The position numbers were made by a program, and so were the translations under genes. A stretch of DNA of 38,741 nucleotides from Syntrophomonadaceae bacterium (GTDB taxonomy: Bacteria > Bacillota > DSM-12270 > Thermacetogeniales > Thermacetogeniaceae), in NCBI GenBank assembly GCA_012840405.1, contig DULM01000144.1, positions 1 through 38,741 of the forward strand, given 5' to 3'. Each line of letters begins with the position of its first letter. Within the stretch, counting starts at the first letter, position 1. Shown piece by piece: positions 1 to 38,741 of the stretch. Below the pieces are notes generated by a model. That model ran no database searches, was not told the DNA's origin, and worked only from the letters and a program-made list of their open reading frames with translations.

Positions 1-258
1 ATTCGGTCTTGCTCCGGGTGGGGTTTACCTGGCCGGCCAGTCACCTGACCGCCGGTGCGCTCTTACCGCACCGTTCCACCCTTACCCAGCGCTGCTGGGC
101 GGTTTACATTTCTGTGGCACTTTCCTTGGGGTTACCCCCACTGGGTGTTACCCAGCACCCTGCCCTATGGAGCCCGGACTTTCCTCACGCACCGCTTTTC
201 AGCTTCTGGTACGCGCGATCACCCAGACTGCTTGCCTCCAACTATTCACTTCTCAAGT
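1..258 (-). ncRNA. rnpB: RNase P RNA, bacterial class A (3' end truncated by window start; 5' end approximate)
   Basis: The reverse complement contains GAGGAAAGTCCGGGCTCCATAGGGCAGGGTGCTGGGTAACACCCAG...AAACCGCC...GGTAAGGGTGGAACGGTGCGGTAAGAGCGCACC...AAACCCCACCCGGAGCAAGACCGAAT, the conserved class A RNase P core. The 5' limit is inferred from the promoter at 265-293. Confidence 0.95.
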
Positions 259-264
259 TTTATA

Positions 265-293
265 ATTATAACACCATCCTGCTCTGGTTGCAA
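265..293 (-). promoter_or_regulatory. Sigma-A type promoter for rnpB
   Basis: Minus strand TTGCAA - 17 nt - TATAAT, directly upstream of rnpB. The -35 box abuts the sufB stop codon (295). Confidence 0.75.
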
Positions 294-294
294 A

Positions 295-1512
295 TCAGAA
301 ATTAGATGCATCACTCATGGCAATGGCCTTCTGCACTTCTGCATCCAGTTCTTCAGGTAATCCCATGATCTTCACATTGAGGAAACCACGCACAATCATT
401 GCTGTAGCCTCATCCTCAGTAAGTCCCCGTGCCATCAGGTACTCAATCTCCTCCTGGGCGATCTTACCCACAGCAGCCTCATGGGAGAGTTCCACACCAT
501 CCACGCGTGCCTCCAGTTCAGGAACAGCGTAGATCACACCCTTTGGAGAAAGCATCAAGCCGCGGCACTCCAGGTGTCCTTTGGCTCCTTCCCGTTCACC
601 TACCAGACGACCCCGGTTGACGATCCGCCCACCCCTGGTAAGGGACCTGGCGATGATCTCCGCTCTGCTGCCTTCACCCTGCAGTACCACCTGGGAACCA
701 ACATCTATATCGGAATTGGGGTAGCCAACAATGATTGAGTGATACCTGGCCACACTGTTTTTCCCCTTTAAATAGGTAGTTGGATACATCTGGACGGTCC
801 TGACCGGTGTCATACTGATGTAGTTAGAAAGGTAAGTGCCCCCCTCCTCAACTACTGATACTGTGCGGGGCCGCACAACAACCTCTTCACCCCAGTTGTG
901 TATCATTGTAAAAGTGAGTTTTGCGTTTTTTTTCACATAAATCTCTGTGATTCCAATATGCATACCCGATCCGATATGACTTGCTGTGGTGCAGCCTGTA
1001 ATGATGTTCAGGTCTGAACCCTCTTCAGCAATAATGATATTATGGGCGCTCTGAAGCAAGCCCTCTCGACCGATAAACATACAGGCCTGAAGGGGGTAAA
1101 TCGCCTTAATCCCCGGCAGTGCCCTGATAAAGTAACCCCTGTTTCCCTCCAATGCTGCTTTTGCGGTGTACTTGTCCTTATCAACCTCTACTAAATTCCA
1201 ATAAAGATCATGGAGCCAATCATATTTTTCCAGGGCCTCTGCAGTACCCATCACATCCAGCCCTTCCTGCAACACGCTGGCATGGATTACCGAATTATCC
1301 TGCAGAATAAAAGTACCAGTTCTCTCTTTCTCTGTTGTATCCACCCCAGCAACAAGCATATCTTTTTTCTCTTCTTCTGGGAGTTCCTGGATGTTCTCTA
1401 AATAAGGATGCTCCTTTCCCCCTGCCTCAAAATTCGATATATCTATTTCTTCTTCATTGAGAGCATTCTTATTAAGTGCCTTTAATGCCTTTTGGCGCAG
1501 TTCCTCCTGCAT
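295..1512 (-). CDS. sufB: SufB/SufD-family Fe-S cluster scaffold protein (minimal SufBC/SMS type)
   Basis: 405 aa with SufBD-core motifs (VVLQGEGSRAEIIARSLTRGGRIVNRGRLVGEREGAKGHLECRGLMLSPKGVIYAVPELEARVDGVELSHEAAVGKI). It is adjacent to a SufC ATPase. Confidence 0.92.
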   Translation of the reverse strand: MQEELRQKALKALNKNALNEEEIDISNFEAGGKEHPYLENIQELPEEEKKDMLVAGVDTTEKERTGTFILQDNSVIHASVLQEGLDVMGTAEALEKYDWLHDLYWNLVEVDKDKYTAKAALEGNRGYFIRALPGIKAIYPLQACMFIGREGLLQSAHNIIIAEEGSDLNIITGCTTASHIGSGMHIGITEIYVKKNAKLTFTMIHNWGEEVVVRPRTVSVVEEGGTYLSNYISMTPVRTVQMYPTTYLKGKNSVARYHSIIVGYPNSDIDVGSQVVLQGEGSRAEIIARSLTRGGRIVNRGRLVGEREGAKGHLECRGLMLSPKGVIYAVPELEARVDGVELSHEAAVGKIAQEEIEYLMARGLTEDEATAMIVRGFLNVKIMGLPEELDAEVQKAIAMSDASNF

Positions 1513-1525
1513 CTACAATCCCTCC

Positions 1526-2299
1526 TTATGCCAGACATCTGGTGCAGTCAGCATATCCGTATTTCTGAATACACCCCAGCAACTCCCTGGGGTTTAAACC
1601 GGTACAGGACAGTTCACCATGATAGAGAACATGTCCAATATCTGCAGGAACATAATCAAGGATATAACCGGTGTGGGTAATGATCAGCCCTGCTTTTTTC
1701 CGGCTTTCTTTTGCTTCTCGCCGCGAACATACCGGTTTGTGGTAGCCATCTTTTTGCAGCAAACGGTTGACTGCATCTCCTATGATGGCAATATTCTCCA
1801 GGTCGACTCCAGATTCAGGTTCATCAAGTAAAACTAAATCCGGGTTTTGCACCAGAAGCTGGAGCATTTCTGAGCGCTTGACCTCCCCACCCGAAAAACC
1901 GTAGTTCACATCCCGCTCAAGAAATGAAAGCAGGTTGAGAGGCTCTGCCAATTCATTAATATTATTTTCTTCCCTATCAGTTGCTTGGAGCAAATCACCC
2001 AGAGATACCCCTCTCAGGACAGGAGGGCGCTGAAAAGAAATCCCTATCCCCAATTTCGCCCTTTCGGTAACCGATAGGGATGTGATATCCTTTCCCTTAA
2101 AAAAGATCTTGCCACTTGTTACTTGATATCTATCAAATCCCATGATCGCTCCCAGCAGTGTTGATTTGCCAGAACCATTGGGCCCAAAAAGAACATGGGT
2201 TTCCCCTGGTTTAATGTGGAGATTAACTCCCTTTAATATAGTTTTCCCTCCTACTGCAACATAAAGATCCTCTACTCTTAGCATTGCTGCCTCCCTCAT
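1526..2299 (-). CDS. sufC: SufC-family ABC ATPase
   Basis: Walker A GPNGSGKST, signature FSGGEVKRSEM, Walker B LVLLDEPESGVDLENI, H-loop ITHTGYILDYV, and a Cys-containing tail YADCTRCLA. Confidence 0.92.
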   Translation of the reverse strand: MREAAMLRVEDLYVAVGGKTILKGVNLHIKPGETHVLFGPNGSGKSTLLGAIMGFDRYQVTSGKIFFKGKDITSLSVTERAKLGIGISFQRPPVLRGVSLGDLLQATDREENNINELAEPLNLLSFLERDVNYGFSGGEVKRSEMLQLLVQNPDLVLLDEPESGVDLENIAIIGDAVNRLLQKDGYHKPVCSRREAKESRKKAGLIITHTGYILDYVPADIGHVLYHGELSCTGLNPRELLGCIQKYGYADCTRCLA

Positions 2300-2435
2300 T
2301 CAAAAAATATACCGAAATTTTCACAACAACTATGTTTTCTTTATTTGCGGCTAAAATCCTTCCTCTATCATAGGAATTCTGGTATAAACACTAAAGAAAA
2401 CATAAAATTCTCTTTATTATACATGATCAAATAAA

Positions 2436-4193
2436 TTAAATTACACTGGTAGCACCCCGGTAAATTAACCCTCTCATACTATCAACTGTGATGGTTCCGT
2501 CATCCCTCAGTATTTTAGTTGCCCCATCAACCCCAACTATTGCAGGGATACCCAGGTTCAAAGCTACAATAGCAGCATGAGAGGTAAGACCTCCTTCCTC
2601 TGTAATAACCGCTCCCGCCTTCTGCAATGCAGGGACATAATCCCGATCAGTGCTGACAGCAACCAGAATATCTCCTACCTGAACTTTCTCCAGAGCCTCA
2701 TCAGGTGTTGTACAAATGCGCACCTTACCGATCACTGCTCGATTGCCAATGCCCTTTCCTCTGGCCAGTACCTCCCCTACAATATGCACTTTGATCAAAT
2801 TGGTAGTACCGGGAACCCCTGCTGGAACACCGGCAGTGATCACAATCAGATCACCACATTTAATCAATCCTTCATTTAAACTGGCATCAACCGCATTTTT
2901 AATCATCTCATCAGTGTTATTTATATCTTCTGTGGGCAGGCTCTGCACCCCCCACACCAAACATAATTTGCGGCGCACCCTTTCATCAGGACACACCGCA
3001 ATGACCGGTGCCCGAGGACGATACTTAGAAACGGACCTGGCTGTAAATCCTGATTTGGTGGAAGTTATGATTGCGGCTGCCCCCAGATCCTGGGCAATGG
3101 TGCAGGAGGCATGGCTGATCGCATCTGTGGTAGTATTGGGTCTCTCTGCTGTTCTTTGCAGAAGTATGTTTGCATAATCCAGTGATTCTTCAGTCCGTTC
3201 AGCAATTTTGGACATCATACGGAGCGCTTCTAGAGGGTATTTACCTGCGGCTGTCTCCCCAGACAGCATAACAGCATCTGTCCCATCAAGAATAGCATTA
3301 GCCACATCACTGGCCTCAGCCCTGGTGGGGCGCGGGTTACGGATCATTGAATCCAGCATCTGGGTAGCGGTAATCACCGGTTTCCCAGCACGATTGCACT
3401 TTTTGATGATGGTTTTCTGGATTAAAGGAACATCCTGTGCTGGTATGACAACCCCCATATCCCCTCTGGCAACCATGATGCCATTGGATACCTTGATGAT
3501 ATCATCAATATTCTTGACCCCTTCCTCATTTTCGATTTTAGAGATAATATGAATATCAGCATCTCGGGATTCCAACAGGCGCCTGATGGCCAGCACATCA
3601 CTGGAGCGTCTGACAAAAGATGCTGCTATAAAATCGACACCCTGTTCAATACCAAAGTTAATATCATTGATATCTTTTTCAGTTAATGAAGGAAGGTCAA
3701 GGGAAACACCCGGAACATTGACATTTTTCTGATTGCCCAGTTTTCCCCCTGTAATCACCTTACAAAGGATTTCCGTTTCTGTTGTGGAGATAACCTCCAG
3801 TTGCAGCATTCCATCAGCTATCATAATGGTGTTACCTGCTGCCACAATTTGCGGCAGTGTGCGATTGGTGATGGAAAACCGTTTCTCATCACCTAAAATA
3901 TCTTCTGTGGTGATGACAACCTGGCTACCTTCCTTTAAAGTTACCTGATCTCCTTTGACATAGCCTGTACGGATCTCCGGCCCTTTGGTATCAAGCATCA
4001 AGGCAATACTTTTTCCCGTTTCTTCCATAGCCTGGCGCAGTCTAATAATACGTGCCTCATGTTCTTCATGAGTACCGTGTGAAAAATTTAAGCGCGCCAC
4101 ATCCATACCCGCTTCTATCATCTTCTTCATCATCTCTAGCGAATCGCTGGCAGGACCAATGGTGCAAACAATCTTGGTTTTTCTCACTGTCAA
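2436..4193 (-). CDS. pyk: Pyruvate kinase with C-terminal PEP-utilizer-type domain
   Basis: 585 aa. N-terminus RKTKIVCTIGPASDSLEMMKKMIEAGMDVARLNFSHG and MVARGDMGV...TATQMLDSM. C-terminal extension ILVAVSTDRDYVPALQKAGAVITEEGGLTSHAAIVALNLGIPAIVG. Confidence 0.97.
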   Translation of the reverse strand: MTVRKTKIVCTIGPASDSLEMMKKMIEAGMDVARLNFSHGTHEEHEARIIRLRQAMEETGKSIALMLDTKGPEIRTGYVKGDQVTLKEGSQVVITTEDILGDEKRFSITNRTLPQIVAAGNTIMIADGMLQLEVISTTETEILCKVITGGKLGNQKNVNVPGVSLDLPSLTEKDINDINFGIEQGVDFIAASFVRRSSDVLAIRRLLESRDADIHIISKIENEEGVKNIDDIIKVSNGIMVARGDMGVVIPAQDVPLIQKTIIKKCNRAGKPVITATQMLDSMIRNPRPTRAEASDVANAILDGTDAVMLSGETAAGKYPLEALRMMSKIAERTEESLDYANILLQRTAERPNTTTDAISHASCTIAQDLGAAAIITSTKSGFTARSVSKYRPRAPVIAVCPDERVRRKLCLVWGVQSLPTEDINNTDEMIKNAVDASLNEGLIKCGDLIVITAGVPAGVPGTTNLIKVHIVGEVLARGKGIGNRAVIGKVRICTTPDEALEKVQVGDILVAVSTDRDYVPALQKAGAVITEEGGLTSHAAIVALNLGIPAIVGVDGATKILRDDGTITVDSMRGLIYRGATSVI

Positions 4194-4204
4194 ACCCCTC
4201 CATT

Positions 4205-5173
4205 CTAAATGGCAAGAACAGCAGCCAATTCCCAGATGCTGCGGTCCAATACCTTTTCTCGACTCAAAACATCTTCCAAATCCAAAGCCAACAATTCCCC
4301 TGCAGCAATCCCTACCATCTTTCTATTTGCTCCCTGTAATAAAAGCTCAACAGCTTTCGCCCCCATGCGGCTGGCCAGCATTCGATCCAATGCAGTAGGA
4401 GTACCACCACGCTGTAGATGGCCTAGGATAGTGATACGGGTCTCCAGACCTGTCCTTTTTCTAATTTCATCCCCAACCTCTATAGCACTGGCTGCACCCT
4501 CAGCAACAATGATAATACTATGGAGTTTACCGCGGTTGATGCCTCTCTCTAACTTGAAGATCACCTCATTCATATCCAGATCTATCTCCGGAAGCAGAAT
4601 GGATTCTGCCCCACCGGCAAGACCAGCATAAAGGGCAATCTGACCAGTTTTTCGCCCCATCACTTCAATAATAAAAACCCGCTCATGTGAAGTAGCAGTG
4701 TCCCGGATCTTATTGATGGCATCTACCACATTGTTTACTGCAGTATCAAAACCGATGGATAGTTCAGTACCTGCCAGATCATTGTCAATCGTTGCTGGTA
4801 TCCCCACTACCGGCATTCCGCATTTAGCCAGAGCGATAGCACCACGCATTGAACCCTCCCCACCGATCACAACTAATGCATCAATCCCTTCCTCCTGCAG
4901 ATTTTTGATAGCCTTCCGTTGGCCCTCCTCAGTTTTGAATTCCTCACATCTAGCTGTGTGTAGAATGGTGCCTCCCCGATGAATAATATCAGCCACCGAC
5001 CCCAGCGAAAACTGGACAAATTCCTTTTTCAAAAGCCCCAAATACCCTCTTTTGATCCCTATAACCTGCAAACCTTGAAAGATGCTCATCCGGACCACTG
5101 CTCTGATAGCTGCATTCATTCCGGGTGCATCACCGCCACTGGTAAGCACACCGATACGATTCACCTCATACAT
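4205..5173 (-). CDS. pfkA: ATP-dependent 6-phosphofructokinase
   Basis: 322 aa with IGVLTSGGDAPGMNAAIRAVVR, VVIGGEGSMRGA, GIPATIDNDL and ILGHLQRGGTPTALDR. Confidence 0.97.
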   Translation of the reverse strand: MYEVNRIGVLTSGGDAPGMNAAIRAVVRMSIFQGLQVIGIKRGYLGLLKKEFVQFSLGSVADIIHRGGTILHTARCEEFKTEEGQRKAIKNLQEEGIDALVVIGGEGSMRGAIALAKCGMPVVGIPATIDNDLAGTELSIGFDTAVNNVVDAINKIRDTATSHERVFIIEVMGRKTGQIALYAGLAGGAESILLPEIDLDMNEVIFKLERGINRGKLHSIIIVAEGAASAIEVGDEIRKRTGLETRITILGHLQRGGTPTALDRMLASRMGAKAVELLLQGANRKMVGIAAGELLALDLEDVLSREKVLDRSIWELAAVLAI

Positions 5174-5263
5174 AACACCAACACCTTTTCCAACTCATAT
5201 AACTATTTTTCCCTTGTTCCTTTCCCCTATGCCAGTACTGATCAGATAACAGCAACCAGGCTC

Positions 5264-5300
5264 AATAGCAAAAAACCTGCAGTGATAGCTGCAGGTGATA
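5264..5300 (-). terminator. Rho-independent terminator
   Basis: Minus strand CACCTGCAGCTATCACTGCAGGTTTTTTG: CCTGCAG/CTGCAGG stem followed by T6, downstream of the small ORF at 5331. Confidence 0.75.
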
Positions 5301-5330
5301 ATAAAGTAATAAGGCTGGATAAAAACATTA

Positions 5331-5531
5331 TCAAAATGTAATATTGCTCGCTAAGATTTCATGGGCTTCTTCAGCTTCCGACTCAGGCACAAGGATTTCT
5401 ACAGAGCTCCCATTTCCATTTTGTGATATACCAGCAGGACGAAGTGTAGCCAACACACCCTCACCCATCAGCATATTCATCACCGATTCTGCTCGCTCCC
5501 GGTTTGACGCAATATAAATCACTGTCCACAT
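5331..5531 (-). CDS. DUF2007-like small protein
   Basis: MWTVIYIASNRERAESVMNMLMGEGVLATLRP...EILVPESEAEEAHEILAS resembles small DUF2007-type proteins. Start moved to the ATG at 5531, behind a GGAGGGGGG Shine-Dalgarno; the ORF track starts at 5552. Confidence 0.65.
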   Translation of the reverse strand: MWTVIYIASNRERAESVMNMLMGEGVLATLRPAGISQNGNGSSVEILVPESEAEEAHEILASNITF

Positions 5532-5595
5532 TGATTTTGGTCCCCCCTCCAAAATCTTCGCAGATCGATCTTAATTCAGCCTACGCCACTAAATT

Positions 5596-5623
5596 CTTTC
5601 TTTATCTATCTTTCTTTATCTAT
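5596..5623 (-). repeat. Perfect 14-nt tandem duplication (ATAGATAAAGAAAG x2) in the mtrB-DUF2007 spacer
   Basis: Minus strand reads ATAGATAAAGAAAGATAGATAAAGAAAG. Confidence 0.9.
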
Positions 5624-5633
5624 ATCTATAATA

Positions 5634-5870
5634 CTATTCTGACGCAGTGTCGATAACACCATGCCTGGTATAGATCTCAGCTTTACCCCGTACCTTGATG
5701 GCAGAGGTATTCTCAGTAAACTGTGCGATCATCACTTCACCTTTATCCAATTTTTCAGTATGATGAAATCTGGTATCCTTCCCGCGAGTAAGTCCAATAA
5801 TGGTCACACCATTTTCTAATGCTTTGATTGCTATATACTCCGCCTGCACAACACTGCTGCAATCATCCAT
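5634..5870 (-). CDS. mtrB: Trp RNA-binding attenuation protein (TRAP)
   Basis: [60 protein letters not shown] closely matches B. subtilis MtrB as I recall it ([49 protein letters not shown]). Start set at the ATG at 5870 behind AGGGGG; the ORF track starts at TTG 5876. Confidence 0.93.
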
Positions 5871-5902
5871 CAGCAAACCCCCTTTCTCTATACAACTAGA
5901 AA

Positions 5903-8900
5903 TCAGGCTGTCTCTTGATGATCAATTCCGGCCAAATAAGCTGAGTCTTTGCTCAGATAATAGCAGGATCCAGGGCCGCACAGTTCTTCAATCAAGTAAA
6001 TTAATTTCTGATCTTTATCTACTCCAAAGGATGATCCGGCCCGTACCAAAGCCCGGTCTTCAACAAAATACAGCAAGACCGGGTTGATCCCCTGATGCTG
6101 AGCCAAAAGGACCCTCAGTTTCTCCAGTATTTCTGGAGTAACCGCATAGGAATTAATCCTAATATATAGATAGTGTTCAGGGTTGACAGGTACAGTTTCC
6201 AAGGGTTTTACCCCCTCACCGAAGATGCGGTATGATTCATCCTGTATGCTTAAACGCCCCTCTACCAGCACCAAGGCATCCTCTCTCAGGTATGAGCTTT
6301 CATCAATGTTCTTTGGGAAATAGATAACATCCACACTGCCCCTTTTATCTTCTACAGTAAAATAGATCACACTGTTCCCCTTTTTAGTTGTGCTGCGTTT
6401 TAATGAGGTGATCATGCCACCTATTTTGATATGCTCCCCATCCCGGTAGCGTCCCAATTCTCCGATACCAGTACTTGTTTTTCGGGAGAGAATACGCTCA
6501 TATCCCTCCAGAGGATGACCGCTTACATAAAAACCCAACATCTCTTTTTCCCGTGCTAACAGTTCCCTTTTGGGATACTCAGGTACCTGGGGAAGAGTAT
6601 GCTGCTTATGCTCTCTTACCGGTTCATCCAGCATATCCAGCAATGATATCTGGCCGGTTAGCTGTAGGTCCCTGTCCCTCCTGACTGCCTGTGCATTTTC
6701 TATACATTCATCCACGATCGCCATCAGCTGTGACCTGTAGGCCCCCAGTGAATCAAAGGCCCCACACAGGATCAGGCTTTCTATTACCCGTTTATTCACC
6801 TGATGCAGATCCACCCGCTGGCAAAAATCATCTAAGGATAGAAAAATTCCTCCCTGCCTGCGGGCTTCAATAATTGCCTGGACAGCCCCTTCACCTACAT
6901 TTTTAACAGCAGCCAATCCAAACCTGATACTGCCCCCTGTAACTGTAAAGTTCTCCAGGGACTCATTAACATCAGGGGGTAAAATATCAATTTTTAACCT
7001 GCGGCATTCCTGGATATAATAAGAAACTTTGTCCGAATTGTTTCTGAAACTAGTCAGCATGGCCGCCATAAATTCTACAGGATAATGAGCCTTTAAATAA
7101 GCTGTCTGATAAGCAATCAGTGCATAGGCAGCAGAATGGCTTTTATTAAAACCGTAACCGGCGAAGTGCTCCATCAGATCGAAAATCTCCCCAGCCACAC
7201 GCGGGCTTACTTTGTTTTTTTGAGCGCCCTCAATAAAACTTTGTCTCATTGACGCAAGAACTTCCGGTTTCTTTTTACCCATAGCCCTGCGCATATTATC
7301 CGCCTCAGCCATAGAGAATCCAGCCAACTCACAGGAGATCTGCATGACCTGTTCTTGATAAAGAATTACCCCATAAGTTTCTTTCAGTATCGGTTCTAAG
7401 GTGGGATAGAGATACTCTACTTTAGTCTGACCATTTTTCCTGCTGATGAAATCATCAACCATTCCACTCCCTAGTGGGCCGGGCCGGTAAAGAGCAACCA
7501 AAGCGATTAAATCCTCAAAACGCTGGGGTTTCATATTTTTTAACAGGTGACGCATCCCTGTGCTCTCTAACTGGAAGACACCTGTAGTTTCCCCGGACCC
7601 CAATAGTTCATATGTTTTTTGGTCATCTAAAGGAAAATCGTCAGGGTCAAGCTTGATCTGTCTCCCTGATTCGATAATCTTCAGTGTATCTCCGATCACA
7701 GTCAGGGTACGAAGCCCCAAAAAGTCCATCTTTAAAAGTCCGATCTCCTCAACGGTCTCCTTGGGGAACTGAGTGATTACTGCATCACCATTTCTCTGGA
7801 GAGGCAAAAAGTTTACCAGCGGTTCCCCAGCGATCACAATACCTGCGGCATGAGTTGATGCATGGCGTGGCATTCCTTCGATAGCACGGGCAAGATCTAT
7901 GAGTTGCTTGACCTCTGGATCACTGTCATAAAGCTGTTTCAGTTCCGGGGTCTGGAGTGCTTTATCAAGGGTGACTCCCAGTTCTTCAGGAACCAGTTTG
8001 GCGATCCTGTCCACCTCTGACAGAGGCAGGTTTAAAACCCTCCCCACATCACGGATAGCCGCCCGGGCCATCATTGTACCAAAGGTAATGATCTGAGCCA
8101 CATGATCCTTTCCATATTTAGAAACCACATAATCGATTACTTCTTCCCGTCGCTCATAACAAAAATCGATATCTATATCAGGCATGGTAATACGATCAGG
8201 ATTGAGAAACCGTTCAAAAAGGAGGCCGTATTCCAGTGGATTGATATTGGTGATCCCCAATACATAAGCTACCAGCGATCCCGCCGCAGAACCACGGCCT
8301 GGCCCTACCAAAATCCCTTTCCTGCGTGCCCAGTTAACAAAGTCTTGAACAATCAGGAAATAGCCGGAAAAACCCATCTGCTGAATCACACGCAGTTCAT
8401 GATTCAACCGCTCCCGGGCTTCCTGGGGAACATTACCTGAAAAGCGTTGAACGATTCCTTCCTCACAAAGTTTGCGCAAATAAGAATCCAGGTCAAAGCC
8501 CTCAGGAACCTGATACTGAGGCAAGTGCATCTGGCTGAAATCAAACTCCAGCTGGCAGCGTTCAGCAATTTCCCTGGTTATCCTCAAAGCATCTAGATCA
8601 TTGGGGAAAAGGGAAGCCATTTCCGAGGCGGATTTTAGATAGTACTCCTGCCCATCAAAACGCAAACGGTTTTCATCCTGTATGGTTTTCCCGGTCTGGA
8701 TACAGAGCAGAACATCGTGTATCTGTGCATCTTTTCTCTGAATGTAATGGGAGTCATTGGTAACAACCAGGGGGATCCCTGTTTCAGCTGAAAGTTTACG
8801 GAGTGCTTCATTTACCAACTGCTGCTCAGGCAGATGGTGATCCATCATTTCCAGGAAAAAATTATCTTTACCAAAGATTTCCCGATACTCCATGGCGGTT

Positions 8901-9373
8901 TGGCGAGCTTTATCATAGTCCTTGTCGAGGATTAATCTGGGGATTTCTCCTGCTAAACAGGCGCTTAAGCCGATCACACCTTTGCTGTGCTCAGCCAGCA
9001 GTTCCTTATCTGCTCTGGGTTTATAATAGAACCCTTCAAGATAGGCATTGGACACAATTTTAAGCAAATTTTTATATCCAAGCTCATTTTCGGCAAGAAG
9101 CACCAGATGATGTGGTGAATCATCTATATGTGCCTCTTTATCAAAACGGCTGCGGGGTGCCATATAGACCTCACAACCGATAACCGGGTGAATACCCGCC
9201 TTTTTAGCCAGTTTATAAAAATCTACAACCCCGTACATCACACCATGATCAGTAAGTGCAAGGGAAGGCATCTCCAGTTCAACCGCTTTCTGTACCAGGT
9301 CTTTAATACGGGATGCCCCATCCAACAGGCTGTATTCACTATGTACATGAAGGTGAACAAAATCTGAAGTCAT
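5903..9373 (-). CDS. dnaE: DNA polymerase III subunit alpha
   Basis: 1156 aa. PHP domain [60 protein letters not shown], and a C-terminal OB-fold. Confidence 0.98.
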
Positions 9374-9527
9374 ATCTTATTTCTCCATTCATAAATCTCA
9401 ATATATGGCAAGTAGAACAATTCCCCCGGTATCTTTCATCATTCCGGTGGGAGTTATAAAAGCCACCAGTCTTTGCCAGTAGTCTAACACAAGCCTCATT
9501 TGTAAACAAGTTCCCCTGCCAGCAGTG

Positions 9528-9555
9528 AAAAAAACCCCTCGCAAACCAAGGGGTA
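9528..9555 (-). terminator. Rho-independent terminator downstream of tRNA-Pro
   Basis: Minus strand CCCCTTGGTTTGCGAGGGGTTTTTTT. Confidence 0.8.
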
Positions 9556-9621
9556 TTTATTACTGTGAGTGGTAGGTTTTTTAAGGGAATGTATTAGGGA
9601 GTATTGATGTTTTGGGTGATT

Positions 9622-9699
9622 TGGTCGGGATGACTGGATTTGAACCAGCGACCTCACGGTCCCGAACCGTGCGCTCTAGCCAAACTGAGCTACATCCCG
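9622..9699 (-). tRNA. tRNA-Pro (anticodon CGG), CCA encoded
   Basis: Reverse complement CGGGATGTAGCTCAGTTTGGCTAGAGCGCACGGTTCGGGACCGTGAGGTCGCTGGTTCAAATCCAGTCATCCCGACCA. Acceptor CGGGATG/CATCCCG pairs, and the anticodon loop is TTCGGGA. Confidence 0.96.
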
Positions 9700-9958
9700 A
9701 ACTTTCCGCTAATCATTTTACTTCTTTTTCTTTCGACAGTCAAGCACTATAGATCACTTCCCAACTTGAGTCCCTTTGCTATTACCCCTTTTTACCTGTA
9801 AAAAATCATAGATTCCTCTTTCAACATGATAAAGCACTGTAAATTTTTCTCTCCTCCAGAAAAGCTCTATTTTTCGATGTTTTTTGTAATACACTTCGAC
9901 CAGAACAGACACTTTATTATTAATGCCTCCTGTATAATGGTATTCGGAGGTGTTATTA

Positions 9959-10942
9959 TTGGCTGAAATGGGAGATAATGGATTTTATTATGACGGACAC
10001 CGGCTTATTTATGTTACATACAGTTTCGAAGATTATCAAACTATCTGGGGTGGCAGCCTGAGTGATTATAAAGATTTCCTGTTAGCTCGACAGCGTAAGT
10101 TCCAACAGTTACAGGAAGAACATTTTGGTGCCTGGATTGTCTTGGTCCCCTTTGACCAGGAAGATTTTTCTAACTGGGTGGAGGAAAACCCTTTACATAA
10201 ACAGTGCAGCAACCAACATGCCCGTTGGGCATTAAAGGTTGCTAGCGATCCTTCACATTTAGTAAAGATTCGCAACCGGCACCCGCTTCAGAACTACATT
10301 TTGAAAGATGAATCTCTCAAAGCAGTTCTTTTCGCTTGGTTCCTGCCTGTAATCACTCCCAATAGCTCTTCAATGCGCAAACTGAAAGAGCCTATTCCAC
10401 AGCAACTGGTCAACCAGATCAGAGAAGAACTGATCACAGGATTACTGGCACCACTTCCCCAGTTTCAGCGCTACTCAACTACCCGGGGCACTGGTGTAGC
10501 CATCCTTCCAGGGGACAGGTTTGTTCATCCGGACACCATCGACAAGATCAGGGAACATACCATAGAATCACTGCTGCAAACATGGGATAGCTGTTCACCA
10601 CACTATTTCAGCATTTCCAAACAGTACAGCTTTCCTACCTGTCCTCACTGGCATTTTCCACGGGTAGCAGTGCTCTGTTTCCCTTTGGTGGTATTGGGAA
10701 GCTCCTTTGATTGTGAAACCGTCACAATACGGATCAGCAGAGCTGATAGCAAAGATTTGCCCCTTCACACTTGGAAAAGCTATTTTCAATTCCTCAATGT
10801 GCAATTATACCCCGGAAGGGGAACCGATTTTGCCGCAGCCGGTTTTACAAAACACATCCACAACGAAATCCAGAGAGAACTGGCCTCTAAAGCAGAACTC
10901 CTTGAGTCTAAACACACTGCCTATCTGTGGCGTGTCAAATAA
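9959..10942 (+). CDS. Hypothetical protein, no family recognised
   Basis: Long ORF on the opposite strand to its neighbours. TTG start at 9959 is 8 nt after GGAGG; the ORF track's GTG start at 9950 overlaps the Shine-Dalgarno. Confidence 0.75.
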   Translation: MAEMGDNGFYYDGHRLIYVTYSFEDYQTIWGGSLSDYKDFLLARQRKFQQLQEEHFGAWIVLVPFDQEDFSNWVEENPLHKQCSNQHARWALKVASDPSHLVKIRNRHPLQNYILKDESLKAVLFAWFLPVITPNSSSMRKLKEPIPQQLVNQIREELITGLLAPLPQFQRYSTTRGTGVAILPGDRFVHPDTIDKIREHTIESLLQTWDSCSPHYFSISKQYSFPTCPHWHFPRVAVLCFPLVVLGSSFDCETVTIRISRADSKDLPLHTWKSYFQFLNVQLYPGRGTDFAAAGFTKHIHNEIQRELASKAELLESKHTAYLWRVK

Positions 10943-10994
10943 CAGTTCCTCAAAAAGTGCCTTATTTCGGCAGTTTGAAATCGCCAGGATTGAA

Positions 10995-11024
10995 ACAAAA
11001 AACCCGGCCTGTCGACCGGGTTTA
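10995..11024 (-). terminator. Rho-independent terminator between convergent genes (uppP side)
   Basis: Minus strand AAACCCGGTCGACAGGCCGGGTTTTTTG: AAACCCGG/CCGGGTTT stem with a T-run. Confidence 0.85.
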
Positions 11025-11034
11025 TATGATCCCT

Positions 11035-11829
11035 TTACATCCAGCGCATCAGTGCCACCAGCAGCACTACAGCACCTAGTAAAAAGCGGTACCAGACAAA
11101 GGGAAGAAAGTTTTTCTTTTGCACATACTTTAATAAAAAGCCAATACTTGCTGCTCCAGACAGTGCAGAAACCAGCATTCCAATCAAAAATGGAGCATCA
11201 ACCATCCCGGGGTTTGCAAGTATGTCAGGCACTTTGATCAAACCCGCCCCGAAAATGACCGGTGCTGACAGCAAAAAAGAAAAACGTGCTGCACCCTCCC
11301 GGGTAAGCCCGAAAAGAAGACCAGTGGTCATTGTGATCCCTGATCGAGAAACACCAGGGATAATAGCCAGGGCCTGGGAAATACCGATCATCAGACTTTG
11401 CCCCAGGGAAATATTATTTATATCAGTAAGTTTTTTTCCCTTTCGATCCGCCCAATAAAGTATTACACCTAGTACAATCAGCATAACCGCAATCAATATC
11501 GGATTGCGGAAAACCGTTTCCGCCTTTTCCTCCAAAAGAAGGCCCATGATAGCTCCTGGAATGGTTGCCAGTACCAGATACCAGAAAAGACGGCCTTCAA
11601 CCGTTTTCGTACCCTGAAAAGCTCCCATAATCAATTTGACCCAGTCTCTCCAGAAGTAAGCAATAACAGCTATCAGTGTTCCGATATGCAAAGCAATATC
11701 AAAGGTCAGCCCCGGATCGTGCCACTTGAAAAGCCAGGGAACTAAGACCAAGTGTGCTGAACTGGAGATGGGTAAAAACTCCCCTAAGCCCTGTACTATA
11801 CCCATCACCACTGCCTGCCAAATTGTCAC
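11035..11829 (-). CDS. uppP: Undecaprenyl-diphosphate phosphatase
   Basis: 264 aa with VVMGIVQGLGEFLPISSSAHLVLV and IIPGVSRSGITMTTGLLFGLTREGAARFSFLLS, characteristic BacA/UppP motifs. Confidence 0.97.
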   Translation of the reverse strand: MTIWQAVVMGIVQGLGEFLPISSSAHLVLVPWLFKWHDPGLTFDIALHIGTLIAVIAYFWRDWVKLIMGAFQGTKTVEGRLFWYLVLATIPGAIMGLLLEEKAETVFRNPILIAVMLIVLGVILYWADRKGKKLTDINNISLGQSLMIGISQALAIIPGVSRSGITMTTGLLFGLTREGAARFSFLLSAPVIFGAGLIKVPDILANPGMVDAPFLIGMLVSALSGAASIGFLLKYVQKKNFLPFVWYRFLLGAVVLLVALMRWM

Positions 11830-11880
11830 AAAAACTACCTCCTGTCATCTAATTGAATAATATATTTCTTATTGTAACTG

Positions 11881-12531
11881 CTAACGAATACGCCTCACAC
11901 TGCTTTTTCCCTGGTGCATTTCCATCAGATATGCAATATCTGCAGAATCGGCCAGATGCTGGTTGTGGGAAACCATAATTACCTGCCGCCCCAGTGATTG
12001 ACTGAAACCCTTGAGAAATTGCGCTAACTGTGGGGCATATTCTTCTGAAACATGCTTCCCGGGTTCATCCAGGACTGCAGGTCCACCCACTGGGGTTGGG
12101 AAGGCATGGAGCAAAGCAAGCCGTAGAGCGAGAGAGATGACATCCACAACCCCTCCCCCTCGGGCTTCCTGAGGAGCAGTCTCTACCCGGTAGTCACCAT
12201 AGTTGGAACAGACATAAAAGTCTGCCTCCGGTCGATCACGCTTCTCTTCTATTACTACCTTGAATTCCATATCAGCACCAAAGACAAACTGCAGTGCCTG
12301 AGTAACCATCAGCTCCACCTGGCGGCGGCCCTGCTCCCGGGCATGTTTTGCCGCCTCAAGCAGCAGGAGACGCACCTGTTCCAGACATTCCTCATCCTGA
12401 TGGATCTTTTCCAGCTTCTGTTTCAGAGAGGCTTCTTTTTCCAAAAGCTTGGCTTGCTCTCCCCGCTGTCTGTGGTATATCTCTTTCAGTTGTTCAAAAT
12501 TCTTTTTCAAAAGACCGATGCCGCCGCTCAC
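11881..12531 (-). CDS. C-terminal half of a split Rad50/SbcC-like ABC ATPase
   Basis: Coiled-coil region, then ABC signature-like QEARGGGVVDVISLALRLALL, Walker B-like GGPAVLDEPGKHVSEEY and H-loop VIMVSHNQHLAD. No Walker A. Start taken as the GTG at 12531, overlapping the upstream TGA (GTGA) and preceded by AAAAGGAG; the ORF track starts at 12561. Confidence 0.85.
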   Translation of the reverse strand: MSGGIGLLKKNFEQLKEIYHRQRGEQAKLLEKEASLKQKLEKIHQDEECLEQVRLLLLEAAKHAREQGRRQVELMVTQALQFVFGADMEFKVVIEEKRDRPEADFYVCSNYGDYRVETAPQEARGGGVVDVISLALRLALLHAFPTPVGGPAVLDEPGKHVSEEYAPQLAQFLKGFSQSLGRQVIMVSHNQHLADSADIAYLMEMHQGKSSVRRIR

Positions 12532-12806
12532 CGGGAACGCTCCTTTTCCAGCAGATCCCATGGAATCAGCTTCTTTGCTTCCTCCAGCAACTGATCCATC
12601 TCCTGCTTTAAGCTAGCTATTTTGTCCCCCAATTCCTCTGGTTTGACCCCATACTCAGCAGCCTTCTGGTAGAGCTTTTCCCTTTGCTGCTCCAGCAGTT
12701 CCTTCTGACTTAGAGCTCGCTCCCTCAAGTCACGGGATCTGCGCAGAGCCTCTTTCAGGTGATTGATCTGCTTTTCATACAGGGCTTGTTCTTTAGATTC
12801 TGCCAT
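12528..12806 (-). CDS. Small coiled-coil protein, candidate middle segment of the split Rad50-like ATPase
   Basis: 92 aa, highly charged heptad-like sequence (QALYEKQINHLKEALRRSRDLRERALSQKELLEQQREKLYQKAAEYG...). ATG preceded by AAGGGGGGG. Lies in the same reading frame as the upstream N-half. Confidence 0.75.
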   Translation of the reverse strand: MAESKEQALYEKQINHLKEALRRSRDLRERALSQKELLEQQREKLYQKAAEYGVKPEELGDKIASLKQEMDQLLEEAKKLIPWDLLEKERSR

Positions 12807-12818
12807 GTCTTCCCCCCC

Positions 12819-14126
12819 TTATCTATATTCATCCAGGACTCTCTCCACAGCTTCCTGATCCAGTTCTCCATAACAAACTGGACATCTTCCAATCTTCAGC
12901 AATAAACCCCTGAATCTTACCAAATACTGGTTAATATCTTGTTGATAGCGCTCTGCTGCCAGACAGGCCCCCTGGTAGGCCTTTTCTAATTCTTGCAACT
13001 CCTGTCGAATCTCCTGATAAACTGCTAACCTGCGCCCGTTATTCTCCATTTTTTCGAGATTATTTTCTACCTTTTCCAATTCTTTTGTTCGCTCTGTAAT
13101 AAACACAATTTTCTTTATATAACGGTCAATATTTTCTAGTTCTCCCTGTACCTGGCCGAGTTCCTTCCACTCGTTAAAGTACGGATCAACCTTCTGGAGA
13201 TGAGCATCAATCACTGGCACCTGTGCGGTTTCATCAATTACCTGTAAACAGCGTTCAAACTGCTGGTTGACTTGCTTTATCTCCATCTCCAGGGTAGTAA
13301 GAGATCTGTACCCATCAAAAATATTTTTCAGTTCCTGGTATTTCGCCTCAGTTTCATCAAGACCAATAATGGCAGCCAAGACCTTCTGTTTTTTTGCTAA
13401 TTCAGCCTTATTCTCCTCCCATTCACTTTTGAGTGAGGTAAGTTCTTCAATCATCTGAGAAATATTTTCTATGCGCTGAAGTAAAAGCTCAATCTGTTCG
13501 ATTCTCTTCTCCAGCTCTGGAAGGTGGTCATATGCTGTCAAGGCTTCTGTGATCTGCTCCAGTTCCTCCTGGCACCGTTTCTCCTGCTCTGACAGGCGCC
13601 TTAGATCAGTGTTCACGGAACGCTGGGCCAAATCGATAATATGGACTCCCCCTAGCTGTCCGATCACCTTGGCTCTGACTGACCCATTCTCAGCCAGCAA
13701 AAACGGTCCTTCCAATTGGGTGCCGAAATTCAATTCCACCTTGTTGTTTTCATCAATAAAAATCTTCCTGACACCGGAAGCCTGGATGATTTCAGCGGGG
13801 ATCTCATTGCCAAACCCCTCAAAAACCAGTTCTTCCTTACCAGGTTTTCGTAATAGGTACTGGTTTTTCCCTGCTGTGCTCCGGAGGCGAGTGATCAGTG
13901 TTCCATCATTCAGTTCGATAGTTACCTTACAGACCCTGGCCCCGGCTCTGATAAAACTGCTCCCCCGGGGCTCATTATAGAGAACCCACCGCAGTGCTCT
14001 CACCACAGCGGATTTGCCGTAATCTGAAGGACCGACAATAACATTCAGCCCGGGCCCGAATTCTATTTCAGTGTGTTCATGGGACTGAAAGTTGTCGATA
14101 ATAATTTTCTTGATGTTGGTCATCAC
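12819..14126 (-). CDS. N-terminal half of a split Rad50/SbcC-like ATPase, ending just after a zinc-hook-like CPVC motif
   Basis: KKIIIDNFQSHEHTEIEFGPGLNVIVGPSDYGKSAVVRALRW (Walker A GPSDYGKS), a long coiled coil, then IGRCPVCYGELDQEAVERVLDEYR*. Lacks signature, Walker B and H-loop. Confidence 0.9.
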   Translation of the reverse strand: MMTNIKKIIIDNFQSHEHTEIEFGPGLNVIVGPSDYGKSAVVRALRWVLYNEPRGSSFIRAGARVCKVTIELNDGTLITRLRSTAGKNQYLLRKPGKEELVFEGFGNEIPAEIIQASGVRKIFIDENNKVELNFGTQLEGPFLLAENGSVRAKVIGQLGGVHIIDLAQRSVNTDLRRLSEQEKRCQEELEQITEALTAYDHLPELEKRIEQIELLLQRIENISQMIEELTSLKSEWEENKAELAKKQKVLAAIIGLDETEAKYQELKNIFDGYRSLTTLEMEIKQVNQQFERCLQVIDETAQVPVIDAHLQKVDPYFNEWKELGQVQGELENIDRYIKKIVFITERTKELEKVENNLEKMENNGRRLAVYQEIRQELQELEKAYQGACLAAERYQQDINQYLVRFRGLLLKIGRCPVCYGELDQEAVERVLDEYR

Positions 14127-15115
14127 TGATCATCCCCAAGGGCAAGAGACTCCTCTGCGCGAGCAATTCTGCGCACTGCCTCCTCTATTACCATAGCTGG
14201 CAGTTTTTCTGCCTTGGCGATCTCTTCCAGCAGAACCCGTACATCTGTTCGCTGGTAATTCCCCGCTGCCTTTACCTCTGCCATATACCCTGCCAACTTC
14301 TGTTCCCGGAAAGCGGCCTCCTCTAGACGGGACCTGTCCAGGACATCCTCACCCGGTGCAGCGCTTTTAAGCTTGATCTTTTCAACAACAGGCTGGGATC
14401 CGGAGAGGTCGATAATAACTACCTGCACAGGCCTTTTCATTTCCTGCTGGTGGTTAGAGAGACGGACCAATGCCCCAGGATTGATAAAATACTTTCCATC
14501 TATCACTGTATCAGGGAACCCAAGGTGGTTATGTCCGGCCAAAGTAAAATCCGCCTCTGTATCAGAGATCTGCTCAATCAAAGTGTAAAAAGCACCTGGG
14601 AAAAGAGCCCGCTGCAGCAGCATGCCATGCACCATATGGATAGCATAATCACAGTCTTTTTTCTTTACCACATAATCCAGTCTGCGGTCCCGGCGGTCCA
14701 TCTCATAGTGATAACCCTGCCCGGTCAACTGCACCCGTAAACCTTTTTTCTCCAAATAAACAGCTTCCCTTCCCACCAGATGCACAATACCCAGTCTAGC
14801 AGCAAACCCCAGCATTGTGCGGGGTAGGGTCTCAATATTGTGCCCAAAGAGGTCATGATTGCCTGGTATAGTATATACCGGAACATTAAACTGCTGGTAG
14901 AGCTGAAGATAATCAGCGCAAACACTCAGTGCAGGGGCGGGAACATCAAAAAAATCCCCCCCATGGAGCACATAGTCCACTTCCTGTTCTTTGGCGATCT
15001 TCACAACCTCATTCAGCTTGGTGAGCAGTGTCTGAGGAAAGTTATCCTTCCTGTTTTCAGGGCTTGTGCCCCTCTTATGGTCATCTGTGAAATAAAGCAG
15101 GCGCATCCTTAACAT
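14123..15115 (-). CDS. Mre11/SbcD-like metallophosphoesterase
   Basis: LLYFTDDHKRGTSPENR, VDYVLHGGDFFDVP, VYTIPGNHDLFGH, FTLAGHNHLG: calcineurin-like phosphoesterase motifs. Overlaps the downstream ATPase gene by 4 nt (ATGA). Confidence 0.9.
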   Translation of the reverse strand: MLRMRLLYFTDDHKRGTSPENRKDNFPQTLLTKLNEVVKIAKEQEVDYVLHGGDFFDVPAPALSVCADYLQLYQQFNVPVYTIPGNHDLFGHNIETLPRTMLGFAARLGIVHLVGREAVYLEKKGLRVQLTGQGYHYEMDRRDRRLDYVVKKKDCDYAIHMVHGMLLQRALFPGAFYTLIEQISDTEADFTLAGHNHLGFPDTVIDGKYFINPGALVRLSNHQQEMKRPVQVVIIDLSGSQPVVEKIKLKSAAPGEDVLDRSRLEEAAFREQKLAGYMAEVKAAGNYQRTDVRVLLEEIAKAEKLPAMVIEEAVRRIARAEESLALGDDQ

Positions 15116-15159
15116 CTCCCATAGTCTTAACCGTGTTATATGGGGTAGCTGAAACCTTA

Positions 15160-17004
15160 TTATTCATTAACCGCTTGATAGGTGGGGCCAAAGGGCCCTT
15201 CGATCTTCTCTAATTTACCCTCTGCAGCCAGTGCTTCCAATAATGCCTGTACTTCATCCACAGTAACTGTCCGATCAAGGGCATTCTCTAACTCTGAAAG
15301 AATAAGGGTAATCTGTCCAAAGTGCAAGGGAAGATAATTGGAAATTACCCTAAACAATTCTGCATCAGTTCCACCAAAATCTCTGTCCAGTTCAGCAAAG
15401 GGATTTAATGAGCGGGGAGCCTGAGTTCTTGCACAGCGGATGCGGACAGATACGGTTCTTCCCACTATTGCTGAGGACACAAAGGCAGTACCTGAGGGCA
15501 AGTAAGGAAGCCTACCAGCCTCCTCTCCGGAAATGTCGGTTTCTTCTCTGATCACATCGATATCACTTGCTCTTACTGTACGGAAAATGATCTTGGTGTT
15601 CAGCTGAGCTGTGATGGTTTCATCCAGCAGAGCTGGCCGTTGGGTAGCCAGAATAAGAAACACCCCGTATTTTCTCCCCTCCTGGGCTACCTCCCGGAAA
15701 ATACTCCGGGCTGGGGAAACAAATTCGATCCCTTTGCGGGCAAAGTTATGAGCCTCATCGGTCACAATAACAAAAGGAGGAAATTTATCAGCAGGGGGTT
15801 CCCCCCTCTGCAGAGCATCGATATAATCCCGGCGCATCCCATACAGTTTTCTGATCAAATAGGCGCTGAAAACAGTTAACAGCCAGATAGGCCCGCGGAT
15901 CACCGTCAGCCGCCTCCGCAGAAGAGCATTTAGGATGGCAGAAATATCCTTCTGGAAAATCCCCTCCCTGTTCAAACGGTGCAGTCGCCAACTGATACCC
16001 CTCAAACTGCTAGGGTGGCCTGCCTGCCGGGCTATGTTGTCGATCTTCTTCTCAAAAGGGGAGTTTTCTCCGTAGTTCTTACGTATTTCCGCTCTGGTTT
16101 CCTCCTCTTTTTCCGCCAGCCTGATGCAGTAATCGAGTTTTTGGGCAAATGATATAAATGAGTCCTTTGGTTGGTGGATAGCCTTCAGGGCATTATCCAT
16201 CCCTTCTGTAAAATTACCCCCGGCAGCCCTTAGGAGAGAGGCAAGATCATCGCTGGTCAGGTCCTCAAAATTGACACCTGTCTCCCGGCCCACTGTCAAA
16301 ATTTCCGTATTGCTGGCATATTTTTTAGCTATCCCCTCATCCATACCTTCAAAAGGGGTGTTAAAACTCATTTCATAATGGGGATCAAAGATCAGGGTGG
16401 GAATTCTTTTATCCATCAGTTCCTCCAAGATCACCCTCATCCCGAAGGACTTGCCTGAACCGGACCCCCCGAAAATCCCGATATGGGGGTATTCCTGCAT
16501 AGCCTTGTGGTCAAAGACAAAGGGCACACCCTTCTGGGGGAGTATGCCTTCCCCTTTTTTATAGAGAGGAGCGAGATTTTTCAATTGATCAGGCAGGGTC
16601 CCCTGCATATCCTCTGTTCCCAAGATCACACCCAGCACTAAACCACTGTCCGGTTCACAAGGGAGCAGTAGGTCAGCCACCTCAGCAAAGGAGGGAAGAT
16701 GGACAGCAGCACCAACAGCCACAGGGTACGGAATATCAGTCAGGATCCTTACCTTGGCTAGGTGAATGGTTTCCTCACCTAGGCGAAAACCCACCTGTTC
16801 CAATCCATTCCAAACAGCTGGATCGATTAGAGGGCTCTGTTCCATGGTTAGAGGAAGAAATCTATTGAAAGATTTGGTCTCCACCACTTCTCCCCTAAGG
16901 TTTAATTCAGGGTCATCGATGACCAGGATCTCCCCGATCCTGAACTTGCGCTCCCTTGATGCTATATAAACAAACTGCTGGGTAGTCACACCAACAACCT
17001 GCAT
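15160..17004 (-). CDS. herA: HerA-like DNA-translocating ATPase
   Basis: 614 aa. Walker A HIGIFGGSGSGKSFGMRVILEEL, Walker B FVIVTDEAHNFA, LILATQRPALLDETITAQLNTKIIFRT, and an N-terminal beta-rich region compatible with a HAS-barrel. Confidence 0.9.
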   Translation of the reverse strand: MQVVGVTTQQFVYIASRERKFRIGEILVIDDPELNLRGEVVETKSFNRFLPLTMEQSPLIDPAVWNGLEQVGFRLGEETIHLAKVRILTDIPYPVAVGAAVHLPSFAEVADLLLPCEPDSGLVLGVILGTEDMQGTLPDQLKNLAPLYKKGEGILPQKGVPFVFDHKAMQEYPHIGIFGGSGSGKSFGMRVILEELMDKRIPTLIFDPHYEMSFNTPFEGMDEGIAKKYASNTEILTVGRETGVNFEDLTSDDLASLLRAAGGNFTEGMDNALKAIHQPKDSFISFAQKLDYCIRLAEKEEETRAEIRKNYGENSPFEKKIDNIARQAGHPSSLRGISWRLHRLNREGIFQKDISAILNALLRRRLTVIRGPIWLLTVFSAYLIRKLYGMRRDYIDALQRGEPPADKFPPFVIVTDEAHNFARKGIEFVSPARSIFREVAQEGRKYGVFLILATQRPALLDETITAQLNTKIIFRTVRASDIDVIREETDISGEEAGRLPYLPSGTAFVSSAIVGRTVSVRIRCARTQAPRSLNPFAELDRDFGGTDAELFRVISNYLPLHFGQITLILSELENALDRTVTVDEVQALLEALAAEGKLEKIEGPFGPTYQAVNE

Positions 17005-17025
17005 GAAATCTCCTCCCCTTCACAA

Positions 17026-18024
17026 CTAAAGCTCTCTGTTTGCCCTGAGGGGTCTTAAAAACATCTCAACCATAGCCGGATCTAAACAGGCAGCGATCAT
17101 AGCCTCTACCTGTTCCCTGCTCAGTCGCACCTCAGCATCTACCACATCAAGCCAAAGAGGGATACCCCTTCCGTGGGCTGGGGTTATACTGTATAAAAAG
17201 TTGAGAGCCGGCACAAGCTCTCTCTCCTGCTCCATCAAATAGTCAACAGCCACCACCTGAGGGTGTCCGGCAAAACGGACGTAGAGGCGCCCCTTTTCTC
17301 CCCTGGTCCTCTCCCGCAGTTGGTACACTTCCCCGGGCTGCAGCACCCCGAACAAAATCTCCCGGTCACCCATCACACCATGACAAAGGGGATCCCCATC
17401 AAAACCAAGGATTTTCATCAGTGAACAACTGGCGATCTCCTCTGTCACCCCCAGCAATATAACATCCTCTCTGAGGGCTGCAGCTTTCAGTTCACTCCAA
17501 ATATCTGGAGCATGCTCTTTCAACCGGTCAAAACCGCCATCCAGGAGCAAAAGACGGGGCTTTAAGGACACTGCCTGCAAGGCCACCTTTGTTTCAATTT
17601 GAGCTAATATCCCCCAGCGCAGGTGAGCCATTACCTCCTCCGGGCTTTTACCTCCTGTCAGGTATTTATCTATGATCTGCTGGTATCTGGGTAGGAGAGG
17701 TGAAAAGATCTCCTGCTCCCAGATCCTTTTATGATCACCGCCAGCACTGCTTGCATAAGCAAGGGCACGCAAAAAAGTTAGCAGGTAAGGATAACTAGCC
17801 CCATAAGTAACCAGTGACCCATCAACCCCTACCAGTGGTCTTCCCTGAAAAAAAGAAGAGATCTCCCTAACGGAAAGTCGACTCAGGGGGGTGAATACCC
17901 CTTTCTGCTCTGCCCGCCGTCTTCTCTCTCTGTTGCTTCCTCCCACTTTTGAGCGCTTTTCTAAATAAGTGTTCAAGCCTTTGAGTTCATCAAGCAGTTT
18001 GTCCTCAGGGAGCAAACAGTTCAC
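17026..18024 (-). CDS. nurA: NurA-domain nuclease
   Basis: FFQGRPLVGVDGSLVTYGASYPYLLTFLRALAYAS (conserved DGS) and LLLLDGGFDRLKEHAP. Adjacent to herA. Exact start uncertain (GTG 18024 or TTG 18015). Confidence 0.85.
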   Translation of the reverse strand: MNCLLPEDKLLDELKGLNTYLEKRSKVGGSNRERRRRAEQKGVFTPLSRLSVREISSFFQGRPLVGVDGSLVTYGASYPYLLTFLRALAYASSAGGDHKRIWEQEIFSPLLPRYQQIIDKYLTGGKSPEEVMAHLRWGILAQIETKVALQAVSLKPRLLLLDGGFDRLKEHAPDIWSELKAAALREDVILLGVTEEIASCSLMKILGFDGDPLCHGVMGDREILFGVLQPGEVYQLRERTRGEKGRLYVRFAGHPQVVAVDYLMEQERELVPALNFLYSITPAHGRGIPLWLDVVDAEVRLSREQVEAMIAACLDPAMVEMFLRPLRANREL

Positions 18025-18130
18025 CCCTATCCAGGATCGATCAATCCATTAGAGATCCAATAGTGCTTAAATTCTCCTTTAATAAAAAAAAACCTCCCCA
18101 CTACAGAAAATTGACTGGCCTCACAGACCA

Positions 18131-18853
18131 TTAAAATGTCAGATTATAGAAAAAGGCTAATAAGGTCATAACCGTATTCCACATGCTGTGTGCTACAATG
18201 GCAGGATAAATAGATGCCGATTTCTCGCAGAAGAGGGCTAAACAGGCACCCCCCAGTGCCAGCGGGAAAAACCTGACCAGATCAAGATGCATTGCCCCGA
18301 AAAGGCTGGCGGAAAGAACTATCCCGCCGACAATACCAAATCTAAAACGCAGAACAGGATAAATGAACCCCCGGAACAGCATCTCCTCACTCAGAGGCGC
18401 TAGAACACCTACCAGCAACAAAAGCAAGAGAATCTGCCTCCCGTCCTGGGTATTGAGGATCAGTTCAGCAATCGGTTGAGGTTGAGGAGGCTGAGGGAAG
18501 AGCGAAATAATGAGGGACATAACCACTGTGACCAGCAGTAAAAGTGCCATTCCTCCGCAAATTCCATATACAAACAGGCTGTTCCTGCTGCACCTCTTAA
18601 GCCCCACTGCAGCCAGGGGAGCTTTGTGCAGAAAGACCAAAATAAAAATAAGCAATATAATCAAAATGTGCTGCAGGAAACCTGCTGTAATTAAAAAAGC
18701 AGCCTCAAAGCTACCTATAGTTGGAAACAGCGAGAGCACCCTATTCACCAGCGGGTACCCATAAAGACCGAACAAAACACTATAAACAAAAATCGAAACC
18801 AAGATAACAGCACAATCAATCAACCCCCAGCGGGGCCGCTGGCGCAGATACAA
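18131..18853 (-). CDS. CPBP family intramembrane metalloprotease (CAAX/Abi)
   Basis: Multiple TM segments with LSEEMLFRGFIYPVLRFRFG and ASLFGAMHL, typical CPBP motifs. Confidence 0.9.
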   Translation of the reverse strand: MYLRQRPRWGLIDCAVILVSIFVYSVLFGLYGYPLVNRVLSLFPTIGSFEAAFLITAGFLQHILIILLIFILVFLHKAPLAAVGLKRCSRNSLFVYGICGGMALLLLVTVVMSLIISLFPQPPQPQPIAELILNTQDGRQILLLLLLVGVLAPLSEEMLFRGFIYPVLRFRFGIVGGIVLSASLFGAMHLDLVRFFPLALGGACLALFCEKSASIYPAIVAHSMWNTVMTLLAFFYNLTF

Positions 18854-18910
18854 AATTACTCCTCCTTATTCAAACCCTGGCACGGGGCGCTTGTTCGCGC
18901 TTTCGGTCAT

Positions 18911-18938
18911 CCTGTCCCCCTAATCGCGGGGACAGTCC
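18911..18938. repeat. REP-like palindrome flanking repeat copy A
   Basis: CTGTCCCC - CTAATCGC - GGGGACAG, a perfect 8-bp inverted repeat. Confidence 0.7.
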
Positions 18939-18957
18939 CGGTGATCGGTCAGTTTAT

Positions 18958-19254
18958 CCCTGCCAGCACAGCGATCTGCGAAGGTTGTTACTTGCCCTTT
19001 ACGAAGGAGCAGTCAACGACAGCCGAAGCAAATTCTACCGCAATACAAGGCAGCAGTTGCCAACTAGTCAGAACGAATTTCTTAATCGGAATTCCTGAAT
19101 AATAAGAACTGTTAATGACACCGAATTCAAATTCTGACATCAGGCCTCCGGCATCCGACTTCTAAAATGGATGGCGTCATCGGAGCCGGTCGGCTGTCGT
19201 CTGCGGAGAGTATATGGGCAAGTTCAACCGAAGCCTATGTCGCAAGCGGCAGGG
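18958..19254. repeat. Dispersed intergenic repeat with long imperfect inverted arms, copy A
   Basis: Terminal CCCTGCC.../...GGCAGGG. Nested internal pairs GGTTGTTACTTGCCC/GGGCAAGTTCAACC and ACGACAGCCGA/TCGGCTGTCGT. Clear homology to 25631-25921. Confidence 0.85.
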
Positions 19255-19338
19255 TTAAACATTGCTTATAATGGATACTTCTCTCGATCATTCAACCTGT
19301 CCCCCTGATTGGGCGAGGTGACATTCCCAGCGATCGGT

Positions 19339-20358
19339 CTAGCAGATTCTGGGCAGCGGCTCACCTTCCAGCATCCCCAGCACCCTTGTAGCCCCAAGTT
19401 CGGTCTCCAAGAGCACCAAACCCTCCTCTTCAGCGATTACTTGCCCGATCACCACAGAGCCTTCTCCCTCAGGCAGGCTGCGCATCGCCTCAAGGACACT
19501 GGCTGCTGCATCGGGAGCCACAACAGCGATCACTTTACCTTCATTAGCTAAATAGAGAGGGTCAAGCCCCAGCATCTCACAGGCCCCTACTACTTCCCTG
19601 CGCAGAGGAATTCTTTCTTCTTTGATCAGAATCCCCTTGCCGCTCTGTATTGCCAGTTCATTAAGAGTAGTAGCCAGGCCACCTCTGGTGGGGTCCCGCA
19701 TACACCTGACACTCTCACCCCCAGCCTTCAGGATCGCTTTAGTTATCCGGTTTAAAGGGGTGCAGTCACTTTCCACAGGTGTAGAAAAGGACAACCCCTC
19801 CCGCTGGGCAAGGATCGTCAGACCATGATCCCCCATCGTGCCGCTGACGATGATCACATCACCCGGCTGCATATGCCTGGGTGAAAGGCTTCTCCCCGCA
19901 GGGATCACACCGATTCCCGCTGTGTTGATAAATACTTTATCAGCACTTCCCCGGCCAACCACCTTGGTATCACCGGTGACAATATGGACACCCGCTGCTT
20001 GTGCAGCTTTGCGCATAGACTGCACGATCTTTTTCAGATCAGAGATCAAAAGTCCTTCCTCAATAATAAACCCAGCACTTAAATAAAGGGGTTCTGCCCC
20101 ACTTACTGCCAGGTCATTAACAGTTCCGCAGACAGCGATCTTACCGATATCCCCACCGGGGAAGAAAATAGGGTCTACCACAAAGGAATCAGTGGTAAAG
20201 GCCAGCTTTCCCCCATCAATATCCAGAACAGCCGCATCCAGCAGTTCATTTAAAATCGGATTTTCAAAGGCACCCTGAAACACATCTTTGATCAGTCTGT
20301 TGGTCAGAGATCCGCCGCTGCCATGCCCTAGAATAATCACATCATCATTGGAACTCAA
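19339..20358 (-). CDS. hypE: Hydrogenase maturation protein HypE
   Basis: ILGHGSGGSLTNRLIKDVF, FTTDSFVVDPIFFPGGDIGKIAVCGTVNDLAVSGAEPLYLS; C-terminal ...GEPLPRIC*. Confidence 0.97.
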   Translation of the reverse strand: MSSNDDVIILGHGSGGSLTNRLIKDVFQGAFENPILNELLDAAVLDIDGGKLAFTTDSFVVDPIFFPGGDIGKIAVCGTVNDLAVSGAEPLYLSAGFIIEEGLLISDLKKIVQSMRKAAQAAGVHIVTGDTKVVGRGSADKVFINTAGIGVIPAGRSLSPRHMQPGDVIIVSGTMGDHGLTILAQREGLSFSTPVESDCTPLNRITKAILKAGGESVRCMRDPTRGGLATTLNELAIQSGKGILIKEERIPLRREVVGACEMLGLDPLYLANEGKVIAVVAPDAAASVLEAMRSLPEGEGSVVIGQVIAEEEGLVLLETELGATRVLGMLEGEPLPRIC

Positions 20359-21446
20359 CTGCTAACACCAGCTTTCTTTCTTCCATAACGATAATATGCC
20401 GCACAGGACCCCTCAGTGGAAACCATACAGGGCCCAACAGGTTTGGCCGGGGTACATGCCTTGCCGAAGAGAGGACACTGATAGGGCAGTTTCAATCCCT
20501 TGAGAACCTCACCGCAAGAACACTTTTTCCTGCGTACCCCAGGCTGTATATCAAGCGGGAAGCGCTTTTTAGCATCAAACTGGGCGTATTCATCCCGCAG
20601 ATCCAAACCGCTTTCTGCTACCATGCCGATACCGCGCCAGCGAGCATCTACAGGCTGGAAATATTTCTCGATAAATCCCACTGCAACAGGATTGCCCTCA
20701 GGACGCACCGCCCGTTTGTACTGGATCTCCACAGCAGGGCGGCCTTCCCGGTACTGGCGCACTATCATCAAGAGTGCCTCCAGTATGTCAGCAGCCTCAA
20801 AACCTGCCACCACACAGGGTTTCCCATATTCCTCGGCAATGAACCGGAAAGGTTCTGTCCCCAGAATTGTACAGACATGCCCTGGGTTGATGAAAGCATC
20901 CAGCTTCACCTCTGGATCCTCAAGCAAGGCCCTCATAATTGGGGGAACCAATTTATGCAGTGAAAAAACAGAAAAATTCTTAAGCCCCAATTGTACAGCC
21001 TGATCGAGAGCTGCAGCCACAACCGGGGTAGTTGTTTCAAAACCAACCCCTAAAAAAACCACCTGTAAGTCTGGATTTTCACTGGCTAACTGCAAGGCAT
21101 CAGTTGGTGAATAGACAACCCTTACATCAGCTCCCTTGCTTTTCTCCTGTTGCAGAGTGCTTTCAGTCCCAGGAACACGCATCATATCCCCAAAGGTGGC
21201 CAGAATGATACCCTCCTGGCGGGACAGAGCCATCACCATATCCAGGTCCAGATCATCTGTGACACATACCGGACATCCCGGACCAGAGAGCAACTGCATC
21301 TGTTCAGGCAGAAGCTCTCTCAGACCGCTTCTGGCAATAGATACTGTATGGGTACCGCAGACCTCCATCACAGTTATCGGCCGGTCTATTTCCCGGTGGA
21401 TGGAGTCAAGCAAAAAACGGGCATATTCCTTTTTATTGGAGTGCAT
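20355..21446 (-). CDS. hypD: Hydrogenase maturation protein HypD
   Basis: MEVCGTHTVSIARSGLRELLPEQMQLLSGPGCPVCVT, LGVGFETTTP, C-terminal KKCSCGEVLKGLKLPYQCPLFGKACTP. Start set at internal ATG 21446 (MHSNKKEY) overlapping hypC; the ORF track starts at 21497. Confidence 0.96.
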   Translation of the reverse strand: MHSNKKEYARFLLDSIHREIDRPITVMEVCGTHTVSIARSGLRELLPEQMQLLSGPGCPVCVTDDLDLDMVMALSRQEGIILATFGDMMRVPGTESTLQQEKSKGADVRVVYSPTDALQLASENPDLQVVFLGVGFETTTPVVAAALDQAVQLGLKNFSVFSLHKLVPPIMRALLEDPEVKLDAFINPGHVCTILGTEPFRFIAEEYGKPCVVAGFEAADILEALLMIVRQYREGRPAVEIQYKRAVRPEGNPVAVGFIEKYFQPVDARWRGIGMVAESGLDLRDEYAQFDAKKRFPLDIQPGVRRKKCSCGEVLKGLKLPYQCPLFGKACTPAKPVGPCMVSTEGSCAAYYRYGRKKAGVSS

Positions 21447-21654
21447 TATATGCTTCCTCCCAGGCTTCGAATATTTCATTAGCTGCTTTTTCGTCAATTA
21501 CCTGAATAGCATAACCCGCATGCAGAAGCACATAATCACCTACTTTGGCTTCCGGGGTCAGCATAATGTTAACTTCTTTCACATTTCCTCCGATATCCAC
21601 TTCCGCCATTTGTCCTTTAATTTTTAATATCTTCGATGGAATGGCAAGACACAT
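21433..21654 (-). CDS. hypC: Hydrogenase maturation chaperone HypC
   Basis: MCLAIPSKILKIKG...VGDYVLLHAGYAIQVIDEKAA. Confidence 0.96.
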   Translation of the reverse strand: MCLAIPSKILKIKGQMAEVDIGGNVKEVNIMLTPEAKVGDYVLLHAGYAIQVIDEKAANEIFEAWEEAYNALQ

Positions 21655-23911
21655 CTTTCCTAATCACCTCACTTGCAATATAAACTTGTCCCAGTGACAG
21701 ACCACCATCATTGGTCGGAACCTTCCGGTGAGAAAGCACCTCAAAACCCTGTTCCGCCAGTCTCCTGATAAGCAGGAGATAGAGCAGTCTATTCTGAAAC
21801 ACTCCACCGCTCAAAGCCACAACACTCAGCCCTGTATCCTTCCGCATCCTTTCTAATACCTTAATGATCATTTCGGCAATTGTGCTGTGAAACCTTCCAG
21901 CGATGATTGAGATTGGTATATTTTGTTGCAGGTCCTCCAAGATCTCCTGAAAAGTACTGCGCACACCCAGTGTATAAGGATAGGTAGCGGTGTTAAAATC
22001 GAAACTGTAGGGAACAGCATCAGTGATATCTGCTTGTGTTTCCAACTCTATGGCAGCTTGTCCTTCATATTGGACTCTGGTACAGACCCCCAGCAGTGCA
22101 GATACAGCATCAAACAGGCGGCCGCAGCTAGAGGTTAAAACTGTATTGAATCTATTCTCCAATTGTTTCACCAGCACCTGCTGTTCCTCACTGGGTAATG
22201 CGGTCAAATACTTTCTTGCATACTGCAAACCAGCATCACCAAAAATTTCATATAGATAGGTAAAAGCCATCCTTGATGGATGTTTAATAGTAATCTCTCC
22301 CGGCAGTGGTATATACGCCAGATGGGCCATCCTCTCCAGCTTATCCACTGTGCCGGCAAAAAACTCAAAACCCCAGATAGCGCCATCTAGGCCATATCCT
22401 GTTCCATCGCAGACAACTCCTAGAGCAGGTTCTGTTACCTGGTTTTCAGCCAGACAGCTGGCCATATGAGCCTGGTGGTGCTGCACACCTATTTTCCGCA
22501 AACCCTTTAGAGCTTTGGCCCAGCGGGTTGCCATATAGTCCGGATGGAGATCATAAACCACAATCTCCGGTTTAACATCCAGCATCTTTTCAAAGCGGGG
22601 AATAGTATATAAAAATTGCTGGTAGTTTCCGTAGTGGTTGATATCCCCTAAATGCTGGCTGAGATAAGCCCCTCTCCCTTTAGTCATACAAAAGGTGCTT
22701 TTTAAATCACCGCCACAAGCCAGAATTACAGCTGGAGGATCCACAGGCAGATCAACAGGGAGAGGCACATAACCCCGGGCACGGCGGTAGATTTGCACCT
22801 CACCACCTACAACTGCTGTTACCGAATCATCACAGCGGTTATAAATCTTCCGGTTGTGCATTAAAAAATAATCAGCGATACCTTTTAACTTCTTCAGCGC
22901 TTCATCATTATCTATAATCAGCGGGTCATCACTGATATTGGCACTGGTCATCACCAGAATCTCCAACCCCTCAGCAAAAAGAAGATGATGCAGGGGTGTA
23001 TAAGGAAGCATCACACCAAGGGTGTGGATCCCCGGAGCGATCTCAGGGGGTAGATCATCAAGACGGCGCCGCTTCAGAATCACTATTGGGTGTGCCGGGC
23101 TTTCCAGCAGTTCTGCCTCCTGGGGGGACAGATGGCAGTACCTCTTCACAACCTCCAAATCTTTGCACATAACGGCAAAAGGCTTGAACTCCCTTATTTT
23201 TCGCTTTCTCAAAGCTGCCACCGACTCCCTATTGGTGGCATCACAAACCAAGTGAAACCCACCCAATCCTTTAACAGCCAGTATCTTGCCCTCTTTGATA
23301 AACTCATGCCCGAATCCTGGATAAACATTCCCTTCCAGGTCCCGCAGTGTGACCTGGGGCCCGCATTTAGGGCAGCAGTTAGGCTGAGCATGAAAGCGCC
23401 TGAACATAGGGTCCTCAAACTCCCGGGCACAATCAGGACACATAGGAAAATCCCGCATCGTGGTCTTATCCCGGTCATAGGGTACATCCATAATAATTGT
23501 AAAACGGGGGCCGCAGTTAGTGCAGTTGGTAAAGGGATAGTGATAGCGGCGATCATTAGGATCCATTATCTCTTGATAGCAATCATCACAGACGCTCACA
23601 TCTGGAGAGATAATCACATCCTTGTGGTCACTTCTTTCACTGTGTTTAATAAAAAAGTGATCATAACCCTTTAGTTCTCTAGGCTTTATGCTGTGGTTGA
23701 CGATCATGGCCAGTTTAGGTGGATGAGCAAGAATCTCCCGGTAAAAGCCCTTGATCACCTCTTCCTCAGCCTCAGCCCAAATGGTGACACCTTCAGAAGA
23801 GTTCAAAACCCACCCCTTGATCCCGAATTCACTGGCCAACCTAAAGACAAAGGGGCGAAATCCCACACCTTGGACCACCCCTTCTATCCTGATTTCCCGA
23901 GCAACTGTCAT
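21617..23911 (-). CDS. hypF: Carbamoyltransferase HypF
   Basis: Acylphosphatase domain EIRIEGVVQGVGFRPFVFRLA, zinc-finger motifs CDDCYQEI...CTNCGPRFTI and CPDCAREF...CPKCGP, and SGGVFQNRLLYLLL. Confidence 0.97.
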   Translation of the reverse strand: MTVAREIRIEGVVQGVGFRPFVFRLASEFGIKGWVLNSSEGVTIWAEAEEEVIKGFYREILAHPPKLAMIVNHSIKPRELKGYDHFFIKHSERSDHKDVIISPDVSVCDDCYQEIMDPNDRRYHYPFTNCTNCGPRFTIIMDVPYDRDKTTMRDFPMCPDCAREFEDPMFRRFHAQPNCCPKCGPQVTLRDLEGNVYPGFGHEFIKEGKILAVKGLGGFHLVCDATNRESVAALRKRKIREFKPFAVMCKDLEVVKRYCHLSPQEAELLESPAHPIVILKRRRLDDLPPEIAPGIHTLGVMLPYTPLHHLLFAEGLEILVMTSANISDDPLIIDNDEALKKLKGIADYFLMHNRKIYNRCDDSVTAVVGGEVQIYRRARGYVPLPVDLPVDPPAVILACGGDLKSTFCMTKGRGAYLSQHLGDINHYGNYQQFLYTIPRFEKMLDVKPEIVVYDLHPDYMATRWAKALKGLRKIGVQHHQAHMASCLAENQVTEPALGVVCDGTGYGLDGAIWGFEFFAGTVDKLERMAHLAYIPLPGEITIKHPSRMAFTYLYEIFGDAGLQYARKYLTALPSEEQQVLVKQLENRFNTVLTSSCGRLFDAVSALLGVCTRVQYEGQAAIELETQADITDAVPYSFDFNTATYPYTLGVRSTFQEILEDLQQNIPISIIAGRFHSTIAEMIIKVLERMRKDTGLSVVALSGGVFQNRLLYLLLIRRLAEQGFEVLSHRKVPTNDGGLSLGQVYIASEVIRKDVSCHSIEDIKN

Positions 23912-24062
23912 GCTAACCCCCCTATCTAATCTTGCATGACTAGAACCATTTTAACACTACAATAAAGGGGTGTAAATCATCTAATAGTGCCAATCAAGGT
24001 GCCTGTCACCCTACTGACTCTTTGCCTCTCACCATCTGATTATCCACTGACAAACGCCTTCC

Positions 24063-24091
24063 TTGACTCAGCACAGTTAGTATGGTAATAT
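24063..24091 (+). promoter_or_regulatory. Candidate promoter upstream of the small ORF/CNNM gene
   Basis: TTGACT - 17 nt - TAATAT. Confidence 0.45.
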
Positions 24092-24121
24092 TTATCAAGA
24101 AATTAAGGGGTGTATAAGAGA

Positions 24122-24190
24122 GTGGACGATTCACCTTTTCCTGAACAATGTGAGACAGACTATCAATTTAAGGTAAACAAGAGCACATAA
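24122..24190 (+). CDS. Candidate 22-aa small protein or leader peptide
   Basis: GTG start, translation MDDSPFPEQCETDYQFKVNKST*, preceded by AAGGGG. The stop codon lies inside the left arm of the terminator hairpin at 24184. Confidence 0.4.
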   Translation: MDDSPFPEQCETDYQFKVNKST

Positions 24191-24238
24191 TCATTGACAG
24201 AGTTTGATCTGTTATTGATTATGTGTTTTTTGTTTTTT
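24184..24238 (+). terminator. Strong rho-independent terminator upstream of the CNNM gene
   Basis: CACATAATCA-T-TGACAGA gtttga TCTGTTA-T-TGATTATGTG followed by TTTTTTGTTTTTT: about 17 bp stem and a long U-tract. Confidence 0.85.
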
Positions 24239-24300
24239 AAAGAAGGGTTTAACAATAACTTTTAACTGATAAAACATGATGGAAATGGTGGTATTCCCTG

Positions 24301-25623
24301 ATGGCAGATGATCCTATCATCTGGCAACTGCTGCTGCAGTTGATATTAATCACACTCAACGCCGTCTTTGCCTGTGCTGAAATTGCGGTTATCTCCATGA
24401 ATAAAACTAAGATCGCTAGGCTTTCCGCAGCAGGTGACAAACGTGCTGAGAAGCTTGCTAAATTGACCGAACAGCCGGCCCGTTTTCTCTCCACAATTCA
24501 GGTGGGCATCACTTTGGCCGGTTTTCTTGCCAGTGCTTTTGCTGCTGAAAACTTCTCTGACAGATTTGTCAACTGGCTGATCAATATCGGTGTCAAGATC
24601 CCTGCAAATACCCTTGATACCATAGCTGTTGTTGCAATAACCCTGATCCTGTCATATTTCACCTTAGTCCTGGGTGAACTGGTTCCCAAACGAGTAGCTA
24701 TGAAAAAAGCTGAACAGTTAGCACTAAGAATGTCAAGTTTTGTATATTTCATTTCCAAACTATTTGCACCCCTCGTATGGCTGTTAACCACATCCACCAA
24801 CGGGATTCTACAGTTGCTTGGGATGGACCCACATGCTGAAGATAATGTGATCACAGAGGAAGAAATCAGGATGATGGTATATGAGGGAAGCAAAAAAGGT
24901 GCTATCGACCACAGTGAAAATGAAATGATCCAGAATATATTTGAATTTGATGACAAAACAGCTGAAGAGGTCATGACCCATAGAACTGAAGTTTCTGTCT
25001 TATGGGTCGATGAGAGTGATGAACAGTGGGAGAAAACCATCACTGAAAGCACTCATTCTTATTACCCGGTGTGCGATGAAACAACTGACAATGTTATCGG
25101 TGTTTTAAGAACAAAGGATTATTTCCGGATTAAGGATAAGACGCGGGCTAATATTATGAAACAAGCTGTAAAACCTGCATACTTTGTGCCGGAAACAGTG
25201 CGCACAGATGTATTGTTCCGCAATATGAAAAAAACCAGAAATCACTTTGCAGTAGTATTGGATGAACACGGAGGCATGAGCGGTATCATCACAATGAACG
25301 ACCTGCTTGAAGAGCTTGTCGGTGATCTGGAAGATGATGCATCTGTTCCCGAGGAACCACCACTCATCGAACGCATAGACTCTCGGACCTGGAAACTGCA
25401 AGGTAGTACCCCACTGAAATTAGTTGCTAAACAATTGGGGGTAACACTGCCTGTCGAAGACTACGATACGTTCGCTGGTTTTGTTTTCGGCTTATTAGGG
25501 TTCATTCCAGAGGATGGTAGCACACCTGAATTAGAGGCATATGGATTGACAATTAAAGTGCTCGAAATCAAGGACCATCAGTTAGCAAAGGCAGTTGTCT
25601 GTCTGGAGGATAATGCTAATTAA
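24301..25623 (+). CDS. CNNM/hemolysin C-like protein with CBS and CorC-HlyC domains
   Basis: LNAVFACAEIAVISMNKTKI, MVYEGSKKGAIDHSENEMIQNIFEFDDKTAEEVMTHRTEV, FAVVLDEHGGMSGIITMNDLLEELVGDLEDD, and a C-terminal CorC_HlyC-like region. Confidence 0.95.
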   Translation: MADDPIIWQLLLQLILITLNAVFACAEIAVISMNKTKIARLSAAGDKRAEKLAKLTEQPARFLSTIQVGITLAGFLASAFAAENFSDRFVNWLINIGVKIPANTLDTIAVVAITLILSYFTLVLGELVPKRVAMKKAEQLALRMSSFVYFISKLFAPLVWLLTTSTNGILQLLGMDPHAEDNVITEEEIRMMVYEGSKKGAIDHSENEMIQNIFEFDDKTAEEVMTHRTEVSVLWVDESDEQWEKTITESTHSYYPVCDETTDNVIGVLRTKDYFRIKDKTRANIMKQAVKPAYFVPETVRTDVLFRNMKKTRNHFAVVLDEHGGMSGIITMNDLLEELVGDLEDDASVPEEPPLIERIDSRTWKLQGSTPLKLVAKQLGVTLPVEDYDTFAGFVFGLLGFIPEDGSTPELEAYGLTIKVLEIKDHQLAKAVVCLEDNAN

Positions 25624-25630
25624 CAGTTTT

Positions 25631-25921
25631 CCCTGCCAGCGCAGCGACCTGCGTAGGTTGTTACTTGCCCTTGACGAAGAAGCTGTTAACGACAGCCGAA
25701 GCAAATTCCAAAGGAAGCAGTCCCCAACTAGGCAGAACGATTACTTAATAGGAATTTCTAATTAAGAGCTGGTAATGACACTTGATTCAAATTTCAAATT
25801 CTGGCATCAGACCTCCGGCATCCGACTTCTAAAATAGATGGCGTCATAGAAGCCGATCGGCTGTCGTCTGCGAATAGTATACGGGCAAGTTAAACCGGAG
25901 CTTTTGTCGCAAGCGGCAGGG
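25631..25921. repeat. Dispersed intergenic repeat with long imperfect inverted arms, copy B
   Basis: Homologous along its length to 18958-19254, same orientation, same terminal CCCTGCC/GGCAGGG and internal paired segments. Confidence 0.85.
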
Positions 25922-25998
25922 TAAACACTGCTGGGAAGGGATGTTTCCCGTAATCAGTCAACCTTCCCCCCGAACGCGAGGACAGTCCCCATGACCGA

Positions 25999-27975
25999 TC
26001 AGGGCAGGGCCTGCCACTTCTCCAGATAGTTGGCCACAGCCAGGATAAAGGTGCTGTGGGACCAGGTGAGAGGAGCCACAGATAAGGGTTCTCCTGTATA
26101 GGGGTGGAACTGCTCTGCTAGAACACCGCTCCCTAAAGCTCGATCTGCCGCCCACTCCAAAAGCAGTCTGGCTGGCTGCAGTTCTTCTCTTGCTTTGGCC
26201 ACTGCAGTGTACCATTCAGCTAGCCAAAGTGTAGTGATGAGCCAGGGGCTGCCTGGAACATTTTCCAGATCATCACTCATCCGGTAATACCAATCCCCGG
26301 TATAACGGGCAAGACCTCCCACCCAGGTATTTACCTTCAATCCATCCCTTACAGCCTCCATGGTTCTGATCACCCGTGGGTCATCAGCTGGAAAAACACC
26401 AAACCCAAACAACCCATAAAGGCTGGAATCCAAAGTAAAGTCAGGTATCAGCTCCACCTTTCCTTTTTTCTGGCTGTAGTAAATCCCACGCAGGAAACGC
26501 CCCAATTCTTGATGATAGAGGTAGCGCTCCATCCCATCCCTTACTTCTGCCGCTCCCTGCCGGTAACGGTCACTGCTCTTATAATCACCGAAGAGGTCTG
26601 CAAAATTTGCAGCAGCATTAAGCCCGGCATAAACAGTAGCTGCAGTAAAACTGAACACACCCCTTCGTTCCTCCCAGAGATCAAAACTGGGTAAAGGGAG
26701 TCCTGAATCTGGATCTCGATAGCTGAGCAAAAAATCGCCAATTCTTTTGACCAGGCTCCAGTAAAAAGGGGCCATTTCCTCGAAGTCCCTGAAACACTGA
26801 TAATGGTGCCAGAGAGCATAGCTCACCAGAGCTGTTTCATCTTCTTGAATAGGAAGCCTTTCTTCACCATCCCGGGACAGCGGATACCAGCTAGAACCCG
26901 GTGTCCCATCAGCATTATATCTCTGCAGATTAAAGCCGCCTTCGGTCAGCATCTGAGAGGATAACTGGAAAAAACGCATTGGAATTTCGGGAAAACCCAC
27001 CCGGTCCAGGGCAACAGCTACCAGAGCGCCATCCCGCGGCCAGATGTAGCTGTAGTGATCCCGTGCTGTAGCAAGGACATCACTATCAGTGGCTGCGATA
27101 ATAGCCCCATTATTAGCACACTGTGTTCTGATGATCAAAATGCTCTGTTTGAATAAGTTAACAACTTTTTCCGGAAGATCGCCAAAATTCCAGTCATACC
27201 TGTTGACCCAATTCCGCCAGTATCTTTTTGTTTCCTCAAGTAAATAACCAGGCCTCTGTTCCCGCACCAGATGATCCAGTCCGCGCACAGCATCCAGCCG
27301 ATCACCCATAACCAACCAGTACCAAAGGTTCTCCTCCTCACCAGCCTCCAGATGTAGTTCAAAACTGATCGTGCTGTCAACAGAACCGTGATCTATAGGG
27401 TTCCCCTCCAACCAACCATCCTCAGCATCCTTCCAGGTGCCTTCTGCTCCCCGAAAGCGTTTGCGGCCTGTGGCATATTGGAAAACACCTTTCCCTTGAG
27501 CGATTCCATTGGCCAGAATATAGATATTCCTTTTATAATGACAGACTCCCCTGGACACCGGATCAAAAAAAGCGGTATCCCCGATATTATTGCCGCTGAT
27601 GGAAAAATCATGATTAAAAAAGATCCTTACCCGACGAGACCAATTTTTATTATTTTTGATGTTCATCTGTCTGATAAAAAGATTATGAAAATAATGGACA
27701 CCATCACTAATCAGCAGTTCCAAACCCATTTGTTCATTCCGGGCTTGAACAAAGGAAACCAAACTATCCTGCTGGTAAGCCAGCTCTTTTTGCCAGGAAT
27801 CCTCCCATAACCAGGAAAAGCTTCCCTCTTCCCAAAAGCCGGTACTGCAGCTCTGGCCGCCTATATGATTGTCTAATCCAACAACCGGATAAAAAAGATC
27901 CCGCATATTGAGATCTTTATCCAGGTTGATCAATAAATTACCATTTCCCAATACAATTGCTCTAGGCATACACAA
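25999..27975 (-). CDS. GH15 glucoamylase-like glycoside hydrolase
   Basis: 658 aa with ARDHYSYIWPRDGALVAVALDRVG, ADGTPGSSWYPLSRDGEERLPIQEDETALVSYALWHHY, DLWEERRGVFSFTAATVYAGLNAAA. Confidence 0.93.
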   Translation of the reverse strand: MCMPRAIVLGNGNLLINLDKDLNMRDLFYPVVGLDNHIGGQSCSTGFWEEGSFSWLWEDSWQKELAYQQDSLVSFVQARNEQMGLELLISDGVHYFHNLFIRQMNIKNNKNWSRRVRIFFNHDFSISGNNIGDTAFFDPVSRGVCHYKRNIYILANGIAQGKGVFQYATGRKRFRGAEGTWKDAEDGWLEGNPIDHGSVDSTISFELHLEAGEEENLWYWLVMGDRLDAVRGLDHLVREQRPGYLLEETKRYWRNWVNRYDWNFGDLPEKVVNLFKQSILIIRTQCANNGAIIAATDSDVLATARDHYSYIWPRDGALVAVALDRVGFPEIPMRFFQLSSQMLTEGGFNLQRYNADGTPGSSWYPLSRDGEERLPIQEDETALVSYALWHHYQCFRDFEEMAPFYWSLVKRIGDFLLSYRDPDSGLPLPSFDLWEERRGVFSFTAATVYAGLNAAANFADLFGDYKSSDRYRQGAAEVRDGMERYLYHQELGRFLRGIYYSQKKGKVELIPDFTLDSSLYGLFGFGVFPADDPRVIRTMEAVRDGLKVNTWVGGLARYTGDWYYRMSDDLENVPGSPWLITTLWLAEWYTAVAKAREELQPARLLLEWAADRALGSGVLAEQFHPYTGEPLSVAPLTWSHSTFILAVANYLEKWQALP

Positions 27976-28133
27976 ATCTCCTTATTTAAGTGATTAAAAG
28001 CAATGCAATAAACTACTTGACATTGGACATAATACAAGAGAACCCGCTTATGCCTTCAATTATTCATTTTCTCCAAATCGCCAGAGAATTAATCTTCTAA
28101 CGGCGACAGCTTTGAGAAGGAGGGAGTCACCAG

Positions 28134-28898
28134 ATGGTCCTATGGGAGCTTTCTCTTTTATTAATAGCAGTATTATTTTTAGGAGGCTTGGCCTGGATGT
28201 TTCACAATAAACCCTTAAGAAAGAGAGCCTTAGGAAAAAAGGTGAATCCTGCACAGCAAAAAAACATAAAAAACCTTCATATAGAAAAAGCTAGTGATAT
28301 GGAGGCAGCAGAGGAGGTGATACCTTCACCACCACAAACAGCTCAAAAAGAATCATCTCCTCATCAACTCCCAGCCATCCCCTGGTCATACGGGGATACA
28401 AGAATTGTCGCCCTGGCTCGGGACCCCTACTGGATCTTTGCTTATTGGGAGATCAATGGAGCGGTAAGAGAAAAAATCCAACAGCAGTATGGTTCCGAAG
28501 GCTGGTCATCGGGAAAACTGCTGCTCAGGGTTTATGATGTCACCGATCATTATTTTTTTGATTCCAAAATGATTTTAGAGATCCAGGTTAACGATTATTC
28601 TAATAACTGGTATATCAACACAGGACAGCCGAACCACACCTATCTGCTAGAACTGGGCCTGCTGCTGGCTGATGGGACTTACATATTTATTGCCCGTTCC
28701 AATCTGGTTACTATGCCGCGGGATGATCTCTCCGATATTGTAGATGAGGAATGGCTGCTTCCTGAAGCATATGAAAAAAGAGTATATGGAAGGTATATAG
28801 AGATACATGGTTCACCTGGATTTATTCAGGAAATGGAACTAAAAGCCATCAAAGCTAAGAAAGGTGAAGAATATATCAGTTCTCCTATCAACTGGTAA
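28134..28898 (+). CDS. DUF4912 domain protein with N-terminal membrane anchor
   Basis: N-terminal TM segment LSLLLIAVLFLGGLAWMF, then DTRIVALARDPYWIFAYWEINGAV...KLLLRVYDVT...YLLELGLLLADGTYIFIARSNLVTMP. Confidence 0.85.
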   Translation: MVLWELSLLLIAVLFLGGLAWMFHNKPLRKRALGKKVNPAQQKNIKNLHIEKASDMEAAEEVIPSPPQTAQKESSPHQLPAIPWSYGDTRIVALARDPYWIFAYWEINGAVREKIQQQYGSEGWSSGKLLLRVYDVTDHYFFDSKMILEIQVNDYSNNWYINTGQPNHTYLLELGLLLADGTYIFIARSNLVTMPRDDLSDIVDEEWLLPEAYEKRVYGRYIEIHGSPGFIQEMELKAIKAKKGEEYISSPINW

Positions 28899-28920
28899 AT
28901 AATGTTGGAAGGGAAGAAGT

Positions 28921-30558
28921 ATGACAAAAGGTTATCTTGCATTGGTATTACACGCTCATCTCCCCTATGTACGCCATCCGGAATATGAAGAGTTTCTGGA
29001 GGAAAAATGGTTTTACGAAGCAGTTACCGAAACTTATCTGCCTTTGTTATGGACATTTGAGAAGTTGGCTGAAGATGGGGTTGATTATCGGGTTACAATT
29101 AACCTCTCACCCACTCTGATCTCCATGTTCAATGATGAACTGCTGCGCCAGCGCTATGTGAAACAGCTGGAAAAGCTCATAGAACTGGCAGACAAAGAGG
29201 TGTACCGGACAAGCAACCAACCGGAGTTTCACAGTACGGCACTGATGTATAAGGACTTATTTTCTAGAGCCCATTACCTCTTTACAGAAAAATACCGCTG
29301 GAACCTGGTAGAAGCCTTTAGGAGGCTACAGGATGCAGGTAAACTGGAGATCATCACAACAGGAGCCACCCATGGATACTTTCCTCTGTTAGGTGTACAG
29401 AGAGAGGTAATCAACGCCCAGGTTCAAACAGCAGTTGAACTCTATGAACGCTGTTTCGGGCGCAAACCCTTAGGGTTTTGGCTGCCTGAATGCGGTTATA
29501 AGCCGGGAGATGACAAAATTTTAAAGAAATACGGAATCAAGTACTTTATTACAGAAACCCATGGCCTCCTTTTTGCTTCCCCTCGGCCCAAGTACGGCAA
29601 TTATGCCCCTATTTATTGCTCATCCGGTGTGGCGGCTTTCGGCAGGGATGCAGAATCCTCCAAACAGGTTTGGAGTGCTAAAGAAGGATACCCGGGTGAT
29701 TTTGATTACCGTGACTTTTACAGGGATATCGGTTATGATTTGGATCTTTCCTATATAGGACCTTACCTTCCTGAAGGGAGGATACGCAGCCATACAGGGA
29801 TCAAATACTACCGGATCACCAGCACAACAGATTATAAAGAACCATATGTGAGATCCTGGGCCTTGGAAAAAGCAGCAATACATGCGGGAAACTTTATGTT
29901 CAACAGGGAAAAGCAGGTGGAATGGCTAAGCGGTTTGTTGGACCGCAAACCTGTGATCGTTGCCCCATATGATGCAGAGCTATTTGGTCACTGGTGGTTT
30001 GAGGGGCCTCAGTGGTTAGACTTCTTGATCCGAAAGATCCGCTATGATCAGAACACCATTGAACTGATCACACCTGGAGATTATTTAAAAATATACCCTT
30101 GCAACCAGCTATCTACACCCTGTGAGTCCAGCTGGGGATGGAAAGGCTACCATGAAGTCTGGCTCAATGGTGCCAATGACTGGATCTGGCGGCACCTGCA
30201 TAAAGCAGCTGAGCGGATGATTGAACTAGCTAACAGCCACCATGAGGCAGATGGCATACTGAAACGTGCCCTCAATCAAGCAACCCGGGAATTGCTGCTG
30301 GCACAGAGCAGTGATTGGCCCTTTATCATGAAAACCGGAACTATGGTGCAATACGCTAAAATGCGCTTCCAGTCTCATATTGCCAACTTTACCAGGCTTT
30401 ATGAAGATATTAAAGGGAATAAAATTGATGAGAGATGGCTCAATGAGCTTGAATCAATAAACAATCTTTTCCCTGAGATTGACTACCGGATCTACCGGTC
30501 AGATCATGTGGCAGAACTCCCTGGCCCCGTAGCTGAACAATCAGCAGTGCCTGTATAA
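28921..30558 (+). CDS. GH57 family (DUF1957) 1,4-alpha-glucan branching enzyme
   Basis: 545 aa with YLALVLHAHLPYVRHPEYEEFLEEKWFYEAVTETYLPLL, GFWLPECGYKPG, VAPYDAELFGHWWFEGPQWLDFLIRK. Confidence 0.95.
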   Translation: MTKGYLALVLHAHLPYVRHPEYEEFLEEKWFYEAVTETYLPLLWTFEKLAEDGVDYRVTINLSPTLISMFNDELLRQRYVKQLEKLIELADKEVYRTSNQPEFHSTALMYKDLFSRAHYLFTEKYRWNLVEAFRRLQDAGKLEIITTGATHGYFPLLGVQREVINAQVQTAVELYERCFGRKPLGFWLPECGYKPGDDKILKKYGIKYFITETHGLLFASPRPKYGNYAPIYCSSGVAAFGRDAESSKQVWSAKEGYPGDFDYRDFYRDIGYDLDLSYIGPYLPEGRIRSHTGIKYYRITSTTDYKEPYVRSWALEKAAIHAGNFMFNREKQVEWLSGLLDRKPVIVAPYDAELFGHWWFEGPQWLDFLIRKIRYDQNTIELITPGDYLKIYPCNQLSTPCESSWGWKGYHEVWLNGANDWIWRHLHKAAERMIELANSHHEADGILKRALNQATRELLLAQSSDWPFIMKTGTMVQYAKMRFQSHIANFTRLYEDIKGNKIDERWLNELESINNLFPEIDYRIYRSDHVAELPGPVAEQSAVPV

Positions 30559-30578
30559 GTTAATACCAGCAAAATACT

Positions 30579-30614
30579 AAAAGACAGCGGATTCCTTTAT
30601 CCGCTGTCTTTTTT
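30579..30614 (+). terminator. Bidirectional rho-independent terminator
   Basis: AAAAGACAGCGGAT-tccttt-ATCCGCTGTCTTTTTT, a perfect 14-bp inverted repeat between convergent genes. Confidence 0.95.
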
Positions 30615-30634
30615 GCTGCATATTTATTATCTGC

Positions 30635-33103
30635 CTATTCAGTTGAGCTGATCTCTTTTATTTTTTCCACATACATATCAGTCAGGGATTCAGCAATCTC
30701 CTGGTTAAATGCCTCACTGTAAACCCTACATACAGGTTCATCTGCATCAGGCAGCACCATAGCCCAACCCTGAGGATGCTGTATTTTGAGGCCCTCTGCT
30801 GTTTCTACCTTTTGACCTGCAGATGCTTCTGCCAGATGACGCAGCACTTTTCCCTTTTCCTCCCACATTACCCCCACCTCTTTTCTGGCAACAGCAAAAC
30901 CAGGGAGTTCAGAGAGGATCATAGACAGGGGCCTGCCTTCCTTTGCCAAATACTGAGCAAGCAGTGCCATACTGGCAAGAGCATCATTATAGAAAAGAAA
31001 CTGGGGAAAGTGCTGCTGAGAGGCCAACACCTCCTCCTTCATAAATTCAGCCATTAAAGCCCAGGGAGCTGTTTTTGCTATCCTCACCTCAGCCCCTTCA
31101 GCGCGCGCCATTTCAATTACCGCTTGTGGAGAAGTAGCAGGCAAAACCAAAATAGCACCAGGATTGGTCCGGGCAGTGATCAAAGAAAAGAGGGCTAAAT
31201 ATTTCTCTTCATCCACCAGTTCACCATGATCATCAACTAGGACCAACATTTCACCTGCTGAATCAACTACTGCACCAAAATGTGCCCCCTGCTCCTCTAC
31301 CAATTCACCCAGTTGGGCAGCCATTTCCTTCAGTTTGGAAATGTTCTGTGGGTAATGCTGCTGGTTGGTGACCGCATGTACCTCACAACCTAATTCATCA
31401 AAAAAACCGGGCAGCAGGGAACCCAGTTGGTGGCTATCGTAATCCACCACTAGCCGCATCCTATTTCTTCTGGTTAAGTCCCGGTCCAGGAACTGCAGCA
31501 GAAAATTGAGATAGGATCTGCCAATACCTGGTCTATACTCCGGGCTTAAAATATCCTCCCCGGCAGCAAAACGATACTCCTCACGGTTGAGCAACCCCTC
31601 CACTTTTCGCTGTTCTGCCCGAGAGTAATCAGCACCATAATTGTTGATCAGCCGGATGTTGATTTTGTTCCCCTCCATCCGGTTAATATGTACCCCTCCC
31701 TGCAGATCAAAAGCACGGATCCCATAGCGGTGAACAGGCAGGGGCACTTTCCCCAAATCAATTACATGCAAGCCTGTACTCATCAAACCTGATAGAACAG
31801 CATTTTTGATCAACTGGGAGTCGGGGTGGCCATCACTGCCCAGTGAGAAATTGCCCTTTTTGATATTGGTGCCCACTGCAGCCCCCAAACGGCTTACCAG
31901 ATCAGGAGTAAGTTCTGTGCAGATTTCTCCACTGATCCCCATATTGCCAAACAGCCGTGTACGGCTGCAGTTGCCCCAAACCAGGCTGCTGCTGAGTCTT
32001 GTTCCTTTTTCAATCCATTTTCCCGGCCATATTTTTACAGCTGGATCAATTATGCTCCCTTCACCCACAACAGTGTGATCTCCGATCACAGACCCCTCAA
32101 AAGCCCTGCAGGCTGAAAGCAGACGGGCATTCTTACCTACTGTACAACCCCGCAGTTCAACTCCATCACCAATCCAGGAGTAGTCCCAGAGAACACACCT
32201 TTTGAGTGATGCTCCCTGTCCCACATGAACCCCCCTACCGATCACAGTTAAGGGGCCGACTCTACTATATGGCCCTATAACAGTGCCATCCCCAATAACA
32301 ACAGGTGGTATCAGCTCCACACTGGGATCGATACGAACACCTTCCTCCATCCAAATCCCGGGGTATATTTCTTTACCGGGTAGGGAAATCAGTGTACCCT
32401 TTTTTTCTAATATATCAAACTGTGCCTGCTGATACTGCTCAACATTTCCAATGTCACACCAGTAGCCCTTTGTTACATATGCATAAAGGGGTTTTCTCTC
32501 AGCCAGAAGCTGTGGGTAGAGGTCTTTGGAGAAGTCCACCATCTCCTGTTCCTTGATAAAATCGAGAACCTCCGGCTCCAGAATATAAATACCTGTATTC
32601 ACCGTATCACTGAATACCTCACCCCACCCGGGTTTTTCCAAAAAGCGGATAATCCTTCCCTGTTCATCTGTAATCACCACACCATATTCCAGTGGACAGG
32701 TGACAGTTGTTAAAACCAGTGTAACCAAGGCCTTCTTTGCCCGGTGAAACTCAACAGCCTCCTGTAAATTGCAGTCAGTCAAAGCATCACCACTGATTAC
32801 CACAAAGGTTTCATCTAAAAAGGAGGAGGCATTTTTCACACTTCCTGCTGTACCCAGTGGTGTGTCTTCTATGAAATAGTTCAAATGAACTCCATATCCA
32901 GTGCCATTACCAAAATAGGACTTGATCTCCTCCGGCAGGTATTGGAGGGTAACAGCGATTTCAGTAATACCCTGCTGGCGCAATAAATAAACAGTATGCT
33001 CCATACAGGGTCTGTTCAAAATTGGCACCATCGGTTTTGGTAAAGCACAGGTCAGAGGGCGCAATCGTGACCCTTCGCCTCCTGCCATAATCACTGCTTT
33101 CAA
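30635..33103 (-). CDS. Nucleotidyltransferase / left-handed beta-helix / phosphoglucomutase-like fusion protein
   Basis: N-terminus [36 protein letters not shown], central hexapeptide repeats, C-terminal region with PGM/PMM fold-type sequence but degenerate catalytic motifs. Confidence 0.92.
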
Positions 33104-34437
33104 TGGTATCGTCCCCCCTTAGTAATGGTCTCGGTCCTTTCCCTTTGCTCTTTTCCTAAAAGATATCCGGGAACAGCATACCTCCCTATTTCCTCTACTC
33201 CCTTTTGGTTTTTCTCGCGCAGATCTATCTCAGCCAGCCAGCTATCGGTCTTCCAAGCCTTTGCTTCATAATCATCATGTACTTCTGTGTAAACCTCTCT
33301 GGTCTTGTAAGCGATTTCACTCCAGGTGTAAAATTTCCTCAGATCCTGGTAAGCCCGCTCTGCCAGTTTTTTTGCCAGATCCGGTTCATGCAACAGGCGC
33401 AGAATATTGTCTGCTAGGGAATTGGGGTTCCCTGGGTAGCATTTCAAGCCATTTACTTCGTGCTGGACGATCTCACCAAGCCCACCCACATCTGCAACCA
33501 CAACAGGGGTATGAGCAGCCATGGCTTCCAGGGCTACCATACCAAAGGGTTCATAGGTGCTGGGGAATACAGCCACATCAGCTTCTCTGTAGAGAAAATC
33601 CCTGGTCCTGTCATCGATATAACCGGTAAAATAGATTTTTTCATAGATGTTCATATCCCTGGCTTTGTTTTTCAAATATTCCAGTGCCGGGCCCTTACCC
33701 GCAATAATAAATTTAACCTGGGGATAGTAGTTGAGCACCTTGGGAACAGCATCTACCAGAAGATGCGCCCCTTTTTCCTGGACAAGCCTGCCCACAAAAA
33801 ATACGATTTTTTCATCGGGGGAGGCAAAAAAATCCCGGGAAAGGTTCGCAGTTTCCCTCTGCTGGTACCGAGACATATCCACCCCATTAGGCACAACCCG
33901 TATTTTGTCAGCTGGAAGCTGAAAAACCCTTTTTAACTCCTGTTCCATATAGTGACTGCAGACTATCACCCTCCAGGCCTCATAGGTCAACCACCACTCC
34001 ACATCACTGATATACCGCTGGAGATCATTATGCAGTCCCTGGTTGCGCCCATACTCGGTAGCATGGATTGTTGCGATTAAAGGCAGTTGATAGGCGTGTT
34101 TTAAGACCCTTCCTGCATAAGCCACCAGCCAGTCATGGGCATGCACCAGGTCGAACTTTTTGAGAGTATTGACCAGAGGGACTGCGCGTTCAATCATGCT
34201 CAAATTAAGCTGCAGAATCCAGCTAACAAAATCGGGCGCAGACAGGTTATAGGACTGCACCCGGTAAACATAGACCCCATCTTTAATCTCCATTTCCTTG
34301 GATTCAGGTGTTCCCACAGTTATCAAATGTACCTCATCACCTGCTGCCGCTAGAGCACTAGAAAGGTCACAAACATGCTGGGCTAACCCCCCGATACTGC
34401 GCGGGGGATACTCCCAGGAAAGCATCAAAATCCGCAT
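33100..34437 (-). CDS. GT4-family glycosyltransferase, glycogen synthase-like
   Basis: [91 protein letters not shown]. Confidence 0.93.
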
Positions 34438-34470
34438 TACTATATCTCCTTACCGTATCTTGTTGTAGAT

Positions 34471-34502
34471 AAAAATCCCCTCACAGAAAGCCTTTTAGGG
34501 GA
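34471..34502 (-). terminator. Probable rho-independent terminator
   Basis: Minus strand TCCCCT(16 nt)AGGGGA followed by TTTTT, downstream of the CBM25-like ORF. Confidence 0.55.
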
Positions 34503-34552
34503 CTCTAAAGGGAGGGGAATCTATAAGTCAGTGGGAAGGTCATCCCGGTAAA

Positions 34553-34945
34553 TTAGGGAATTTCTCCGGAGTGGATTTCCAAGCTCCAGTTTCTGCCATT
34601 ATTATTGTCCCAGTTTTCGGCATTATCTTTGAAACAGAAGTTTAGTCTGCTGGCATTGTCAGCTACAAATTGGACCTCCCATACCCCATTGTTTTTCTGC
34701 ATCGGCAGGTCCTCTATAGAACTCCAGCTGTGACCTGGGCCATAGCCTTTGTGCAGGTAAAGCTGTTCCGCCCCGGACTGAGCCAGCAACCCCTGGTACT
34801 TTACTGTAACCCTTTCCCCCATAGTCAGTGGTACAGGGGATACAGTTATACCACCCTCCACTTCCACTTCACGCCTTTTACGGCCATCAGTCCGTTGACT
34901 GGCAGTGCGCGTTCTGGTCACACCGCAGCACTTCCTCTGTGGCAA
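34553..34945 (-). CDS. Stand-alone CBM25-like starch-binding domain protein
   Basis: GERVTVKYQGLLAQSGAEQLYLHKGYGPGHSWSSIEDLPMQKNNGVWEVQFVADNASRLNFCFKDNAENWDNNNGRNWSLEI matches the CBM25-type pattern. Confidence 0.8.
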   Translation of the reverse strand: MPQRKCCGVTRTRTASQRTDGRKRREVEVEGGITVSPVPLTMGERVTVKYQGLLAQSGAEQLYLHKGYGPGHSWSSIEDLPMQKNNGVWEVQFVADNASRLNFCFKDNAENWDNNNGRNWSLEIHSGEIP

Positions 34946-35022
34946 AATATCTCACTCCTTTCTAACAGTCAAATTTTCTCCTTTTAGTATGCAACCCATG
35001 ATGGGAAATATACGGGAAACAC

Positions 35023-36714
35023 ATGAAAACAATTGTATTTAGGAATAATAAGCATTGGAAACACAACATGGAAAGCTGGGAAAATATGATTTCCTTTTTG
35101 CGCTGGCTTGGTAAATTGCTCAAACATATGACAGCTGAGCCAACAGGTGCTTTGCTCAAACCGGGAGATCCCGGTTACCAAGAGGCCCACACCCTTACTA
35201 CAAATCTGGACAAAAATATAAAAATAATCACCGAAATTTTTGGTCTCTCTGATGACCTGATGGTGCGCGGGATGAAGATCGGGAGGGGTAAAAAACAGGT
35301 TAGAGTAGCGGTAATCTACCTGGACCCCCTGATAAATCATACCCGTTTGCAGCAGGGCTTAATGCACTGTCTACAGACCATAGATCATCTGCCATCTATG
35401 GGAGTTACAACAGAGTGGCTGATCAATAATGCCCTGTCCGATGGCAGGGTAATCGAAAAAAAGAGCTTTGTAGAGATTACAGACGAGATCAACCGGGGAG
35501 CGGCATGCCTGTTGATCGAAGGTCTGGATCAAGCACTGCTGATCAGATTGGCGGAAAAAATAGGTCGAGCAGTTGAAGGGCCCGTTACAGAAAATGTGTC
35601 CAAAGGAGCCCATGATGCCTTTAATGAGGATGTGCGCACAAATATCGCTCTATTACGCAAACGCCTGCACACTACACGCCTGGCTGTGGAAAACCTGCAG
35701 ATAGGTGAACTGACCAAAACAGAGGTTAAATTGGTCTACCTTAAGGGCTATGTGATTGAAGGTTTAGTTGACGAAATCAAGTCCCGGGTCAGGCGCATCA
35801 GAATAGATGGAATTGTTGACAGCGGCCAGGTAGAGGAGCTTATCCAGGACAGCGCCTTTTCCCTGTTCAGCCTCCTTGACAGCACAGAACGGCCCGACAA
35901 ACTGGCTGCCAACCTGCTGGAGGGTAAGGCTGGATTGCTGTTCGACAACACCCCTATTGCCATAATCATACCTGGTACATTGATTAATCAAATACAAAGC
36001 CCGGAAGACTATTACCAACGCTACTGGTTCAGCTCCTGGATCAGAGTACTGCGCTGGCTGGCGCTCCTGACTGCCTTGCTGGGCCCTTCACTTTGGATTG
36101 CTATTATCACTTTTCACCAGGAACTGCTGCCCACAGAACTGCTGATGACCATACTGGTCACCAGAGAAGGTGTGCCCTTTCCGGGCCTGGTAGAAGCTCT
36201 GATTATGGAGTTGTCATTAGAGGTACTGCGGGAGGCGGGTTTGCGCCTTCCCCAAACTTTCGGGCAAACCATCAGTATAGTGGGAGCAGTGGTATTGGGA
36301 CAGGCAGCAGTCAGCGCAGGGTTGGCGTCACCTGGTATGGTGATTGTGGTGGCTCTTACGGCTATCGCCTCGTTTGTGATTCCCACACAACCCCTGTCCA
36401 ACACCATCCGCATCCTGCGGTTCCCCTTTATGGTGCTGGCTGCCTCCTTTGGACTGATCGGTATTATCGTAGGATTTTCCATTTTGACCTATCATTTGTG
36501 TTCACTGCGCTCCTTCGGTATCCCCTATCTGAGCCCTCTGGCACCTTTATCTTTTGGTGATTTAAAAGATGCCTTCATCAGGGCACCTATTTGGAAAATG
36601 CTTTTTCGTCCGCGCCTGATAGGCTACAGAGAACCCCAGCGACAGAACCCTGATCAGAGGCCCCATCCACCTGCAAGAAAGGGGAAAAAATTTATCAGGA
36701 GGAGGAAGCAATAA
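35023..36714 (+). CDS. gerA: Spore germination protein, GerA family A subunit
   Basis: 563 aa with VKLVYLKGYVIEGLVDEIKSRVRRIRIDGIVDSGQVEELIQDSAFSLFSLLDSTERPDKLAANLLEGKAGLLFDNTPIAIIIPGT, GRPDK-like motif and C-terminal TMs. Exact start uncertain. Confidence 0.95.
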   Translation: MKTIVFRNNKHWKHNMESWENMISFLRWLGKLLKHMTAEPTGALLKPGDPGYQEAHTLTTNLDKNIKIITEIFGLSDDLMVRGMKIGRGKKQVRVAVIYLDPLINHTRLQQGLMHCLQTIDHLPSMGVTTEWLINNALSDGRVIEKKSFVEITDEINRGAACLLIEGLDQALLIRLAEKIGRAVEGPVTENVSKGAHDAFNEDVRTNIALLRKRLHTTRLAVENLQIGELTKTEVKLVYLKGYVIEGLVDEIKSRVRRIRIDGIVDSGQVEELIQDSAFSLFSLLDSTERPDKLAANLLEGKAGLLFDNTPIAIIIPGTLINQIQSPEDYYQRYWFSSWIRVLRWLALLTALLGPSLWIAIITFHQELLPTELLMTILVTREGVPFPGLVEALIMELSLEVLREAGLRLPQTFGQTISIVGAVVLGQAAVSAGLASPGMVIVVALTAIASFVIPTQPLSNTIRILRFPFMVLAASFGLIGIIVGFSILTYHLCSLRSFGIPYLSPLAPLSFGDLKDAFIRAPIWKMLFRPRLIGYREPQRQNPDQRPHPPARKGKKFIRRRKQ

Positions 36715-37808
36715 TGCTGGACCAGGGACGCATCAGCAGTGTGCAGCTGTTTCTGTTATTGGTCATTGCTGAAGCAGCCACCGCATTTCTCTATGCCCCT
36801 TCTGATGTCATAAAGATGGCCGGGCGGGACAGTTGGCTCACTTCTGTCATTCCCACAATTTCCGGTTTGGTAGTAGCAGTTGTTTGTATTGCTCTTGCCA
36901 AAAGGTTTCCACAACAGGTTTTTACTGAGTACCTCCCCCAAATCCTGGGGAAAATCCCCGGGAAAATTTTGGCTGGGGTTTACACAGCGGTTTTCATCCA
37001 TCTCAGCAGTGTGATCATGAATCAAAGCTCTGCTTTTATTCATGTGGCTTTTTTAAGGGAAACTCCTCTTGTGGCCCTGGAAATCATTATTGGACTGGCA
37101 TCAATCTACGGTGTCTACCTGGGTATTGAGGTCATTGCCCGGCAGAATGAACTGGTATGGCCGGTTTGGGTGCTGTCCATTTTCATCATCATTCTTTTAG
37201 TAGCTGAGTCAATCAATCCAGACAACTTCAGGCCATTTCTGGAAAAGGGGATCATGCCGGTCATCAAAGGCAGTGCACTTTTCAGCTCTTTCCGGGGGGA
37301 AGTATTTCTGCTGCTCATGCTCTACCCCTACCTCAATAAAAAAGAGGATGTATATAAAAGCGCAGTATATCATCTGCTCACAACAGCTGTTTTATTGGGA
37401 ATAATCACAGCAGCAATAATCGGGGTCTTCGGTGAGCTGATTCCTGTTTATATGGTTTTTCCCATCTATAATCTTGCCCGCTACATTTCTTTAGCCCGAT
37501 TTGTGGAACGCATTCAAATCCTGATTGTGGTTATGTGGATGTTCGGTGTGATCGTTAAACTGGCGGTATTCTATCACTCAGCTGCCATTGCCGCAGCCAA
37601 CACCCTAGGACTTAAAAATTACCGGCTAACCCTATTACCAATTTTGGCAGGAACCATCATCATCAGCAGGCTATTCTATGGTGATCATTTGAGTTTGACA
37701 CATTTTCTTTCTCATATTTTTCCCTACTATGGACCTGTAGTAGAGCTAGTTATCCCTGCACTAGTTCTACTGATCGCAGTTATCTTGAAGAAAGGTGGCA
37801 AAAGCTGA
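36714..37808 (+). CDS. gerB: Spore germination permease, GerB family
   Basis: 364 aa, about 10 TM segments; QGRISSVQLFLLLVIAEAATAFLYAPSDVIKMAGRDSWLTSVIPTISG; next to gerA. Confidence 0.93.
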   Translation: MLDQGRISSVQLFLLLVIAEAATAFLYAPSDVIKMAGRDSWLTSVIPTISGLVVAVVCIALAKRFPQQVFTEYLPQILGKIPGKILAGVYTAVFIHLSSVIMNQSSAFIHVAFLRETPLVALEIIIGLASIYGVYLGIEVIARQNELVWPVWVLSIFIIILLVAESINPDNFRPFLEKGIMPVIKGSALFSSFRGEVFLLLMLYPYLNKKEDVYKSAVYHLLTTAVLLGIITAAIIGVFGELIPVYMVFPIYNLARYISLARFVERIQILIVVMWMFGVIVKLAVFYHSAAIAAANTLGLKNYRLTLLPILAGTIIISRLFYGDHLSLTHFLSHIFPYYGPVVELVIPALVLLIAVILKKGGKS

Positions 37809-37809
37809 C

Positions 37810-38741
37810 ATGATTACGCTGCTTCGCAAAATTTTTTTCTCTTTGCTGGTCATTATACTCCTCTTCACCTCCGGCTGTTGGAACAGAAGAGAAATGGATA
37901 CACTGACCGTCAATTCTGCTCTGGGCTTTGATCTGATCGAAACCAACGGAGAAACTAAAATCCTGCTGTCTGTGCTGACGATCAAGCCATCCCAGGCTAT
38001 CGGTGGTGCCGGAGATATGGCCGGAGGAGGTGCAGGACAACAACAATCAGTAACAGGTCAGGTGATCTCCATCACCGGTGACACTGTGGAGGATGCGGTG
38101 CGCAACTGGAACCAGTGCTCCTCAAGGCAACTCTTCATGGCTCACACTGTACTCTTTGTGATCGGTGAATCTGTTGCTAAGGAAGGGATCGGCTGGGTGA
38201 TCGATTTCGGCACCCGCAACCGGGATATACCGGAGAGGGCATTGGTTGTGGTCTGTGAAGGTACGGCCCGGGACGCTCTCCAGGCCCAACCCGAGTTTGA
38301 GCCCCTGCTCTCCACAGAGGTCTATAATATACTGAATCAAAATAGATATTTCACTTCCAAAAGCAAAGCAACTGATATCATCGAAACAATGTATGATCTC
38401 TTGACTCCAGGCAGAGATGTTTCATTGGCATTCCTGAAAACCTTTGTTCCACCGGAAAAGGGCTCTTCAGTTAGACAAACACCACAGTCCATTGATGGAA
38501 AAGATAGTGAAGGTGAACAGCCGGATCATAAAGTTCCAACTGTGGCGGGAGCGGTTGTCTTTCGGGGTGAAAAAGCGGTAGGGCGGCTAAATGAAGCGGA
38601 AACCCAGGGTATGTTGTTTATCATGGGAGAAGCACAAGGGGGAATAATTTCGGTGGCCTTTGACTCCACTGGGAAAAACACCTCATTTCTTTTTCGAGAT
38701 GTGAATACAAAAGTAAAAACAGTGATCGAAAAGAATGAAAT
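37810..38741 (+). CDS. gerC: Ger(x)C family spore germination lipoprotein, truncated at window end
   Basis: Lipobox-like MITLLRKIFFSLLVIILLFTSGCWNRREMDTLTVNSALGFDLI; ATG directly after the gerB stop. Absent from the ORF track because there is no stop in the window. Confidence 0.93.
   Translation, partial: MITLLRKIFFSLLVIILLFTSGCWNRREMDTLTVNSALGFDLIETNGETKILLSVLTIKPSQAIGGAGDMAGGGAGQQQSVTGQVISITGDTVEDAVRNWNQCSSRQLFMAHTVLFVIGESVAKEGIGWVIDFGTRNRDIPERALVVVCEGTARDALQAQPEFEPLLSTEVYNILNQNRYFTSKSKATDIIETMYDLLTPGRDVSLAFLKTFVPPEKGSSVRQTPQSIDGKDSEGEQPDHKVPTVAGAVVFRGEKAVGRLNEAETQGMLFIMGEAQGGIISVAFDSTGKNTSFLFRDVNTKVKTVIEKNE

Follow-up and report, generated by a model that had tools for sequence, protein, structure and literature searches.

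Known end-processing systems and the present locus

In thermophilic archaea, the genes for HerA, Mre11, Rad50 and NurA lie together in a single cluster, and biochemical studies of the archaeal proteins have indicated that Mre11-Rad50 opens blocked DNA ends and that HerA-NurA resects them (PMC8708640). HerA and NurA have already been noted in Firmicutes (PMC8708640), and a bacterial pair has also been studied in Deinococcus, where nurA and herA are treated as an operon of their own, where their deletion has modest effects, and where their role has been called controversial (PMC9960219). In the bacterial SbcCD system, a calcineurin-type nuclease adjoins a Rad50-type ATPase with a CxxC hook, the latter (SbcC) being a single chain; phage homologues of SbcCD have likewise been noted (PMC7824862). 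The mechanism of the long arm of Rad50 and SMC proteins, and the reason for its length, constitute a long-standing question.

The locus described here, which belongs to an anaerobic bacterium that is kin to spore-formers, shares features with each of these systems and differs from each. The same four functions occur together as in the archaeal cluster, and the predicted fold of its NurA is like that of Sulfolobus NurA, but its Rad50 consists of three proteins, its HerA and NurA are far from the archaeal equivalogs, and it occupies a bacterial core locus. It has the calcineurin-type nuclease, the adjoining Rad50-type ATPase and the CxxC hook of SbcCD, but the ATPase gives no SbcC match over the cut-off and its signature motif reads GGG rather than SGG. 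While the Deinococcus genes are treated separately, NurA and HerA are here linked to Mre11 and a three-piece Rad50. The same three Rad50 pieces correspond to phage families phrog_16465, phrog_18563 and phrog_15167 (exemplified by gp32, gp34 and gp35 of Bacillus phage vB_BboS-125), with near full-length matches for the N- and C-terminal pieces, but those families lack an adjacent HerA-NurA, their Mre11 is usually encoded last or fused to Rad50-N, and the phage pieces have been annotated only as exonuclease, ATPase or hypothetical protein. HerA-NurA in Firmicutes is known, and the three-piece, modular-arm Rad50 appears to be new: a preliminary description of this DNA had allowed that the exact split architecture might already be in print, but the open-access literature yielded no account of a three-piece Rad50, of a split adjacent to the hook, or of a 47-residue arm.

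Gene layout and identity of NurA, HerA and Mre11

The window, that is, the whole stretch of 38,741 nucleotides that was analysed, derives from a genome of 261 contigs belonging to the Syntrophaceticus/Thermacetogenium group. Six packed minus-strand genes had been described at positions 11881-18024, and all six reading frames were found there, in the order NurA, HerA, Mre11, Rad50-N, CC (a 92-aa helical protein) and Rad50-C, followed by uppP. The short overlaps described between them were confirmed in part. That between CC and Rad50-C is indeed GTGA, with Rad50-C starting at GTG 12531 (216 aa), but the ATGA attributed to the Mre11/Rad50-N junction was not found; the junction reads GTGATG, which corresponds to a GTGA overlap from a GTG start or to TGATG from an ATG start. 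The uppP (BacA) gene (11035..11829, minus strand; Pfam BacA 2.8e-84), whose adjacency is maintained across the class, is probably the last gene of the transcription unit, which would then reach into uppP and end at a terminator-like hairpin 3' of it (11000..11023, minus strand; a 10-pair stem and T-rich tail).

The gene identities, originally read from motifs, were borne out by profile searches (Pfam NurA, DUF87, Metallophos and AAA_23, and Rad50 C-halves for Rad50-C), in which NurA exceeded its Pfam cut-off and the core of HerA was recognised. The nurA gene (17026..18024, minus strand; 332 aa, GTG start) scores 40.8 bits against a Pfam cut-off of 21 (E 2.4e-10), and its D68-G69-S70 and D162-G163 motifs are invariant, as are D68, E144 and D162, in an alignment of 24 relatives; the DGS metal-binding motif lies at 17815..17823 (minus strand). 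Since NurA was the weakest identification of the set, its structure was predicted: the AF2 model, built from the 24 relatives (pLDDT 90.6), found as its top PDB match the NurA of Sulfolobus solfataricus (2ygk; E 1.4e-10, TM 0.58-0.60), while a phmmer search of the PDB matched no NurA by sequence.

The herA gene (15160..17004, minus strand; 614 aa) encodes a hexameric motor of the FtsK/HerA class (DUF87 3.4e-18, with HerA matches in the PDB), and displays the Walker A (GGSGSGKS, 16447..16470, minus strand) and Walker B (DEAH, 15748..15759, minus strand) motifs of the HerA/FtsK ATPase core, both at least 95% conserved in 41 relatives. The mre11/sbcD-like gene (14123..15115, minus strand; 330 aa, Metallophos 5e-11) encodes a calcineurin-type nuclease that has both an Mre11-like match and the five phosphoesterase motifs (D10/H12, G52-D53, G84-N85-H86, H162 and H194/H196, conserved in 104 relatives), and that scores below the SbcD subfamily cut-off. 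Catalytic motifs are thus kept in all three proteins.

A Rad50 in three pieces

Rad50-N (12819..14126, minus strand; 435 aa; AAA_23 1.7e-18, phrog_16465 4e-74) comprises the N-terminal half of the ATPase, an arm of 47-residue units and a zinc hook, and its AF2 model resembles Rad50/SMC heads. Its Walker A motif (GPSDYGKS, 14010..14033, minus strand) includes G32, G37 and K38, which are invariant in the Rad50-N alignment. The hook (CPVC, 12873..12884, minus strand) lies 17 residues before the C-terminus; its cysteines, C415 and C418, are invariant in all 69 aligned Rad50-N sequences, and a CxxC about 17 residues from the end is present in 162 of 166, so that the hook closes Rad50-N and the split point falls just after it. 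CC (12528..12806, minus strand), which lies between the two head halves in most loci, displays a GVxPExL turn and an LIPxDL end; it belongs to no named family, and is the sole part with no profile or structure match beyond the phage family phrog_18563 (8.6e-6).

Rad50-C (11881..12531, minus strand; phrog_15167 5.9e-59) is the C-terminal half of an ABC ATPase, and its profile retrieved Rad50 C-half chains as top matches in the PDB. The Walker B motif (LDEP, 12061..12072, minus strand; D153 and E154 invariant) is followed by KHVS. In the signature motif (RGGGV, 12148..12162, minus strand) the serine of SGG[EQ] is replaced, and with the register set by alignment to Rad50 C-halves, RGGG[VI] is found in 141 of 181 Rad50-C sequences and RGGG[VI] or EGGG[VI] in 150 of 181, such that GGG stands for SGG family-wide. 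Judging from the motif, glycine in place of the signature serine could alter the use of ATP.

Walker A in an N-half, Walker B of Rad50 type in a C-half and a CxxC at the tip of an arm are all features of Rad50/SbcC; the single chain with matched N- and C-terminal coils is not found, since there are three reading frames and the arm varies in length independently of CC. The earlier proposal of a three-piece Rad50 is upheld by the recurrence of the same three frames in relatives, phages and plasmids. A frameshift or assembly error behind the split was considered and rejected, the three frames being present in about 100 loci, phages and plasmids included.

A modular arm

The arm of Rad50-N (12885..13628, minus strand) consists of 13 residues plus five helical repeat units of 47 residues. 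Head-to-hook lengths in the family are mostly 248, 295, 342 or 436 residues, that is, 13+47n with n = 5, 6, 7 or 9, and 63 of 69 Rad50-N sequences fit this series within 0-1 residue. Autocorrelation of the arm peaks at lags of 47, 94 and 141 (+0.05 at lag 47, against a mean of -0.63 and a shuffle maximum of -0.56), while the SMC arms of related genomes, used as a control, display heptads but no 47-residue peak (-0.76 at lag 47). The consensus unit includes a T..lE.AE helix cap, and in one relative (L088) a stretch of exactly 141 nt is duplicated in tandem, at 72% identity. The AF2 model of Rad50-N shows successive long helices, at a pTM (0.41) too low to be read for helix packing or arm geometry. 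As n rises, CC and the tail that follows the hook stay the same length.

An in-line rod is the simpler arrangement for the arm, since n shifts one unit at a time and the hook remains terminal; in an up-and-down bundle, each unit gained or lost would turn the hook to the opposite side. These observations lead us to propose, tentatively and as something short of probable, a heterotrimeric class of Rad50 in which a one-chain rod has grown by duplication of 47-residue units, in which the place of a return strand from the same chain is taken by CC, perhaps in several copies per arm, clipped to that rod, and in which the head lacks the signature serine. A more conventional coil, whose return strand would be made up of CC and the helix of Rad50-C together and whose division among genes would be a neutral fission, is a proposal on arm structure alone. 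Both segments are helical and come after the hook in the order of the sequence, and the short coupled overlaps suggest co-translation; this structure nevertheless appears rather unlikely, given that arm length changes in steps of a full 47-residue unit with no matching change in CC or in the tail behind the hook, that an arm of 248-436 residues would be faced by a C-terminal side of only about 140, and that Rad50-C is encoded at an unlinked locus in Acetivibrio-type genomes.

A further indication comes from one family (f40, L212-L214; three genomes, counted as one event), in which Mre11 and the Rad50-N and Rad50-C heads form one chain of 686-702 aa with no arm or hook. CC was not found in these three armless genomes and was found in nine of nine comparison genomes, and this joint loss suggests, at the level of gene content, that CC serves the arm. 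NurA was also not found in the three genomes, and in one of them (L214) the single-chain gene sits before addB and addA; the loss of NurA together with the adjoining AddAB suggests a switch of partner. The arm question thus acquires natural variation, in which arms change in steps of 47 residues, arm, hook and head halves are distributed among different genes, and one lineage has armless heads fused to Mre11; the forms with n = 5, 6, 7 and 9 and the armless forms are ready comparisons for tethering and clamp models.

Distribution and linkage

A survey of genome neighbourhoods, as proposed in the preliminary description, established that the six-gene order is conserved both in the class and in other Bacillota, which places the arrangement far beyond chance. 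Rad50-C is present in 20 of 20 class genomes at 70-95% identity, and the whole series from NurA to Rad50-C is found in 14 class loci (the window counted), followed by uppP and often by dnaE; four further class loci are interrupted by contig ends, and in two genomes of one genus (G012 and G013) no HerA-NurA was found upstream of Mre11. The operon holds a fixed position, between hypothetical/CAAX genes and uppP-dnaE, and by this synteny it is a vertically kept chromosomal core locus of the whole lineage.

Outside the class, Mre11, Rad50-N, CC and Rad50-C are chromosomal in Desulfotomaculum, Carboxydocella, Tumebacillus, Halanaerobacter, Tepidanaerobacter, Alkalihalophilus (A. pseudofirmus OF4 carries the three-piece set) and other Bacillota. 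Copies without NurA are carried by phages and by plasmids from Paenibacillus, Brevibacillus, Geobacillus and Bacillus, and in the plasmids, as in some viral contigs, a fusion joins Mre11 to Rad50-N. Acetivibrio-type genomes encode Rad50-C away from the locus for Mre11-Rad50N-CC; apparent HerA matches in loci of this type were discarded as FtsK/SpoIIIE, on the basis of one locus examined (L120) with the rest of the group taken as the same. Many chromosomal copies, and the phage copies, have no adjacent HerA-NurA. A collection scan used alignment A1, A2 being too diverse for it.

In a phylum sample of 398 genomes, with the Rad50-C family called at E < 1e-28, 52 genomes outside the class have Rad50-C, and the six-gene order recurs in 14 fetched loci outside the class. 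NurA is present in 42 of these 52 genomes, against 20 of the 333 others outside the class (Fisher p 3e-31 by genome, 1e-14 by family), and often lies at a locus distant from, and unlinked to, the three-piece Rad50. HerA-NurA is thereby tied statistically to Mre11-Rad50 in bacteria. The Mre11 tree divides into sequences linked to HerA-NurA and a large set that lacks this link, and the phage and plasmid forms lie outside both; the tree is midpoint-rooted, has long viral branches and includes no archaeal homologues.

Function and origin

We consider it probable, at roughly three chances in four, that the operon carries out housekeeping processing of DNA ends, in which Mre11 and the three-piece Rad50 act with a HerA-NurA motor-nuclease as the archaeal set does. 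The shared end-processing role already put forward for these genes gains support from the gene identities, the conserved operon and the co-occurrence of NurA. By this account, Rad50-N and Rad50-C would form a Rad50-type ATPase head that binds Mre11, and the resulting complex would recognise blocked or broken ends and incise them, after which the HerA ring motor and NurA nuclease would resect, as in archaea, to yield a 3' single strand for RecA. The division of Rad50 among three proteins would follow from an arm that is no intramolecular antiparallel coil of equal lengths: Rad50-N alone would bear the rod of 47-residue helical units, with a terminal zinc hook that presumably dimerises, and CC would be a separate subunit that contacts and serves the arm. 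The modest effects of deletion in Deinococcus (PMC9960219) imply that bacterial NurA-HerA roles may differ from archaeal ones.

The preliminary description had offered two other readings, a transferred and remodelled machine and a defence-like complex, neither of which fares well. HerA and Rad50-like ATPases do occur in defence systems, and there are matches to the PADLOC models mad8, HerA, LmuB and mad3 (1e-12 to 1e-24), but these are at superfamily level, PADLOC offers nothing convincing for NurA or Mre11, and no known system is matched in full. Moreover, phages and plasmids themselves carry the Mre11-Rad50 part, and defence loci are patchy, while this operon occupies a fixed place in essentially every class genome at 70-95% identity; its universality and synteny make an anti-phage nuclease-helicase system of HerA, NurA and an SMC-like ATPase highly improbable. 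Transfer of an archaeal HerA-NurA-Mre11-Rad50 cluster into the lineage, with later breakage of rad50, would account for the same four functions being clustered in thermophilic archaea (PMC8708640), but archaeal HerA equivalog models give only 60-63 bits against NCBIfam cut-offs of 800-970, NurA has no sequence match to a solved NurA, the locus is a core one, the set is spread over Bacillota in the Mre11 tree, and the phage and plasmid forms are already split. Such a history is very unlikely, and the operon is best read as something other than a recent archaeal import; a very old transfer is conceivable, as the tree holds no archaeal homologues. A birth of the three-piece Rad50 in phages or plasmids, with capture by Bacillota chromosomes and joining to a pre-existing HerA-NurA, is a credible if unproven history, to be held with less than even confidence: PHROG families match all three pieces, and phage and plasmid Mre11 fall outside the chromosomal group, but a midpoint-rooted tree with long viral branches does not give the direction. 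This last proposal concerns origin alone, and is compatible with the housekeeping end-processing function preferred here.

Other repair routes

It had been allowed that an intact sbcCD might fill the same role, with the cluster absent from close relatives. The cluster is present in relatives, and no canonical SbcC was found over the model cut-off in 20 class genomes, the cut-off being so strict that only one of 14 control genomes passes. In a single-contig genome (G019), the AddA model matches only a 741-aa PcrA-like frame, and with no SbcC over the cut-off the operon may be a main resection route there. In the genome of the window itself, AddA is probably present too (G000:C218), so that the operon would not be its only such route. 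The locus at G000:C101 (L264) encodes another SbcD-like protein, of 383 aa, and an 824-aa reading frame that overlaps it.

Additional sets of Mre11, Rad50-N, CC (the small helical protein) and Rad50-C, at approximately 40% identity, were found without HerA-NurA in three genomes of the class (loci L057, L058 and L059, in G019, G010 and G014, respectively), and at L058 lie close to a DNA methyltransferase; these second sets are probably carried by mobile elements. In a phage locus (L064), a gene with an AP2 domain (5026-5598) is inserted between those for Rad50-N and CC, and suggests the insertion of a homing endonuclease. A solitary Rad50-C in an Acetivibrio-type genome (L120:8965-9648), its partner pieces located elsewhere, is flanked by folD-like and rny-like genes.

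In three genomes of one family, Mre11 and the Rad50 head are fused in one armless chain of 686-702 aa (L212:8655-10760, L213:6758-8815 and L214:8586-10682), from which both hook and CC are absent; at L214, addB-addA follow the fusion gene.

Within the window, a plus-strand ORF of 330 aa (9950-10942), located between dnaE and uppP, returned no Pfam match and nothing significant in NCBIfam. Elsewhere in the window's genome (G000), at L264:532-4090 (contig C101), the gene for a second, 383-aa SbcD-like nuclease overlaps an 824-aa ORF with zero matches in a Pfam search, and the two possibly represent a YhaO/YhaN-type pair. A two-gene Gabija-like pair in G000 (L062:214-4343, contig C236) encodes a 731-aa ATPase (AAA_15 and OLD-like TOPRIM) and a 649-aa UvrD-like helicase.
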